From NCBI RefSeq assembly GCF_003173615.1, contig NZ_QGNA01000005.1, positions 124,001 through 188,000 of the forward strand: a stretch of DNA of 64,000 nt, given 5' to 3'. The notes below the pieces were generated by a model. The model saw only the letters and a list, made by a program, of their open reading frames with translations, did not search any database and was not told the origin of the DNA. How positions within the stretch are numbered: the first letter of the stretch is position 1; every line of letters starts with the position of its first letter. A program made the translations under genes and the position numbers. The DNA comes from Falsiroseomonas bella (GTDB lineage: Bacteria; Pseudomonadota; Alphaproteobacteria; Acetobacterales; Acetobacteraceae). Positions 1 through 64,000 of the stretch are shown in pieces.

Positions 1-785
1 GCGCCGTTGCCTTCCGCCGCGCGCAGCGCCTCGAAGGGCGCGATGGCGGCGATGGCGGCATTCGCGTCCTCCATGTCGCCGCGCTGCAGCGCGCGCAGCA
101 CACGCATCGAGAGATGCGGCGCCACATTGATCACGCCGGAGGTGAAGCCGCGCGCACCAAGTGCGGTCATGGGGGGCGCCCAGGGCTCAGCGAGGCCGCA
201 GATCCAGGCGATGTCGGGCCGCGCCCGCCGCGCCGCGGCCAGGTTCATTAGGTTGGGCGTCGCCCATTTCACGCCGACCACGCCGGGGATGTCGCAGAGT
301 GCGGCGATCGCCTCCGTCCCCGCGCCGTCGTCGCGCAGATACAGCAGCACCGGCAGGCCCTGCGCCGCCTCCGCCACGCGCGCCACATAGGCCGCGACGC
401 CGCGCGGCGCGCGGAAGGGATCGGGCGGCTGGTGGATCATGATGGCGTCGCAGCCATCGGCCTTCGCGGCGCGCGCAAGCTGCGCGGCCTCCGCCACGCT
501 ACGGCCGACGCCGGCGACCACCACGGAGCGGCCGCCCACGATCTGCGGCACCGCGGTCTGCATCCGTCGCGCCTCTTCGAAGGTCAGGCCGTAGAATTCC
601 GAGGTGTTGCCGTTCACCGTCAGCGCCCCGATCCCGGCCGCCGCCGCGCGCGCCACGATGGGCGCAAGGCGGTCCGGCGCCGGACGGTCCTCGGCGTCGA
701 AAGGCGTCACCAGGATGCCGGAGACACCGGACAGCGCCTCGGCAAGGCGCGGCGAGAGGGAGCGGGGGGCTGTCTGGTCTGGCAC
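1..785 (-). CDS. Dihydrodipicolinate synthase (DapA)-family aldolase, C-terminus cut by window edge
   Basis: The reverse strand reads as one open frame of about 261 codons that runs off the left edge. The product looks like a class I (Schiff-base) aldolase of the DHDPS/N-acetylneuraminate lyase family: early [11 protein letters not shown], then [16 protein letters not shown] where the family has its substrate-binding loop, [10 protein letters not shown] holding the probable catalytic Tyr, and [11 protein letters not shown] holding the probable Schiff-base Lys. The start is taken as GTG at 785 because no earlier in-frame ATG was found. It is transcribed away from trpG. The family is broad (DapA, KDG or sugar-acid aldolases and dehydratases), and nothing here fixes the substrate, so a true lysine-pathway role is not claimed. 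Confidence 0.8.
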
Positions 786-897
786 CGCCTCACCATGGCA
801 GATGGAAGCCGCGCCGCAAGGCGGGGACGCCAGCCGCAAGCCCCGCCGCAGCGCAACACTTGATCAATCGCCGCGCGCGGCGGAGAGTCCGGCCATC

Positions 898-1497
898 ATG
901 ATCCTGCTGATCGACAACTACGACAGCTTCACCTTCAATCTCTATCACTTCCTCGGCGATCTTGGGGCGGTGGTGGAGGTTCGGCGCAACGACGCCCTCT
1001 CCGTGGAGGAGGCGCTCGCCCTGCAGCCCGAGGCCGTCGTCATCTCGCCCGGCCCCTGCACGCCGAACGAAGCCGGCATCTCCCTGCCGCTGATCGCCGC
1101 CGCGGCGGAACGACGGTTGCCTCTGATGGGCGTCTGCCTCGGCCACCAGGCGATCGGCCAGGCCTTCGGCGGCAAGGTGGTGCGCGCGCCCACGCCGGTG
1201 CATGGCAAGGTCTGGGACGTCATCCACGACGGCACGGACATCTTCGCGGGCCTGCCCTCCCCGTTCCGCGCCACGCGCTACCATTCGCTGGTGGTCGAGG
1301 ACCTGCCGGAGACGCTGATCGCCACGGCCCGCACGGCCGACGGGCTGGTCATGGGCCTCGCCCATCGCGACCTGCCGATCTGGGGCGTGCAGTTCCATCC
1401 CGAGAGCATCGCCTCCGAGCACGGCCACGACATGCTGCGCAACTTCCTGTCGCTCGCGGGCGTGCGCGCGGGCCGGAATGCCCCGGTGCCGGCGTGA
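898..1497 (+). CDS. trpG: Anthranilate synthase glutaminase subunit
   Basis: TrpG (199 aa) is the glutamine amidotransferase subunit that supplies ammonia to TrpE for anthranilate synthesis, the first step of tryptophan biosynthesis. It is a class I GATase: the start [12 protein letters not shown] is typical, the nucleophile is Cys80 in [10 protein letters not shown], and His167/Glu169 lie in QFHPES. The same subunit can serve aminodeoxychorismate synthase (PabA role) in some bacteria. ATG 898 is chosen over longer readings because the family begins exactly there and GGAGAG lies upstream. Its stop overlaps the trpD GTG start, so the two are translationally coupled. trpE is not in the window. 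Confidence 0.95.
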
Positions 1498-2522
1498 AGC
1501 AGGTCCTGGCACGCCTCGCCGCCGGCGAGCGCCTGGCCGAGAGCGAGGCCGAGGCCGCCTTCGGCATGATCATGGCCGGCGAGGCGACGCCGGCGCAGAT
1601 CGCCGGGCTTCTCATGGCCATGCGCGTGCGCGGCGAGACGGTGGCCGAAATGACGGGCGCCGTGCGCGCCATGCGCGCCCGCATGATCGCCGTGGAGGCA
1701 CCGGCGGACGCGATGGACATCGTCGGAACCGGTGGCGACGCGGCGGGCACGCTCAACATCTCCACCGCCACCGCGCTCGTCGTCGCCGGCTGCGGCGTGA
1801 AGGTGGCGAAGCACGGCAACCGCGCGTTGTCTTCGAAATCCGGGGCGGCGGATGCGCTGACCGCGCTCGGCATCCCCGTGATGGAGACGCCGCTCGACCG
1901 GCTGCCGGCGATCCTCGCGGATGCGGGCATGTGCTTCCTGATGGCGCCGCGCCACCACAGCGCGTTGCGCCACGCGGCCGGCCCGCGGATGGAGCTCGGC
2001 ACGCGCACCATCTTCAACCTGCTCGGGCCGCTGGCGAATCCCGCACGCGTGAAGCGGCAGATGACCGGCGCCTTCAGCCCCGACTGGCTGCGCCCGATGG
2101 CGGAGACGCTGGCCCGCCTCGGGACGGAGCGCGCCTGGCTGGTGCATGGCCAGGGCCTCGACGAGCTGACGCTTGCCGGCCCCTCGCAGGTGGTGGAGCT
2201 CGCCGATGGCAAGTTCCGCGCCTTCGAGGTCACGCCGGAGGAAGCCGGCCTGGCCCGCGCGCCCGCCGAGGCACTGCGCGGCGGCGAGCCGGCGGAGAAC
2301 GCCGCCGCCCTGCAGGCGCTGCTGGAAGGCGCGCCCGGGCCCTATCGCGATTGCGTGCTGCTGAACGCCTCAGCATCGCTCATCGTCGCGGGCAGGGCAG
2401 CCACGCTCCGGGACGGGGTTGCCTTGGCTGCGCGGAGCCTTGATGGGGGCGCCGCGTTGGACGTGCTGCGCAAGCTGCGCGCGGCCGCGGCCCCGCCGCC
2501 GCCCGAGCCCCCGGAATCCTGA
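1494..2522 (+). CDS. trpD: Anthranilate phosphoribosyltransferase
   Basis: TrpD (342 aa) transfers the phosphoribosyl group of PRPP to anthranilate, step two of tryptophan synthesis. The PRPP-binding glycine loop GTGGD is at about residue 77, followed by [12 protein letters not shown], which carries the family's substrate-binding Lys-His-Gly and Ser-Ser residues. The length is normal for the family. The GTG start overlaps the trpG stop by four bases and trpC follows after eight bases, so trpGDC form one transcription unit. The C-terminus ends in a short Pro/Ala-rich tail that looks dispensable. Confidence 0.95.
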
Positions 2523-2530
2523 GCACCCGC

Positions 2531-3352
2531 ATGAATGCCCCGACCGACCTGATCTCCGACACGCTCGCCAGAATCCTCGCCGACAAATACGCGGAGGTGC
2601 GGGAGCGCTCGGCCGAGACCCCGCTGGCCGAGATGGAGCGCAAGGCGCGCGATGCCGGCCCGACGCGCGACTTCACCGGCGCGCTCTGCGATGCCGTGGC
2701 GGAGGGCAGGGTCGGCCTGATCGCCGAGATCAAGCGCGCCTCGCCCTCCGGCGGGCTGATCCGCGATCCTTTCGACCCGGCGGAGCTCGCGAAGGCCTAT
2801 GAGGCGGCGGGGGCGGCCTGCCTCTCCGTGCTGACGGACGGCCCCTGGTTCCAGGGCTCCGCCGAGGATCTCGCCGCCGCGCGCGCCGCCTGCAGGCTGC
2901 CCGTCCTGCGCAAGGATTTCATGGTGGATCCCTGGCAGGTCTTCGAGGCGCGCGCGATGGGCGCCGACTGCATCCTGCTGATCCTGGCCGCGCTGTCGGA
3001 CGAGCAGGCGCATGAGCTCGAGGACATCGCCCGCTCGCTCGACATGTCCGTGCTGGCGGAGGTGCATGACCGGCGGGAGCTCGATCGGGCCCTGGGGCTG
3101 GAGACGCGGCTGATCGGCGTGAACAACCGCAACCTGAAGACGCTGGTGACCGACCTCTCCGTGTCGGACGAGCTGGTCCCGCTGATCCCCGCCGACCGCA
3201 TCCCCGTCAGCGAGAGCGGCATCCGCACGCCCGAGGATGTCCGCCGCATCTGCCGCGACGGCGCGCGCTGCCTGCTGGTGGGCGAACACCTGCTGCGCCA
3301 GCCGGACGTGACGGCGGCGGCGAGCGCGCTGATCCACGCGATTCCGGGGTGA
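2531..3352 (+). CDS. trpC: Indole-3-glycerol phosphate synthase
   Basis: TrpC (273 aa) closes the indole ring, converting carboxyphenylaminodeoxyribulose phosphate to indole-3-glycerol phosphate. It is a single-domain TIM barrel with the signature [11 protein letters not shown] (catalytic Lys), [11 protein letters not shown] (second catalytic Lys), [10 protein letters not shown] and SESGI for phosphate binding. It is not fused to TrpF. It follows trpD by eight bases. A GC-rich hairpin between its stop and moaC may end or attenuate the trp part of the transcript. Confidence 0.95.
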
Positions 3353-3361
3353 GCGCGCTGC

Positions 3362-3385
3362 CCCTCCCCCGTGGACGGGGGAGGG
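3362..3385. repeat. Perfect 10-bp inverted repeat between trpC and moaC
   Basis: The arms CCCTCCCCCG (3362-3371) and CGGGGGAGGG (3376-3385) pair perfectly around a TGGA loop, directly after the trpC stop. There is no T-run on either side, so it is not a classic intrinsic terminator. It may weaken read-through from trp to moa, stabilise the upstream mRNA, or be a dispersed palindromic repeat. The hairpin ends about 14 bases before the moaC ATG, so the moaC ribosome-binding site lies next to it. Confidence 0.6.
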
Positions 3386-3399
3386 CCTATCCTGCCCGC

Positions 3400-3876
3400 A
3401 TGACCGCCAAGCTCACCCATTTCGACGACCAGGGCCGCGCGGCCATGGTGGATGTTTCGCAGAAGCCCGACACCGCCCGCACCGCCGTCGCGCGCGGCCG
3501 CATCACCATGCGGCCGGAGACGCTGGCGCTCATCAACGAGGGCAAGATCGGCAAGGGCGACGTGCTCGGCGTCGCGCGGCTCGCGGGCATCATGGCGGCG
3601 AAGCGGACCTCGGACCTCATCCCGCTCTGCCATCCGCTGATGATCAGCAAGGTCGCCGTGGACCTCACGCCTGCCCCGCCCGACGCCGTCGAGATCGAGG
3701 CACTGATAAAGCTCACCGGCCAGACCGGCGTGGAGATGGAGGCGCTCACCGCCGTCACCGTCGCGGCACTCACCGTCTACGACATGTGCAAGGCGGTGGA
3801 TCGCGGCATGACCATCGAGGCGGTGCGCGTGGTCCACAAATCGGGCGGCAAGTCCGGCACCTGGGACGCCGCCTGA
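3400..3876 (+). CDS. moaC: Cyclic pyranopterin monophosphate synthase
   Basis: MoaC (158 aa) works with MoaA to make cyclic pyranopterin monophosphate, the first intermediate of molybdenum cofactor synthesis. It shows the family hallmarks MVDVSQK near residue 12, [13 protein letters not shown], and [20 protein letters not shown] followed by KAVDRGM, which together form the active site. The start ATG 3400 is chosen because [12 protein letters not shown] matches the family start; the longer reading runs through the upstream hairpin. moeA starts one base after its stop, so the two Moco genes are coupled and probably share the trp transcript. Confidence 0.95.
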
Positions 3877-3877
3877 C

Positions 3878-5083
3878 ATGCTCGCGCTGGAAGAGGCCCG
3901 CACCCGCATCCTGGCCGCGCTGGAGCCGACGCCGGCCGAGACCGTCGCGCTGGCGGAGGGGTGGGGTCGCGTGCTGGCGCGGCCGGTCCTGGCGCGCCTG
4001 ACGCAGCCGCCAGCCGATGTCTCGGCGATGGATGGCTACGCGCTGCGCGCGGCTGATGGCGTGGCGGGCGCGCGCCTCGCCGTGATCGGCAGTTCTCCGG
4101 CGGGGCATCCCTTCGCGGGCGAGGTCGGGACGGGCCAGGCCGTGCGCATCTTCACCGGCGGCTTCGTGCCGCCGGGCGCCGACGCCATCTTGGTGCAGGA
4201 GGATGCCGAGGAAGCCGACGGCATCGTGACGGTGAAGGAGGCGGTGCAACCGGGCCGCTGGATCCGCCGCCGGGGCCTCGACTTCGCCGCCGGCGAGACG
4301 CTGCTGCCCGCAGGCCGCCGCCTCACGGCGCGCGATGTCGGCCTTGCCGCGGCCGGCAACAATCCCTGGCTGACGGTGCATCGCCGCCCGCGCATCGGCA
4401 TCCTGGCCACCGGCGACGAGATCGCCCTGCCCGGCGACCCTATCCCCGCTGGCGGTATCGTCTCCTCCAACGCCCATGCGCTGGCCGCGCTGGTGCGCGC
4501 CGGGGGAGGCGAGCCGATCATCCTGCCGATCGCGCCGGACGACCGCGACGCCATCGCAGCCGCCGCCGGCGCCGCACGGGCCTGCGACATGCTGGTGACC
4601 TCGGGCGGTGCCAGCGTCGGCGAGCACGACCTCGTGCAGAAGGCGCTGGGGCCGGAAGGCTTCGCGCTGGATTTCTGGAAGATCGCGATGCGGCCGGGCA
4701 AGCCGCTCATCTGGGGAAGGCTGGGCCGCACGCCGGTGCTGGGCCTGCCGGGCAACCCGGTTTCCGCCATGGTCTGCGCGGTGCAGTTCCTGGTGCCGGC
4801 GCTCGCCGTGCTCTCCGGCCTGCCGGCCGCGCCGCCCGCGACCATGCTGGTGCGCACCGGTGCGCCGCTGGCGGCCAACGACAAGCGCTTCGACCACCTT
4901 CGCGCCAGCCTTTCGACCGACCGGGACGGCCACCCGGTGGCCACCCCCTACCCCGTTCAGGACAGTTCCATGCTGGCCACGCTGGCCCGCGCCGAGGCGC
5001 TGATCCTGCGCGCGCCCCATGCCCCGGCGCTGCCGGAGGGTGCGGAGGTGGAAGCGATCCCGCTCGGGCAGTTCGGCATCTGA
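3878..5083 (+). CDS. moeA: Molybdopterin molybdenumtransferase
   Basis: MoeA (401 aa) inserts molybdate into adenylylated molybdopterin. Domain order is the usual MoeA N-terminal region (VSAMDGYALRA), a domain with FTGGFVPPGADAILVQED, the MoCF-like domain (GILATGDEI, VTSGGASVGEHD, RPGKPL, LPGNPVSAMV) and a C-terminal beta domain. Length is standard. It is the last gene of the trp-moa run; lexA, 133 bases downstream, has its own promoter and SOS box. No mogA is nearby. Confidence 0.95.
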   Translation: MLALEEARTRILAALEPTPAETVALAEGWGRVLARPVLARLTQPPADVSAMDGYALRAADGVAGARLAVIGSSPAGHPFAGEVGTGQAVRIFTGGFVPPGADAILVQEDAEEADGIVTVKEAVQPGRWIRRRGLDFAAGETLLPAGRRLTARDVGLAAAGNNPWLTVHRRPRIGILATGDEIALPGDPIPAGGIVSSNAHALAALVRAGGGEPIILPIAPDDRDAIAAAAGAARACDMLVTSGGASVGEHDLVQKALGPEGFALDFWKIAMRPGKPLIWGRLGRTPVLGLPGNPVSAMVCAVQFLVPALAVLSGLPAAPPATMLVRTGAPLAANDKRFDHLRASLSTDRDGHPVATPYPVQDSSMLATLARAEALILRAPHAPALPEGAEVEAIPLGQFGI

Positions 5084-5115
5084 TCCGATTTTGCACGAAG
5101 GCCTGTGGAAAAGGT

Positions 5116-5145
5116 TTGACGCGACGCGGAGAACCTACCTAGAAC
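5116..5145 (+). promoter_or_regulatory. lexA promoter with alphaproteobacterial SOS box
   Basis: Positions 5131-5145 read GAAC-N7-GAAC, the complement of the direct repeat GTTC-N7-GTTC bound by alphaproteobacterial LexA. A -35-like TTGACG (5116-5121) lies 17 bases before CTAGAA (5139-5144), so the box would cover the -10 and block polymerase. The lexA ATG is 72 bases downstream. The box match is exact; the promoter hexamers are an inference. It implies autoregulation of lexA. Confidence 0.85.
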
Positions 5146-5216
5146 ACGCGCAGTGATTCCCCGTTTGTTCGCCGGCTGGAGCCAAGGGGGCGCCGCGGCG
5201 GCGGGAAGGAGGGCGC

Positions 5217-5945
5217 ATGCTCACCCGGAAGCAGCACGAGTTGCTGATGTTCATCGACCGGCACCTGCGTGACACCGGCTTCTCCCCCTCCTTCGAGGAA
5301 ATGAAGGAGGCGCTGCGCCTCAAGTCCAAGTCGGGCATCCACCGCCTGATCACCGCGCTGGAGGAGCGCGGCTTCCTCCGCCGTCGCGCCCACCGCGCCC
5401 GCGCGCTGGAGGTGATCCGCCTGCCGGAGAACCTGGCGCCGCGGGGCGCCATTGCGGCCCCCACGGCCGCGCCCCCGCCGCCGCCCGGCTTTGCGCCCAA
5501 CGTCATCCGCGGCAATTTCGCAGCGAACCTGCCCGGCGTGCCCAGGGCCGCGAACGAGGCGCCGGCGGTGCACCTGCCGCTCTATGGCCGGATCGCCGCC
5601 GGCCTTCCGATCGAGGCGCTGCGCGATTCCGGCGCCAGCGTGGAGGTGCCGGCCGCGATGCTGGCCAGCGGCGACCACTATGCGCTGGAGGTCGCCGGCG
5701 ATTCCATGATCGAGGCCGGCATCCTGGATGGCGACACCGTGATCATCCGTCGCGGCGACACGGCCGAGAACGGCTCGATCGTGGTGGCGCTGGTGGATGA
5801 GCAGGAAGTCACGCTGAAGCGCCTGCGCCGGCGGGGCAATTCGGTGGCGCTGGAACCCGCCAACCGTGCCTACGAAACCCGTATCTTCGGCCCCGACCGG
5901 GTGCGGGTGCAGGGCCGCCTGATCGGCCTGATGCGGCGCTACTGA
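5217..5945 (+). CDS. lexA: LexA repressor of the SOS response
   Basis: LexA (242 aa) represses DNA-damage genes and cleaves itself when RecA is activated. Residues 1-70 form the winged-helix DNA-binding domain ([13 protein letters not shown] at the start). A Pro/Ala-rich linker (about 71-115) leads to the peptidase S24 domain with the scissile Ala128-Gly129 bond in GRIAAGLP, catalytic Ser163 in GDSMIEAG and Lys201 in VTLKRL. Its length is typical of the long-linker alphaproteobacterial form. ATG 5217 has a strong GGAAGGAGG site upstream. It sits between moeA and a convergent small ORF. Confidence 0.97.
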
Positions 5946-5990
5946 AAGGCCGCTGCCGGGCTGCTGGCGCGGGCCGCCCGGGATTGCGCC

Positions 5991-6134
5991 TCAATACGGA
6001 TCCCATTCCGCCAGCGCGCGCGCCTCGCGCCAGGAGCGCAGCCGCCGCAGCAGCAGCGTCGCCGTGATGCCGAGCAATCCGCCCGTCGCCAGCCAGGCGG
6101 CGGGGATCATCGAGGTTGTCAGGCCGGTTCCCAT
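5991..6134 (-). CDS. Small single-pass membrane protein, 47 aa, unknown
   Basis: A 47-residue reading frame begins ATG at 6134 with GGGAGG six bases upstream. One hydrophobic segment (about residues 6-28, running into LLGITATLLL) is followed by a very basic stretch RRLRSWREAR and the end EWDPY. That order suggests one membrane helix with a positively charged cytoplasmic tail. It follows comEC in the same direction after 75 bases and is convergent with lexA. No family is recognised; the good ribosome-binding site and coherent topology are the support. It may be a conserved small protein linked to comEC or simply a short unannotated ORF. Confidence 0.6.
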   Translation of the reverse strand: MGTGLTTSMIPAAWLATGGLLGITATLLLRRLRSWREARALAEWDPY

Positions 6135-6209
6135 GTGTGCCTCCCTGTCCTGGGATGGCTCATCTGACGCCGTCCGTGTGAAGAAAGGGTTACCGGCGCG
6201 GCCCGCGCC

Positions 6210-8393
6210 TCATGCGCCGTGGTCGCGCGGCGCCACCGGCTGCTGATCGGGCCGACCCGGCAGCGGCGGTGGCGGAACCCAGGGCCGCTCGCCGCGCCAT
6301 GCACGTTCCGAGACCGCGGTCAGGCCGTCCGGGGACAGGCGCACCGCCTGCGATCCCTCGCGCCAGACCGTGAAGCGGTCGATCACCGCGCTGCCGGGGC
6401 AGCGGCGCCGGATCGGCTCGGTCGAGACCAGCAGCGCCGCATGGCCGCAGGCCTCCGCCAGCACGGCGGGGTCGGGCGGCGCGCCGCCACGGGCACCGCG
6501 CGCAGGGGGCGCGGTGCGGAACAGCACGATCTCCGGCCCATCGGGCCGCGGGCGGAAGCGGCAGGCGGCGGGCGTGCAGGCGATGGCGCCGCCGGCCGCC
6601 TCGCCGGAGGCCGGCAGCGCCAGTCCGGTCTCCGCCCCCATCTGCCGCAGCACCGCATTGCGCGCGAAGGCGCTGGCGCCCGGCTGCGTGTGCAGGAACA
6701 CGCCGCCCTCCGTGCGCAGCGCGATCACCCGGGCATCGCCCGTCACCAGCATCACCGGCGGCGGCACCTGCAGCGAGGCCACCACCGCCCCCAGCATGAT
6801 CGGCACCCCCACCAGCCCCAGCGCCCCGCGCCACAGGCAGAGCCAGCAGAAGCCGAGGCTCATCACCGCCAGCGCGCCGCCCGGCAGCGGCGGCAGCACC
6901 GGCGCGGCCTCCGGCCACGCGGCCACCCAGGCCGCCACCGCCAGGATCGCCGCCACCCCCTGCCCCATGGCCCAGAGCGCCGGCGCCTCCAGCCCGAAGG
7001 GCATCAGCAGCAGCGCGACCATCCCCGCCGGCATCACCAGGATCGAGGTTAGCGGCACCGCCAGCGCATTCGCCGCCACGCCATAGATCTGCAGCCGGCC
7101 GAAATGGTGCAGGCCGAACGGTGTCGTCGCGGCGCCGGCCAGCACCGAGGTCAGCACCAGCCCGAAGGCCGCCAGCGCCAGCTTGCGCCGCCAGCCGCGC
7201 GCCGCCGGCAGCCGCCCGCGCAACGCCTCCCACCCTGCCGCCAGCGCCAGCACCGCCGCGAAGGACATCTGGAAGGAGGGGCCGAGCACCTGCACCGGGG
7301 AGACGAGCAGCACCGCCGCGGCGGCCAGCGCCAGGGTGCGCACCGTCAGCGCCCGCCGCCCCGTCAGGATGCCGAGCGTGACCAGCGCCGCCATCACCAG
7401 GCAGCGCTGCATCGGCACCTGCGCGCCCGTCAGCAGCGTGTAGCCAAGCCCGGCCAGCAGCGCGCCCATGGCCGCCACCGCCTTGCCGTTCACCCTCAGC
7501 GCCAGCCACGGCACCAGCGCGACCAGCAGCCGGAGCACGCCGAACACCGATCCCATGACGATCGTCATGTGCAGCCCGGAGACGGAGAGCAGATGCGCCA
7601 GGCCCGAGTCGCGCATCGCCACGATCTCCGCCTGAGGGATCGCGGCCTGGGACCCCGTCAGCAGTGCCGCCGCCACCGCCCCTTCCGGGCCGCGGATGAC
7701 CGCCTCGACCCTGGCTTCCAGCTGCGCGCGCAGCCGCGCGAAGGCCGGCAGTTCCCCCACCCCGCGCGTCACCTCCACCGGCCCGAGCGCCGTGCCCGAT
7801 CCGCCGAGGCCCGAGAAATACGCCGCGCGCGCGAAGTCCCAGCCGCCCGGCACCACAGGCCCGCCCGGCTCCCGCAGGATCGCGCGCACGGCGAGCCGGT
7901 CGCCCGGCAGCGGCCGCGCCGGCTCGCTCTCCCGCAGGCGAATGCGGATGTCGCGCGGCAGCGGCTCGCCGCCGGCGCTGCGCGCGCGGCGCAGCGTCAC
8001 GCGCTGGCCTTCCGGCAGCGCCTCGACCTCGGCCACCTCCCCCGCGATCTGCACCGCCCAGCGCGGCAGTTCGAGCGGCGGCGGCAGCCGCGCGGCGTGC
8101 CAGCCCGCGATGCCGAAGCCGAGGCAGCCGGCGGCGACCAGCGCCAGCACCCAGCCGGAGAGCGGCGCCCGGCGGGAGACGAGGATAGCCAGGCCGATCA
8201 GCGGCGCGGCCAGCAGCAGCGCGCCCGGCCCGGGCTCGGTCGGCTGCTGGAAATAGAGCAGCACGCCTGCGCCGAGCGCCACCGCCAGCCAGGGTCCGAA
8301 GCGGCCATGCTGGCGGGCGAGCAGCCCCGCCGCGCCGGCGCGCAGCCGCGCCAGGACGTCCGGCCGCTCCGTCGCGCCGATGGCCACGCTCAC
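6210..8393 (-). CDS. comEC: ComEC/Rec2-family DNA-uptake channel
   Basis: About 727 aa. It is a polytopic inner-membrane protein of the ComEC/Rec2 family, the channel that carries single-stranded DNA into the cytoplasm during natural transformation. An N-terminal hydrophobic/beta region of the DUF4131 type is followed by the Competence domain with GLAHLLSVSGLHMTIVMG and LAGLGYTLLTGAQVPMQR and roughly ten membrane segments. The C-terminus lacks a clear metallo-beta-lactamase HxHxDH motif, as is common in alphaproteobacteria. The start is uncertain: GTG 8393 is chosen because the longer TTG reading (8510) leaves only 17 bases before gltX for two promoters. Other competence genes are not in view. 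Confidence 0.85.
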   Translation of the reverse strand: MSVAIGATERPDVLARLRAGAAGLLARQHGRFGPWLAVALGAGVLLYFQQPTEPGPGALLLAAPLIGLAILVSRRAPLSGWVLALVAAGCLGFGIAGWHAARLPPPLELPRWAVQIAGEVAEVEALPEGQRVTLRRARSAGGEPLPRDIRIRLRESEPARPLPGDRLAVRAILREPGGPVVPGGWDFARAAYFSGLGGSGTALGPVEVTRGVGELPAFARLRAQLEARVEAVIRGPEGAVAAALLTGSQAAIPQAEIVAMRDSGLAHLLSVSGLHMTIVMGSVFGVLRLLVALVPWLALRVNGKAVAAMGALLAGLGYTLLTGAQVPMQRCLVMAALVTLGILTGRRALTVRTLALAAAAVLLVSPVQVLGPSFQMSFAAVLALAAGWEALRGRLPAARGWRRKLALAAFGLVLTSVLAGAATTPFGLHHFGRLQIYGVAANALAVPLTSILVMPAGMVALLLMPFGLEAPALWAMGQGVAAILAVAAWVAAWPEAAPVLPPLPGGALAVMSLGFCWLCLWRGALGLVGVPIMLGAVVASLQVPPPVMLVTGDARVIALRTEGGVFLHTQPGASAFARNAVLRQMGAETGLALPASGEAAGGAIACTPAACRFRPRPDGPEIVLFRTAPPARGARGGAPPDPAVLAEACGHAALLVSTEPIRRRCPGSAVIDRFTVWREGSQAVRLSPDGLTAVSERAWRGERPWVPPPPLPGRPDQQPVAPRDHGA

Positions 8394-8527
8394 GCGCGCG
8401 AAAGTCGTCCTTGTCGAACCGATATGCAACCATTTGATGAGATGGAAGCGGTCCCGCCGCCTCGGCGGTTCTGCCGCGGCCGAAGCTGGTCTAGGAACGG
8501 CGCAGCCCAAAACCTCCCGGGACGCCC

Positions 8528-9925
8528 ATGTCCGTTCGCACCCGCTTCGCCCCCTCGCCCACCGGCTACCTGCATATCGGCGGCGCCCGCACCGCGCTGT
8601 TCAACTACCTCTTCGCCCGCCGGCATGGCGGCCAGTATCTGCTGCGGATCGAGGACACCGACCGCGCCCGCTCCACCCCGGAAGCGGTGCAGCAGATCCT
8701 GGACAGCCTGGAATGGCTCGGCCTCTCGCCCGACGAGCCGCCGGTGTTCCAGAGCCAGCGGGAGCCGCGCCACGCCGAGATCGCGAAGGCCCTGCTCGCG
8801 ATGGGCAAGGCCTATCTCGCCTACGACACGCCCGACGAGCTGGCGGCCATGCGCGCCGCGGCGGAGGCCGAGAAGCGACCCTTCAAATACGATGGCAGCC
8901 GCTGGATCGGCATGGAGGCGAAGGACGCGCCCTCGGTCGCGCCCGCCATCCGCATCATCGCGCCCCGCGAAGGTGAGACGGTGGTGAAGGATCTGGTCCA
9001 GGGCGAGGTGCGCGTCGCCAGCACCGAGCTCGACGACATGATCATCCTGCGCTCGGACGGCACGCCGACCTACCTGCATGCCGTGGTGGTGGACGACCAC
9101 GACATGGACATCACCCATGTCATCCGCGGCGACGACCACCTGACCAACACCTTCCGCCAGTGCATGGTCTATGACGCGATGGGCTGGCGGCGGCCGCACT
9201 TCGCGCATGTGCCGCTGATCCACGGCGCCGACGGCGCGAAGCTGTCGAAGCGGCACGGCGCGGTCGGCGCGCTCGACTTCCGCGAGCAGGGCTTTCTTCC
9301 CGAAGCCGTCTGCAACTGTCTGCTGCGCCTCGGCTGGGGACACGGCGACACCGAGATCATCTCGCGCGAGGACGTGACGAAGATTTTCGACATCGCCGAT
9401 GTCGGTCGCGCCGCTTCGCGCATGGACTACGCGAAGCTCTCCCACTTCAATGGCGTCTGGCTGCGCGCCGCCGACGATGCGCGGCTGACGCGCGAGGTGC
9501 TGGAGCGCTTCGCGAAGCGCGGCGTGCTGTTCGGCACGGATGGCGCGGCGCGCGTCGAGACGCTGATGCCCGACCTGAAGGAGCGCGCGAAGACGCTGGA
9601 GGAACTCGCCGGCAGCGCCGCCTTCGCCGTGCATGAGGGGCCGCCGCCGATGGAGGCGAAGGCCGCCGCGCTGCTGACGCCGGAAGCGAAGGAGCGGCTG
9701 AAGGACCTCGCGGTCTTCCTCACCGACGCGCCGTGGGAGCGCAAGGACCTCGAGCAGTGGCTGCGCGACTACGCGGATGTGAAGGGCGTGAAGCTCGGAA
9801 GCGTCGCCCAGCCGCTGCGCATCGCGCTGACCGGCAGCACCACCTCGCCGCCGATCGACGCTGTGCTGGCCGCACTCGGGCGCGGCGAGGCCGTGACGCG
9901 GATCCTTGCCGCGGCCGAAGGCTGA
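8528..9925 (+). CDS. gltX: Glutamyl-tRNA synthetase
   Basis: GltX (465 aa) charges tRNA-Glu in the cytoplasm. It is a class I synthetase: RFAPSPTGYLHIGGARTAL contains the HIGH-type motif at residues 16-19, LLRIEDTD follows, and KLSKRHG (about residue 238) is the KMSKS-type loop. The C-terminal anticodon-binding helical domain is complete. Length matches the bacterial family. Many alphaproteobacteria carry two paralogues (GltX1 and GltX2), one sometimes charging tRNA-Gln; the window cannot say which this is. It diverges from comEC. Confidence 0.95.
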   Translation: MSVRTRFAPSPTGYLHIGGARTALFNYLFARRHGGQYLLRIEDTDRARSTPEAVQQILDSLEWLGLSPDEPPVFQSQREPRHAEIAKALLAMGKAYLAYDTPDELAAMRAAAEAEKRPFKYDGSRWIGMEAKDAPSVAPAIRIIAPREGETVVKDLVQGEVRVASTELDDMIILRSDGTPTYLHAVVVDDHDMDITHVIRGDDHLTNTFRQCMVYDAMGWRRPHFAHVPLIHGADGAKLSKRHGAVGALDFREQGFLPEAVCNCLLRLGWGHGDTEIISREDVTKIFDIADVGRAASRMDYAKLSHFNGVWLRAADDARLTREVLERFAKRGVLFGTDGAARVETLMPDLKERAKTLEELAGSAAFAVHEGPPPMEAKAAALLTPEAKERLKDLAVFLTDAPWERKDLEQWLRDYADVKGVKLGSVAQPLRIALTGSTTSPPIDAVLAALGRGEAVTRILAAAEG

Positions 9926-9973
9926 CGAGCGGCAGGCATCGCCCCTCGGCCGCGCAAGCAGGGTCTGGCGGCG

Positions 9974-11200
9974 TCAGCCGCCGGCAGGCGCGGCGCCCAT
10001 GCCCGCCATGGGCGCGTCGGCGCGGATGCCCAGCACGTCAAGGTCGAAGGCGACGCCACGGATCGTGCCCTTGCCGGTGGCGATGATCTGCATCCGGTCG
10101 CGCAGCCGCGCCGCGACGGCAGGAGGCGTCGGCCCTGACAGTCGCGCGGCCGAAGCCGCGGCCAGTGCCGCAAGCCGCGCAGCCTCCGTCGCATCGGGGG
10201 CGACCGCGGCCTCGTAGGCGGCGCGAATCCGGTCGGGCCAGGCGAAGCCCTGACTTACAAGCCGGTCGAAGACGAACAGCACACCGCGCTCCGACCGCAG
10301 GCCAAAGGCACGCGCCGTCACCAGCGCACGGCGGTACCATTCCAGCACTTCCACCTGCTGCTCGATCCGGAACTCCGCCGTCGCGGCAAGCGCCTCCAGC
10401 CGCTCGCTGAGCCGCGCGCGGCGTGACGCATCCGCGGCGAGCGGCTGCAACGGCGCGAGGTCCAGCGGTCTGCGGCTCGCGAGATCGCGGATGAAGCCGG
10501 CCTCGTCTCCGAGGACCGCGTCGAGCAATGCCGCGTGCCGCTCGTCCAGGCGCCGGATGATGCCTGCTGCGGGTCCCGGCAACGACATGGCGAGGCAGCC
10601 GACAGCGATGCCGAACTGGCTGACCATGACGCGCCGCGAGCAAAGCGTCGTCCCCATCTCGAACAGGCCGACCACCGACAGCGCCCGGTCGATTTCCGGG
10701 AGCAGCGCCGCATCCCCCCCTGGCGCATCGGCTGGGCCTCGCGGCACCGTGCTCGCTACCAGGATCGCGGCGGAGGCCGGGGATGAGGGCTCCGGCGACG
10801 CTGCGTTCTCGGCCCGCAGCGCGAGCAGGTCCTGGTTCTCCTCCCGCCCGGCTGGCGCAAGGCGCCAGCGCTGCGGGCGGGTCGGCACGATGATGCTGCC
10901 GACCTCTCCCGGCTTGTACCCAACCCCTTGCCAGGCCACGGTGTAGCGGGCGTTTGCCGGCACGCTGAACACCGCCCCGCCGGTGCCGGCGAAGACGTGG
11001 CTCTCGAAGACCCTCCCGCCGACGACCGCGACGGTGACCTCGCGTCCAGCCGGCCCCTCGAAGATCACTTCAAGGCCTGCCTCGGGCGCGAGCCAGGGGC
11101 CGAGTGCAGCACCGACCTTCTCGATGTTGCCGAGCACGGCAGCGAGGGCGGCAAGCCCTGCCGCCAGGGCAACCCACCAGGCCCTCAGTCGCGCAAACAT
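9974..11200 (-). CDS. Unknown exported or membrane-anchored protein, 408 aa
   Basis: I do not recognise this protein. Residues 7-25 form one hydrophobic segment (WWVALAAGLAALAAVLG), so it is probably anchored in the inner membrane or exported. Residues 40-115 look like a small beta domain. A Ser/Pro/Ala linker follows at about 130-165. The rest is mostly helical and includes FGIAVGCLAMSLPG, a region resembling the substrate cleft of chitosanase- or lysozyme-like folds only from memory. The start ATG 11200 puts the hydrophobic segment at the N-terminus but has a poor ribosome-binding site. It is convergent with gltX. Codon use and GC match the surroundings, so recent transfer is not indicated. 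Confidence 0.6.
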   Translation of the reverse strand: MFARLRAWWVALAAGLAALAAVLGNIEKVGAALGPWLAPEAGLEVIFEGPAGREVTVAVVGGRVFESHVFAGTGGAVFSVPANARYTVAWQGVGYKPGEVGSIIVPTRPQRWRLAPAGREENQDLLALRAENAASPEPSSPASAAILVASTVPRGPADAPGGDAALLPEIDRALSVVGLFEMGTTLCSRRVMVSQFGIAVGCLAMSLPGPAAGIIRRLDERHAALLDAVLGDEAGFIRDLASRRPLDLAPLQPLAADASRRARLSERLEALAATAEFRIEQQVEVLEWYRRALVTARAFGLRSERGVLFVFDRLVSQGFAWPDRIRAAYEAAVAPDATEAARLAALAAASAARLSGPTPPAVAARLRDRMQIIATGKGTIRGVAFDLDVLGIRADAPMAGMGAAPAGG

Positions 11201-11342
11201 GGCATCGCATCGCGCCCCCGCCCTGCCGCGCCATGATCCACGCTGCGGCAGCGCAGTCCAAGCCTGTTGCCGGCCAGATTGCGGAATGGCGCGAGAATGG
11301 GCGAAAGGACTGGTCGGCGAGGGCGCTGCCCTCGCGCTCCGG

Positions 11343-11365
11343 CCGGGGACGATGATCGTCCCCGG
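11343..11365. repeat. 23-bp palindrome, copy 1
   Basis: The arms CCGGGGACGAT and ATCGTCCCCGG pair perfectly around one central base. It lies ten bases past the stop of the minus-strand YcjF-like gene, and a second copy lies after the deaminase gene at 52882. Reading away from the upstream gene, both copies are preceded by TGCAGGGG. A transcription terminator or REP-like role is inferred; there is no T-run. Confidence 0.7.
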
Positions 11366-11375
11366 ACCCCTGCAG

Positions 11376-12254
11376 TCAGGACGAGGGAAGAATCCGGCAG
11401 GCGCGGGCGGCGGCGCGCGCCAGAAGGATCATCCGGCGCGCGGCGACGGCGCCCTTGCCGCTTTCGCCGATCGCGGTCTTCACCAGCGGGTGGGTGGCGA
11501 CGAACTGCGTCGCGGCGTCGATCGCCACATCCGCGGCGGCGACGGCGCCGGCCTCGAACAGCGCGCGGCGCAGCAGGCCGAAGGTGCCGGCGATGCCCGG
11601 ACGCAGCCCATGGATCGCGGCGACCTCCCGCACCAGCCGAAAGCCGCGCCAGACGAAGAAGACGGCGTCCAGCGCCGGCGTCGGCATGACCACGGTCGCA
11701 CCCACCGCCTGCGCCGCCGCGACCCGCCCGGCCGCCGTCGTCGCGCGATCGAGCTCGGCCAGCGGCCCGGCTTCCAGCAGCGCGCGCAGGCTGTCGAGGT
11801 CGTTGGCGCCGCGCAGCGCGTTCACGGAGGGCGAAGCGGCCGGGACGCGCGCGGCCCAGGCCAGCGTCGCGGCGCGCGCCGCGACATAGTCGTTGCGCGC
11901 GAAGGCCGCCCGCGCCGCGTCCACCGCCTCCAGCGCCCACAGGCCGCGAAGCTCCCGCAGCACGGCCCAGGCGATCAGCCCGAAGCCGAGCAGTGCGACG
12001 GCCAGCGTCACCCAGCCGAGCCAGTCGGCGCGGGCGAACTGGTCGGTGACGAAATTCGCGACGTCCAGCACCGAGAGCCCGACCAGCAGCACCGCAAGCC
12101 CCGCCGCCGCGAGGCCGAGCGCCGACCAGCGGCGCGACGCGCGCGGCTTCGCCACGGGCGCGACCGCCTGCTCCCAGCCGAAATCGAGGCGCTGGGCGGG
12201 GGCGTCGTCGGCCTCGGTCAGGATGCGCGGGCGGCGCGGCGGCGTGTCGCTCAT
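11376..12254 (-). CDS. YcjF-like (TIGR01620/DUF697) inner-membrane protein
   Basis: This 292-residue protein has a Pro/Arg-rich cytoplasmic N-terminus, a pair of membrane helices at about residues 45-70 and 82-108 (ALGLAAAGLAVLLVGLSVLD and WVTLAVALLGFGLIAWAVL), and a C-terminal domain with two hydrophobic segments (AVGATVVMPTPALDAVFF). That layout and the gene pairing match the YcjF/TIGR01620 family, which occurs with the YcjX P-loop protein encoded just upstream here. The function is poorly known; stress-linked inner-membrane roles have been suggested. ATG 12254 is chosen because MSDTPPRRPRIL fits the family start and the longer frame crosses the hairpin element at 12271-12393. Confidence 0.8.
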   Translation of the reverse strand: MSDTPPRRPRILTEADDAPAQRLDFGWEQAVAPVAKPRASRRWSALGLAAAGLAVLLVGLSVLDVANFVTDQFARADWLGWVTLAVALLGFGLIAWAVLRELRGLWALEAVDAARAAFARNDYVAARAATLAWAARVPAASPSVNALRGANDLDSLRALLEAGPLAELDRATTAAGRVAAAQAVGATVVMPTPALDAVFFVWRGFRLVREVAAIHGLRPGIAGTFGLLRRALFEAGAVAAADVAIDAATQFVATHPLVKTAIGESGKGAVAARRMILLARAAARACRILPSS

Positions 12255-12270
12255 GATCGGAAGCCTTTCT

Positions 12271-12393
12271 TGCGGCCCGCCCTTGGGCGGGCCGAGGCCG
12301 CGAATGCGGCCTGCGCACAGCCGAAGCGCGCCGCAACAACGCCCGCGGCCTGCGCGCAGCCAAGCGGCCGGAGGCCGCGCCCGGCGCCTGAGG
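12271..12393 (-). repeat. Multi-hairpin intergenic element, copy C
   Basis: Read on the minus strand, this spacer between the YcjX-like and YcjF-like genes begins CCTCAGGCGCCGG, then a hairpin GCGGCC-TCC-GGCCGC, TTGGCT, an altered middle part, a hairpin GGCCGC-ATTC-GCGGCC, CTCGGCC and a final GC hairpin. The same order of boxes and loops occurs at 28883-28977 and 35443-35535. This copy is longer, with extra sequence in the middle. It starts four bases after the stop of the upstream gene. Confidence 0.75.
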
Positions 12394-12396
12394 GCA

Positions 12397-13716
12397 TCAG
12401 AGGAGATCCCCGATGAGTTGGGCCAGCAGCGCATCCAGGCCGAGATGCGGGATGCCCGCGCGGCCCGCGCCATCCAGCCGCGGCGGCTGGAACACGGGCA
12501 TCTCGAAGAAGGCGTGCTCCCAGAAGGCTGCGTCGGGCCGGCGCAGCGGGACCTCGCCCGGATAGACCTTCCGCATCACGCCGCCTTCCATCAGCACGCC
12601 GCGCACCACGGATACGGGCCTTCCCTCCAGCGTCGCCACGTCGTCCTCGGTGCAGCGGATCGCGGCGATGGCGTGGACGGAGGTCGTGGCATCCAGCGGC
12701 CCGGCCGGGTCGCGCCCGACCAGGTCGCCCAGCAGCCCGAGCAGCGCATCGCGCGACCGGCTCGGCACATGGTCCGCCTTGGTCGCGGCGAAGCCGACGC
12801 GCCGCACGCCCTGCCCCGTCAGCAGGTCGAACAGGCCGAGCCCACCGCGCAGGCTGGCGGCGACGGCGGCCAGCGCCGCGGCGGTGTCGTCGAAGGCCTC
12901 CTCCCCGGCATGCAGCGCACCCAGCGCATCCACCAGCACCGCCTGGCGATGGAAGCGGCGGAAGAAGGGATCGAAGAAGCTGCTCCGCTGGTCGTCCAGA
13001 TAAGCTTCGTGGCGGCGCCGCAGCAGCGGGGCCAACTCGCCCGTCACGCGCTCCGGCAGCGGGAAGAACCAGAGCAGCGGCGCCTCGCCGCGCGGCCCGG
13101 GGTTCAGCGCGCGGCCGGGCTGCAGGAAGCGGAAGCCGAGCGTGTCGCGGCAGGTGCGCAGCGCGTCCCGGTAAAGCGAGAAGCCCTGCCGCGCCAGGGA
13201 CTCCTCGGCCGGCGCGCCGGCCGGCAGCGCATCCACGAAAGCCAGGAACGCGGCCGCCGCCTGCGCCCGCCGGCCACGACGCAGCCGTGCCAGCGTCTCG
13301 CGCGACCAGTCGGCATAGGACTGGTTCAGCATCGGCAGATCGAGCAGCCATTCGCCCGGATAGTCGAGCAGTTCCAGCGTGACGCTCCGGTTGCCGGCCA
13401 GCATCCCGCGCGCCTTGCCCAGGAAGGAGCGCGGCTCGATCTCCAGCGCGATCTCGAGCGTGGAAAGGTCCTCGGTCCGCTCCGGCCACCGCGGCGGATC
13501 GGAGGCGAGCGCGAGCAGGTGCCCGCTGGCATCGAAGCGCGGCGTGGACTGCGTCTCGGCCGGCACGATGCGCGCGCCGCGCAGCCGCCCACCCACAGCC
13601 GCCTCGACGGCCGGCAGCGTCCGCGCTCCCTGCCCGGCGGCCAGCAGGTTCGCCACCAGCGAGGTGAGGAACACCGTCTTGCCGGCGCGCGAGAGGCCGG
13701 TGACGGCGAGCCTCAC
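12397..13716 (-). CDS. YcjX-like P-loop ATPase/GTPase (DUF463)
   Basis: The 439-residue product begins with RLAVTGLSRAGKTVFLTSL, a Walker A motif (GLSRAGKT) typical of the YcjX/DUF463 family, and continues with TLELLDYPGEWLLDLPML and ATKADHVPS, resembling switch II and TKxD base-recognition motifs. Cytoplasmic, function poorly known; it is encoded with the YcjF-like membrane protein, as in E. coli ycjX-ycjF. GTG 13716 is the first standard start, but the frame stays open and family-like upstream (FLTPFEDALAGAGDLGRAL), and a CTG at 13803 has GGGAG eight bases before it, so the true protein is probably about 29 residues longer. Confidence 0.85.
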   Translation of the reverse strand: MRLAVTGLSRAGKTVFLTSLVANLLAAGQGARTLPAVEAAVGGRLRGARIVPAETQSTPRFDASGHLLALASDPPRWPERTEDLSTLEIALEIEPRSFLGKARGMLAGNRSVTLELLDYPGEWLLDLPMLNQSYADWSRETLARLRRGRRAQAAAAFLAFVDALPAGAPAEESLARQGFSLYRDALRTCRDTLGFRFLQPGRALNPGPRGEAPLLWFFPLPERVTGELAPLLRRRHEAYLDDQRSSFFDPFFRRFHRQAVLVDALGALHAGEEAFDDTAAALAAVAASLRGGLGLFDLLTGQGVRRVGFAATKADHVPSRSRDALLGLLGDLVGRDPAGPLDATTSVHAIAAIRCTEDDVATLEGRPVSVVRGVLMEGGVMRKVYPGEVPLRRPDAAFWEHAFFEMPVFQPPRLDGAGRAGIPHLGLDALLAQLIGDLL

Positions 13717-13961
13717 GCGGTCCCGCCCGATCAGCGCGCGGCCGAGATCGCCGGCGCCGGCGAGCGCGTCCTCGAAGGGGGTGAGGAAGGAGGAGGCAGG
13801 CAGGTCGGACGCTCCCGGCGACGATGCTGTGCCGAATGTGCCCCCGCGTCGCCTCTGGCGGGAGGGGGGCCGCGCGACGCCGGTCCGTCACGCACCCGTC
13901 AAGGGGATGCAACCTGCGCCGGCTAATGCCCGCCCGGTCAACCTCACCGGGGGAGTCCCAC

Positions 13962-15347
13962 ATGCGCCGCCTTCTGCTGTCCACCGCCGCGCTGCTCGCG
14001 CTGGCCGCGCCGACCAAGGCCGACCAGCGATTCGAGGCCCTGCTGGCGGGCCACGCCATCCTGCCCGCCTTCACCATGGCGCTGCCGCCCTCCGATGCAC
14101 CGCGCGACGCGCTGGTTTCCGGCAAGTTCGCCGCTCCGGGCAATCTGCGCGTGGATCAGCCGGGCGCGATCCCGGGCGACACCGGCCCGGCGCATGGCCG
14201 CCGCCAGACCGGCATCGCCTTCCCCTTCATCGGCCAGCCCGTGCAGGGCTTCTCCGGCATCAAGCCGGTGGCCGGCGAGCCCGGCGCCTATTGGGTGCTG
14301 ACCGACAACGGCTTCGGCAACCGCCGCAACAGCCCCGACGCGCTGCTGATGTTCCACAAGCTCCGCCCGGACTGGCGGACCGGCCAGGTCGAGCTGCTGC
14401 AGACCACCTTCCTGCGCGACCCGCTGCGCCGCATCCCCTTCCGCATCGCGTATGAGGGCACCGAGCAGCGCTACCTGACCGGCGCCGATTTCGACCTCGA
14501 GAGCATCCAGCCGCTGCCGGACGGCAGCTTCATGATCGGCGAGGAGTTCGGCCCCTTCCTGGTCCATGTCGCCGCCGACGGCATTGTGCAGCGCGTGATC
14601 GAGACGCGCATGGACGGCCAGGCGCTGATCGGCCCGGACCACCCCTCGCTGCAGGTGGCCGCCAGCCCCACCGCGGGCGTGGCGTATCGCGTCCGCCGCT
14701 CCGGCGGCTATGAGGGCATGGCCCTGACGCCGGACGGGCAGACCCTCTGGGCGCTGCTGGAGCAGCCGCTCTTCGCGCCGAACTCGGACCAGCCCGAGGG
14801 ACAGTTCCTCCGCGTGCTGGAGTTCAGCGTGCCGCGGATGGAATGGACGGGCCGCACGGTCCGCTACCGGCTCGAGCCCGGTGCGACGGCGATCGGCGAC
14901 TTCAACTTCATCGACGCGACGCGCGCCCTGGTGATCGAGCGCGACAATGGCGAGGGCGATCCGGGCCTGTCCTGCGCGCAGGGCGTGCAGCCGACGCGGG
15001 AGCAGCCCTGCTTCCCCTCCCCCGCGCGCTTCAAGCGCATCTACGTCGTGGACCTGGCGCAGACCGATGCCGAGGGCTTCGTGCGCAAGATAGGCCATAT
15101 CGACCTGATGGCGATCCGCGACAGCGAAGGGCTTGCGCGGGTGCGCGGCGACCTGCCGGCGAACGCACCGCGGGACCGCTTCACCTTCCCGTTCTTCACG
15201 ATCGAGGACGTGGCGGTGGTGGATGCCGACCACATCATCGTCGGCAACGACAACAACCTGCCCTTCAGCGCCGGCCGCCACTTCTTCCAGGCCGACGCCA
15301 ACGAGCTCATCCTGCTGCGCGTGCCGGAACTGCTCCGCGCGCGGTGA
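13962..15347 (+). CDS. Exported esterase-like phytase-family protein (PF13449-like)
   Basis: The 461-residue product has a signal peptide (MRRLLLSTAALLALAAPTKA), so it is exported. The mature part resembles the 'esterase-like activity of phytase' beta-propeller family: GYEGMALTPDGQTLWALLEQPLF, FDLESIQPLPDGSFMIGEEFGP and FPFFTIEDVAVVDADHIIVGNDNN with repeated acidic turns that could bind calcium. The real substrate in this family is mostly untested. ATG 13962 is preceded by GGGGGAG and gives the signal peptide; longer readings do not. The gene diverges from the YcjX-like gene and converges on gloA across a strong hairpin. Confidence 0.8.
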   Translation: MRRLLLSTAALLALAAPTKADQRFEALLAGHAILPAFTMALPPSDAPRDALVSGKFAAPGNLRVDQPGAIPGDTGPAHGRRQTGIAFPFIGQPVQGFSGIKPVAGEPGAYWVLTDNGFGNRRNSPDALLMFHKLRPDWRTGQVELLQTTFLRDPLRRIPFRIAYEGTEQRYLTGADFDLESIQPLPDGSFMIGEEFGPFLVHVAADGIVQRVIETRMDGQALIGPDHPSLQVAASPTAGVAYRVRRSGGYEGMALTPDGQTLWALLEQPLFAPNSDQPEGQFLRVLEFSVPRMEWTGRTVRYRLEPGATAIGDFNFIDATRALVIERDNGEGDPGLSCAQGVQPTREQPCFPSPARFKRIYVVDLAQTDAEGFVRKIGHIDLMAIRDSEGLARVRGDLPANAPRDRFTFPFFTIEDVAVVDADHIIVGNDNNLPFSAGRHFFQADANELILLRVPELLRAR

Positions 15348-15358
15348 TCCACGCCGCG

Positions 15359-15384
15359 GGCGTCCCGGCAAACGCCGGGACGCC
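15359..15384. terminator. Convergent hairpin between esterase gene and gloA
   Basis: The arms GGCGTCCCGGC and GCCGGGACGCC pair perfectly over 11 bp around AAAC, midway between two convergent stop codons. There is no T-run, so efficiency is uncertain, but the position fits a bidirectional terminator closing the 15-gene run that ends with gloA. Confidence 0.65.
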
Positions 15385-15396
15385 CTGCGCCACGGC

Positions 15397-15791
<395 letters not shown>

Positions 15792-15792
<1 letters not shown>

Positions 15793-16655
15793 CAGGATGC
15801 TCCTTCGCTGGTGCTGAAAAGATCGGGGCGGATTGCGATCAGGAAAAGCCCCGCCGCATCCGCCGCGGCGATGGTCTCTGCGCGATCCACCACCAGGGTG
15901 CCCGCATGGCCCGCGCGCGCCTCGATGGCGATGCCGGCAAGGCCCGCGCCGGCGGCGTTGCGCACCGTGTCGGGGCCGATCACCGGCAGGTCCGCGCGCA
16001 CATCCTGGCGCGGCTTCACCAGCTTCACCAGCACCCCGCCCGGCCCTTCACGCCTGAGCGTGCCGCAGCGCGCGAGCAGCGCATCGGTTCCCTCGATCGC
16101 CTCGACGCCGAGCACCAGGCCCTGCTGCACGACGCAGCCCTGCCCGACATCGGCCGTGCCCAGCGCGCGCGCCACCGCGATGCCGCGCGCGATGTCGGCC
16201 CGCGCATCGGCGTCCGGCGCGTGCGCGCCGAGCACGCCTTCGGCGACCAGCAGGTCGTCGAGCACCTCCTGCGCGCCGAGCGGCCGGAAGCCTTCCTCCC
16301 GCATCACGCGCAGCACGGCGGAGAGCAGGCGGTCGTCGCCGCCGAACAGCGCCGCGCGGCCGAGCTTCGCGACCAGCCGCACGCCTTCCGCGTCGAAGCG
16401 GAAGCCGAGCAGGGAGGGACGCGTCACGCGCCCGGCAAGCACCAGGTCGCGGATGCCGCGCGCGCGCATCAGCCCGACCATGTGCCCGATGCGCCCGAGT
16501 GCCACGACCTCATGCGGGTAGGTGCGGTACTCGGCGGGGTCCGCGAAGCCGTCCAGCAGCACGCAGAACAGCGGCCGGCCCGCCTTGGCGGCGGCATCCG
16601 CGACGCGCAGCGGCATCCGCCCGCCGCCCGCGACGAGCCCGAGCGGCGGCGCCAT
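15792..16655 (-). CDS. lpxI: UDP-2,3-diacylglucosamine pyrophosphatase, LpxI type
   Basis: LpxI (287 aa; DUF1009) hydrolyses UDP-2,3-diacylglucosamine to lipid X plus UMP. It replaces LpxH in most alphaproteobacteria. Seen here: [16 protein letters not shown] at the start, RVTRPSL, the long C-terminal catalytic domain with [10 protein letters not shown] and [22 protein letters not shown], and the usual length. ATG 16655 starts two bases after the lpxA stop; the longer frame extends into lpxA. Position after lpxA and before gloA completes acylation and UMP release, but lpxB is not adjacent. Confidence 0.93.
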
Positions 16656-16656
16656 G

Positions 16657-17511
16657 TCAGGCGGCGTCCGGGTCCTCGTCCTCGGCGCCGCGGCCGAAGG
16701 GGCAGAGCCCGTGCCGGCCGCGGTCGCGCGCGAAGGCGAGGATCTCGGCGACATGCGGGTTGCCCGGATGGGCGGCCTCCACGGCGGCGATCTGCTCCTC
16801 GAGGTTGCGGCCGCGATAGAGCTCGTGCACGGCGCGCGCCACCGTCATCACGCCTTCCTTGGACAGGCCGAGGCGGCGGCGCATCGCGATGGTGTTCAGC
16901 CCGTGCAGCTTGGCGCGGTAGCCCTTCACGCGGCCGAAGGGCAGCACATTGCGCTCGACGCCCGACATGCCGGTGACCAGCGCCATGCGGCCGATGCGCA
17001 CGAATTGCTGCACGGCCGCGCCGCCCTGGATGAAGGCGAAGTCGCCGATCTCGACATGGCCGGCGAGCATCACGTTGTTCACCAGGATCACGCCGTTGCC
17101 GAGCTGGCAGTCATGCCCGACATGGGCGACGCACATGATCAGGCAATCGCTGCCGACGCGCGTGAAGCCGTCGCCGCCGACGCTGCCGCGGTGGATCGTC
17201 GCGTGCTCCCGCACCATGGTGCGGGCGCCGACGATGACGCCGGTGGGCTCGCCCTTGTACTTCAGGTCCTGCGGCGCCATGCCGATGGTGGCGAAGGGGA
17301 AGATGCGCGCGCCGGCGCCGATCCGGGTGCGGCCGTCGAGAACGACATGGGCGATGAGCTCGACGCCTTCCTCCAGCACGCAATCCGGGCCGACCACGCA
17401 GCCCGGCCCGATCCGGCAGCCGGCGGCGACGGCGGCGCCCGGGGCGACGAAAGCGGCGGGCGAGACGATGGCCTCGGGCGAGATGCCGGGACCGGGCGGG
17501 GTGTGATCCAA
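16657..17511 (-). CDS. lpxA: UDP-N-acetylglucosamine acyltransferase
   Basis: LpxA (284 aa) puts a 3-hydroxyacyl chain on UDP-GlcNAc, the first step of lipid A synthesis. Left-handed beta-helix hexapeptide repeats cover about residues 15-195, with the catalytic His probably in CVAHVGHDCQLG, and the C-terminal helical domain contains RGRNLEEQIAAV. The N-terminus is about ten residues longer than E. coli LpxA. It starts seven bases after fabZ and is followed directly by lpxI. The C-terminal tail GRGAEDEDPDAA is acidic and likely disordered. Confidence 0.95.
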   Translation of the reverse strand: MDHTPPGPGISPEAIVSPAAFVAPGAAVAAGCRIGPGCVVGPDCVLEEGVELIAHVVLDGRTRIGAGARIFPFATIGMAPQDLKYKGEPTGVIVGARTMVREHATIHRGSVGGDGFTRVGSDCLIMCVAHVGHDCQLGNGVILVNNVMLAGHVEIGDFAFIQGGAAVQQFVRIGRMALVTGMSGVERNVLPFGRVKGYRAKLHGLNTIAMRRRLGLSKEGVMTVARAVHELYRGRNLEEQIAAVEAAHPGNPHVAEILAFARDRGRHGLCPFGRGAEDEDPDAA

Positions 17512-17518
17512 GGGGCTT

Positions 17519-18004
17519 CTACCGGTCGAGGATCATGGCAGCGTAGGTGGCCTCGGCCACGACCTTGCCGTCCACCTTCGCCTCTGCGGTGAACTTCCAG
17601 ATGTTGCCGCGCTGCTTCTCCTTGCGGACATGCACGCGCATCTGGTCGCCGGGCACCACGGGCTTGCGGAACTTCGCGCCGTCCACGGTCATGAAATACA
17701 CCAGCTTGCCGGCGGCGGAGGGGCCGAGCGTCTCCACCACCAGCACGGCCGCGGTCTGGGCCATGCTCTCGATGATCAGCACGCCGGGCAGCACCGGATG
17801 GGCCGGGAAATGCCCCTGGAAGAAGTTCTCGTTGATCGAGACGTTCTTGATGCCGACGGCGGACTCGTTCGGCACGATGTCCACGACGCGGTCCACCAGC
17901 AGGAAGGGATAGCGGTGCGGGATCGCCTGCATGATGCGGGCGATGTCATAGGCGCCGACGCTGCCCTGCGTGGCCTCGGCGCTCCCGGCGGTGGCGTCCA
18001 TCAT
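17519..18004 (-). CDS. fabZ: 3-hydroxyacyl-ACP dehydratase
   Basis: FabZ (161 aa) dehydrates 3-hydroxyacyl-ACP in fatty acid elongation and competes with LpxA and LpxD for hydroxyacyl-ACP, which explains its place between their genes. The hot-dog fold signature [13 protein letters not shown] is followed by [22 protein letters not shown] with the catalytic His and Glu. There are about 20 extra residues before the core, and a second ATG lies one codon in, so either Met could start. The spacing to lpxA and lpxD (7 and 48 bases) fits one operon. Confidence 0.95.
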
Positions 18005-18052
18005 CCCCCTCGCGTCTCGTCCCCGTCTCGTGCCCCTGGGGCTGCCCTTGCG

Positions 18053-19081
18053 TCAGCCCTGCGCCGGCTTCTGGCCGAGCTTGCGGAGTGCCGCCATGGC
18101 ACGCAGCGTGTCCTTGGCAGGCCAGGCGGGGGTTCCGGCGACATCGGTGCCGGCCGGCACGTCGTTCATCACGCCCGCCTGGGCGGAGACCCTGACCCGG
18201 TCACCCAGCGTGAGATGCCCGGTCAGGCCCGACTGCCCGCCCATCTGCACCCCGTCACCCAGTGTCGCGGAGCCCGAGATACCGACCTGCGCGACGATCA
18301 CGCAACCGCGCCCGGTCCGCACGTTGTGGCCGATCTGCACCAGGTTGTCGAGGCGCGTGCCCGCGCCGAGGACCGTGTCGCCCTGGCTGCCGCGGTCCAC
18401 GGTGGAATTGGCGCCGATCTCCACCAGGTCGCCCAGGATCACCCGGCCAAGCTGGGGCATCGTCTCGAAGCGGCCCTCGGGCGTGACGGCGAAGCCGAAG
18501 CCCTCCTGCCCGATGCGGGCGCCGGGATGCACCACCACCCCACGGCCGGCGATGCAGTGGCTGAGGCTGGCATGCGCGCCGATCCGGCAGCCATCGCCCA
18601 GCACCACGCCCTCGCCTACCACCGCATGCGGCCCGACCACGCAGCCGGCACCGATCTCTGCCCCGGCGCCGATCACCGCCAGCGGCCCGACCTCGCAGCC
18701 TTCGCCGAGCAGGGCGCTGGGGTCCACCACCGCGCTCGGGTGGATGCCGGGGCGCGGCGCGGGGCGCGGATGCAGCCGCGCGGCGATGCGGGCGAAGCCG
18801 AGATAGGGCTGGGCGGTGACGATCGCCGCGACGCCTTCCGGCAGGCGTCCCGCGAAATCCTCGGCCAGGACCACCGCCGCGGCGCGCGTGGCGGGGAGCA
18901 GCCCGGCATAGCGCCGGTTGTCGAGGAAGGAGACCGCCTGCGGCCCCGCGGCATCGAGCGGCCCGACGCCGGAGATCAGGCGCTGAGGGTCGCCGCCCCT
19001 CAACTCGCCGCCTGCGGTCGCGGCTGCGTCGCCCAGCGTGAGCGGCTGGGCGACCGGGTGGAAGCGCGGATCGACGGCCAC
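18053..19081 (-). CDS. lpxD: UDP-3-O-(3-hydroxyacyl)glucosamine N-acyltransferase
   Basis: LpxD (342 aa) adds the second, amide-linked hydroxyacyl chain in lipid A synthesis. An N-terminal uridine-binding domain (LISGVGPLDAAGPQAVSFLDN) leads into a left-handed beta-helix of hexapeptide repeats from about residue 110 (IHPSAVVDPSALLGEGCEVG), with the catalytic His probably in LVQIGHNV, and a short C-terminal helix. Length is typical. It lies between the Skp-like gene (13-base gap) and fabZ, the usual order. Confidence 0.95.
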   Translation of the reverse strand: MAVDPRFHPVAQPLTLGDAAATAGGELRGGDPQRLISGVGPLDAAGPQAVSFLDNRRYAGLLPATRAAAVVLAEDFAGRLPEGVAAIVTAQPYLGFARIAARLHPRPAPRPGIHPSAVVDPSALLGEGCEVGPLAVIGAGAEIGAGCVVGPHAVVGEGVVLGDGCRIGAHASLSHCIAGRGVVVHPGARIGQEGFGFAVTPEGRFETMPQLGRVILGDLVEIGANSTVDRGSQGDTVLGAGTRLDNLVQIGHNVRTGRGCVIVAQVGISGSATLGDGVQMGGQSGLTGHLTLGDRVRVSAQAGVMNDVPAGTDVAGTPAWPAKDTLRAMAALRKLGQKPAQG

Positions 19082-19094
19082 GGCGTCCTGGCGC

Positions 19095-19877
19095 TCAGTT
19101 CCGGCGGGGCTGCTGCTGCTGCGCCGCCGGGCGCTGCTGCTGCGCGGGCTGCGGCTGGCCCTCGGCTGCCGGTGCTGCCGGCATCTCGCCTTCCGCAGGC
19201 AGGTTCACGGAGCGCAGCACGCGGTTCAGCTGGGCGGAGACCTCGTCGGTCACGTCGAAGCCGGGCTCGCTCAGGATGGCGAGCTGGCGTGGCAGCACCA
19301 GGTTCGCGCCGCGGCTGGCGGCGACCTGGCGGACCACTGCCGCCATCGCCTGCTCCAGCTGCTGCAGCCCGACCTGTGCGGCCGCGTCGATGGCGCGGTT
19401 GCGATCGCGGAAGATGCGCTGCGCATCCGTGATGCGGTCCTGCAGGGTGCGCTCGCGCTCGCGCAGCGTCTCCTGCGGCAGCGTGGCCCGGGCGGCGGCG
19501 AGGGCCTGCTGCTCCTCGCGCCAGCGCCCCTGCTCGCGCTGCAGATCCTCGTTCAGCTTGGCGCGGCGGCGCTCGATCTCTTCGCGGACCTGGTTGAAGG
19601 CGGCGGAGAGGCGCTGCACCTCCGGGATGTCCACGATCGCGATCACCGGCGCGGGCGGGCGCTGGTTCGCGGGGCGCTGCTGCTGCGCCTGCTGCTGCGC
19701 GGGACGCTGCTGCTGCTGCTGCTGCTGCTGCGCGGGGCGCTGCTGCTGCTGCTGCTGGCCCTGCTGCTGGCCCGGGATGAACCACTGCTGCCCCTGCTGC
19801 TGCGCGCTTGCAGGCATGGTCGCCAGCGGCAACGCGGGCAGGATCAGGAAGGGCAGCAGGTGGCGAAGTCGCATCAC
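19095..19877 (-). CDS. Skp/OmpH-family periplasmic chaperone with glutamine-rich arm
   Basis: The 260-residue protein has a signal peptide (cut near ASAQQ) and a Skp/OmpH domain starting at PVIAIVDIPEVQRLSAAF, with the long helical arms (about residues 85-170) expected for the prefoldin-like Skp chaperone that guides outer-membrane proteins to BamA. It lies directly between bamA and lpxD, as skp does in other proteobacteria. Odd: residues about 27-75 and the C-terminus (about 235-258) are low-complexity Gln/Pro/Arg tracts encoded by long CAG runs, almost doubling the usual size. Mature Skp proteins are normally about 140-170 residues. Role by family and position is firm; the tracts' function is unknown. 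Confidence 0.88.
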   Translation of the reverse strand: MMRLRHLLPFLILPALPLATMPASAQQQGQQWFIPGQQQGQQQQQQRPAQQQQQQQQRPAQQQAQQQRPANQRPPAPVIAIVDIPEVQRLSAAFNQVREEIERRRAKLNEDLQREQGRWREEQQALAAARATLPQETLRERERTLQDRITDAQRIFRDRNRAIDAAAQVGLQQLEQAMAAVVRQVAASRGANLVLPRQLAILSEPGFDVTDEVSAQLNRVLRSVNLPAEGEMPAAPAAEGQPQPAQQQRPAAQQQQPRRN

Positions 19878-19896
19878 GGAGGGTTCCCGGGAAGGT

Positions 19897-22221
19897 TCAG
19901 AAGCGCGTGCCGAAGCCGAAGCGGATCAACTGCGTCTCGTCGTAGCTCTGCTTCACCACGGCTTGCGCGATGTCGATGTTGATCAGCCCGACCGGCGTCC
20001 GCCACGAGATGCCGACGCCCATGCCCACGCGCGGCGCGGCATCGTCCACGATGGTCGGGCCGGTGTACGGCGTCTCGGACAGCGAGCCGACATCCACGAA
20101 GGCGCGGCCGAGCAGGCCGAGTTCCGAAGGCAGGGGCAGCGGGAAGCGCAACTCCGTCGTCTGCGTCCAGATCAGGCGGCCGCCGAGCGGGTCGTTGCCC
20201 TGCAGGTCGCGCGGGCCGGCGCCGGCCAGGGCGAAGCCGCGCAGGTTGTCGCCGCCCAGGAAGAAGCGGTCCACGATCCGCTCCGGGTCGTTGCCCCAGG
20301 GGACCAGCCAGCCCGCGCCGGCCTGCAGCGCGAGCACGTAGTCGGGCTCGCCGAAGATCCGCTCGAGCGGGATGTAGCCCGCCACGTCGCCGCGCATGCG
20401 GATGTACTGCACGTCGCCGCCAAGGCCCGCGAGGTCGGAGCCGACGCGGACAAGATAGCCCTGGCGCGGCTCGATCCGGCTGTCGCGCACGTCATAGGCA
20501 AGCGTGGTGCCGACCTGGGACAGCAGCGTCTCGCCTTCCTGTTCCTGGATCGGCAGGCTGGCATCGGCCTGCACGTCGAACACGTTTCGCTGGACGAGGC
20601 TGTAGGCCCAGGACTGGCGGAGCCGCTCGTTGAACTCGTAGCCGGCGCGCAGCACCACGCCGTAGCGGCGCTCGGAGTAGGAGGCGATGTCCTGCAGGTC
20701 GCGCTGCAGGTAGAAGGCGTCGAAGCCGGCGGCCAGGTTCCGGTCCAGGAAGGACGGATTGGTCACCGAGAAATCCACCTGGCTGCGCCGCTGCGCCAGC
20801 AGCGCCTGCAACCGCGTGTCCACGCCGGTGCCGAGGAAGTTGCGCTCGCGGATGCCGAAGTCGAGCAGGAAGCCGGCATCGGTCGAGAAGCCGCCGCCCA
20901 GCGAGAGCTCGCCCGTGGCGCGCTCGGCGACGGTCGCGGTGAGCAGCGCGCGGTCGGGGCGTGAGCCCTGCGAGGCCTGGATATCCACGTTGCTGAAGTA
21001 GCCGAGGTCGCGCAGCCGCTGGCGCGAGCGGCGGACCTGGGCCGCGTTCAGCGGGTCGCCCTCCGCCAGGCGGAACTCGCGACGGATCACGTGGTCGGCG
21101 GTGCGGGTGTTGCCGCTGATGTCGATCCGCTCGACGAAGGTGCGCGGGCCCTCCACCGCCTCGAAGATCACGTCCACCGTGCCCTGTTCGCGGTTGCGCG
21201 TGATCCGCGGGCGAATGTCCACGAAGGGCACCAGGGTGCCGGCGAGGTCGACCATCTGCTCGGTCGCCCGCTCCACCGCCTCGCCGTCGTACCAGTCACC
21301 GACGGAGATCGGCAGGCTGCGGCGCAGCGCGTCGGTGTCGATGCCGGGCAGGCTGGAGACGATGTCCACGCTGCCCACGCGGTACCGCGGGCCTTCGTCG
21401 ATCGTGTAGGTGACGAAGAAGCTGTCGCGGTCCGGCGAAAGCTCCGCCGTCGCGCCGGTGACCTGCACATCGGCATAGCCCGAGCGCAGATAGAAGCGGC
21501 GCAGCAGCTCGCGGTCAAAGGCCAGCCGCTCCGGGTCGTAGATGTCGGAGCTGGACAGCAGGCGGTACCAGGCCTGCTCGCGCGTCGCGATCACGTCGCG
21601 CAGGCGGCGGTCGGAGAAGGCGGTGTTGCCGACGAAGCTGATGCGGCTGACCAGCGCGGCAGGGCCTTCCTGGATCTCGAACACCACGTCCACGCGGTTC
21701 TGGCCGAGGTCGATGATCTTCGGCTCGACGCTCGCCCCGAAGCGGCCGCGCCTTGCATAGAGATCCAGGATGCGCCGGCGGTCGGCCTGCGCCTGCTCCG
21801 GCGTGAACACCGCGCGCGGGCGCAACGCCACCTCCGGGCGCAGCACGTCGTCGGAGACCTTGCTGTTGCCTTCGAAGGCCACGCGGTTGACGACCGGGTT
21901 CTCCTCGACCTCGACCAGGATGCGGTCGCCCTGGCGGGTCAGCTTCACGTCGCGGAACAGGCCCGTGGCGAACAGCGTGCGCAGCGACCGGTCCAGCCGG
22001 TCGGCGTCGAAGGCGTCGCCGGGCTGGATCAGCATGTAGGACCGGATCGTGTCGGCCTCGATCCGCTGGTTCCCCGTCACCTCGATGGTGCGGATCACGT
22101 CCCCGCGCGGCGCCGCCGCGGCCGGGGTGGCGCGCTGGCGCGGCTGCGCGTCCGCGGCGGGCGGAAGGAGGGCCGTCGCGAGCAGGCCCGAGGCGATCAG
22201 CAGGAGCCGGATGGCAGCCAA
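19897..22221 (-). CDS. bamA: Outer-membrane protein assembly factor BamA
   Basis: BamA (about 774 aa from this start) is the core of the BAM complex that inserts beta-barrel proteins into the outer membrane. After a signal peptide (LLLIASGLLATALLPPAADA) come five POTRA repeats (about residues 45-390; for example VEGNPVVNRVAFEGNSKV-like units) and the Omp85 barrel, ending in RFGFGTRF with C-terminal Phe. The start is uncertain: TTG 22221 has AGGGAA nearby and puts the signal peptide at the N-terminus, while GTG 22257 would add 12 residues. rseP lies upstream after a gap, and the Skp-like chaperone gene follows after 19 bases. Confidence 0.93.
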   Translation of the reverse strand: MAAIRLLLIASGLLATALLPPAADAQPRQRATPAAAAPRGDVIRTIEVTGNQRIEADTIRSYMLIQPGDAFDADRLDRSLRTLFATGLFRDVKLTRQGDRILVEVEENPVVNRVAFEGNSKVSDDVLRPEVALRPRAVFTPEQAQADRRRILDLYARRGRFGASVEPKIIDLGQNRVDVVFEIQEGPAALVSRISFVGNTAFSDRRLRDVIATREQAWYRLLSSSDIYDPERLAFDRELLRRFYLRSGYADVQVTGATAELSPDRDSFFVTYTIDEGPRYRVGSVDIVSSLPGIDTDALRRSLPISVGDWYDGEAVERATEQMVDLAGTLVPFVDIRPRITRNREQGTVDVIFEAVEGPRTFVERIDISGNTRTADHVIRREFRLAEGDPLNAAQVRRSRQRLRDLGYFSNVDIQASQGSRPDRALLTATVAERATGELSLGGGFSTDAGFLLDFGIRERNFLGTGVDTRLQALLAQRRSQVDFSVTNPSFLDRNLAAGFDAFYLQRDLQDIASYSERRYGVVLRAGYEFNERLRQSWAYSLVQRNVFDVQADASLPIQEQEGETLLSQVGTTLAYDVRDSRIEPRQGYLVRVGSDLAGLGGDVQYIRMRGDVAGYIPLERIFGEPDYVLALQAGAGWLVPWGNDPERIVDRFFLGGDNLRGFALAGAGPRDLQGNDPLGGRLIWTQTTELRFPLPLPSELGLLGRAFVDVGSLSETPYTGPTIVDDAAPRVGMGVGISWRTPVGLINIDIAQAVVKQSYDETQLIRFGFGTRF

Positions 22222-22399
22222 GGCGAAGTTCCCTGGGGCGTGAGAGGCGGTCGTCACCTCTAGCCGATGGCTCCCCCGCCCGCCACCCTGACCAAGGCGC
22301 AAGCTGCGTTTCCGCAGGTTTCAGGCCGGTTTCGCCGCATGCGACTCGGCCGCCGGCAGGCTGCCGCCCGCCGCGTGTCGAGTCGCTGGCGCCGCGCCT

Positions 22400-23497
22400 T
22401 CAGCCGAACAGCCCCGCCGCCCAGCGGAACACGCCGAGATTCGTCAGGTCGTTCCATGTGGCGAAGACGAACAGCGTGATCAGCAGCGCGAATCCGGCGC
22501 GGTAGCCGATCTCCTGCGCGCGCGGCGGCAGCGGGCGGCCGCGGATCGCCTCCGCCGCGTAGAACACCAGGTGCCCGCCATCCAGGATCGGGATGGGGAA
22601 CAGGTTGATCAGCGCCAGGTTGACCGACAGCACCGCCATGAAGCTGATCAGGCTGGCGAGGCCGAGCGCGGCCGCGTCGCCCGCGATCTTGCCGATGCCG
22701 AGCGGCCCCCCGAGGTCGTCCGTGCCGCGCGCCCCGGTGATCATCTGCCAGACCGCCGAAAGCGTCTGGGCGCTGACATCCCAGGTCTGGGTCACGCCCG
22801 CCCAGGCGGCGGAGAGCGGGTTCAGCCGCTCGAACTCCGCCGGCGTGGCGCCGACGCCGAGCACGCCGACGCTGCCGCTCGCCTCGGGCGTCGCGGTGAG
22901 CACCTGCTCGCGCCCGTCGCGCACCACCGTGATCTGCACCGGCGTGTTGGCGCGGGGCTGGATGTGGCGCTGCACCTCCTCGAAGCGGTTCACCTCGCGG
23001 CCATCGAGCGCGACGATCAGGTCGCCCGGCAGCATGCCGGCCCGCGCGGCGGCGGAATTCTCGCGCACCGTGCCCACCATGGTGGTGGACCGCGGCTCGC
23101 CGACCGTCGCGAAGAGCAGGCCGAACAGCACCGCGGCCAGCGCGAAGTTGGCGATCGGGCCGGCGGCGACGACGATCGCCCGGTCGCGCACCGGCTTCTC
23201 GTGGAAGGTCTGGCCAGGTCGCCAGCCGGCCTTCACCTCGGGCGAGGCCTCCTCGGCGGTTTCCTGCCCATGCATCTTGACGTAGCCGCCGAGCGGGATC
23301 CAGCCGATCCGCCACTGCGTGCCGCGCTTGTCCTCCCAGCTTGCGATGGCGCGGCCGAAGCCGACGGCGAAGCGCTCCACATGCACGCCGCGCCAGCGCG
23401 CGGCGAGGTAGTGGCCGAGCTCGTGGATGAAGACGAGAACGCCGAGCACGACCACGAAAGCCAGGATCGTGCGGAACGGTTCAGGAAGGAAATCCAC
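22400..23497 (-). CDS. rseP: RseP-family intramembrane site-2 zinc metalloprotease
   Basis: RseP (365 aa) cleaves membrane substrates such as anti-sigma factors and remnant signal peptides inside the inner membrane. The zinc motif HELGH is in the first helix (FIHELGHYLAARWRG), a PDZ domain lies at about residues 130-210 (AARAGMLPGDLIVALDGREV), and the third zinc ligand is in the last conserved helix (INLFPIPILDGGH). Only one PDZ domain is apparent, as usual in alphaproteobacteria (MmpA type). GTG 23497 fits the family start VDFLPEPFRTI and has GGAGAGAG upstream. It lies between dxr and bamA in the classic order. Confidence 0.95.
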   Translation of the reverse strand: MDFLPEPFRTILAFVVVLGVLVFIHELGHYLAARWRGVHVERFAVGFGRAIASWEDKRGTQWRIGWIPLGGYVKMHGQETAEEASPEVKAGWRPGQTFHEKPVRDRAIVVAAGPIANFALAAVLFGLLFATVGEPRSTTMVGTVRENSAAARAGMLPGDLIVALDGREVNRFEEVQRHIQPRANTPVQITVVRDGREQVLTATPEASGSVGVLGVGATPAEFERLNPLSAAWAGVTQTWDVSAQTLSAVWQMITGARGTDDLGGPLGIGKIAGDAAALGLASLISFMAVLSVNLALINLFPIPILDGGHLVFYAAEAIRGRPLPPRAQEIGYRAGFALLITLFVFATWNDLTNLGVFRWAAGLFG

Positions 23498-23523
23498 TGC
23501 TCTCTCCGGTTGGCCGGCTGACG

Positions 23524-24696
23524 CTAGACGGTCGCCGCCCGCGCCTCGGCCTGGCGGGAGGCCTCCGCGCGCGCGGCCTGATCCAGGGCGATGATCGCCT
23601 CCAGCCCGTCCGGGCGCGAGGGCGGGAGCGCCGCCAGCGTCTCCTCCACCACCGTCGCGATGTCGAGGAAGCCGAGGCGCCGGTCCAGGAACAGCGCCAC
23701 GGCCGTCTCGTTCGCGGCATTCAATATGGTTGGTGCCCCGCCCCCCGCCATCAAGGCCTCCCGCGCAAGGCGCAGCGCGGGGAAGCGCAGCGGGTCGGGG
23801 GCGAAGAAGTCGAGCCTTGCCAGCGCGGCAAGGTCGAGGCGCGGGATCTCCGCCGCCATCCGCGCGGGCCAGGCCAGCGCATGGGCGATGGGCGTGCGCA
23901 TGTCCGGCGTGCCGAGCTGCGCCAGCAGCGAGCCATCGGCATACTGCACCATGCCGTGCACGGCCGATTGCGGATGCACCAGCACCTCGATCCGGTCGGG
24001 CGGCAGGGCGAAGAGGCGCGCCGCCTCGATCACCTCCAGCCCCTTGTTCATCATGGTCGCGCTGTCGATCGAGATCTTGGCGCCCATGGACCAGACGGGG
24101 TGCTTCAGCGCCTGCTCGGGCGTCACGCGCGCCATGCGCTCCAGCGGCCAGTCGCGGAACGGCCCGCCGGAGGCGGTCAGGATGACCTTCTCCACCGCGT
24201 CGGGCGCGCAGCCCATCAGGCACTGGAACACGGCGTTGTGCTCGGAATCGACAGGCAGCAGCGTCGCCCCGCCCGCCTGCGCCTCGGCCAGGACAAGGTC
24301 GGCGGCGCAGACCAGGCTTTCCTTATTGGCCAGTGCCAGCGTGCCGCCGCGCGCCAGCGCCGCGAGCGTGGAGCGCAGGCCCGCGGCGCCGACGATCGCC
24401 GCCATGGTCCAGTCGGCCGGCCGCGCCGCGGCCTCGACCACCGCCTCCGGCCCGGCGCCGAGCGTGATCCCCCGCCCCCCGAGCGCCGCCTTCAGCGCCG
24501 GATAGGCCGCGGCATCCGCCACCACCGCATGCCGCGCGCCGAAGCGCACGGCCTGGGCGGCGAGCGTCGCCACGTCGCGGTTGGCGACCAGCGACTCGAT
24601 CCGGAAGGCGCCGGGCGGCGCGGCCTCGATGAGGGCCATGGTGGACCGCCCGATCGAGCCGGTGCTGCCCAGGATGCTGACGCTGCGCGCCGCCAT
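23524..24696 (-). CDS. dxr: 1-deoxy-D-xylulose 5-phosphate reductoisomerase
   Basis: Dxr (IspC, 390 aa) converts DXP to MEP with NADPH, the committed step of the non-mevalonate isoprenoid pathway. The NADPH loop ILGSTGSIGRST is at the N-terminus, ALANKESLV and PVDSEHNAVFQCL carry the metal/substrate residues, and SMGAKISIDSATMMNKGLE is the catalytic signature. ATG 24696 is preferred over the earlier in-frame start at 24714 because it begins two bases after the cdsA stop and fits the family start. It supplies isoprenoid units for UppS, encoded two genes upstream. Confidence 0.96.
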   Translation of the reverse strand: MAARSVSILGSTGSIGRSTMALIEAAPPGAFRIESLVANRDVATLAAQAVRFGARHAVVADAAAYPALKAALGGRGITLGAGPEAVVEAAARPADWTMAAIVGAAGLRSTLAALARGGTLALANKESLVCAADLVLAEAQAGGATLLPVDSEHNAVFQCLMGCAPDAVEKVILTASGGPFRDWPLERMARVTPEQALKHPVWSMGAKISIDSATMMNKGLEVIEAARLFALPPDRIEVLVHPQSAVHGMVQYADGSLLAQLGTPDMRTPIAHALAWPARMAAEIPRLDLAALARLDFFAPDPLRFPALRLAREALMAGGGAPTILNAANETAVALFLDRRLGFLDIATVVEETLAALPPSRPDGLEAIIALDQAARAEASRQAEARAATV

Positions 24697-24698
24697 GC

Positions 24699-25628
24699 TC
24701 AGCGCCAGTCCCACAGCAGCCGGCCATAGCCGAGGAAGAAGGAGACCAGGGCAGCGACGGGCGCCGCGGCCAGCAGGCCGTCCAACCGGTCCAGCAGGCC
24801 GCCATGGCCCGGAATGAGGTGGGAACTGTCCTTCACGTGGAAATGCCGCTTGATCGCGCTTTCGAGCAGGTCACCGGATTGGGAGGCTACGCCCAGCAGG
24901 GCCGCCACCGCCAGCACCGGCAGCACCCGCGCGCCCGGATCGAAGGCCAGCGCGACCCCGAGCCCGATGAGCAGCGCCGCGGCGAGCCCGCCCGCCGCCC
25001 CCGACCACGTCTTGTTCGGCGAGACGGCGGGCCAGAGCTTCGGCCCGCCGAGCATCCGCCCGGCCATGTAGGCGCCGATGTCGGAGGCCCAGACCACCAG
25101 GAACAGGAAGAACACATTGGCCCGGCCGGCCCACCCATCGTGCCGCAGCTCGATCAGCGCGATCCCGGCAAGGCCGATATAGAGCACGCCGAGCGCAAGC
25201 CGCAGCGCCGGCTGGGTCAGCGTCTCGGCCATGCGGTGGGCGAACCACCAGGCGACGCCGAAGCCGAGGCCGAGCACCACCAGTGCCCAGCGCACATGGT
25301 CCTGCACGGCCAGCACGCCAGCGGCGAAGACCGCGATCGGCACAGCCATGCCCGGCAGCATCCGCACGCGGCGGCCGCAGAGATGAACCCATTCCCAGGC
25401 CAGCAGCGCCACGGCCAGCGCCATCATGCCGGTGAAGGCCTCGGCGCCGAGCCAGATGCAGGCCAGCGCCAGCGGGCCGAGAACCATGGCGGAAAGGGCA
25501 CGCTTGCGCAGGTCCCCCCAGCGCTTCGCACGTGCCGCGGCGTCCGAGACCGCGGCCTCGGCGATGGCGGCGGCGGCGGTGTCGCGCGCGGTCTTCGGCG
25601 CCGTGCCCGCCTCGGCCGGATCGCTCAC
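24699..25628 (-). CDS. cdsA: Phosphatidate cytidylyltransferase
   Basis: CdsA (309 aa) makes CDP-diacylglycerol from phosphatidate and CTP at the inner membrane, the entry to all phospholipids. Roughly seven to eight membrane helices are visible, and the family signature is present near the C-terminus as SAIKRHFHVKD followed by IPGHGGLLDRLDG. The first 35 residues are Ala-rich, soluble and longer than in E. coli. The spacing to uppS and dxr is short (12 and 2 bases). Confidence 0.95.
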   Translation of the reverse strand: MSDPAEAGTAPKTARDTAAAAIAEAAVSDAAARAKRWGDLRKRALSAMVLGPLALACIWLGAEAFTGMMALAVALLAWEWVHLCGRRVRMLPGMAVPIAVFAAGVLAVQDHVRWALVVLGLGFGVAWWFAHRMAETLTQPALRLALGVLYIGLAGIALIELRHDGWAGRANVFFLFLVVWASDIGAYMAGRMLGGPKLWPAVSPNKTWSGAAGGLAAALLIGLGVALAFDPGARVLPVLAVAALLGVASQSGDLLESAIKRHFHVKDSSHLIPGHGGLLDRLDGLLAAAPVAALVSFFLGYGRLLWDWR

Positions 25629-25640
25629 CCGGGCGCCGGC

Positions 25641-26420
25641 TCAGGCCGCGCGGGCGCCGTAGCGCCGCTCGCGCCGGGCGAAGTCGCCGAGCGCCGCCTC
25701 GAGATGCGGCGCGCCGTAGTCGGGCCAGAGCACGTCCTGGAAGACGAACTCGGCATAGGCCGCCTGCCACAGCAGGAAGTTCGAGATCCGCTTCTCGCCG
25801 GAGGTGCGGATGATCAGGTCGGGGTCGGGCATGCCGGCGGTGCCGAGGAAGCCCTCGAACAGCCGCTCATCCACGGTCTCGGGGTCGAGGGTGCCGGCCG
25901 CGGCGCGCCGGGCGATCTCGCGCGCCGCCGCGGCGATCTCCGCCCGTCCGCCATAGGAAAGCGCGACGGTCAGGTTCAGCCGCGTGCCGCCCGCCGTCAC
26001 CTGCTCCGCGCGGGCGATGGCGCGCACCGTCTCCGGCCCGAAGCGGTCGCGCTCGCCGATGATGCGCAGGCGCACGCCTTCCTTCGCAAGACGGTCCACC
26101 TCGGTGGCGAGGTAGTGGCGCATCAGCGCGGTCAGGTCGCGCACCTCCTCGGCCGGGCGCTGCCAGTTCTCCGAGGAGAAGGCGAAGAGGGTGAGCCAGC
26201 CGATCCCGGCCTCACCGGCCGCCTCCACGGCCCGGCGCGCGGCCTCGGCGCCGGCCTTGTGGCCCATCGCACGGGGAAGGCCGCGGGCGGTCGCCCAGCG
26301 GCCGTTGCCGTCCATGATGATGCCGACATGCCGCGGCACGCCCGGCCGGGCGGCCGGTTGCGGCACGGCCGCCGGGGCCACCTTCGTCGTGGCCGTGGCG
26401 GCCGCGCTCATCCCGTCCAT
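25641..26420 (-). CDS. uppS: Isoprenyl transferase (undecaprenyl diphosphate synthase)
   Basis: UppS (259 aa) extends farnesyl diphosphate with cis-isoprene units to C55 undecaprenyl diphosphate, the lipid carrier for cell-wall and O-antigen sugars. The family motifs are clear: HVGIIMDGNGRWA with the catalytic Asp, FAFSSENWQRP, and LIIRTSGEKRISNF for diphosphate binding. The first 28 residues are a Pro/Ala-rich extension; an inner ATG three codons in is possible. It sits between frr and cdsA. Confidence 0.95.
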   Translation of the reverse strand: MDGMSAAATATTKVAPAAVPQPAARPGVPRHVGIIMDGNGRWATARGLPRAMGHKAGAEAARRAVEAAGEAGIGWLTLFAFSSENWQRPAEEVRDLTALMRHYLATEVDRLAKEGVRLRIIGERDRFGPETVRAIARAEQVTAGGTRLNLTVALSYGGRAEIAAAAREIARRAAAGTLDPETVDERLFEGFLGTAGMPDPDLIIRTSGEKRISNFLLWQAAYAEFVFQDVLWPDYGAPHLEAALGDFARRERRYGARAA

Positions 26421-26442
26421 CGAGGTCCTTCCAGGGTCGGAC

Positions 26443-27015
26443 TCAGCTCGTCCGGATGTCCTTTTCCTTCTCGGCGAGCGCGGCGTCGATCTGCTTGATG
26501 TGCGCGTCGGTCATCTTCTGCACCTCGTCGCTCCAGCGCTTCACGTCGTCCTGGCTGGCCTCGGACTTCTTGTCCTTCTCCCAGCCCTTCACGGTCTCCA
26601 TCCCGTCGCGGCGCACCGCACGGGTCGCGACGCGTGCGGCCTCGGCATACTTGGCGGCTGTCTTGGCCAGCTCGTTGCGGCGCTCCTGCGTCAGCGGCGG
26701 CAGGGGGACGCGGATCACCTGGCCCTCGGCCATCGGGTTCAGGCCGAGGCCGGAATCGCGGATCGCGACCTCCACCTGCTTGGTGATGGACCGGTCGAAC
26801 ACCTGCACCGAAAGCAGGCCGGGCCCGCCGACGGAGATGTTCGCCACCTGGTTCAGCGGCTGGTTGGTGCCATAGGCCTCGACGCGGATCGGCTCGAGCA
26901 GGGCGGGGCTGGCCCGGCCGGTGCGCAGGCCCGCGAACTCCTTCCTCAGCGTCTCCATCGCGCCGTCCATGCGACGCTGCAGGTCCGACTTCAGCTTCGG
27001 AAAATCGGCGGGCAT
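26443..27015 (-). CDS. frr: Ribosome recycling factor
   Basis: RRF (190 aa) splits the post-termination ribosome together with EF-G. Both parts are present: the three-helix bundle (start MPADFPKLKSDLQRRMDGAM and the C-terminal helices KWSDEVQ-like region ending in KDIRTS) and the beta/alpha/beta head with RTGRASPALLEPIRVEAYGT. Length is normal. It lies between pyrH and uppS with short gaps, the standard order. Confidence 0.97.
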   Translation of the reverse strand: MPADFPKLKSDLQRRMDGAMETLRKEFAGLRTGRASPALLEPIRVEAYGTNQPLNQVANISVGGPGLLSVQVFDRSITKQVEVAIRDSGLGLNPMAEGQVIRVPLPPLTQERRNELAKTAAKYAEAARVATRAVRRDGMETVKGWEKDKKSEASQDDVKRWSDEVQKMTDAHIKQIDAALAEKEKDIRTS

Positions 27016-27034
27016 GACCGCGTCCCTCCTCCCC

Positions 27035-27757
27035 TCAGAGATCCACGACCGTGGTGAAGCGGCCTTCGCCCTTCATCACCGCCGTGAAGGCGCCGGGCTC
27101 GTGGATGTTGAACACGATGATCGGCAGCTTGTTCTCGCGCGCCAGGCTGATCGCGGCGGCGTCCATCACCGCCAGGTCGCGCGCCAGCATGTCGAGATAG
27201 GTGAGCGTCACGTAGCGCTCGGCCTTCGGGTTCTTGCGCGGGTCGGCGGAATAGACGCCGTCCACCTGCGTGCCCTTCAGCAGCGCATCGCAATCCATCT
27301 CCGCCGCCCGCAACGCCGCGGCGGTGTCGGTGGTGAAGAAGGGGTTCCCGGTGCCGCCGGCGAAGATCACCACGCGGCCCTTCTCCATGTGCCGGATCGC
27401 CCGGCGGCGGATGAAGGGCTCGCACAGGCTCGCCATGTTGATCGCGCTCTGCACCCGCGTGTGCACGCCGAGCTTCTCCAGCACGTTCTGCATGGCCAGC
27501 GCGTTCATCACGGTGGCCAGCATGCCCATGCCGTCCGCCTGGGCGCGGTCCATGCCGGCGGAGGCGCCGGAGACGCCGCGGAAGATGTTGCCGCCGCCGA
27601 TCACCAGGCAGACCTGCACGCCGAGGTTCACCACGTCGCGCACATCCTCGGCGATCGCCTTGAGCGTGCCGATGTCGAGGCCGTAGTCGCGCTGCCCCAT
27701 CAGGGCCTCGCCGGACACCTTCAGCAGCACGCGCTTGTAGCGGAGGGCTTCGGTCAT
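27035..27757 (-). CDS. pyrH: UMP kinase
   Basis: PyrH (240 aa) phosphorylates UMP to UDP; it belongs to the amino-acid kinase fold, not the NMP kinase family. Seen: [13 protein letters not shown] at the N-terminus, [10 protein letters not shown] for phosphate binding, and [16 protein letters not shown] for UMP binding and catalysis. ATG 27757 is chosen since [13 protein letters not shown] matches the family; the longer reading enters the spacer after tsf. Spacing from tsf is 166 bases, so an extra promoter there is possible. Confidence 0.97.
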
Positions 27758-27923
27758 CGGGGCTCCAGAAGGACTCCGGGAAGGGCGGCCGGGCGCGCGG
27801 CGGCGGAACATAGGCGTGGCATCGTGGCCACCGCAAGGCAGGGGCGCCGGCCGAACGCCGATCGGCGCGGCAGTCCCCGCGGCGGAGCGGCCGGGCACCC
27901 GGCCCGGCCGCCCCGCCCGCCGG

Positions 27924-28859
27924 TCACCCCTTGCTCATCGCCGCCACTTCGGCGGCGAAGTCGGAGGTCTCCTTCTGGATGCCCTCGCCGAGCTGGAAGC
28001 GGGCGAAGCCGGTCAGGTTGCCCCCGGCCTTCTTCACCACCTCCTTCACGCGGCTCTCGCCGTCATGCACCCAGACCTGCTCCAGAAGCACCACTTCCTC
28101 GTAGTACTTCCGGATGCGGCCCTCGATCATCTTCTCGATGATCTCCGGCTTCTTGCCCGAGCCCGCGGCCTGCTCGCGCAGCACCGCCTTCTCGCGCTCC
28201 AGCTCGGACGGCTCGACGCCGCCGATGTCGAGGGCGGTGGGGCGCGCGGCCGCGACATGCATGCCGATCTGCCGGCCCAGCGTCTCCAGCGCCTCGATCT
28301 CCGAGGACGCCTCGAGCGCGACCAGCACGCCGATCTTGCCGAGGCCCGGCTTCACGGCGTTGTGCATGTAGGAGGCGACGGTGCCGTTCTGCACGCGCAG
28401 CACGCGGGCGCGGCGGATTGTCATGTTCTCGCCGATCGTGGCGATCAGGTGGGTCAGCTCCTCCTGCACCGTGCGCAGGTCGCGCCCGCCCTCGACCAGC
28501 TCGGGCACGCCCGGATAGGTCGCGTTCTTCAGCGCCTCGACGTCATCGCCGACGGAGAGCGCGAGCTCGGCCACGGCGGCGACGAAGTTCTGGAACAGCT
28601 CGTTGCGCGCGACGAAGTCGGTCTCGGCATTCACCTCGACCATGGCGCCGACGCCGGGGCCGGTGGCCACGCCGACCAGGCCCTCGGCCGCGACGCGGCC
28701 CGACTTCTTGGCGGCGGCCGAGAGGCCCTTCTTCCGCAGCCAGTCGATCGCGCCTTCCATGTCGCCGCCCGACTCGGTCAGCGCCTTCTTGCAGTCCATC
28801 ATGCCGGCGCCCGTGCGCTCGCGCAGTTCGCGCACCATCGCCGCGGTGATCTCGGCCAT
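27924..28859 (-). CDS. tsf: Elongation factor Ts
   Basis: EF-Ts (311 aa) exchanges GDP for GTP on EF-Tu. The N-terminal UBA-like domain carries [19 protein letters not shown], followed by [10 protein letters not shown] and [13 protein letters not shown] in the core, then a coiled-coil subdomain and the C-terminal module [15 protein letters not shown] 28859 has AAAGGAG upstream and fits the family. A 168-base spacer holding the hairpin element copy A separates it from rpsB. Confidence 0.97.
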
Positions 28860-28882
28860 TGATTGAGACTCCTTTGTATTGC

Positions 28883-28977
28883 CCTCAGACGCCGGGCGGC
28901 CGCATCCGCGGCCTTGGCTTCGCCGCACCGGCGGCGGGCCGCGTTCGCGGCCTCGGCCGGCTTTGCCGGCCGCCCGG
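28883..28977 (+). repeat. Multi-hairpin intergenic element, copy A
   Basis: This spacer between rpsB and tsf reads on the plus strand CCTCAGACGCCGG, hairpin GGCCGC-ATCC-GCGGCC, TTGGCT, hairpin CGCCGC-ACCG-GCGGCG, hairpin GGCCGC-GTTC-GCGGCC, CTCGGCC and hairpin GGCCGGC-TTT-GCCGGCC. The orientation is opposite to the genes around it. A further hairpin (GGCGGC-TTCGCCA-type) lies at 28995-29018. On the mRNA these would form between rpsB and tsf and could stop or stabilise the transcript. Confidence 0.8.
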
Positions 28978-29027
28978 TACCAACTTAGGCGAGCCAGGCG
29001 GCGGCTTCGCCAGCCGCCCGGCTCAAC

Positions 29028-29822
29028 TCACTCGGCCGCCGGCTGGTCGGTCGGGGCGACTTCGACAGGCGCTTCCGGCAGCGCCTCGGCCGGCAGGTCC
29101 TCCATCGCGCCGATGTCGGCGCCGGAGGAGGAGAGCGCACCGGCCAGGCCATCCAGCACCGCGCCCGCGACCATGTCGCAGTAGAGGTGGATCGCGCGGA
29201 TCGCATCGTCATTGCCCGGGATCGGGAAGGCGATGCCCTGCGGGTCGGCGTTGCTGTCCACCACGGCGATCACCGGAATGCCGAGCTTGTTGGCCTCTTC
29301 GATCGCCAGCTTCTCCTTCACCGTGTCGATGACGAAGATGATGTCGGGCAGGCCGCCCATGTCCTTGATGCCGCCCAGCGCGCGGTCGAGCTTCTCCTTC
29401 TCGCGCGTCAGCATCAGGACCTCCTTCTTGGTGAGGCCCTGGATGTCGCCGCCGAGGCGCTCCTCCATCTGCTTCAGGCGCTTGATGCTGCCCTGGATGG
29501 TCTTCCAGTTGGTCAGCATGCCACCCAGCCAGCGGTGGTTCACGTAGTACTGGCCGCAGCGCTGCGCGCTCTCGGCCACGTAGTCCGCCGCCGCCTTCTT
29601 GGTGCCGACCATCAGCACGCGCCCGCCGCCCGCCACCACGTCGCGGATCGCGCGCAGCGCGCGGTCCATCATCGGCACGGTCTGCTGCAGGTCCAGGATG
29701 TGGACCTGGTTGCGGACGCCGAAGATGTACGGCGCCATCCGCGGGTTCCAGCGGCGGGTGTGGTGGCCGAAATGCACGCCGGCCTCGAGCAGGCCGCGCA
29801 GGGTGACGTCGGGCATCGCCAT
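29028..29822 (-). CDS. rpsB: 30S ribosomal protein S2
   Basis: S2 (264 aa) binds the 30S subunit late in assembly. The family sequence is clear throughout: [61 protein letters not shown] and [19 protein letters not shown] at 29822 is chosen over the Met two codons in because AGAAGAGG-type bases lie upstream. The C-terminal Ala/Glu/Pro tail is common in alphaproteobacteria. It heads a minus-strand run to gloA and diverges from the glycosyltransferase genes. Confidence 0.97.
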
Positions 29823-29986
29823 CGGCGAAATTCCTCTTCTTCCAGTGGTCCGGTTGGGCCTCCGCGGCGCCATCCCCCTGGTCGAGACGACCCCGGGGAC
29901 CGGACCCGTTCGCGCCATCTCTGGCTGGAAGGGTGCGCCGCGTGCGGATTTGCCGTCGCCGGGAGGGGCCCGGCGCCGACGGCGCG

Positions 29987-30015
29987 CATATGCCCCAGAG
30001 GCGCCGCCGGGGCAA
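29987..30015 (-). promoter_or_regulatory. Probable rpsB promoter
   Basis: On the minus strand TTGCCC (30010-30015) and CATATG (29987-29992) are separated by 17 bases, a fair match to a housekeeping promoter, in a spacer otherwise free of such pairs. It would give a leader of about 160 bases before rpsB. No known S2-binding leader structure is recognised by eye. Confidence 0.4.
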
Positions 30016-30075
30016 GGCCGCAGCGCCGGGGGGCTCGGTTTCCCGAGGCCCGGCCGACGGCTATCCTGCCGGGCG

Positions 30076-32385
30076 ATGCGCATCCTCGTCGTCTCGCCCA
30101 CGCCGACCCACCCGCAGGATGCCGGCAACCGGGCGCGCATCCATGCCCTGCTGTCGGACCTGAAGGCGGCCGGCCACGCCATCCATCTCTGCCTGCTGCT
30201 GCGCGAGGGCGTCACGCCCGACGCCCTGGCCGCCATGCGCGCCGCCTGGGACGAGGTGATCGCCGTCCCGCATGACCGCGCGGCCGAGCGGCGCAGCCTG
30301 CCCGAGGGGCTGAACGCCCTCGACGACTGGATCCTGCCCGAGGCGGAGCGGGCCTTCGCCGCGCTCGCCGCGCGGGATCCCGGCTTCGACATGGTGCTGG
30401 TGAACTATGTGTTCCTGAGCGCCGCCTTCCTGCCCTTCCCGCCCGGCGTGGTACGCGTGCTGGACACGCATGACGTCTTCGCCGACCGCGCGGCCAAGCT
30501 GGCGGCGCTCGGCCTGGAGAGCCGCTTCTTCGCCACCACCGCCGAGGAGGAGACCCGCGGCCTCGACCGCGCCGACCTGGTGCTGGCCATCCAGGAGGAG
30601 GACGCGGCCGGCTTCCGCGCGCGCACCCGCGCCCCGGTCCTGACGCTCGGCCATCTGCCGGCCGGCGACCCGGCGCCCCTGCCCCCGCGCGCGCCGGACG
30701 GGCGCCTTGCCATCGGCTATCTCGGCAGCGTCAACCCGATGAACACCCGCGCGCTGGGGCGCTTCCTGGCGGCGCTGGACCACGCCGGCATCGCGGCGGC
30801 GGGCGGCAGCCTGCTGGTGGCGGGCGGCGCGGCGCGGGACCTCGCGCCCGCGCCGGGCCTCCTCCCGCTCGGCCCGGTCGCCGCGCCCGACGACCTCTAT
30901 GCGCGGGTGGACCTGGTGGTGAACCCGCATGAGGGCGGCACCGGCCTCAAGATCAAGACGGTGGAGGCGCTGGCCCGCGGGCGGCCGGTGATCGGCACCG
31001 CCGAGGCCTTCGCCGGCCTGCCCGCCGAGGCCGCCTGCCACGCGGCCGCCGACGCCGCCGAGGTCGCCGCGCTGCTCCGCCGCTGGCTCGCCGAGCCTGC
31101 ATACCGCAAGGAGGTGGCCACGGCATCGGCCCGCCTCGCCGCCCGCTATGCGCTGGAGGTGCGCGACGCCCGCGCCATCCTCGCCTCGCCCGCCGCCATC
31201 GCCCGGCTGCGCGACCGTCCGCGCCTGCTGCTGGTGACCGACGTGCCCTTCTGGCGCAGCGACCTCGGCAACCGCCAGCGCATCGCCGCCCTGATCGCCG
31301 CGGCGCGGGCGGAGGCCGACCCGGATCTGTTCTTCGCCGGCGCGATGACCGTCGAAGAGGCGGCGGCGGCGCAGCGCCTGCTCGGCCCCCGCGGGCGCGT
31401 TTTTTGCGCGCTGACCGAGACGCCCGCCGACCCGCCAATCGAACCGCCTTTGGACCTCACGCCCTACGAGGCGTCCCGCTACGACCCAAAGATCTTCGCG
31501 GCGCTGGAGGCGCATCTGGCCGAGCACCGGCCCGAGGCGGTGATCATCGAATACGTCCTGCTCTCCTACCTGCGGCATGCACGCGGCCTGCCGCCCCTGA
31601 CCGCCATCGACACGCATGACGTGATGTCGGTCCGCGCCGAGAATTTCCGGCGCTTCGGGCGCACCCACTTCGTGCAGATCTCCGCCGCCGAGGAGCTGCG
31701 CATCCTCTCCGGCTTCCCGTTGGTGCTGGCGATCCAGGCCGAGGAGGCGCGCTGGCTGGAGGCGCTGCTGCCCGGCCGCGTCCTGCTCGCGCCCCACGTC
31801 ATGCCGCCGGTCCCCCGCGCGAAGGGCAGCCCGCCGGGCGGGCGGCTGCGCGTCGGCTTCATCGGCGGCGACAGCCCGATGAACCAGGACGGGCTGCGCT
31901 GGCTGATGGACCAGGTCTGGCCGGCCGTGCTGCCGCTCGGCGCCGAGTTGCATGTCGCGGGCGGCATCTGCGCCAGCCTGCCGGAGGGGCGGGAGGGCGT
32001 GGTCGCGCATGGCGAGGTGGCCGACGCCAACGCCTTCCTCGCCGGCCTGGACATCGCGGTGAACCCGGTCTTCTTCGGCGGCGGGCTCAAGATCAAGACG
32101 GTGGAATACCTGGCCCACGGCCTGCCCTCCGTGCTGAGCGCGGAGGCGCTGTTCGGCATCGCCGGCGGCGCGGGGGAGGCCTATCTCGTCGCACCCGATC
32201 GCCTCGGCTTCATCGCCGGCCTCGCCGCGCTGATCGAGGATGCGACGCTGCGGCGGCGCATGGGCGAGGCGGCGCAGGCCTTCGCACGGCGGCATTTCGC
32301 CCCGCGCGAGCTGGAACGGGCGATGCGCGCCCTGGCGCAGTTCGCGCGCGGCGTGCCGCCACCCAAGCGCCTCGGCGCCGCATGA
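30076..32385 (+). CDS. Tandem double glycosyltransferase (two GT4-like GT-B modules)
   Basis: The 769-residue protein contains two copies of one glycosyltransferase module. Half 1 (about 1-375) starts [18 protein letters not shown] and has [18 protein letters not shown] and [19 protein letters not shown]. Half 2 (about 380-769) starts [18 protein letters not shown] and has [18 protein letters not shown] and [19 protein letters not shown]. The GLKIKTVE block corresponds to the sugar-nucleotide binding Glu region of family 4. It is cytoplasmic, with no membrane helix, and likely adds one or two sugars to a surface glycan. ATG 30076 fits the first module; longer frames run into the rpsB leader. 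The next gene overlaps by four bases. Donor and acceptor unknown. Confidence 0.85.
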
Positions 32386-33518
32386 TCGGCACGCGCCGGC
32401 TTTCCCGGCTGCTGCTGCTGCTGCCCTCGGCGCGGCTCGGCGGCACCGAGCGGCACAGCGCGGCGCTGGCGGCGCGGCTGCATGCGCAAGCGGGCCTTGC
32501 CGTGGACCTCGCCGCCGAGCCCGCGGTTCTGGAGGGGTTGGGCGCACCGGAGGGCGTCGGCCTCCACCCGGCGAGGCTCGCCTGGGAGGCCGACGAGGAG
32601 CCGGCGGCGCGCGCAGCCCGGCAGGCCGCGGAGACACGCCGCCTGCTTGCCGACCTTCAGCCGGATGCCGCGCTGGTCGCCCTGCCCTGGCCCGATGCCG
32701 GCAACGGCATCCTGCCCGTCCTGGCCGAGGCCGCGCTGCCGCGCCTGGTGCTGCTGCACCTGGCGCCGGAGGCCGAGCCGCCCGTCGTCCCGCCGGCGCT
32801 GGGGCTGGAAGGCGCGGTGGTCGCCGCCGTCTCCGCCCCGATCGGCCGCCGCGCGGCGCGCGCCTGGGGCCTGCCGGACGCCTCGGTCGCCGTGCTGCCG
32901 AACCCCGCGCCGCGCCCCTCGGCGCTGGACCGCGCCGCGACGCGGGTGGAGTTGCGCGCCGCGCTCGGCCTTTCGCCGACCGAACGGCTGCTGCTCTTCG
33001 TCGGGCGGCTGGAGGAGGCGAAGGGCGCCGACCTGCTGCCGGGCATCATCGGCCGCCTCGACGCCACGCTGCTGGTGGCGGGCGACGGCGCGCTGCGCGG
33101 GATGCTGCAGGAGATCGCCGCGGCCGATCCCTTCAAGCGCCTGCGCCTGCTCGGTCCGGTCGCCGACCCGGCGCCCTGGTATCTGGCCGCCGACGCGCTG
33201 CTGCTGCCCTCCCGGCTGGAGGGCGCGCCGCTCGCCTTCCTTGAGGCCGCGGCGCATGGCTGCCCGGTGGTCGCGACACCGGCCGCGGTCGAGGCCTTCG
33301 GGGACGCGGCCCCCCGCATCGCTTCCGTCGCCGAGACATCGGATCCGGCCGGCATCGCCGCCGCGGCGGCCGCGCTGCTGGCCGATCCCGCCCGCGCCGC
33401 GCGGCTGTCCGCGGCGGCGGCGAAGCAGGTGGCCGGGCGCGACTGGGCCGGCGTGACCACGCAGGCGCTCGGCCTGCTGCGCGCGGCGACCGCCGCGGCA
33501 CGAGGAGGGACGGCATGA
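32382..33518 (+). CDS. Glycosyltransferase family 4 protein
   Basis: The 378-residue GT-B protein has LLLLLPSARLGGTERHSAAL at the N-terminus (the typical glycine-rich acceptor-side loop), LLFVGRLEEAKGADLL in the middle and LLLPSRLEGAPLAFLEAAAHG with the donor-binding E-x7-E-like segment near the C-terminus. It is likely a cytoplasmic transferase for a surface polysaccharide. Start and stop overlap both neighbours (ATGA at both ends), so three genes are translated as a unit. The sugar specificity cannot be read from the sequence. Confidence 0.88.
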   Translation: MIGTRRLSRLLLLLPSARLGGTERHSAALAARLHAQAGLAVDLAAEPAVLEGLGAPEGVGLHPARLAWEADEEPAARAARQAAETRRLLADLQPDAALVALPWPDAGNGILPVLAEAALPRLVLLHLAPEAEPPVVPPALGLEGAVVAAVSAPIGRRAARAWGLPDASVAVLPNPAPRPSALDRAATRVELRAALGLSPTERLLLFVGRLEEAKGADLLPGIIGRLDATLLVAGDGALRGMLQEIAAADPFKRLRLLGPVADPAPWYLAADALLLPSRLEGAPLAFLEAAAHGCPVVATPAAVEAFGDAAPRIASVAETSDPAGIAAAAAALLADPARAARLSAAAAKQVAGRDWAGVTTQALGLLRAATAAARGGTA

Positions 33519-35398
33519 TCGGCCTCAGGATCGGCGCCGCCGAGCTGGACGAGATCGAGGCCGGCGCGCCGGCGCTGGTGGCTGCGGCGGATCTCGACCT
33601 GCCGGAGCTTCGGCCCCTGGTGGTGCTCGTGCCGCGCGATGGCGTCCTGGCCCGCCCGGGCGCGCAGCCCGTTCGCAGCCTGCCACTGCCGCCGGACCTG
33701 CCGCTGCTGGCGCTGCTGGCCGGGGAGGAGGCGGCCGCCGGCCTGCTGCCCCTGCTGCCCCCTGGCATCCCGGTGCTCGCCGACCCGGCCCTGCTCTCGG
33801 GGCTGCTGGCCGAGGCGCTGCGGACGTCCCGCGCCGCCCAGGCCGCCGCGGAGGGCGAATCCCGCCGCCTGCTGCGCGCCCTCGGCGCCGCCCTACCGCG
33901 CCCGCTGCTGGCGCTGGACCTGCCGCCGATCGGCGCAGCCGCCACGGCGCCGCCCGCATCCCAGGCGCTCGGCCGCCCGGCGGCGGGGATCTGCACCGTG
34001 GAGCTGCATCTCGCCATGCCCGGCTCAGGCGGGCTGCATGTGCGGCTGCTGGCCGGGGAGCGCGTGGTCGGCAGCTGGCGCGTCCCGGAGGCGGCGCGCG
34101 GCCCCGGCTGGCTGGCGCTCGACCTGCCCGAGCCGGCGCCCGAAGACCCGGAGGAGGCCGTGCTGGAGGTTTCGACGGAGGCGACGGAGGCCCCGCCCCT
34201 GCTGTCGCTGGTCGCCGACCGGTCGCAGGCGGGGCTCGCCCTGCGCCTCTGGACCGCCGGCCCGGGCTGGTCGGTGCTGCCCCGGCACTTCGACTGGCCC
34301 GCCATGGGCGCGGCACGCCCTGCCCTGCCGCTGCCGCTCCCCGCCGCGCTGCTGGCCGAGGCCGTGCCGGATGGCGCGCGCGCCGAGCTGGTCGCCGTCG
34401 GGGAGGAGCCGCCGCGCCTGGTGCTCGAAATCCCCGCCGGCGGCGAGATGCTGCTCCGCCTGCCCGCCCTTCCCGTCGGCCCGGCCGACCTGCTGCGGCT
34501 GCGCCTGCTGCGCCCGGTCGGTGCCGAGGCGGGCATGGAGGCGGCACTCGCCGTTGCGCGCGCGGATGGCGAGGCCGGAACCGGCTGGCGCCCGATCGGC
34601 GCGCGGGCGGAACTCGCCCTGCCGTTGCCGGAGGGGGGCATGGCCTCGCCGCGTCTGGCCCTGCGCCATCGCGGCAGGCGGCCGGCCCTGGTGGAGGTGG
34701 AGAGCCTGGCGCTCATCGCCGGCGCGGCCGGGGAGAAGCGCGTGGCCCCGCCGGCCGAGCTCGCCGCCGGACGCGGGCGGTACGCGGTCGCCATGCCCTT
34801 CGGCGCCGCCCTGCCGCCCTGGCGCAGCGCGCCGCCGGCACCGCAGCCGCCCCTGGCCCAGCCCGGCGGCCCGGCGCGGGCCGTGCTCGCCCTGCCGCGG
34901 ACCGCCGCCGGCCCGGTGCCGCCGCGCATGCCGAGCGCCGCCAGCGGATTCCAGGAACTCCGCCTGAACCAGCACCTGGACAATGCCGGCTCCGGCTACC
35001 GCCACCTGGATGTCGGGATCAGCGGCCTGGTCTCCGCCGCGGGGCTCTGGCGACAGGTGCGGCTCAAGCTGTTCGAGCGGCGCGGCGTGGCGGGGCTCGA
35101 GTTCCGCCAGGCCAAGGGCTGGCCGCCGATGTTCGACGTCTGGCCGGAGGGCGGCAGCGACAACTATGGGCCGTTCTGGCGGCTCGAGACGGAGGTCACC
35201 GGCCTCGCCCTCGCCGCCCTGACCACCCCGCATGACCGCGCCCTGATCGCTGCTCTCATGGACGTGCTGCCGGAGATCGCCGGCCAGGCGAGCCGCGCCG
35301 CAAGGCTGGAGATGGCCGAGGCCGAGCCCTGGATCGGGCTCGCGCGCCGCGTGGTCGAGGCGGTCGGCGCCGCGCGGGGAACGACCCGCCCCGTCTGA
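33515..35398 (+). CDS. Unknown protein of glycan cluster, 627 aa (possibly DUF6212-like)
   Basis: No motif I can name with confidence. The protein has no signal peptide or membrane helix. Residues 1-150 are an alpha/beta region rich in Leu/Ala/Pro. About 155-215 and 290-420 look like beta-sandwich segments (GLHVRLLAGERVVGSWRVPE). After a Pro-rich linker (about 425-465) comes a better-conserved-looking C-terminal domain, QELRLNQHLDNAGSGYRHLD and MFDVWPEGGSDNYGPFW. From memory only, similar proteins in Acetobacteraceae are labelled DUF6212. It overlaps the preceding glycosyltransferase gene by four bases, and a terminator follows at once, so it closes this operon and probably has a role in the same glycan. 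Confidence 0.75.
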   Translation: MIGLRIGAAELDEIEAGAPALVAAADLDLPELRPLVVLVPRDGVLARPGAQPVRSLPLPPDLPLLALLAGEEAAAGLLPLLPPGIPVLADPALLSGLLAEALRTSRAAQAAAEGESRRLLRALGAALPRPLLALDLPPIGAAATAPPASQALGRPAAGICTVELHLAMPGSGGLHVRLLAGERVVGSWRVPEAARGPGWLALDLPEPAPEDPEEAVLEVSTEATEAPPLLSLVADRSQAGLALRLWTAGPGWSVLPRHFDWPAMGAARPALPLPLPAALLAEAVPDGARAELVAVGEEPPRLVLEIPAGGEMLLRLPALPVGPADLLRLRLLRPVGAEAGMEAALAVARADGEAGTGWRPIGARAELALPLPEGGMASPRLALRHRGRRPALVEVESLALIAGAAGEKRVAPPAELAAGRGRYAVAMPFGAALPPWRSAPPAPQPPLAQPGGPARAVLALPRTAAGPVPPRMPSAASGFQELRLNQHLDNAGSGYRHLDVGISGLVSAAGLWRQVRLKLFERRGVAGLEFRQAKGWPPMFDVWPEGGSDNYGPFWRLETEVTGLALAALTTPHDRALIAALMDVLPEIAGQASRAARLEMAEAEPWIGLARRVVEAVGAARGTTRPV

Positions 35399-35399
35399 T

Positions 35400-35436
35400 A
35401 CCAACGGCCGCTTTCAGCGACTCGTTGGTTTGTTTG
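35400..35436 (+). terminator. Intrinsic terminator after the 30-35.4 kb operon
   Basis: ACCAACG (35400-35406) and CGTTGGT (35423-35429) enclose an inner CGCT-TTC-AGCG stem and are followed by TTGTTTGTT. It starts one base after the stop codon. The stem plus T-rich tail fits a Rho-independent terminator of the three-gene glycosyltransferase operon. Confidence 0.8.
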
Positions 35437-35442
35437 TTCGTG

Positions 35443-35535
35443 CCTCAGGCGCCGGCGCGCGCGTCCGCGCGCTTGGCTCGCCGCACTTGCGGCGGCGCCC
35501 GTTCGGGCGCTCGGCCGCCTGCCGTCGGCCGCAGG
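35443..35535 (+). repeat. Multi-hairpin intergenic element, copy B
   Basis: Directly after the terminator: CCTCAGGCGCCGG, hairpin GCGCGC-GTCC-GCGCGC, TTGGCT, hairpin CGCCGC-ACTT-GCGGCG, hairpin GCGCCC-GTTC-GGGCGC, CTCGGCC and an imperfect GGCCG/CGGCC hairpin. Compared with copies A and C, stem bases change on both sides together while loop bases stay the same. Confidence 0.8.
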
Positions 35536-35584
35536 TCATGACGCCCTGCGGGGAGGATCCGCTCAGCCACCGCAACCCGCCTCC

Positions 35585-35609
35585 GGAACGCCGGGCGCGG
35601 GTTCTCGTT
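35585..35609 (+). promoter_or_regulatory. EcfG-type (general stress) promoter
   Basis: GGAAC (35585-35589) and CGTT (35606-35609) are exactly 16 bases apart, matching the GGAAC-N16/17-CGTT consensus of the alphaproteobacterial general stress sigma factor EcfG. It lies 66 bases before the ATG of the three-gene membrane operon and is the only such match I found in an intergenic region of this window. Confidence 0.75.
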
Positions 35610-35674
35610 GTGGTCGCGACGATGCGCCGCCGACAGGTGGCGCAGCCCGCAACCAGACGAGGAGCGGCTGACGC

Positions 35675-36433
35675 ATGAGCGACCGGAACGACCCCAGGAC
35701 CCGGCCGGACGACCCGGCCGAGAAGATGCGCCGCGACGCCGAGATGGCGCGGGCGGAGACGCGCCGCGCCGGCGAGGACGTGCGCGAGGCGGCCTCCTCC
35801 ATCGCGGAGGAGGCCTCCGCGACCGCCCGCGTCCTCAAGGAGGAGGGCGCGGCCGTGCTGGAAAGCGCGAAGGTCCGCGCGGAGGACGCGGCGCGGCAGG
35901 GCGTGCGCCAGGGCGCCCGCCAGGTCGGCGGCGTGGCGCGGGCCATCCACCGCGCCGCCGACGAGCTGGAAGGCGAGAGCCCGGAACTCGCGCGCACCAT
36001 CCATGACGCGGCCGGGCGCGTGGACGGCATGGCGCGGGCGCTGCGCGACCGCAGCCCGGGCGACCTGCTGCGCGCGGCCGAGGACTTCGCCCGCCGCCAG
36101 CCGCTGGTGTTCTTCGGCGCGGCGACGCTCGCGGGCTTCGCCCTCGCCCGCTTCGCCCGTTCCTCCGCCGCCCATGAGCATCCGCGGCATGGCCGGGTGG
36201 AGCCGGGCATGCCCTCCGGCGGCATGTCACGGTCCGACATGTCACGGCCCGAGATGACCGGCGCGCATCGCGCCGCGACGCCGGGCGCGCCCATGCCGGC
36301 CGCGAGCCATGCCCCGGGCTGGCATCCCGGAGATCCGACCGGTGATCCGACAGATCAAGGCAACGGCCCGCTGGTCGCCGCCGAGCCCGGCGATTCCGTC
36401 ACCTACCGCCCGCCGCCGCAGGGCGGGGTCTGA
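35675..36433 (+). CDS. YqjD/DUF883-like stress membrane protein
   Basis: The 252-residue protein starts with a charged, Ala-rich, probably amphipathic coiled region (about 10-125; repeated AR/AED/EE heptad-like runs), then one membrane segment at about 145-165 (PLVFFGAATLAGFALARF) followed by basic and Pro/Gly/Met-rich residues. The order coil, then RRxP-type entry, then Gly-rich helix resembles the tail-anchored YqjD/ElaB (DUF883) family of stationary-phase ribosome-binding proteins. That link is by layout, not by a detectable signature. It follows an EcfG-like promoter and leads a three-gene operon. Confidence 0.7.
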   Translation: MSDRNDPRTRPDDPAEKMRRDAEMARAETRRAGEDVREAASSIAEEASATARVLKEEGAAVLESAKVRAEDAARQGVRQGARQVGGVARAIHRAADELEGESPELARTIHDAAGRVDGMARALRDRSPGDLLRAAEDFARRQPLVFFGAATLAGFALARFARSSAAHEHPRHGRVEPGMPSGGMSRSDMSRPEMTGAHRAATPGAPMPAASHAPGWHPGDPTGDPTDQGNGPLVAAEPGDSVTYRPPPQGGV

Positions 36434-36445
36434 GAGGAGCCCGCG

Positions 36446-36904
36446 ATGTCCACGCAATACGACCCGGACCGGGTGCCGCCAAAGCCGGCGCGCGCGGTGA
36501 ACGATGACGCCCGCGCGCTGGATACGCGCAGCGTGCCGGAGCTGCTGGCCGACATGGTCAACCAGCTGACGCTGCTGTTCCGCAAGGAGGTGCAGCTCGC
36601 CCGCGCCGAGATGGGCGAGAAGGCCTCCGAGGTGGGCAACGCCATTCCCGGCATCGCCGGTGGTGCCGGCCTCGCCTTCGGAGGCCTGATCCTCATGCTC
36701 TTCGCGGCGGCCGCCGGAATCTCGGCCTGGTTCGACCTTGCCGCGGGCTGGGGCCTTCTGATCGTCGGCGTACTCGCCGCGCTCATCGGCTACGCGCTGG
36801 TCCGTGCCGGCGCGTCGCGGCTGAAGGCGACGAACCTCACGCCGCATCGCACCGCGGAGCAGCTTTCGCGCGATGCCCAGGCAGCCAAGGAGCAGGTGCG
36901 ATGA
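36446..36904 (+). CDS. YqjE-like phage-holin-family (PF07332-type) membrane protein
   Basis: The 152-residue protein has a soluble N-terminus with RSVPELLADMVNQLTLLFRKEVQLARAE-type helix typical of the holin-X/YqjE family, then two membrane segments (GAGLAFGGLILMLFAAAAGI and WGLLIVGVLAALIGYALV), then a basic tail. Despite the family name, these are chromosomal inner-membrane proteins found next to DUF883 and DUF3618 genes, and no lysis role is implied. It begins 12 bases after the preceding gene and overlaps the next by four. Confidence 0.85.
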   Translation: MSTQYDPDRVPPKPARAVNDDARALDTRSVPELLADMVNQLTLLFRKEVQLARAEMGEKASEVGNAIPGIAGGAGLAFGGLILMLFAAAAGISAWFDLAAGWGLLIVGVLAALIGYALVRAGASRLKATNLTPHRTAEQLSRDAQAAKEQVR

Positions 36905-38196
36905 GCAGCACGCGAAGCACGACCAACCCGGGCGACCGCTCTGCGGCGGAGATCGAGCGCGAGGTCGAGCAGACCCGCGCGCGGCTGACCGGCACCGTGG
37001 AGGAGCTGAAGGACCGCGTCTCGCCGGGCACGCTGGCGGACCAGGCGATGGACTGGCTGCGCGGCTCCGGCGGCCGGCAGTTCCTCGACAATCTCGGCGG
37101 CACGCTGCGGGACAACCCGGTGCCGGTGGTGCTGGTCGCCGCCGGGATCGGCTGGCTCGCCCTCAGCGGCCGCGGCGGCCCGCGCCGCAGTCGGCGGTGG
37201 TACGACGACGACGACCGCTACACGGAAGACACCGGCTACGACGCGGGCTACCCCGTCGGCGCGGGGGCCTATCCGGGCGAAAGCTACCCGCCCGAGACTT
37301 ATGCGGGGCAGCCGGGGACCGAGGCCGACGGCGGACCGTCGCTCGGGGAGCGCGCCGGCGAGGCGGCGGAAGGGCTGCGGCGCCGGGCGGCCGGGCTCGG
37401 CCACAGCGCGGCGAGCCGGGCGGCCGGCCTGCGCGACCGGGCGGGTGACCTGGCCGGGCGCGTCGGGGAAGCCGCGGACGAGGCCTGGCATGGGGCCACC
37501 GGGGCGGCGCGTTCGGCCGCCGCCGGCGCCAGCCATGCGGGGCGGCAGGTGGCGCATGGCGCCGGCCGCGCCTGGGACGCTGCCTCGGACACCGCCAGCG
37601 ACCTCGGCCGCGGTGCCTACCGGCTCGGCGAGGGTGCCGGCCGGCGGATGTCCGCGGCGGTGGAGGAGCAGCCGCTGCTGCTCGGCGCCTTCGGACTCGC
37701 CATCGGCGCGACGATGGGTGCGCTGATGCCGGCCACCGAGGCGGAGGACCGGCTGATGGGCGAGACCCGCGACCGCATGGCCGACCGGCTGAGCGGCCTG
37801 GCGGGCGAGGCCTATGAGCGGGCCAAGGAGACGGCCGGCGAGCAGGCCCAGCGGGCCGGCGAGCAGCTCGGCGCCGTGGCGCGGGACGGCGCCCAGGCGC
37901 TCGGCGACGTGGCCCGCGACCTGCGCGAGACGGTCGAGCGCACGGCGCATGACGCGGCGGCCACGGCGCGCGAGGCGGCCGACAAGGCGCGCGAGAAGGC
38001 TGAGAAGGCCGGGCCCGGCGCGTCCGGCGGCACGGCGACCGGGCCAGCAAGTACGCCCGGTAGCACGCCGGGCACGACCAGCGGCACGACCACGGGGACG
38101 GGTACGGCGACGCCGGGCAGCACCGGCGTCACCCCGGGCGCCTCGCCCGGCAGCGTCGGCGGCAGCCCGTCCACGACCCGGATCGGGCCGGTCTGA
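36901..38196 (+). CDS. DUF3618-domain membrane protein with long repetitive tail
   Basis: The 431-residue protein begins with a DUF3618 domain: SAAEIEREVEQTRARLTGTV with ELKDRVSPG, then a hydrophobic segment (VPVVLVAAGIGWLALSG). The middle is Ala/Gly/Arg-rich amphipathic helix in loose repeats (RAAGLRDRAGDLAGRVG), a second Gly-rich hydrophobic segment follows (PLLLGAFGLAIGATMGALM), then more Ala-rich helix. The last 60 residues are a Gly/Ser/Thr/Pro tail. It resembles LEA-like or membrane-surface stress proteins. It ends the EcfG-linked operon and overlaps the holin-family gene by four bases. Confidence 0.8.
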   Translation: MSSTRSTTNPGDRSAAEIEREVEQTRARLTGTVEELKDRVSPGTLADQAMDWLRGSGGRQFLDNLGGTLRDNPVPVVLVAAGIGWLALSGRGGPRRSRRWYDDDDRYTEDTGYDAGYPVGAGAYPGESYPPETYAGQPGTEADGGPSLGERAGEAAEGLRRRAAGLGHSAASRAAGLRDRAGDLAGRVGEAADEAWHGATGAARSAAAGASHAGRQVAHGAGRAWDAASDTASDLGRGAYRLGEGAGRRMSAAVEEQPLLLGAFGLAIGATMGALMPATEAEDRLMGETRDRMADRLSGLAGEAYERAKETAGEQAQRAGEQLGAVARDGAQALGDVARDLRETVERTAHDAAATAREAADKAREKAEKAGPGASGGTATGPASTPGSTPGTTSGTTTGTGTATPGSTGVTPGASPGSVGGSPSTTRIGPV

Positions 38197-38215
38197 TCCG
38201 CCCGCGGCGCCGCGG

Positions 38216-38461
38216 CTACTTCCGCCGCGGTGCCGCGCCGGCGGCCGGCGGGGCCGGCAGGTCCTCCTCCAGCACGGTGATGTGCACCGCGTAGGAGACC
38301 TCGCCTTCCTCGTCGTCGCGATGGACCGTGCCGATCACCTCGTCCTGCACCATCACCTCCACCGACATCCCCTTCCGCGCGGGCGCCACGAGGCTGATCC
38401 GCTCGGAGCCGAGCAGGCGCCGCAGATAGGTCTGCACACGGGCGATGTCTGATGGCGTCAT
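38216..38461 (-). CDS. DUF3126 family protein
   Basis: This 81-residue soluble protein matches the small alphaproteobacterial DUF3126 family: IARVQTYLRRLLGSERISLV, then KGMSVEVMVQDEVIGTVHRDD and EEGEVSYAVHITVLEEDL, followed by a short Pro/Ala/Lys tail. Its function is unknown. It is convergent with the DUF3618 gene (19-base gap). The stop of the sulfotransferase gene lies 67 bases upstream of its start. Confidence 0.85.
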   Translation of the reverse strand: MTPSDIARVQTYLRRLLGSERISLVAPARKGMSVEVMVQDEVIGTVHRDDEEGEVSYAVHITVLEEDLPAPPAAGAAPRRK

Positions 38462-38528
38462 GCGTCGGCACTCCGGATAGAGGGGCTGCTATGCACCGGC
38501 GGCCCGCGCGGGTCGAGCCTTCGCGCAT

Positions 38529-39359
38529 TCAGGCCGGGGTCGCGCCCCGTGCATCGAGGAACGCGCCGAGCGGGCCCGCGATCGCCTCCCAATCGGCCGC
38601 GATCGCGCGATGGATGCCGAGGTCGAAGGCATTGAGCTCCTCGATCCGGGCGCGCAGCGAGGGATCCTCCAACTCGCGCATCACGCCTTCCTTCTCCTCC
38701 GCCGCGCCCTCGTTCACCCGCTTGCGCGCGGCGGGCGTGGAGGGCTTTCCCGCCAGCAGCGCCGTCAGCGCGCGGTAGCCCAGCGCGTAGCGCTCCTGCA
38801 CGCCAACGAAGGCGTAGCGGTTGCGCAGCGCCTTCAGCCCGGCCTCGACATCGCATTCCTGCGCCATGCGCGGCGGCAGCAGGTGCCGCGCGATGCGGTT
38901 GCGCTGGCCCTTCAGCTCCACGAAGGCGGCGAAGTCGGGGATGCGGGCCCGTACCTCCGCCGCCAGGGGGTGCATGGGCGAGCGCTGGTAGAGATAGTCG
39001 GACACCAGGCGCGAGACCGGCTCGCGCAGCATGGTGAACAGCCCCGTGCCTGGGAACGCCTCCAGGATGCGCTGCACATGGCGGAACTGCACATGGCCCG
39101 AGGCGATGCGGCAGGGCGCTTCCCGCTGCGCGGCGATGAAGGCCTCGGTCACGGTGTCGTAGCGCTCGGGCGCCGGGCGCGACCGGTCGAGATGGTCGAT
39201 ATGGATGCTGCGATAGGGCGGGATCAGCGCGGCGAGGTCGGCCGCGAGCGAGCTGCCCGCCGTCTTCGGCACATGCACGAAGAGCCAGAGCGGCGGCGCC
39301 TGCCGCGGCGCCAGCCAGGCCTCGAAGCGGCCGGCCAGCAGGTCGCGCGCGGCGCTCAT
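38529..39359 (-). CDS. Sulfotransferase (family 2-like), copy 1
   Basis: The 276-residue protein carries [12 protein letters not shown] near residue 28, the 5'-phosphosulfate-binding loop of PAPS-dependent sulfotransferases, IASGHVQFRHVQRIL with a possible catalytic His, and LREPVSRLVSDYLYQRSP, the 3'-phosphate-binding region. It has no membrane anchor. It would move sulfate from PAPS to a carbohydrate or other hydroxyl acceptor. Its ATG overlaps the stop of the neighbouring paralogue, and cysNC is just upstream, so PAPS supply and use are encoded together. The acceptor is unknown; the nearby glycosyltransferases suggest a surface glycan. Confidence 0.85.
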   Translation of the reverse strand: MSAARDLLAGRFEAWLAPRQAPPLWLFVHVPKTAGSSLAADLAALIPPYRSIHIDHLDRSRPAPERYDTVTEAFIAAQREAPCRIASGHVQFRHVQRILEAFPGTGLFTMLREPVSRLVSDYLYQRSPMHPLAAEVRARIPDFAAFVELKGQRNRIARHLLPPRMAQECDVEAGLKALRNRYAFVGVQERYALGYRALTALLAGKPSTPAARKRVNEGAAEEKEGVMRELEDPSLRARIEELNAFDLGIHRAIAADWEAIAGPLGAFLDARGATPA

Positions 39360-40183
39360 CGCAGGCGCTTGGCCAGCGCGTCGCGCACGCGGTGCCAGCG
39401 CGGCGCGACGGCGTCGTAGAGCGCGACGTCGAGCGGATTCGCCGCACGGATGCGCGCCGCCATCTCCTCCGGCACGGGCGCGGCCGCATCCTCCTCCGCG
39501 CCGACATTCTCGCGCACGGTCGGCCAGGCCGGCGCGCCGAGCAGCATGGTCAGCACGCGGAAGCAGAGCGGATAGAGCTCCTGGATGCCGATGAAGTCGT
39601 AGGTGGCGAGCAAATGCGCGACGCAGGCGTCCGGGTCGCCGCCGGCCAGGATCTCGCGCGGGATCAGGTGCTCGGCCATCTTGTTGCGCTCGGAGTCCAG
39701 CGCGAGATAGGCGTCGAGGTCGGGCACGCGCGCCGTGAACTCCGCATGCAGCGGGTGGCGCGGCGAGCCCTGGTAGCGGAAGTCGGAGATCACGCGGCTC
39801 ACCGGCTCGCGCAGGAAGGTGATCAGCCGCGTGCCGGGCAGCGCCTGTCTGATGCGGGCGACATGCCGCGCCAGGATGTGGCCGGAGGCGAAGCGCACCG
39901 GGCTCGCCGTGGCCTGGGCCAGGAACTGCTCCACCGCCTGGTCCATGCGCTCATGGAAGCTGCGCGCGGTGTCGGTGTAGTCCACCACGATGTTGACGTC
40001 GGGCTGCAGCAGCGCCGCGACCTCGCGCCGCAGCGAGGTGCCCGCGGTCTTCGGGACATGCACGAACACCACCGGCCCGGCGCCCGGCGCGGCGGCGCGG
40101 AAATAGGCGTTGAAGCTGCCCTCGAAGAGCAGCCGCATCGGCCCGGGCGCCGCGCCCTCAGGCGTCGAGGCGGCGCCGGACAT
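39356..40183 (-). CDS. Sulfotransferase (family 2-like), copy 2
   Basis: A 275-residue paralogue of the downstream gene with the same motifs: [12 protein letters not shown] (PAPS loop, about residue 42), [14 protein letters not shown], and [22 protein letters not shown]. The shared blocks, spacing and length show that the two arose by duplication. The start is uncertain: ATG 40183 overlaps cysNC by 26 bases; ATG 40138 (MRLLFEGSF) would avoid overlap. No clear ribosome-binding site precedes either. It lies between cysNC and copy 1, likely in one operon. Confidence 0.85.
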
Positions 40184-42038
40184 GGGAGAGCACCAGCTCG
40201 GCGGATTGCTCGGGCGTGAGGCCGAGCGTGTCGATGCGCAGTTCCGGCGCCTCCGGCGCCTCATAGGGAGAGGAGACGCCGGTGAAGTTGCTGATCGCGC
40301 CCCGCACGGCCTTGGCGTAGAGGCCCTTCGGGTCGCGCTTCATGCATTCCTCAATCGGCGTGTCCACGAAGACCTCGACGAACTCGCCCTGCTGCATCAG
40401 CTCCCGCACCATCCGCCGCTCCGCGCGGAAGGGCGAGATGAAGCTGCACAGCACGATCAGGCCGGCATCCACGAAGAGCTTCGCCACCTCGCCGACGCGG
40501 CGGATGTTCTCCACGCGATCCTGGTCTGTGAAGCCGAGGTCCTTGTTAAGCCCGTGCCGCAGGTTGTCGCCGTCCAGCGTGTAGGTGTGCCGGCCCTCCG
40601 CGTGCAGCGCCTTCTCCACCAGCTTGGCGATGGTGGACTTGCCGGAGCCCGAGAGGCCCGTGAACCACAGCACCAGCGGCTTCTGGTGATCCAGCGCGGC
40701 GCGTGCCGCCTTGTCCACGAGGAATTCCTCGGCGTGGATGTTGGTGGCGCGGCGCAGCGCGAAATCCACCATGCCCGCGCCGGCGGTGCGGTTGGTGAAG
40801 CGGTCCACCAGGATGAAGGCGCCGGTCGCGCGGTTCTCGGCATAGGGATCGAGCGGCACGCGCTGCGACAGCGCCAGGTTGCACACCGCGATCTCGTTGA
40901 AGTCGAGCTTCTTCGCCGGCTGCCGCTCCAGCGTGTTGACGTCCACCTTGTGCTTGATGCTGGTGACGGAGGCGGTGGTCCAGAGATTGCCGAAGCGGGC
41001 GAGGTACTGGCGGCCGGGCAGCAGCGCCTCCTCGTCCATCCACAGCAGGTGGGCGGCGAACTGGTCCACCACCTCCGGCCGATCGGCCAGCGGGGCGAGC
41101 ACGTCGCCACGCGCCACGTCCACCTCGTCGGCCAGGCAGATCGTCACCGCCTCCCCGGCCGCGGCGACAGGCTGGTCGGCATCGGGGCCGAGGATGCGCG
41201 CGACGCGGCTCTGCCGGCCGGAGGCCGCGACCACCACGCCGTCCCCCACCGCGATGCGGCCCGAGGCGACCGTGCCGGAGAAGCCGCGGAAATCGAGGTT
41301 CGGGCGGTTCACCCACTGCACCGGGAAGCGGAAGGGCTTCTGGTCAGCGCCATGCTCGGCGTCCACGCCCTCGATATGCGCGAGCAGCGTCGGGCCGCGA
41401 TACCAGGGGGAGTTGCCGCTCTTCTGCGTGACGTTGTCGCCGAAGCGGGCGGAGACCGGGATCGGCGTCAGCGTCGCGAAGCCGAGGCCCGCGGCGAAGG
41501 TCGCCCAGTCGCCCACGATGCGGTCGAAGGTCGCCTCGTCCCAGTTCGCCAGGTCCATCTTGTTCACCGCCAGCACGACATGGCGGATGCCGAGCAGCGA
41601 GCAGATGAAAGTGTGCCGGCGGGTCTGCGTCAGCACGCCCTTGCGCGCGTCGCAGAGGATGATGGCGAGGTCGGAGTTGGAGGCGCCGGTCGCCATGTTG
41701 CGCGTGTACTGCTCGTGGCCGGGCGTGTCGGCGACGATGAAGCTGCGCTTCGGCGTGGCGAAGAAGCGGTAGGCGACGTCGATGGTGATGCCCTGCTGCC
41801 GCTCGGCCTCCAGCCCGTCCACCAGCAAAGCGAGGTCCACATCCTCGCCGGTGGTGCCGTGCTTGCGGCTGTCCTTCTCGATGGTGGCGAGGGTGTCCTC
41901 CATGATCTGGCGGCTCTCGTAGAGAAGCCGCCCGATCAGCGTGGACTTGCCGTCATCCACCGACCCGCAGGTGAGGAAGCGAAGCAGGCCGCGCGCCGAC
42001 TGGGCGCCGGAGGGGTGCCCCAGGGGCAACTGGTCCAT
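40158..42038 (-). CDS. cysNC: Bifunctional sulfate adenylyltransferase subunit 1 / APS kinase
   Basis: The 626-residue CysN-CysC (NodQ-type) fusion makes PAPS. The CysN part (about 1-430) is an EF-Tu-like GTPase: [17 protein letters not shown] (P-loop), [17 protein letters not shown] and NKMDLANW. The CysC part (about 445-626) is APS kinase: [18 protein letters not shown] and [13 protein letters not shown] with the conserved Ser. ATG 42038 is chosen because [11 protein letters not shown] fits the family. CysN needs CysD (subunit 2) for ATP sulfurylase activity, and no cysD lies upstream or elsewhere in the window. The next two genes downstream are sulfotransferases that use PAPS; divergent cysQ clears PAP. 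Confidence 0.95.
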
Positions 42039-42244
42039 CGTGCGGCAGTCCTCGACCTTGTCCCGGCACCTCGCCCCCCGGTCCGGAAAGGCGACGCGGC
42101 CGGCGGGGTGCAACCTTTGCGCAATGCGGCTATCCCATACCCCGGGATGCGGCCGCAAGATGGCCGGCGCGGCGCGCGGGGCGCGCGGCACGCCATGCAG
42201 CCCTGGGCCACCCTGCAGGACCAGCCTTGAGGAATTGCGAAGAC

Positions 42245-43042
42245 ATGCCCGATCCCGCCGCGCTGCTGCCCGCCCTGGTCGCCATCGCCGCGGAGGCCGG
42301 CGCCCGCATCGTCGCGATCCGCAGCCGGCCGCACGAGGTCACCGCCAAGGGCGACGGCACCCCGCTGACCGAGGCCGACCTGGCCGCCGAGGCGATCATC
42401 GCCGCCGGCCTGGCGCGCGCCGCCCCCGGCATCCCCGTGGTCTCGGAGGAGGACGCGGCGCGCGCGGACCCGCCGCCGGGCGCCGCCTTCCTGCTGGTGG
42501 ACCCGCTGGACGGCACCAGGGAATTTCTCGGCCCCTCCGGCGAGTTCACCGTGAACATCGCCCTGGTCGAGGGCGGGCGGCCGGTCTGCGGCGTGGTCTA
42601 TGCCCCCGCCATCGGCCGGATCTGGCGGGGCGCCCGGGGCCTCGGAGCGGAGGCCGCGGCGCTGGCGCCCGGCGCGGACCCGGCCGGTCTCGCCTGGGTG
42701 CCGATCCGCGCCCGGCCCCGCCCGGCCGATGCGCTGGTGGCAGTCGCCAGCCGCTCCCATCTCGACCCCGACACCGAGGCCTTCCTGGCGCGCCTGCCGG
42801 TGGGAAGGCGCCGCTCGATCGGCTCCTCCCTGAAGTTCTGCCTGGTGGCGGAGGGCGAGGCCGATGTGTATCCGCGCCTCGCCCCCACCATGGAATGGGA
42901 CACGGCCGCCGGGCAGGCGGTGCTGGAAGCGGCGGGCGGCAGCGTGACCACGCCGGAGGGCGCGCCCTTCGCCTATGGCAAGGCCGCCGCCGGCTTCCGC
43001 AACGGACCCTTCGTCGCCTGGGGCGCCCCGCCGGCCCGCTGA
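42245..43042 (+). CDS. cysQ: 3'(2'),5'-bisphosphate nucleotidase CysQ
   Basis: CysQ (265 aa) hydrolyses PAP (and PAPS) to AMP, removing the inhibitory by-product of sulfotransferases. It is of the inositol monophosphatase fold: [20 protein letters not shown], the metal site [31 protein letters not shown], and C-terminal [19 protein letters not shown] with [19 protein letters not shown]. These last segments are CysQ-specific compared with SuhB or HisN. ATG 42245 starts the family sequence. It diverges from cysNC across a 206-base spacer that probably holds both promoters. Confidence 0.92.
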
Positions 43043-43112
43043 TCCGGCAGGTTGACAGGGGTGGGCAAAGCGCCCTCAGTCGGCGCGATCTCGCAGGGGG
43101 ACTGAGGGGCCG

Positions 43113-44663
43113 GTGTTCGTCTACCTGGATGATACGCGCCAACTCGGCCTGGACTGCTTCGCCCATCTCGCGCCGCGGCGCGGCATCGCCTTCGGCTGGA
43201 CCATGGTGCCGCGCGGCGTGGAGGGCGCGGTGGACATCGCCGCCGGCCCGGACGCGCCCTGCGCCATCCTGCATGCCAGCTTCCATGAGCGCCCCGATGT
43301 CGCCATCGCCGATCCGCGCGACTCCGTGGTGCAGGGCTTCACCCTGGTCTTCGAACTCCCCGAGGAGCCGCCGACCGAGCTCGTCCTGACGCTCAACGCC
43401 GGCGAGGCCCTGATCCGCGCCGACATGCTCTCCGCCGAGGTCGAGCACGCCCTGCCGAAGGCCGTGGCGGTGCGGGCCTGGCGGATCAACCTGGCGCTGC
43501 TGCGGGAGTCGGCGCAGGTGCCCGAGCTCGCGCCGATGCTGACGCATCAGAACCGGCCGCTCGGCGCCTTCGCCGACTGGCTCGCCGCGATGCCCGCGGT
43601 GCGCGGTCGCGCGACGAATTACGGCCGGATCGCCGAGGCCGAGGCGCTGCAGGCGGCCTCGGGCGAGGTCCTGGTGATGCTGCGGGCCGAAGGCGCGCTG
43701 CCGCCGGCGGCACGGATCGACGCGGCCGCGATCGGCTGGCTGCGCACCGCGCCCGGCGCGCCCGCCGAGCCGCGCCTGCTGGACTTCGCCGAATGGCACG
43801 GCGCGCGCCTGCCGGCGGCCTTCGCGGGCTATGGCAGGATCGGCGGCCCGCTCGCGGATCGGCTGCAGGCGGTGGAGGTCCTGGTCCACGCCGAAGCCGA
43901 TGCGGGCGAGGAGGTCTGGCTGCGCTGCCATCCCGCGCCGGCAAGCGTGCCGGACCTGCTCGACGCCGCCTGCCGCGCCACCGCAACCGGGCTGGCGGTT
44001 CCGGTGGAGGCGGCGGGCTCCGCCGGCCTCGCCCTGCTGCGCGAGGTGATCGCGCGGCGCGAGGCCGCCTTCGCGCCGATGCTGCGGGCCTTCGGCCGCG
44101 TCGCCGCCGCGGCGGCGGAGGACAGGCCCAGGACCGCACTGCTGCTCGGTGCGGACGACCCCGCTTTGGCGCGGCTGTTCCACGTCACCGCGCCGATCTT
44201 CGCGCGCCATTGCGACCGGCTGCTGCTGATGGGCGCCGCGGCGGACGATGCCGCGCAGGCCTTCGGCGCGGCCCGCCGGCCGGAGGTGCTGGTGGGCGAG
44301 GCGGCGGCGGAGGCGCTGCGGCTGGCCAGCGGCACCAGCGGCCTGCTCGCGCTGGATGCGCCCGCCTTCGCGGAGGCGGTGATCGCCGACGACCCGGACG
44401 CGGCCTTCACCGAGGTGCTCAGCGGGGCGGAACTGGCCCGCCTGCTGGCGCTGCACACCGTGGCGGGCTGCGCCCCGTCGCTCGCCGACAGCCTGCAGCG
44501 GCTGCTGCGCGCGCGGCAGGCGAAGGGCACCGCGCGCCACTTCGCCCCGCTGCCCCGCAATTGGAGCAACCGCCACGCGGCGGAGCCGGTCCACGCCCAT
44601 CTCGAGCGACTGTGGTCGGCCGGCGCCGCGACCACGCCCGCGGAGGCTGCCGCCCATGCCTGA
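43113..44663 (+). CDS. Unknown protein of glycan cluster, 516 aa
   Basis: No recognised family. GTG 43113 has GAGGGG just upstream. The first 100 residues look like a beta domain (FGWTMVPRGVEGAVDIAAG), the middle is mixed helix/strand, and the C-terminal 150 residues look Rossmann-like (RTALLLGADDPALARLF followed by DRLLLMGAAADDAA). There is no signal peptide, membrane helix or clear sugar-nucleotide motif. It follows cysQ by 70 bases and overlaps the next glycosyltransferase by eight, so it is probably co-expressed with cysQ and the two glycosyltransferases. It may be a glycan-modifying or regulatory partner. Confidence 0.7.
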   Translation: MFVYLDDTRQLGLDCFAHLAPRRGIAFGWTMVPRGVEGAVDIAAGPDAPCAILHASFHERPDVAIADPRDSVVQGFTLVFELPEEPPTELVLTLNAGEALIRADMLSAEVEHALPKAVAVRAWRINLALLRESAQVPELAPMLTHQNRPLGAFADWLAAMPAVRGRATNYGRIAEAEALQAASGEVLVMLRAEGALPPAARIDAAAIGWLRTAPGAPAEPRLLDFAEWHGARLPAAFAGYGRIGGPLADRLQAVEVLVHAEADAGEEVWLRCHPAPASVPDLLDAACRATATGLAVPVEAAGSAGLALLREVIARREAAFAPMLRAFGRVAAAAAEDRPRTALLLGADDPALARLFHVTAPIFARHCDRLLLMGAAADDAAQAFGAARRPEVLVGEAAAEALRLASGTSGLLALDAPAFAEAVIADDPDAAFTEVLSGAELARLLALHTVAGCAPSLADSLQRLLRARQAKGTARHFAPLPRNWSNRHAAEPVHAHLERLWSAGAATTPAEAAAHA

Positions 44664-45939
44664 CGCCGCGCGCAGCGTCTGCGTCCTGGCGCATTCGCAC
44701 CCGGATTTCTCCAAGGGTGGCGGCGAGATGGCCGCGCATCGCGAATTCGCCGCGTTGCGCGCCGCGGGCCGCCGCGCGGTCTTCGTCGGCGCCTGCGAAA
44801 CCGGCACGAACTATGCCGCGCAGCGGCCGATCGAGACGGTGATGCCGCATGGCGAGGACGACTACGTCTTCTCCTTCGCCGGCATGGCGGAGGACCGGCT
44901 GGCCTGGGACGATCCCTGGCAGCGGCGGCTGCTGGTGGAGTTCCTCGCCGGCCTCGGCAGCGATGTCTATCACCTGCACCACTACTGGCGGATCGGCGTG
45001 GACCTGATCCACGACCTGATGGCGGCGCGGCCCGACGCCACCTTCGTCGTCACGCTGCACGAGATGCTTGCCATCTGCCTGCATCACGGCCAGATGGTGA
45101 AGACGCGCTCGCGCGAGCTGTGCCGGCGGGAAAGCCCGCTCGCCTGCCTCGCCTGCTTCCCCGACCAGACGCTGGAACGCTTCGCCTTCCGCAAGGCGAC
45201 GCTGCTCTCCGTGCTGCGGCGCTTCGACCACGTCGTCTATCCCAGCGCCTTCCTGCAGGCCCGCTACGAGGCCTGGGGCCTGGCCGGCCGCCCCGCCAGC
45301 GTCATCGAGAACTTCCTGGGCGACGAGCTGATGGCGGAGCCGCGTCGGGCCGGCGATCCGCACCGCATGGCGCCGCGCTTCGGCTTCTTCGGCCAGCCCA
45401 CGCCCTACAAGGGGCTGGACGTGCTGCTGCGCGCCCTGCCGCTCGCGCTGCGCGAGAACCCCGCCGTCACGCTCACGGTCTTCGGCGCCGACCGCGAGGA
45501 CGTGCTGCGCCTGTTCCCGATGCTGGAGACGCAGATCGACGACGCCGGCGCCAACCTCTCCTTCGCCGGGCGCTACGACGCGATGGACGCGGTCGCGCTG
45601 ATGCGCAGCGTCGGCTGGGTCGTCGTGCCCTCCGTCTGGTGGGAGAACTCGCCGGTGGTGATCCAGGAGGCGCGGCGCGCCGGCACGCCGCTGATCGTCT
45701 CCGGCATCGGCGGCATGGCGGAGAAGGCGGAGGCCGGCGTGGACGCGCTGCATTTCGACCGCGGCTCGCCGGTGGACCTGGCGCGCGCGATGCTGGAAGC
45801 CGCCGATCCCGCGACGCGCGCGCAGTATGGCGCGAGCCTGCGCGACGTGATCGACCGCGCGGCGTTCCTCGCCGCCCTCGACCACGCCTTCGCGCCGGCC
45901 CCGCGCGCCGCCGCGCCGCGCGCCGAAGCGGCCGAATAG
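44656..45939 (+). CDS. Glycosyltransferase family 4 protein
   Basis: The 427-residue GT-B protein shows HSHPDFSKGGGEMAAHREF at the N-terminus, DVYHLHHYWRIGVDL, FGFFGQPTPYKGLDVLLRAL at the linker to the second domain, and VVPSVWWENSPVVIQEARRAG, the GT4 donor-binding region with its conserved Glu residues. A Cys-rich stretch (CRRESPLACLACFPD) in the first domain is unusual and could hold a metal. Cytoplasmic; probably adds a sugar to a lipid-linked or growing surface glycan. The last 20 residues are Ala/Pro-rich. Confidence 0.88.
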   Translation: MPDAARSVCVLAHSHPDFSKGGGEMAAHREFAALRAAGRRAVFVGACETGTNYAAQRPIETVMPHGEDDYVFSFAGMAEDRLAWDDPWQRRLLVEFLAGLGSDVYHLHHYWRIGVDLIHDLMAARPDATFVVTLHEMLAICLHHGQMVKTRSRELCRRESPLACLACFPDQTLERFAFRKATLLSVLRRFDHVVYPSAFLQARYEAWGLAGRPASVIENFLGDELMAEPRRAGDPHRMAPRFGFFGQPTPYKGLDVLLRALPLALRENPAVTLTVFGADREDVLRLFPMLETQIDDAGANLSFAGRYDAMDAVALMRSVGWVVVPSVWWENSPVVIQEARRAGTPLIVSGIGGMAEKAEAGVDALHFDRGSPVDLARAMLEAADPATRAQYGASLRDVIDRAAFLAALDHAFAPAPRAAAPRAEAAE

Positions 45940-45959
45940 CCACGCACCGGGCCCGCGCC

Positions 45960-46985
45960 ATGCGCAGCCTCGCCCTGGTGATGAGCCACGCGAACCGCAG
46001 CATGGGCGGCGCGACGCGGGAGCTTCATTTCTGTGCGGCGCTGCGCGGGCTCGGCGTGGATGCGCGCATCTGGCGGATGCATCCGGGCGCGGAGACCGAG
46101 CGGGAGGAGATGCTCGGCGTCCCGCTCAGCTTCTGTCCCGTGGACGCACCGGAAGCGGTGCCGCACCATCTGCTCTCCGCCGCGCTGCGCGACGAGATCG
46201 CGGCCTTCGCGCCGGATGCCGTGCTCTACAAGGGGCTCAGCTACCGCATCAATGCGTTCGTGCAGGCGGCACGACCCGCCGGCGCGCGCTACGGGCTGAT
46301 CGTCGGCGGCGCGGTGACCGATCCCCTGGTGGAGGGCGCGGCGGCGATCCTCGGTGAGTATCGCGAGCAGCTGGCCCGGCATTTCCGCCCCGCCCTGCAG
46401 GACGGGCGCGCGATGGTGCTGCCGAAATACATCGACCTGGCGCTGGCCGGCGACGGCGTGCCGCCGAAGCGCGCCGAGTTCGACATCGTCAATGTCGGCA
46501 CCTTCGCCGAGAAGCGGAAGAACCAGGCCGCGCTGCTGCCCTTCGCCGCGCACCGCAGGCTGGCCTTCGTCGGCGGCGGGCCGCTGCTGGCGGACGCGCA
46601 GCGCGCCGTGCGCATGGCGGGCCATGCGGCGAACGTCACCTTCTTCCGTCGCCTGCCGCATGCGGAGGTCTTCGCCGTGCTGCGCCGCGCCCGCGTGATG
46701 GTGCACAGCTCGCTCGGCGACGGCCTGCCGCGCGCCACGATCGAGGCGATGGCCTGCGGCCTGCCCGTGGTCGCGCTGCGCGACACGATCGAGGGCGGCA
46801 TCCCGCCCACCGCCGGGCTGCTGGTCTCGGAGGACGGGCTGCCGCATGCGGTGGAGCTGCTGCTGGCCGATGACGGGCTGCGCGTGCAGATGGGCCGCGC
46901 GGCGCGCAAGCATGTGGAGCGCCACCACGGCCCCGCCGCCATCGCCGCCGCCGCGGAGCAGGCGCTGGCGCTGCTCTCGCGGTAG
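45960..46985 (+). CDS. Glycosyltransferase (GT4/GT1-like)
   Basis: The 341-residue protein starts SLALVMSHANRSMGGATREL with a Gly-rich loop, has IVNVGTFAEKRKNQAALLPF where the second GT-B domain starts, FVGGGPLLADAQRAV, FFRRLPHAEVFAVLRRARV and SSLGDGLPRATIEAMACGLPVV with the donor-site Glu. Length and order fit family 4. ATG 45960 begins 20 bases after the preceding gene; the longer frame is only a shadow of that gene. It ends this plus-strand run and meets the minus-strand genes of 46992-48868 head-on with six bases between stops. Confidence 0.85.
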   Translation: MRSLALVMSHANRSMGGATRELHFCAALRGLGVDARIWRMHPGAETEREEMLGVPLSFCPVDAPEAVPHHLLSAALRDEIAAFAPDAVLYKGLSYRINAFVQAARPAGARYGLIVGGAVTDPLVEGAAAILGEYREQLARHFRPALQDGRAMVLPKYIDLALAGDGVPPKRAEFDIVNVGTFAEKRKNQAALLPFAAHRRLAFVGGGPLLADAQRAVRMAGHAANVTFFRRLPHAEVFAVLRRARVMVHSSLGDGLPRATIEAMACGLPVVALRDTIEGGIPPTAGLLVSEDGLPHAVELLLADDGLRVQMGRAARKHVERHHGPAAIAAAAEQALALLSR

Positions 46986-46991
46986 GGACGG

Positions 46992-48131
46992 CTATCGCCC
47001 GCGTTCCTCCGCGCGCTGCTGCGCAAGGTCGAAGGGCAACTGGAAAAAAAGCTCGTCCCAGCCCCAGAACTGCCGGAGCGAGGTGCGCAGCGCATTCGGC
47101 CCGAGCGACGGGCGCCGCCCGTCATGCGCGCTGACCGGCAGCAGCGGGGCGAGCAGGTCGCGCCAGAAATCCGCCGACAGCCAGGCATCCACCACGCTGG
47201 CATGCATCCCCGGCGCCAGCGCGTCGCGGCTCGGCGCGATGCGGAAGGGCGGCGTGCCGAGGAACACGCCCTCCTTCCCGAAGAACCGCGCCTCCGCCAC
47301 CAGGGAGGAGGAGATGCCGACGACGCGGCGGATCGCATCCTGCCCCATCAGCACATAGGCGTTGTCCGCCACGTCGCGGATGCGGCGCAGCGGCAGGCCC
47401 AGGTCGAACAGGCCGAAGCCCTCGGCGTTGTAGGGATGCGGCTTGTAGAGGATGCGCCCTTCCGCCCCGATCGCGCGATGGAAGGCGGGGGCGAGGTCGC
47501 GCAGGTCGATCAGCCGGCCGCCCGAGAGCAGCGAGCGGTCCACCCGCGTCTGCCCGACCACCAGCACCTCCTCCGTCACCGGCGGGTTCACCGGCACCTT
47601 CACCGCGGTGGCGGCGACGAGGTCGGCCCAGGGCTCGAAGACATGGTCCTCGGCGTGATGGGGGGCGAGCGCCTCCAGCACGTCGTCATGGCTTGTCTGC
47701 ACGGCGAAAAGCAGGTCCGGACCGAAGCGGTAGGGATGGATGTTGAGGTCCACCCAGGGGATGCCGAGCCGGGTCAGCAACCGCTTCTGCAACTCCGCCA
47801 GTTCGAAGCCGATCACCACCGCCGCGCCCTCGAAGGCCGCGGCGAGGCGCGCGGCGGCCTCGCGCGGGATCTCGGGCGCGTCGAACAACGCGACCCAGCC
47901 CTCGATGTCCGGCGAGACGCCGGCAGCGGCATAGACGCCCGGCGTGTCGAACGCGATCGCGCCGCCGGCCTGCGCACCCCAGGCCAGCGCCTCCACCGGA
48001 AGGCCGGTGGCGGCCGCGAGCGGCCGGCGCAGCAGGCGGTGCAGCCAGAGGATGTTGCCGAGCTGCGAGGGCCGAAAGCCCTCATCCAGCGGCCGCAGCA
48101 CGTCGCCGGTGACGAGGACGCGCAGCGTCAC
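46992..48131 (-). CDS. Putative glycosyltransferase-like (capsule-type) protein, 379 aa
   Basis: The frame from GTG 48131 gives VTLRVLVTGDVLRPLDEGFR at the start, a Rossmann-like first half (AVVIGFELAELQKRLLTRLG and WVDLNIHPYRFGPDLLFAV), and a second half with GRILYKPHPYNAEGFGLFD and GISSSLVAEARFFGK. The KPHP-containing block and Ser-rich loop resemble the GT-B nucleotide-binding half of capsule and teichoic-acid polymerases, by eye only. No membrane helices. The GTGA overlap with the upstream gene shows translational coupling. It is likely part of the glycan cluster; donor and acceptor are unknown. Confidence 0.7.
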   Translation of the reverse strand: MTLRVLVTGDVLRPLDEGFRPSQLGNILWLHRLLRRPLAAATGLPVEALAWGAQAGGAIAFDTPGVYAAAGVSPDIEGWVALFDAPEIPREAAARLAAAFEGAAVVIGFELAELQKRLLTRLGIPWVDLNIHPYRFGPDLLFAVQTSHDDVLEALAPHHAEDHVFEPWADLVAATAVKVPVNPPVTEEVLVVGQTRVDRSLLSGGRLIDLRDLAPAFHRAIGAEGRILYKPHPYNAEGFGLFDLGLPLRRIRDVADNAYVLMGQDAIRRVVGISSSLVAEARFFGKEGVFLGTPPFRIAPSRDALAPGMHASVVDAWLSADFWRDLLAPLLPVSAHDGRRPSLGPNALRTSLRQFWGWDELFFQLPFDLAQQRAEERGR

Positions 48132-48868
48132 GCGCGCTCGAGCCGGACCCAGAGCAGGCCGAGGCCGATGCGACGCGTGTCGCGGCGTGGCCCGCGCGAG
48201 GGATCCTCGTGCTGCGGCCCGTGCAGCAGGAAGGTGAGCCGCGCGCCCGCAGGCAGTTCGGGCAGCACCGGCCGCGCCTCGAAGATGCCCACGGTGCCGT
48301 CGTTGGACACGGTGTCGAAGGCCAGCGGCACGCCGTCCAGGAAGATGTCGTGCTCGGCGATGTCGAGCGGCAGGCCGAAGGGCGAGCGCAGGCAGAGCGT
48401 CAGCACCAGCTCCCCGCCGCCGAGCGCGGGCAGCAGCAGCGTGGCGCAGCGCGCCGCGCCGGACCAGGTCAGCGCGCCGCCCTCGGTCTGCTCCGTTTCC
48501 CACCAGCCCTGGCCGATGAAGTCCGGCGCGCCGGGCGTCACCGCCACGGGCCCGGCCTCGGCCGCCGCGGCGGGGCCGAGGGCCGCGGCCAGCCGCGCGG
48601 CGGGGATGAAGCGCAGCGGATCGAGCCGCAGCCGTTCCTCGCGCGACAGCCGCGCTTCCTGCTGCGCGGCTTCCAGCATGTCGAGCCGGGCGGCGGCGCG
48701 GGCGAGCTCGTGCAGGACGAATTCGGCGAAGGGCTGCGCCTCGGGCGGCATCGCCTCCACCAGCGGGCCGGCATCGTCGCGCAGCCGCGCCAGGTTCCGC
48801 CGCTCCAGCGCGGCATCCACCAGCTGGGCGACGCGGTCGGGCGAGAGGTCGGGCAGATGGGCGGTCAG
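48128..48868 (-). CDS. Unknown protein of glycan cluster, about 246 aa, probable CTG start
   Basis: No family is recognised. The N-terminal 85 residues are helical and charged; the rest looks like a beta-sandwich (WWETEQTEGGALTWSG, DIFLDGVPLAFDTVSNDGT), perhaps carbohydrate-binding. The first standard in-frame start is GTG 48820, which has no ribosome-binding site. Sixteen further codons upstream read TAHLPDLSPDRVAQL and begin at CTG 48868, seven bases after a perfect GGAGG. The extended start is preferred. It overlaps the next gene (GTGA) and follows dnaE after about 53 bases. Confidence 0.65.
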   Translation of the reverse strand: MTAHLPDLSPDRVAQLVDAALERRNLARLRDDAGPLVEAMPPEAQPFAEFVLHELARAAARLDMLEAAQQEARLSREERLRLDPLRFIPAARLAAALGPAAAAEAGPVAVTPGAPDFIGQGWWETEQTEGGALTWSGAARCATLLLPALGGGELVLTLCLRSPFGLPLDIAEHDIFLDGVPLAFDTVSNDGTVGIFEARPVLPELPAGARLTFLLHGPQHEDPSRGPRRDTRRIGLGLLWVRLERA

Positions 48869-48921
48869 CGTCGTGCCTCCGTTGCGCTCGCAGAGGGTTT
48901 AGCCCAGGCGGCGCGGCCGCT

Positions 48922-51900
48922 CTACAGTTCCTGCACCTCGGCCACGCCGGGCACCACCTTCATCGCCTGCATCAGCCGGGGCGAGACGTTGAAGCCGCCG
49001 GCCAGCGCGATCTCCACTTCCTGCCCCGGGCCGGTCATCGGCACCAGCACCACGCGCCCCCTGCCCCGCCCCTCGCGTTCCAGCAGGGCGCGGATGGGCT
49101 GCACGGCGGCGGTCTGCTCGAGCCAGAGCTTGAGACCCCCGGCGATCCCGGCGGCGGCCTTCTCCAGCGGCTCCAGATCCTGCGCGGTCAGGCGCAGCGT
49201 CTCTCCATCCACCCGCGCATCGGCGGTGACGACCAGCGCCTGGCCTTCCGTCAGAAGCTCGCCGGCACGGGCCAGAACCTCGCTGAAGAAGGTGACCTCG
49301 TAGGCGCCCTGCGCATCGGACATGCGCACGAAGGCCATGCGGTTGCCGCTCTTGGTCCGCATGCCGCGGCTGCTGACGACCGTGCCCGCCAGCTTCAGCC
49401 GCCCGCCGCCGCGCGCGCGTTCCGCGATCTGCGCCGAGGAGACGACGCCGAGCTTCTGCAGCGCGCGCTTGTAGGTGTCCAGCGGATGCGCGGAGAGGTG
49501 GAAGCCCACCGCCTCCGCCTCGAAGGCGAGGCGTTCCAGCAGCGGCCAGTCCTGCGCCTCCGGCAGGCGCAGCGGCGGCGGCGCGGCCTCGGCGCCGAAC
49601 ATGTCGCGCGTGGGATTGGCGCGGCGCTCGGCCGCCTCCTGCGCAGCGCGCAGGATGAACTCGGCGCCCTGCACCACGCGGGCGCGGTTCTTCTCCAGCG
49701 CATCGAAGGCGCCGGCCTTCGCCAGGTTCTCGAGCTGCATCTTGTTGAGCAGCTTCGGGTCCACGCGGCCGGCGAAGTCGGAGAGCGAGGCGAAGGCCGG
49801 TCCCGCATCGCGCGCCGCGACCAGGTCCTTCATCGCGCCGAGGCCGACGCGCTTGATGGCGCCGAGCGCGAAGCGGATGGCCACCTTGCCGTCCGCCTGC
49901 GTCTCCAGCACGAATTCCGCGCCCGAGCGGTTGATGTCCGGCGGCAGCACGGGAATGCCGAGCCGCGCCGCTTCCTGCATGTGGCCCGCGAGCTTGTCGG
50001 TGTTGCCGAGGTCGAGCGACATGGAGGCGGCGAGGAAGGCGACCGGATGGTTCGCCTTGAGATACGCCGTGTGATAGGCGACCAGCGCATAGGCCGCGGC
50101 GTGCGACTTGTTGAAGCCGTATTCCGCGAACTTCTCCATCAGGTCGAAGATCTCGCCGGCCTTCGCCTCCGGCACGCCGTTCTTCACCGCGCCGTCCACG
50201 AAGATGCGGCGTTGCGCCTCCATCTCGGAGCGGATCTTCTTGCCCATCGCGCGGCGCAGCAGGTCGGCGCCGCCGAGGCTGTAGCCCGCCAGCTCCTGGC
50301 TGATCTGCATGACCTGCTCCTGGTAGACCAGGATGCCGTAGGTCTCCTCGACGATGTGCATGATCGCCGGATGTGGCGGCTCCCACTTCTCGCCATGCTT
50401 GCGTTGGCAATAGGCGGGGATGTTCGCCATCGGGCCGGGCCGATAGAGCGAGACGGCGGCGATCAGGTCCTCGAAGCGGTCGGGGCGCATCATGCGCAGG
50501 CAGTCGCGCATGCCCTGGCCTTCGAACTGGAACACCCCGGCGGCGTCGCCCTTCGCCAGCATCGCGTAGGTCTTCGCGTCGTCCAGCGGCAATGCCGCCA
50601 GGTCGAGCACGATGCCCTGCCCCTTCAGCAGCTCCACCGCGCGCTCCAGCACGGTCAGCGTCTTCAGGCCGAGGAAGTCGAACTTCACGAGCGAGGCGAG
50701 CTCGACATGCTTCATCGAATACTGGGTGATGAGCATGTCGGACCGCGGGTCCTTGTAGAGCGGCACGATCTCGGCCAGCGGCTTGCGGCCGATCACCACG
50801 CCCGCGGCATGGGTGGAGGCGTTGCGGTAGCAACCCTCGATCTGCTGCGCGATCTCCAGCAGGCGCGCGACCTGCTCGTCGTTGTCGCGCATCTCCTGCA
50901 GCTTCGGCTCGCCCTCGATCGCCTGCGACAGCGTGACGGGCTTGGCCGGGTTGAACGGGATCAGGGAGGCGATGCGGTCCACCTGGCCATAGGGCATGCC
51001 GAGCACGCGGCCCACGTCGCGCACCGCCGCCTTCGCCTGCAGCTTGCCGAAGGTGATGATCTGCGCGACGCGGTCGGCGCCGTATTCGCGCACCACGTAC
51101 TGGATCACCTCGTCGCGCCGGTCCTGGCAGAAATCGATGTCGAAATCCGGCATCGAGACACGCTCGGGGTTCAGGAAGCGCTCGAAGAGCAGGCCGAAGC
51201 GCAGCGGGTCGAGATCGGTGATCAGCAGCGCCCAGGCGGCGACGGAACCGGCGCCCGAACCGCGGCCGGGCCCCACGGGGATGCCGTGCTGCTTCGCCCA
51301 TTGGATGAAGTCCGCGACGATCAGGAAGTAGCCGGAGAAGCCCATCTTCTCGATGACGGAGAGTTCGTAGGCGAGGCGCTCGCGATAGGTCGGCCGCTCG
51401 GCCTCCGGCGTGGCCTGGGCTTCCAGCCGTCGCTCCAGCCCTTCCTTCGCCATCGCGGCGACGGTCTCGGCCTCCGTCATGCCGGGACGCACCTTGGGGC
51501 AGATCGGCAGTTCCGGCTTGCGCGATTCGGCCATCACCGCGCAGCGCCGCGCGATGGCCAGCGTGTTGTCGCAGGCCTCCGGCAGGTCGGCGAAGAGTTC
51601 GCGCATCACGGCCGCCGGCTTGAACCAATGCTCGGGCGTCACGCGGCGTCGGTCCTGCTCCGCCAGCACGCGGCTTTCCGCGATGCAGAGCAGCGCGTCA
51701 TGCGCCTCGTACATGCCGGTCTTGGCGAAATACACGTCGTTCGCCGCGACGATGGGCAGCCCCGCCTCGTCGGCCAGGCGCAGCAGCGCCGGCTCGATCG
51801 CGCGCTCCACAGCCAGGCCGTGACGCTGCAACTCCATCACCAGATCGTCCTGCCCGAATCGTTCCTTCAGTTTCGCGAGCAACGCCGCGGCGGCGTCGCG

Positions 51901-52365
51901 CCTCCCTTCCGACAGCAGGCGTCCGAGCGGGCCGGTGGTGCCGCCGGTCAGCAGGATCAGCCCTTGCGCGTGCGCACCGAGCGTGTCCAGCGTGATGCAG
52001 GGCTGGCCGGAGGGATCGCTGCCGAGGAAGCCCGCGGAGGAGAGGCGCTGCAGGTTCTCCAGGCCCTGCGCATCCTTGGCCAGCGCCACGATCGGATCCG
52101 GCCGGCTGAAGCGCGGATCGGCCGCGCGCCCGGCATCCTCGGTGGCGGAACGAGACAAGAAGAACTGGCAGCCCATGATGGGCTGGATGCCCTTGCCGGC
52201 GGAGGCCTGCGCGAATTCCAGCGCGCCGAACAGGTTGGCGGTGTCGGTCAACGCGACCGCCGGCATGCCGTCGTCCTTCGCGAGCGCCGGCAGCTTCTCC
52301 GCCTTGATCGCGCCTTCCGACAGCGAATAGGAGGAATGGACGTGCAGATGGACGAAGGAGGACAT
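48922..52365 (-). CDS. dnaE: DNA polymerase III alpha subunit
   Basis: DnaE (1147 aa) is the replicative polymerase catalytic subunit. In order: the PHP domain (FVHLHVHSSYSLSEGAI at the start), palm and fingers with VGPGRGSGAGSVAAW and the catalytic aspartates in MPDFDIDFCQDRR, the beta-binding and helix-hairpin-helix region (EYGFNKSHAAAYALVAYHTA), an OB-fold domain (KLAGTVVSSRGMRTKSGN), and a short C-terminal domain. The size matches E. coli DnaE (1160). ATG 52365 fits the family; the longer frame crosses the divergent deaminase gene. Confidence 0.97.
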   Translation of the reverse strand: MSSFVHLHVHSSYSLSEGAIKAEKLPALAKDDGMPAVALTDTANLFGALEFAQASAGKGIQPIMGCQFFLSRSATEDAGRAADPRFSRPDPIVALAKDAQGLENLQRLSSAGFLGSDPSGQPCITLDTLGAHAQGLILLTGGTTGPLGRLLSEGRRDAAAALLAKLKERFGQDDLVMELQRHGLAVERAIEPALLRLADEAGLPIVAANDVYFAKTGMYEAHDALLCIAESRVLAEQDRRRVTPEHWFKPAAVMRELFADLPEACDNTLAIARRCAVMAESRKPELPICPKVRPGMTEAETVAAMAKEGLERRLEAQATPEAERPTYRERLAYELSVIEKMGFSGYFLIVADFIQWAKQHGIPVGPGRGSGAGSVAAWALLITDLDPLRFGLLFERFLNPERVSMPDFDIDFCQDRRDEVIQYVVREYGADRVAQIITFGKLQAKAAVRDVGRVLGMPYGQVDRIASLIPFNPAKPVTLSQAIEGEPKLQEMRDNDEQVARLLEIAQQIEGCYRNASTHAAGVVIGRKPLAEIVPLYKDPRSDMLITQYSMKHVELASLVKFDFLGLKTLTVLERAVELLKGQGIVLDLAALPLDDAKTYAMLAKGDAAGVFQFEGQGMRDCLRMMRPDRFEDLIAAVSLYRPGPMANIPAYCQRKHGEKWEPPHPAIMHIVEETYGILVYQEQVMQISQELAGYSLGGADLLRRAMGKKIRSEMEAQRRIFVDGAVKNGVPEAKAGEIFDLMEKFAEYGFNKSHAAAYALVAYHTAYLKANHPVAFLAASMSLDLGNTDKLAGHMQEAARLGIPVLPPDINRSGAEFVLETQADGKVAIRFALGAIKRVGLGAMKDLVAARDAGPAFASLSDFAGRVDPKLLNKMQLENLAKAGAFDALEKNRARVVQGAEFILRAAQEAAERRANPTRDMFGAEAAPPPLRLPEAQDWPLLERLAFEAEAVGFHLSAHPLDTYKRALQKLGVVSSAQIAERARGGGRLKLAGTVVSSRGMRTKSGNRMAFVRMSDAQGAYEVTFFSEVLARAGELLTEGQALVVTADARVDGETLRLTAQDLEPLEKAAAGIAGGLKLWLEQTAAVQPIRALLEREGRGRGRVVLVPMTGPGQEVEIALAGGFNVSPRLMQAMKVVPGVAEVQEL

Positions 52366-52402
52366 CACCCCCTTCCTAGCACGGACCGGCCGGAGATTCG
52401 CG

Positions 52403-52870
52403 ATGCCCGACGACCTCGCCCTGCTGCGCCGCGCCATCGCCCTGGCCGGAGAGAGCCGCGCCGCCGGCCAGCATCCTTTCGGCGCGGTGCTGGCCGATGC
52501 GGAGGGAAGCGTGCTGATGGAGGCCGGCAACGGCTTCCACCCGCATGGCGACGGCACCGCGCATGCCGAGCGGCTGGTCGCCACGCGCGCCTGCATCGAA
52601 CTGGCGCCGGAGCAGCGCGCCGCGGCGACGCTCTATTCCAGCGCCGAGCCCTGCGCGATGTGCGCCGGCGCGATCTACTGGGCCGGGATCGGGCGCGTGG
52701 TGTTCGGCCTTTCGGAGAAGCGCCTCAAGGCGATGATCGGCCCGCATCCCGAGAACCTGACGATGGACCTGCCCTGCCGCGACGTCTTCGCCGCCGGCCA
52801 GCGCGCGATCCGCGTGGAAGGCCCGCTGCTGGAGGACGAGGCGGCCGTGGCGCATCACGGCTTCTGGTAG
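52403..52870 (+). CDS. Nucleoside/tRNA-type deaminase, cytidine-deaminase fold
   Basis: The 155-residue zinc enzyme has the HAE motif (GTAHAERLVATRACIEL) with the catalytic Glu and SSAEPCAMCAGAIYWAGI with the two zinc Cys residues. It resembles guanine deaminase/TadA-like family members. True TadA usually has HAEMLAI, so guanine deaminase or another nucleoside deaminase is equally likely. It diverges from dnaE with 37 bases between starts and is followed by palindrome copy 2. Confidence 0.82.
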   Translation: MPDDLALLRRAIALAGESRAAGQHPFGAVLADAEGSVLMEAGNGFHPHGDGTAHAERLVATRACIELAPEQRAAATLYSSAEPCAMCAGAIYWAGIGRVVFGLSEKRLKAMIGPHPENLTMDLPCRDVFAAGQRAIRVEGPLLEDEAAVAHHGFW

Positions 52871-52881
52871 AATGCAGGGGC

Positions 52882-52925
52882 CCGGGGACGATCATCGTCC
52901 CCGGCGGGGCGCGGGGCAGCGCCCC
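52882..52925. repeat. 23-bp palindrome copy 2 with adjacent hairpin
   Basis: CCGGGGACGAT and ATCGTCCCCGG (52882-52904) pair around one base, as at 11343-11365. Just after it, GGGGCGC (52906-52912) and GCGCCCC (52919-52925) form a second stem. They fill the gap between two convergent genes, so a bidirectional terminator role fits. Confidence 0.7.
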
Positions 52926-52926
52926 G

Positions 52927-54264
52927 CTAATGCAGCTTCACGCGCGGCTCCGTCCGCTGCGTCAGCATGCGTCCCACCGAGGCCAGCGCCGTCTTCGCCC
53001 AGCCATGCAGCGCGCGCTGGTGCATCTTGTAGAGCGAGCGGTACATCAGCCGCGCGAAATAGCCCTCCACCATCAGGCTCTTGCCCACCAGCACGCCCAT
53101 CAGGCTGCCGACGGTCGAGTAGTGGCCGAGCGAGACCAGGCTGCCGAAGTCGCGGTACTGGAACGGCTCCGGCGCCTCGCCCTTCAGCTTGCGGCGGACC
53201 TGGCGCAGCACATGGCTCGCCTGCTGGTGCGCCGCCTGGGCGCGCGGCGGCAGGAAGCCCCCCGGTCCGGGCCCCGGGCAGGCGGCGCAATCGCCGATGG
53301 CGAAGATATCCGGGTCGCGCGTGGTCTGCAGCGTCGGCAGCACCGCCAGCTGCTGCATGCGCGCCAGTTCCAGCCCGTCGAGCTGCGCCAGGACCGAGGG
53401 CCCCTTCACGCCGGCGGACCAGACGACAAGCTCCGATTCCAGCAGGCGCCCATCGGCCAGCTGCACGCCCTCCGCGGTCACGGCGCTGACGCGCGTGCCA
53501 GCCATCACCGTCACGCCGAGCCCCTCCAGCAGCTTCGTCGCCGCCTCGGAGAGGCGTTCGGGAAGCGCCGGCAGGATGCGCGGCGCGGCTTCGATCAGCG
53601 TCAGGCGCAGGTCGCGCTCCGGGTCGATGCGATCGAGGCCATAGGCGACGAGCTGGCGCGTCGCGCGGTGCAGTTCGGCCGCCAGCTCGGTGCCCGTCGC
53701 GCCGGCGCCGATGATCGCGACGTGCAGCTGCCCCGGCCGGATCGGCTCGGCCTGGGTCTGGGCGCGGATGCAGGCGTTCAGCAGGCGGCGGTTGAAGCGG
53801 CGCGCCTGGTCCGTGGTCTCCAGCGGGATGGCATGATCCCGCACGCCGGGCGTGCCGAAATCGTTGGTGGTGCTGCCGATGGCGATGACCAGCGTGTCGT
53901 AGGGCTCCTCCCGCCCCGGCGTGACCTGCCGCCCGTCCTCGTCGAAGGTCGGGCCGAGCTTCACGATCTTCGCCGCGCGATCGAGCCCGATCAGCTCGCC
54001 ATAGCGGTAGGTGAAGTGGTGCCAATGCGCCTGCGCCAGGTAGTCCAGCTCGTGGTCGTCCACATCCAGGCTGCCCGCCGCCACCTCGTGCAGCAGCGGC
54101 TTCCAGAGATGGCTGCGCGTGCGGTCCACCAGCGTGACCTGCGCCCTGCCGCGCCGGCCGAGCGTATCGCCGAGGCGAGTCGCGAGCTCCAGCCCCCCGG
54201 CGCCGCCGCCGACCACGACGATGCGGTGCAGGCCCGTGGCGGGCGGAGTCGGGTCGGTCGGCAT
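52927..54264 (-). CDS. ndh: Type II NADH dehydrogenase (FAD-dependent)
   Basis: The 445-residue NDH-2 passes electrons from NADH to quinone at the inner membrane without pumping protons. Two Rossmann motifs are visible: IVVVGGGAGGLELATRLG for FAD and VAIIGAGATGTELAAEL for NAD(H). FAIGDCAACPG is the FAD-binding C-terminal motif, and the amphipathic last 70 residues (YFARLMYRSLYKMHQRAL) fit the membrane-anchoring part. The start follows from MPTDPTPPATGLHRIVVVG. The window also carries nuoM and nuoN, so the cell has both NADH dehydrogenase types. Confidence 0.9.
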   Translation of the reverse strand: MPTDPTPPATGLHRIVVVGGGAGGLELATRLGDTLGRRGRAQVTLVDRTRSHLWKPLLHEVAAGSLDVDDHELDYLAQAHWHHFTYRYGELIGLDRAAKIVKLGPTFDEDGRQVTPGREEPYDTLVIAIGSTTNDFGTPGVRDHAIPLETTDQARRFNRRLLNACIRAQTQAEPIRPGQLHVAIIGAGATGTELAAELHRATRQLVAYGLDRIDPERDLRLTLIEAAPRILPALPERLSEAATKLLEGLGVTVMAGTRVSAVTAEGVQLADGRLLESELVVWSAGVKGPSVLAQLDGLELARMQQLAVLPTLQTTRDPDIFAIGDCAACPGPGPGGFLPPRAQAAHQQASHVLRQVRRKLKGEAPEPFQYRDFGSLVSLGHYSTVGSLMGVLVGKSLMVEGYFARLMYRSLYKMHQRALHGWAKTALASVGRMLTQRTEPRVKLH

Positions 54265-54329
54265 GGCGGCATCCTACACGAGACGGTGCGCTGCGCGTGC
54301 AATTCCCATACCGCGGGTCCGCCCCGCGC

Positions 54330-55085
54330 TCAGGCCACCCGCGCCTGTGTGTAGGGGAAGCCGAAGAAGGACACCTCGCGCACGCGGAAGCGCGGGCTCT
54401 CGGCGAAGCGTTTGCGCAGCGCCGCGCGCATCCGGTCCGACCAGGACAAGGGACTCAGCAGCATCTTGCCGCCGATGACGCCCACCGGACGCAGCGTGCC
54501 GCCCGAGGTGAGATACTGCGCCAGGCCTTCTGTCACACCCGGGAAGCCGGTGTTGAAGAAATCGTCCAGCACCACCGCCGCGCCGGGAGTCGCCACCTCC
54601 TCCGCCAGGCGCAGGTCGCTCGCTGCGTGGCCGGCCGTGTGCCCGCCATCCACCGAGATGAAGCGGTAGCTCTCGCCACGGGCCAGCACGGCCCGCCGCG
54701 TGGCCGGCGCCGTGGAATCGCCCTGCAGGATCGCGACCCGGCCCGGCTCCAGCGCATGCGCGGCGAGGTTCGCCTCCAGCACGGCCCGCTGTCCGTGGCC
54801 GGACTTGTCGATGTTGAGGGCCTGGTCCTCGAACACGTCGAGTGCGAGGCCAGGCTCCCCGGTGCCGGCCGCATGCTCCAGCGCAAGCAGGAACCGTCCC
54901 TGGTGGACGCCGATCTCGAAGAAGCCGCCGGTGATCCCGTGCGACTCCTGGAACGCCAGCGCGACATCCAGCAGCACCATCGCGTCCGGATGGACGAAGC
55001 CCTGCACCTTGCCCCAGGGCCCGTCCAGATAGCGTTGCAAGCGCGGATGCAACGCCGGCAGGGCGGGCGGCGGCGGGCGGCTCAT
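54330..55085 (-). CDS. Class I SAM-dependent methyltransferase (Methyltransf_24-like)
   Basis: The 251-residue protein has [20 protein letters not shown] (motif I, Glu-x-Gly-x-x-x-Gly), [29 protein letters not shown] and [20 protein letters not shown], which fit the Methyltransf_24 type often found with surface-glycan genes. No signal peptide. ATG overlaps the lolD stop by four bases (ATGA), so it is translated after lolD. Whether it methylates a sugar or lipid is unknown; its coupling to the Lol genes is by position only. Confidence 0.82.
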
Positions 55086-55765
55086 GCCGGCAGAACGCGC
55101 CCGTCGCGCAGCGTCACCACCCGGTCCATCCGCCCGGCCAGTTCCGGATTGTGGGTGGCGATCAGCGCGGCGACGCCTTGATCGCGCACGGCGTGCAGCA
55201 ACTGGTGGAACACGCGGTCGGCAGTGCCGACATCCAGGTTGCCGGTCGGCTCGTCGGCCAGCAGGATGCGCGGCCGGTTGGCCAGCGCGCGGGCGATCGC
55301 CACGCGCTGCTGCTCGCCGCCCGAAAGCTTGCCGGGGCGGTGCTGCTCACGCCCCTGCAGGCCGAAGGCGTGCAGCAGCTCCGTGGCGCGCGACTCCGCC
55401 GCGCCGCGCGCCACGCCCGCGGCCATCTGCGGCAGGGCTATGTTCTCGAGCGCGGTGAATTCCGGCAGCAGGTGATGGAACTGGTAGACGAAGCCGATCG
55501 TGTTGCGCCGGATCGCGGTGCGCTGGTCGTCGCTGAGCGTGCCGGCGGCGCGGCCCTCCACCAAGACCTCGCCGGCATCCGGCTTCTCCAGCAGGCCGGC
55601 CAGGTGCAGCAGCGTGGACTTGCCGGTGCCGGAGGGCGCGACCAGCGCCACGATCTCGCCGGCGGCGAGCGTCAGGTCCGCGCCGCGCAGCACCGGCAGT
55701 TCACCCGCTTCCGTGCGAAAGGCGCGGGCGACGGCGCGGAGCTCAAGAGGAGCGGGTTCACTCAT
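55082..55765 (-). CDS. lolD: LolD lipoprotein-release ATPase
   Basis: LolD (227 aa) powers release of outer-membrane lipoproteins from the inner membrane to LolA. Walker A is [19 protein letters not shown], the ABC signature is [17 protein letters not shown], and Walker B is [12 protein letters not shown]. This belongs to the MacB/LolD/FtsE group; the neighbouring LolC/E gene supports lolD. Its start overlaps the end of lolC/E by eight bases. Confidence 0.95.
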
Positions 55766-57008
55766 TCCTGAGCGCCTCGACCGGATCGGTCTTCGCCGCG
55801 CGCCAGGACGGATAGATCGTCGCCAGCAGCGACAGGCCGAGGCCCATCAGCACCACCTGCGTCACCTCCCAGGGGTCCACCACGGCCGGCAGGCGGGAGA
55901 GGAAATAGACCTCCGGGCTGAACAGCTCGGTGCCCGACAGCGCCTGGATCGCCTGGCGGATGCTCTCGATGTTCCAGACGAACAGCATGCCGATGACGAA
56001 GCCGGTCAGCGTGCCCACCACGCCGACACTGGCGCCGCACAGAAGGAAGATGCGCAGGATCGAGCCGCTGGTCGCGCCCATGGTGCGCAGGATCGCGATG
56101 TCCCGCCCCTTGTCCTTCACCAGCATGATCAGCGAGGAGACGATGTTGAAGGCCGCGACCAGGATGATCAGCGTCAGGATCAGGAACATCACGTTCCGCT
56201 CCACCTGCACCGCGGCGAAGAAGGAGCTGTTGGCGTCCTGCCAATCGAGGATGCGCACCGGCGTGCTGCCCATCGCCGTGCGGATCGCCCGCGTCACCGT
56301 GCGCACCTCCGTCGGGTCACGCACGAAAACCTCGATCTGGGTGGCGGCGTCGCCGGTCTGGAAGAAGGTCTGCGCGGCCTGCAGCGGCAGGAAGACGAAG
56401 CTGCTGTCGTATTCGTGCATGCCCACCTGGAACAGCGCGACGACGGTGTAGGCGCGCACCCGCGGCACCGTGCCGAACACCGTGGTGCGGCCCTGGGGCG
56501 AGACCAGCGTGATCCTGTCGCCCACCGTGATGCGCATCTTCTGCGCCAGCCGCGTGCCGATGACGATGGCGTCGTCGCCTTCGAAGGCCTCGAGCGAGCC
56601 CGCCTGGATGTTCTGCGCGACCAGTCCGCGCGCGCGCAGATCCTCCGGCCTCACGCCGCGCGCCAGCCCGCCGGAAGCGCCGCCCTGCTCGCTGGTCAGC
56701 AGCACCTGGCCTTCGACGATGGGCGTCGCGCTGACCACGCCCTGCACGGTGCGGATGCGCGCGGCCATCGCGTCGTAGTCCGTGATGTTCCGCTCCATCC
56801 CATATACGCCGAGATGGCCGTTCAGGCCGAGGATCCGCCCCAGCAGCTCCTGCCGGAAGCCGCCCATCACGCTCATTACGATGATCAGCGTGGCGACGCC
56901 GAGCGCGATGCCGACCAGCGAGAAGATCGCGATGACCGAGACGAAGCGCTCGCCCTTGCGCGCCCGCAGGTAGCGGAAGGCGACGGCGCGCTCGAAGGCG
57001 TTGAACAT
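55758..57008 (-). CDS. LolC/LolE-family lipoprotein-releasing transmembrane protein
   Basis: The 416-residue protein has the FtsX-like layout: one membrane helix near the N-terminus ([22 protein letters not shown]), a large periplasmic domain (about 50-270), and three helices at the C-terminus ([22 protein letters not shown] and two more), ending DPVEALRNE. It pairs with LolD. Only one LolC/E gene is present, so it likely forms a homodimer, as in organisms with LolF-like single subunits; that is inference. proS follows on the other side, starting upstream with a 10-base gap. Confidence 0.93.
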
Positions 57009-57018
57009 CAGATTGGCG

Positions 57019-58326
57019 TCAGCCGTTCAGCCGCGCGATCGCGTCCTCGACCGAGACCTCGTGCCGCTCGCCCGTCATGCGGCGCTTCAGCTCCACCTTG
57101 TCCGCGGCCGCGCCGCGCGGGCCGACGATCACCTGCCAGGGATGGCCCATCAGGTCGGCATCGGCGAATTTTCGGCCGGCGCGTTCGTCGCGATCGTCAT
57201 AGATGCCGTCGGTGCCGAGCGCGGCATAGACCCGCTCGCTCAGCGCGTCGCAGGAGAGGTCGCCGGGCTTGAGGTTGATCACCGCCGCCTTGAAGGGGGC
57301 CACGGCATCCGGCCACTTGATGCCGGCCTCGTCATGGTTGGCCTCGATGATGGCGCCAACCAGACGGGAGACGCCGATGCCGTAGCTGCCCATCTCCGGC
57401 ACCACCGCCTGGCCGTCCGCGCCCTGCACCCGCAGGCCCATGGGCTGCGAATACTTCGTGCCGAAATAGAAGATGTGGCCGACCTCGATGCCGCGCGCGG
57501 AGACACGCTGGTCCTCCGGCAGGCTCGCCCAGGCGGCCTCGTCATGCATCTCGTCGGTCGCGGCGTAGTGGCTGGTCCAGCGCTCCACCAACGGCGCGAG
57601 GTCCGCGTCGTAGTCCGGCGTCTCGGCCAGCGGGTCCATCTCCAGCATGCCCTTGCTGACGAAGACCTGGCTCTCCCCGGTGTCGGCCAGGATGATGAAT
57701 TCGTGGGAGAGGTCGCCGCCGATCGGGCCGGTATCGGCGCGCATCGGGATCGCCTTCAGCCCCATGCGCGCGAAGGTGCGCAGATAGGCCAGGAACATCT
57801 GGCGGTAGGAGTGCGTCGCGCCTTCCTTGGTCAGGTCGAAGGAATAGGCGTCCTTCATCAGGAATTCGCGGCCGCGCATCACGCCGAAGCGCGGGCGCAC
57901 CTCGTCGCGGAACTTCCACTGGATGTGGTACAGGTTGCGCGGCAGGTCGCGATAGCTCTTCGCGAACTGGGCGAAGATATCGGTGACCATCTCCTCGTTG
58001 GTCGGGCCGAACAGCATCTCCCGCTCGTGCCGGTCCTTCAGCCGCAGCATCTCCGGGCCGTAGGCGTCGTAGCGGCCGGACTGCCGCCAGAGATCGGCCG
58101 ACTGGATCGTCGGCATCAGGATCTCCTGCGCGCCGGCGCGGTCCTGTTCCTCCCGCACGATCTGCTCGACCTTCTGCAGCGTGCGCCAGCCGAGCGGCAG
58201 CCAGGCATAGATGCCGGCAGAGGTCTGGCGCACCAGGCCGGCGCGCAGCATCAGCCGGTGCGAGACGATCTGCGCCTCGGCGGGCGTTTCCTTCAGCGTG
58301 GGCAGGAAGGCGCGGGAGAGGCGCAA
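57019..58326 (-). CDS. proS: Prolyl-tRNA synthetase
   Basis: ProS (435 aa) charges tRNA-Pro. It is the short alphaproteobacterial form of class II ProRS lacking the editing insertion: [19 protein letters not shown] at the start, [16 protein letters not shown] (motif 1), [21 protein letters not shown] (motif 2), and the C-terminal anticodon domain with [18 protein letters not shown]. The start is TTG 58326 with GGAG seven bases upstream; MRLSR is the family start. It leads the proS-lolC/E-lolD-methyltransferase run. Confidence 0.95.
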
Positions 58327-58543
58327 GGCAAGGCTCCGGGCGGCGGGAAGGCCGGGAAACTAGACCGGATCGCGGGTGCGGGGAATGGCGGCGACAAAGG
58401 GCGCAACAACGTCGGCCAAGTCACTGGTTCCGGCCATGCTGCAGCGCAACAAGATGAGGCGAAGCCACGCGGAAAGAACAGATCACAACGGATTTGCCAC
58501 CTTTCCGCCCAAAAACCCCTTTGCTTTCGGAGGGTCCAAAGGT

Positions 58544-58579
58544 AAAGAAAAGACGGGCCGCACCCCAAGGGCGCGGCCC
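58544..58579 (-). terminator. Intrinsic terminator of the 58.5-kb transcript
   Basis: GGGCCGC (58555-58561 side) pairs with GCGGCCC (58573-58579), continued inward by CCC/GGG around a three-base loop, and is followed on the minus strand by TCTTTTCTTT. It is the strongest Rho-independent terminator in the window and points to a transcript coming from DUF1467 or from the sRNA candidate. The remaining part of the gap (58327-58543, 58685-58790) holds the proS leader and nothing else I can identify. Confidence 0.85.
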
Positions 58580-58684
58580 GAGTTTAGGGAGGAAACGCCA
58601 GTCACACGGCAGAGAGAGGATCAACCTCTCCCTGGGGCAGATATTGGCGTGGGGAGCTAAGGCGGCACAACAACAAAGGCCGCC
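58544..58684 (-). ncRNA. Candidate structured small RNA
   Basis: In the 464-base gap between DUF1467 and proS, the minus strand can fold as: hairpin GGCGGC/GCCGCC (58661-58684), a long stem-loop closed by ACGCCA/TGGCGT (58645-58650 with 58595-58600) with an inner ten-base stem CAGGGAGAGG/CCTCTCTCTG (one G-U), a single-stranded TTTCCTCCCTAAACTC, then an intrinsic terminator. The free CCTCCC could pair with Shine-Dalgarno sequences, as in trans-acting alphaproteobacterial sRNAs. This stretch is less GC-rich than its surroundings. No Rfam family is recognised; 6S RNA is an alternative I cannot test. The 5' end is unknown. Confidence 0.55.
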
Positions 58685-58790
58685 ATGGAAAGCCAAAAAA
58701 CAGGCTTCCGAAACCGAACTGCGCATTTAGAGGGCGGCGTCCGCTGGGGAGGCGGGTTAGCCGCCTGAATTTTGTGCAGCGGGTCCCAGG

Positions 58791-59063
58791 CTACCGGCCC
58801 GACGGTCCCTGATAGGCCAGCCAGCCATCGCGGAAGCTGATCAGGTCGGACTCGATCAGCGCATAGGCGCCGAACCACAGCACCGTCGCCAGCACCGTCG
58901 TCCCGATGATCTTGCGCAGCAGATGAGGTTGCGTCGGCGCGCCGCGCCAGCCCCCGGCCTCCGGGTCCGGCTCCTCCACTGGCCTGGTGCCGATCGGCAG
59001 CACGGCGAAGAGCGCCGTCCACCAGATCAGCAGATACACGACGATTCCCGTGAACCAGTCCAT
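58791..59063 (-). CDS. DUF1467 family membrane protein
   Basis: The 90-residue protein has two membrane helices (GIVVYLLIWWTALFAVLP and TTVLATVLWFGAYALIE) joined by a polar loop with EEPDPEAGGWRGAPTQPHLL. This is the layout of the alphaproteobacterial DUF1467 family, which is commonly encoded next to rnj and proS. Function unknown. It starts 36 bases after the rnj stop; about 210 bases after its stop lies a strong terminator. Confidence 0.85.
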   Translation of the reverse strand: MDWFTGIVVYLLIWWTALFAVLPIGTRPVEEPDPEAGGWRGAPTQPHLLRKIIGTTVLATVLWFGAYALIESDLISFRDGWLAYQGPSGR

Positions 59064-59098
59064 GACGGCAGCCCCGATTCGCCGGGAATTCCCCGGCG

Positions 59099-60736
59099 CT
59101 AAACCCTCAGCAGATGCACCTCGACGCTCGGCCGCTTGCGCAGCCGCCGGCCGAGGGCGCGGCGCACGGCCGTCCGCGCCGCTTCCCGCAGCGCGCCGTC
59201 CTCCCGCTTCATCGGCGCCGGCAGCTCGATCACGGCGCGCGCCAGGTCGGCGGCGATCTGCGCCGGCTCGTCATCCGTGCCGTCGAACAGGCCGGGCGCC
59301 GAGACCTGCGGTTGGCCGAGCATCCGCCCTGCCCCGTCCACCGCAAGCGAGGCGATGACCACGCCGTTGAACAGCATCTTCTTCCGCGCGGCGAGCACGT
59401 CGCCATCCAGCGGCAGCAGCCGGTCGCCATCCACGGCCAGTCGCCCGACCGGCACGCTCTCGACGATGTCCGGCGTGCCGGGCCCGAGGCGCAGCACGTC
59501 CCCGTCCTCGATCACATAGGCGTCCGCGCCCAGCGTCTCGGCCAGGTTCGCGTGCTCGTTCATGTGCCGCCACTCGCCATGCACCGGCACGGCGTATTTC
59601 GGCTTCACGAGCTGATAGAGCCGCTTCAGCTCGTCCCGCGCCGGATGGCCGGAGACATGCACCATGTGGTCGTCGGCGGTCATCACCTCGACGCCGGCCC
59701 GGCTCAGCTCGTCCTGGATGCGCAGGATCGCGCGCTCGTTCCCCGGGATCATGCGGGAGGAGAAGATCACCGTGTCCCCCTCCCCCAGCGAGACATGGGG
59801 GTGGGTGTCGGCGGCGATCTTGGCCATGGCGCTGCGCGGCTCGCCCTGGCTGCCGGTGCAGACCAGCACCAGGCGGTTGTCCGGCACGTCGGCCGACTGC
59901 TCCTCGGTCAGGAAGGGCGGGATGTCGCGCAGATAGCCGCATTCGCGCGCCGCGGCCTCGGCGTTGCGCAAGGACCGGCCGAACAGCGCCACCTGACGCC
60001 CCGCCGCGCGCGCGGCCATGGCGATGCTTTCCACGCGGGCGATGTTGGTGGCGAAGCAGGTGACGGCGACCCGGCCCTTCAGGCCCTTGATCAGCGCGGC
60101 CAGGTTGCGCCGCACCTCCGCCTCGCTGCCCGAATGGCCCTCCACCAGGGCGTTGGTGCTGTCGCAGACCATGGCCAGCACGCCTTCCTCGCCGAGGCGC
60201 GCGAAGGCGGCCTCGTCGGTCGGCGGGCCGATCAGCGGGTTGGGGTCGAGCTTCCAGTCGCCGGTGTGCAGCACCGTGCCGTATTTCGTACGGATCGCCA
60301 GCGCCTGCGCCTCCGGCACGGAATGCGCGACGCGCAGGAATTCGAGGTCGAAGGGCCCGACCGTCCAGCGCCCGCCGAGCGGCTGGGTGATGATCTCCAC
60401 CTGGGTCAGCAGCCCCGCCTCGCCCAGCTTCCGCCGCAGCACGGCCGAGACGAAGGGGCCCGCATGGATCGGGCAGCGCAGCGCCGGCCAGAGATGCGCC
60501 ACCGCGCCCACATGGTCCTCATGGGCGTGGGTGATCACCAGCCCGGCCAGCCGGTCGCGCCGCGCGGCCAGCCAGCCGGCATCGGGCACCATCACATCCA
60601 CCTCCGGGTGTTCCGGCCCGCCGAAGCCGAGCCCGCAATCCACCGCGAGAAGCTGCCCATCGCAGCGATAGACATTCAGGTTGAGGCCGATCTCCCCCGT
60701 CCCGCCGAGCGGGATGAAGGCCAGGTCTCCGGTCAT
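59099..60736 (-). CDS. rnj: Ribonuclease J
   Basis: RNase J (545 aa) is a metallo-beta-lactamase/beta-CASP 5'-3' exonuclease and endonuclease for rRNA and mRNA processing. Zinc motif ITHAHEDHVGA is at about residue 70, HTGDWKLDP supplies another ligand, beta-CASP motifs include VCTGSQGEPRSAMAKI and HVSGHPARDEL, and PVHGEWRHM follows, with a C-terminal domain. The length is standard for alphaproteobacterial RNase J, in a position between coaX and DUF1467 that is widely kept. Confidence 0.95.
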   Translation of the reverse strand: MTGDLAFIPLGGTGEIGLNLNVYRCDGQLLAVDCGLGFGGPEHPEVDVMVPDAGWLAARRDRLAGLVITHAHEDHVGAVAHLWPALRCPIHAGPFVSAVLRRKLGEAGLLTQVEIITQPLGGRWTVGPFDLEFLRVAHSVPEAQALAIRTKYGTVLHTGDWKLDPNPLIGPPTDEAAFARLGEEGVLAMVCDSTNALVEGHSGSEAEVRRNLAALIKGLKGRVAVTCFATNIARVESIAMAARAAGRQVALFGRSLRNAEAAARECGYLRDIPPFLTEEQSADVPDNRLVLVCTGSQGEPRSAMAKIAADTHPHVSLGEGDTVIFSSRMIPGNERAILRIQDELSRAGVEVMTADDHMVHVSGHPARDELKRLYQLVKPKYAVPVHGEWRHMNEHANLAETLGADAYVIEDGDVLRLGPGTPDIVESVPVGRLAVDGDRLLPLDGDVLAARKKMLFNGVVIASLAVDGAGRMLGQPQVSAPGLFDGTDDEPAQIAADLARAVIELPAPMKREDGALREAARTAVRRALGRRLRKRPSVEVHLLRV

Positions 60737-60796
60737 TGTTGTTCCGTTTTCTTGATCAGGTCGGGATTCGTCGGGTCGGGTGCGTCGATCGCGGCG

Positions 60797-61618
60797 TCAG
60801 GCGAGGCTGTCGTCTCGGCGCGCTACGCGGGTCAATGTGGGGGCGGGGTTGCGCTCCGCCAACAGCCGGAGGCCATCGAGGGTCGTGTCCGGGTCCGTCG
60901 TCTCGATGATGGTGGTGCCTTCCGCGAAGAGCGGCGCGAGGCCGCCCGTGGCGATCACCTTCAGCCGGCCATCCACCGCCTCGTCGTATTCGGCTCGGAT
61001 GCGGGCGACGATCCCCTCGATCAGCCCGACATAGCCCCAGTAGATGCCGGACTGCATGGCCGCCACCGTGTTGCGCCCGACCACGGCCTGGGGCCGGCCG
61101 ATGCCGATGCGCGGCAGGCGGGCGGCGGCGCGGTGCAGCGCCTCGATCGAAAGGTTGATGCCCGGCGCGATCACGCCGCCGAGATAGGCGCCGTCCCGCG
61201 CCACCACGTCGAAGGTGGTCGCCGTGCCGAAATCGATGACGATCAGCGGCCCGCCATAGCGCCGGTGGGTGGCGAGCGCGTTGAGCAGGCGGTCCGCGCC
61301 CACCTCATGCGGCGCATCCACCCGGATGTCGAAGCCCCAGTCGAGCGAGGCTCGCGCGATCAGCGGCTCGCAGAGGAACCATTCTCGGGACAGCCGGCGC
61401 AGATTGTAGAGCGCGGCCGGCACCACAGTGCCGATCACGCAGCGCGAGATGTCCGTGGGCTTCAGCCCGGAATGGCCGAGCAGCGTCATCAGCCAGACCG
61501 CGTATTCGTCCGAGGTGCGCTCGGCATCCGTGCGGATCCGCCAGCGGCCGCGCCATTCGGCGCCGTCATGCACGGCGAAGACGACGTTGGTGTTGCCTGC
61601 GTCCACGGCCAGCAGCAT
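60797..61618 (-). CDS. coaX: Type III pantothenate kinase
   Basis: CoaX (273 aa) phosphorylates pantothenate, the first step of coenzyme A synthesis, and belongs to the ASKHA fold. Seen: [18 protein letters not shown] (ATP/phosphate loop), [24 protein letters not shown] and GGVIAPGI. It is not a Baf regulator fusion. ATG 61618 is chosen because [11 protein letters not shown] is the family start; longer frames run through birA. It starts five bases after the birA stop. Confidence 0.95.
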
Positions 61619-61623
61619 GGGGC

Positions 61624-62367
61624 TCAGTCTCCTCCCCCCGAGAGCTCGCCGGTCGCGAAGCGCCTGGTCCGCCCATCCGTCTCGAGCAGCAGTGCGCCGT
61701 CGGCGTCGAGGCCCCGGTACAGGCCGGTGGTTTCGCCCGCACCGGTGCGCAGCGTCAACCGCGCGCCGGGCTGCGGCCCGCGTTGCTGCCATGCATCGAG
61801 CAGGGGGCGGATGCCCTCCGCCGAGATGCGTCGCTGCCAGGTATCCACCGCGCGGATCAGGGCCACTGCCGCCGCTTCCGGGTCGGGCGCCGGCGCATGC
61901 TGGCCGAGGCAGGTGGTCGGCCGGTCCGGCAGCTGCGGCGCGACCGCGAGATTGGCGCCGAGGCCAAGCACGATCCACTCGATCCGCCCGTCATGCGCCG
62001 CGCCCTCGCACAGCATCCCGGCCAGCTTGGCGCCGCCGAGCAGCAGGTCGTTCGGCCATTTCAGCCGGATCGCCGCCCTGTCGGCCATGAAGCCCGACAG
62101 CGCCTCCGCCAGCGCGACGCCGCCAAGCAGGGCGAAGCGCGGCGCCGCGGCGGCCGGCGCATCGGGACGCAGCAGGAGCGAGATGTAGAGGTTGCCCTCC
62201 GGGCTCTGCCAGCTGCGCCCGTCGCGGCCCCGCCCGGCGGTCTGCCGCCGCGCCAGGACCGCCAACCCCTCCGGCTCTCCCGCCGCGGCGAGGCGCCGCA
62301 GCAGGTCGGAGGTCGAGGGAAGCTCGGCCTCGATGCGCAGCCGCCAGCCCGGCGGCAGCGCGGCCAC
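61624..62367 (-). CDS. birA: Biotin-[acetyl-CoA-carboxylase] ligase without DNA-binding domain
   Basis: BirA (about 247 aa) attaches biotin to the biotin carboxyl carrier protein. The ligase domain is present: [30 protein letters not shown] (biotin/AMP loop), [20 protein letters not shown] and VLGLGANL, then the C-terminal SH3-like domain. The N-terminal winged helix of E. coli BirA is absent, so it cannot act as the bio repressor by itself. The start is unsure: GTG 62367 lies four bases after the nuoN stop; TTG 62397 would overlap nuoN by 26 bases. Confidence 0.9.
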
Positions 62368-62371
62368 GCCC

Positions 62372-63796
62372 TCAGCCGGCGAGCGAGGCGACGGCAACCT
62401 GCGCCGCGCCGATCAGCGCCGCGGGGAACAGGAAGAACAGCAGCGTGAGCAGCCCGGTGGAGGCCATCACCACCGTGAGGCTCGCCGGCCGCGCATCCAG
62501 CGCACCGTCCGGAGCTGCGTCGAAATACATCACCTTCACGATGCGCAGGTAGTAGTAGCTGGCGATCACGCTGGTGACGATGCCGATGACGGCGAGCGTC
62601 CAGAAGCCCCCCTGCACCGCCGCGAGGAAGACGTAGAGCTTGCCGAAGAAGCCGGCGAGCGGCGGGATGCCCGCCATCGAGAACATGAACACCGCCATCC
62701 ACAGCGCCATCGCCGGATCGGTCTTCCCGAGGCCCGCCAGGTCCTCCACCTGCTCCAGCGCGCGGCCGCGGCGGCGCATGGCAATCAGCACGGCAAAGGT
62801 GCCGAGGTTCATCACCACATAGATCGCCATGTAGACCAGCACGCCGCGATAGCCGGTGTCGTTCGCGACCGCGAGGCCCATCAGCGCGTAGCCGACATGG
62901 CCGATGGAGCTGTAGGCCATCAGCCGCTTGATGTTGCGCTGCCCGATCGCCGCGAAGGCGCCGAGGATCATCGAGCCCGCCGAGCAGACCCAGATCACCT
63001 GCATCCACTGCGCGGACAGGTCGCCGAAGGGCCCGATCAGCACATGCATCAGAAGCGCGATGGCCGCGACCTTCGGCGCTGTGGCGAAGAAGGCCGTCAC
63101 CGGCGTCGGCGCGCCTTCGTAGACATCGGGCGTCCACATGTGGAAGGGGACGGCCGACACCTTGAAGGCGAGCCCCGCCAGCACGAAGACCAGCCCGACG
63201 ACCACGCCGGTGCCGACATCGTCGCCCGAGAGCGCATCCGCCAGCCGGTCGAAATTCGTCGTGCCCGCGAAGCCATATACCAGCGACGCGCCATAGAGCA
63301 GCAGACCGGAGGCGAGCGCGCCGAGCACGAAATACTTCAGTCCGGCTTCCGCGCTGCGCGGGTTGTCGCGGTCGAAGGCCGCGATGACATAGAGCGACAG
63401 CGACAGCAGCTCGAGCCCGATATAGAGCGACATCAGGTCGTTGGCCGAAACCATGACCATCATGCCGAGCGTCGCGAAGAGCATCAGCACCGGATACTCG
63501 AAGCGCCCGAGCCCCGCCTTCTCGTTGAAGTCGAGGGCGAGCAGCAGGCCGAGCGCCGCGCCGAGCAGGATCAGCACCTTGGCGAAGCGGGAGAAATTGT
63601 CCGCCACATACTGGCCGAGGAAGGCGGTGCCCTCCCCCTGGCCCAGCACCAGCACCGCGGCCAGGATCAGCGCGCCGATCACCGCCATGGAGACGGGGAA
63701 GAAGCTCTCCTTCTTCGGGATCACGCCACCCAGCAGGATGAACAGCCCGGAGACGCCGAGCACGATCTCCGGCAGGGCCAGGGTCCAGTTCAGCAT
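62372..63796 (-). CDS. nuoN: NADH-quinone oxidoreductase subunit N
   Basis: NuoN (474 aa) is an antiporter-like, proton-pumping membrane subunit of complex I. It has about 13-14 membrane helices and the subunit N pattern FYGASLVYGFAGTTNF-like loop, GLAFKVSAVPFHMWTPDVYEG (conserved Lys in helix 7) and IKRLMAYSSIGHVGYALMG. ATG 63796 matches the family start MLNWTLALPEIVLG. It starts four bases after the nuoM stop and is the last nuo gene, followed by birA. Confidence 0.96.
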   Translation of the reverse strand: MLNWTLALPEIVLGVSGLFILLGGVIPKKESFFPVSMAVIGALILAAVLVLGQGEGTAFLGQYVADNFSRFAKVLILLGAALGLLLALDFNEKAGLGRFEYPVLMLFATLGMMVMVSANDLMSLYIGLELLSLSLYVIAAFDRDNPRSAEAGLKYFVLGALASGLLLYGASLVYGFAGTTNFDRLADALSGDDVGTGVVVGLVFVLAGLAFKVSAVPFHMWTPDVYEGAPTPVTAFFATAPKVAAIALLMHVLIGPFGDLSAQWMQVIWVCSAGSMILGAFAAIGQRNIKRLMAYSSIGHVGYALMGLAVANDTGYRGVLVYMAIYVVMNLGTFAVLIAMRRRGRALEQVEDLAGLGKTDPAMALWMAVFMFSMAGIPPLAGFFGKLYVFLAAVQGGFWTLAVIGIVTSVIASYYYLRIVKVMYFDAAPDGALDARPASLTVVMASTGLLTLLFFLFPAALIGAAQVAVASLAG

Positions 63797-63800
63797 GGCG

Positions 63801-64000
63801 TCACATCCCCGCCAGGCGCGCGGCGCCGAGCGCGGCTTCATGCCGCGCGATCAGGTTGGCCACGCTCGCCTCGAAGAAGCTCAGGAAGGAGGAGGGATAG
63901 ACGCCCATCCACAGCGTCAGCAGGATCAGCGGCGCGAAGACCGCGTACTCGCGCGGGCTGAGATCGAGCAGGCTGCGCAGGTCGTCGCGCGTGATCCTGC
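63801..64000 (-). CDS. nuoM: NADH-quinone oxidoreductase subunit M, C-terminal fragment
   Basis: Only the last 65 or so residues are in the window. The frame reads ITRDDLRSLLDLSPREYAVF, then FAPLILLTLWMGVYPSSFLS and FFEASVANLIARHEAA before the stop at 63801. This is the C-terminus of a complex I antiporter-like subunit; LWMGVYPSSFL with a following amphipathic end and the position before nuoN identify NuoM. The rest lies past the right edge. Confidence 0.9.
   Translation of the reverse strand, partial: RITRDDLRSLLDLSPREYAVFAPLILLTLWMGVYPSSFLSFFEASVANLIARHEAALGAARLAGM

Follow-up and report, generated by a model that had tools for sequence, protein, structure and literature searches.

The 64,000 nucleotides of the Falsiroseomonas bella genome analyzed here (the window) contain three copies of a repeat composed of several hairpins, which raises the question of what kind of DNA this is and what keeps its stems paired. 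An earlier note on the window had located the copies and described their boxes, loops, and stem variants, and all of these are verified in the sequence; the positions stand, but the end of copy 2, the start of copy 3, and the extent of the insert at copy 1 are corrected here. The core of the element is ~92 bp long and has four hairpins, in the order CCTCAGRCGCCGG (the 5' box), hairpin 1, TTGGCT, hairpin 2, hairpin 3, TCGG, and hairpin 4, which bears out the view that it is larger and more ordered than ordinary REPs. Hairpin 1 has a 6-bp stem and a loop that is mostly TCC or NTCC, hairpin 2 occurs in a short form or in a longer variant (as in copy 1 and in other copies), and the loop of hairpin 3 is mostly NTTC. 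Full-length copies have a fifth hairpin (hairpin 0) at the 5' end, which is present in 19 of 60 copies from the source genome (5.94 Mb; G000), 12 of 53 from a sister species in the same genus (G007), and 25 of 139 other copies (G and L numbers are our genome and locus labels). In the other 41 of the 60 G000 copies, the DNA 5' of the box has no hairpin and is T-rich on average. The element is short and carries no gene, full-length congeneric copies being mostly 158 to 159 bp. Between genera, the loops, the linkers, and the 5' box are conserved and the stems are variable. The window copies have the following features (basis in parentheses).

About 12254-12396, minus strand: inserted DNA of copy 1 (site empty in 12/12 resolved congeners)
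12381-12393, minus strand: copy 1 5' box, CCTCAGGCGCCGG (sequence)
12364-12378, minus strand: copy 1 hairpin 1, GCGGCC-TCC-GGCCGC (sequence)
12358-12363, minus strand: copy 1 TTGGCT, after hairpin 1 (sequence)
12313-12357, minus strand: copy 1 hairpin 2, long variant (fold; shared by other copies)
12296-12311, minus strand: copy 1 hairpin 3, GGCCGC-ATTC-GCGGCC, then TCGG (sequence)
12273-12294, minus strand: copy 1 hairpin 4 (fold)
28883-28974, plus strand: copy 2 core, ending near 28974 (sequence, fold)
28883-28895, plus strand: copy 2 box (sequence)
28898-28913, plus strand: copy 2 hairpin 1 (sequence, fold)
28914-28919, plus strand: copy 2 TTGGCT (sequence)
28921-28936, plus strand: copy 2 hairpin 2 (sequence, fold)
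28937-28952, plus strand: copy 2 hairpin 3 (sequence, fold)
28954-28972, plus strand: copy 2 hairpin 4, 28972 being its corrected end (sequence, fold)
35396-35398, plus strand: stop codon TGA of the gene at 33515-35398, read as the left copy of a TNA duplication (gene frame, sequence)
35399-35538, plus strand: copy 3 unit (congener matches run from 35395-35399 to 35538)
35399-35408, plus strand: copy 3 5' terminus, TACCAACGGC (sequence)
35400-35429, plus strand: copy 3 hairpin 0, ACCAACG...CGTTGGT, then a T-rich stretch (sequence; head shared by congeners)
35443-35531, plus strand: copy 3 core (sequence, fold)
35443-35455, plus strand: copy 3 box (sequence, fold)
35457-35472, plus strand: copy 3 hairpin 1 (sequence, fold)
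35473-35478, plus strand: copy 3 TTGGCT (sequence)
35479-35494, plus strand: copy 3 hairpin 2 (sequence, fold)
35495-35510, plus strand: copy 3 hairpin 3 (sequence, fold)
35512-35531, plus strand: copy 3 hairpin 4 (sequence, fold)

The copy 3 unit begins at 35399, ~44 bases before the start noted earlier. No 3' terminus was found for copy 3 (L048), which has a left end only, the other being missing or diverged. Folding energy alone (z of -1.86, -2.40, and -0.86 for copies 1, 2, and 3) is unremarkable for some copies and is weak evidence for copy 3. The window copies have no Rfam match, either at the gathering score or at E <= 1; elsewhere in the window, 58541-58617 on the minus strand matches RF00519 (suhB/mmgR sRNA) at 41.8 bits, compared with a gathering score of 41.

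The three repeats are part of a dispersed family in the source genome. CCTCAGRCGCCGG occurs 51 times in the 5.94 Mb (21 forward and 30 reverse), and its reversed control does not occur there. Within the window, a scan allowing up to 2 mismatches gives 15 matches, compared with a chance expectation of 22.3, and its exact matches are the three known places only. A covariance model, the check proposed in the earlier note, was built from 10 copies and finds further ones, for a total of at least 73 genome matches at E <= 0.001, which is a lower bound, with 150 scored among 34,299 first-look candidates. Retrieval by the model or by regular expressions favors intact copies. The box is present in each of the 14 congeners examined, in 11 to 55 copies; there are 0 to 2 copies in other genera of the family (8 genomes) and 0 to 4 in other families (16 genomes). 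Of 289 genomes sampled over the Alphaproteobacteria, 19, the source genome included, contain the pattern CCTCARRCGCCGG, 12 to 24 bases, and CTTGGCT, with 2 to 65 copies each; its reversed control is found in none of the 289. The combination of box, variable hairpin, and CTTGGCT is patchy across the Alphaproteobacteria. A stricter box gives at least 118 stretches in a scan of genome contigs, and among the matches listed are Roseomonas and relatives, Azospirillum, Niveispirillum, Nitrospirillum, Paramagnetospirillum, Erythrobacter, Sphingomonas, and Methylobacterium. Plasmid matches (4 and 6 records, 7 distinct, two of the matches weak or partial) are to a few large plasmids, all predicted to be non-mobilizable, and those in Niveispirillum cyanobacteriorum correspond to places in genome G197. 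One 92-base query had no match in phage records. A literature search covering the main texts of mostly open-access papers found no description of the family.

Some copies are arranged in tandem. Next to the tmRNA gene, both G000 (L028, C7:374890-375085) and G007 (L238) have two such copies, and G007 has three more at C4:705718-706014, with a 103-base period. In sphingomonads and relatives (L150, L172, L173, and L186), copies lie tail to tail, 10 to 26 bases apart, in a BIME-like arrangement that is absent from the window. Full-length copies of Azospirillum and Niveispirillum (L096, L106, L138, L147, and L163) have an extra 3' hairpin that terminates in TTGGTAT; ATACCAA heads their 5' hairpin, and the stem sequences are unlike those of this genus. 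Some G000 copies (L017, L041, and L285) contain a short double hairpin (CGTCGTGCC...GGCACG...GTGACG) that resembles a pair of CGTC-tagged repeats, which Acetobacteraceae are reported to lack in the passages of PMC3733652 drawn on here.

Although the boxes, loops, and stems were described correctly in the earlier note, the terminal repeats and target duplications were missed. Full-length congeneric copies have inverted ends, TACCAACGGC...GCCGTTGGTA (TACC...GGTA). In a BLAST search of congeners with copy 3, many matches span window positions 35395-35399 to 35538; at most of the 20 such places that we fetched, the start is TACCAACGGC or a close variant, preceded by TGA or TCA, and the finish is GCCGTTGGTA or a close variant, 158 to 159 bp on. 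Among all loci there are 22 heads, and 19 of these have a 3' end at 150 to 171 bp with no more than 4 mismatches, including three at off lengths (L428, L429, and L443) that are doubtful and probably due to chance. The flanking 3-mers are identical in 14 of the 19, compared with 7.7 in shuffles (P = 0.0003), and the middle base is identical in 17; the left 3-mer is TNA in 18 and the right in 15, against a background of 2.6%. The fetched places alone give identical 3-mers in 13 of 18 (P = 0.001), and a looser first rule for the 3' end, tightened after its result was known, gave 8 of 15 (P = 0.005). In an earlier set of 17, mostly from other genera, for which TNATACC and GGTATNA were imposed and 6 members come from one metagenome-assembled genome, the middle base is the same in 13, compared with 4.8 in shuffles (a value reached by 0 of 20,000), and opposite (inverted) in 3. 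The duplicated TNA in this genus is nearly always TGA or TCA. At L063, L317, and L004, divergence from the empty sites is too high to fix a duplication, and orthology at the copy 3 site in G007 is insufficient to read an empty state.

The TGA is frequently a stop codon. Judged from flanks of only ~75 bases, all 9 copies with a left TGA, copy 3 included, start immediately after a coding-like frame that terminates at that TGA; the two alternative frames have lower scores. Stop codons make up 45 of the 111 gene-sparing TNA sites of the window, which gives P = 0.0003 for 9 of 9, with the qualifications that this background is one genome applied to several species and that survival of harmless insertions contributes. 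From flanks of the same length, a coding-like minus-strand gene ends or starts at the junction in 8 of 12 TCA-type copies (none in 4), and in copies with a right TGA, A|TGA opens a frame in 5 of 5, coding-like in 2.

The neighbors of copy 1 are a YcjX-like gene (PF04317, 12397-13716) and, on the other side, a DUF697 gene (11376-12254). The inserted DNA is bounded by the upstream stop TGA (12397-12399) and a downstream TGA (12251-12253), which together with the last inserted A forms an ATG start. All 12 congeners resolved at this site (G005 and G011 were not resolved) are without the element: the upstream TGA overlaps the next start as GTGAG in 10 and as TTTGAG in G003, and G010 has a 24-base spacer. 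The junctions, TGA|TGCCCTCAG...GATCA|TGAGCG, have TGA on both sides. This is only consistent with a duplication, since both TGAs are also needed, as stop and as start.

Defined ends on full-length copies, TNA duplications, insertion polymorphism, and frequent placement at stop codons characterize this family. It is REP-like in its fold, in its lack of genes, and in its place behind genes, but MITE is the better class: it has the small size, the absence of genes, the terminal inverted repeats, and the fixed-length duplication of a MITE, with the reservation that copies 1 and 2 do not have the full-length inverted ends and copy 3 has the left one only. MITEs with a 3-bp TNA duplication are associated with elements of the IS5/IS1031 and PIF/Harbinger types. 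Like MITEs generally, the element is small, gene-less, and present in many copies, with inverted ends and a short duplication; unlike them, it has yielded no parent element or transposase, many of its copies are without ends, and it is a hairpin array with conserved loops, exchangeable stems, and frequent stop-codon placement. We therefore consider it probable that the family is non-autonomous mobile DNA, MITE-like in its full-length form and moved and maintained as proposed below. Against this reading stand the failure to find a transposase and the majority of G000 copies (41 of 60) without the full-length head. The lower count under the looser 3'-end rule, the 4 TCA-type copies with no gene edge, the other reading of the TGA repeat at copy 1, and, as described below, the state of the copy 2 site and the one-sided changes in some orthologues also weigh against it.

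The search for a mobilizer covered both neighbors and candidate families. No linked gene emerged from clustering 526 predicted proteins near elements in other genera (118 loci); even the most widespread cluster is present at 6 loci and, judged by eye, resembles a common household (SDR-like) family. Nor did the exact 10-bp terminus reveal an autonomous partner, as a distant inverted pair, in G000, G004, G011, or G013. Movement in trans by a resident IS5-family transposase is one alternative, and matches to PF13340 in G000 (5), G007 (6), G197 (7), and G065 (2) favor it, as does the IS5-family element L404 of G007, which has TTA on both sides. IS5 members of the IS1031 type duplicate TNA. However, the ends of L404, GAGCCCATCCGG, are unlike TACCAACGGC, and the IS5-family loci have other ends; moreover, G218 and G250 have no PF13340 match despite 50 and 36 pattern copies. 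We regard this source of transposase as doubtful.

The stems are paired far more often than in shuffles. In a 10-row alignment with 290 pair cells, 96.6% of the cells hold a standard pair and both-side changes number 41, values reached by 0 of 500 shuffles in either case; two weaker measures, pairs with a both-side change and further pair types, are reached by 32 and 66 of 500, and sliding the arms by 1 to 3 columns reduces pairing to 27 to 51%. Hairpin 3, retrieved with a regular expression that requires the TTC loop, is 97.8% Watson-Crick in 53 G000 copies, compared with 72.1% in shuffles (maximum, 78.0), and its four inner pairs are split between C-G and G-C. Hairpin 1, scored by a best-of-two-loops rule that was also applied to the shuffles, is 86.9% paired in 60 G000 copies (shuffled, 66.5%; maximum, 71.4). 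The corresponding values are 91.8% versus 70.0% (hairpin 1, 53 copies) and 96.2% versus 76.3% (hairpin 3, 48 copies) in G007, and 78.4% versus 56.9% (143) and 87.2% versus 64.8% (13) in other genera. The paired substitutions that the earlier note had looked to further copies for are present. For hairpins 1 and 3 pooled, with at least 4 of 6 pairs required (336 of 518 regular-expression matches were kept, and many of the 182 removed are in a wrong frame), the 2016 cells comprise 1815 G-C or C-G, 74 A-T, 13 G-T, 20 A-C, and 94 others. The stems are kept paired almost only by double changes between C-G and G-C.

Between orthologous copies, several pairs of a stem can change together. Of the candidate orthologous pairs in G000 and G007, 14 were aligned and 10 scored, with flanks 83 to 96% identical; hairpin 1 is comparable at 8 sites, where it is unchanged at 4 and changed on both arms at 4 (in 1, 2, 3, and 4 of 6 pairs), with one one-sided change overall. 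One-sided point changes also occur in hairpin 3 of L065 (two) and L064 (one); hairpin 3 of L300/L231 and L308/L224, which misfit the regular expression, was left out. The clearest case of stem exchange is copy 2, which lies between tsf (27924-28859, minus strand) and rpsB (29028-29822, minus strand), opposite to the direction of the genes. Among 13 congeners read at this site, it is shared with G007 only and missing in 12. Between the two species, stem 1 is GGCCGC/GCGGCC versus GCGGCC/GGCCGC, with both arms changed, while hairpins 2 and 3 are the same save for one loop base and hairpin 4 differs in its loop. The site has no clean empty state, as the other congeners carry different short sequences or hairpins; across the rpsB-tsf gap (28860-29027; counterparts L199 to L210), element-free congeners have unrelated GC-rich sequence, several examples of which look hairpin-like by eye. 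The two tandem copies beside tmRNA share the same alteration of hairpin 2, which points to conversion or array turnover.

The earlier note had concluded from the covariation that the fold is selected. The covariation is real, but the conclusion goes too far, because several pairs change together between orthologues and G-T is not favored. If palindromes are exchanged or copied anew as wholes, the stems could remain paired without selection on each pair. In its extreme form this becomes a purely mutational explanation, in which template switching keeps GC palindromes perfect in functionless, decaying debris. Whole-stem changes and the like alteration of hairpin 2 in the tandem pair fit such an account, which we nevertheless judge unlikely, as a mutation bias on palindromes would not account for the conservation of loops, linkers, and 5' box across genera with variable stems.

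A multicopy structured RNA with a role in mRNA stability, termination, or attenuation, its fold selected in the RNA, would also have well-paired stems in many copies, and it would be expected near genes. Based on a codon-usage gene finder, 46 of 49 G000 rows are intergenic and 3 lie over predicted gene edges, and 43 of the 46 are behind at least one gene, in a list in which some element ends are rough, two rows (L014 and L019) do not line up with the box, and two or more intergenic regions are counted twice. The family is dispersed, mostly intergenic, and downstream of at least one gene, in line with the earlier note. However, orientation among the 46 is mixed (17 with both genes in the element direction, 14 convergent, 12 against, and 3 divergent), so that the element does not favor one strand relative to genes, as it would have to in an RNA role. 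In addition, the G-U tolerance of a structured RNA is not seen: a constraint on the RNA fold of this strand should put G-T above A-C, and the observation that it is no commoner argues against such a constraint. Given also the lack of an Rfam match and the exchange of stems as units, we find an RNA origin of the fold distinctly improbable.

Known palindromic repeats offer further comparisons. The CGTC REPs of Alphaproteobacteria, as described in the relevant parts of Di Nocera et al. 2013 (PMC3733652), are single 8- to 9-bp hairpins with a CCA tail, missing from Acetobacteraceae, and are defined by a CGTC, TGTC, or CCTC tag followed at once by an 8- to 9-bp stem starting with A-T pairs. Both they and the present element are palindromic, alphaproteobacterial, intergenic (mainly between unidirectional and convergent genes), and without a known dedicated transposase. 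In contrast, the present element has different boxes and at least four hairpins, its full-length copies have inverted ends with a duplication, and the CCTC of its 5' box is followed by unpaired AGRCGCCGG and then by 6-bp G+C stems. GTAG REPs and REPINs with RAYT, in the portions of PMC8266576 and PMC6006769 used here, likewise have conserved unpaired letters by a hairpin, a structure that matters, and intergenic positions; they differ in being single 20- to 40-bp palindromes with a GTAG tag, compared with a larger, multi-hairpin element (~92 bp, four hairpins, and other boxes) with inverted ends, a TNA duplication, and no Y1 transposase. The link to RAYT suggested earlier is not supported: PF01797 is found in 0 of 15 genus genomes, in a search whose control was positive in 5 of 14 named genomes, including Escherichia coli and Caulobacter, and the sections of PMC6006769 on this point report no or few tnpA-Y1 homologues in Alphaproteobacteria, whatever the genome size. 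A REP/BIME family whose mobilizer is a RAYT (Y1 HUH) transposase recognizing folded single-stranded DNA would share the intergenic, palindromic, tandem copies downstream of genes and the tail-to-tail pairs of other genera, but, already strongly weakened by the PF01797 result, the TNA duplications, the inverted ends, and the absence of a GTAG or CGTC tag adjoining a single palindrome, it is very unlikely.

Integron attC sites conserve a fold and a few unpaired positions and have variable stem sequence. The element resembles them in all of these respects and differs in having several hairpins rather than one and in that no gene cassettes were seen at its sites.

We return to the MITE-like reading. 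An enzyme supplied in trans would cut at the element ends, and the many copies without ends, copies 1 and 2 among them, would be truncated or represent a second insertion form. Pairing would be maintained by the exchange of whole palindromes between copies, or by template switching that copies one arm from the other, perhaps helped by selection for a foldable single DNA strand. Where an insertion is exactly at the last codon of a gene, as is frequent, the duplicated TGA preserves the stop, and an ATG can arise where the final A of the element meets TGA; the family would be tolerated because insertion lands where no reading frame breaks. A more specific proposal, which we offer with little confidence, is that the enzyme recognizes a folded single DNA strand through its loops and linkers (CCTCAGRCGCCGG, NTCC, TTGGCT, and NTTC), leaving the stems free to be rewritten as units, that insertion is addressed to opal stop codons, and that the TGA duplication and the terminal A rebuild the stop and an overlapping ATG. 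If this were true, TGA-rebuilding insertion would let the element invade tight operons at little cost.

Strong stem covariation within one genome may reflect palindrome exchange rather than slow compensatory selection, and searches that use covariation to discover RNAs should allow for this. For a palindromic repeat family of Alphaproteobacteria that has no RAYT, the ends, the size of the duplication, and the target are now defined. The spread of such repeats inside compact operons would be explained if their insertion at stop codons automatically restores both stop and start.
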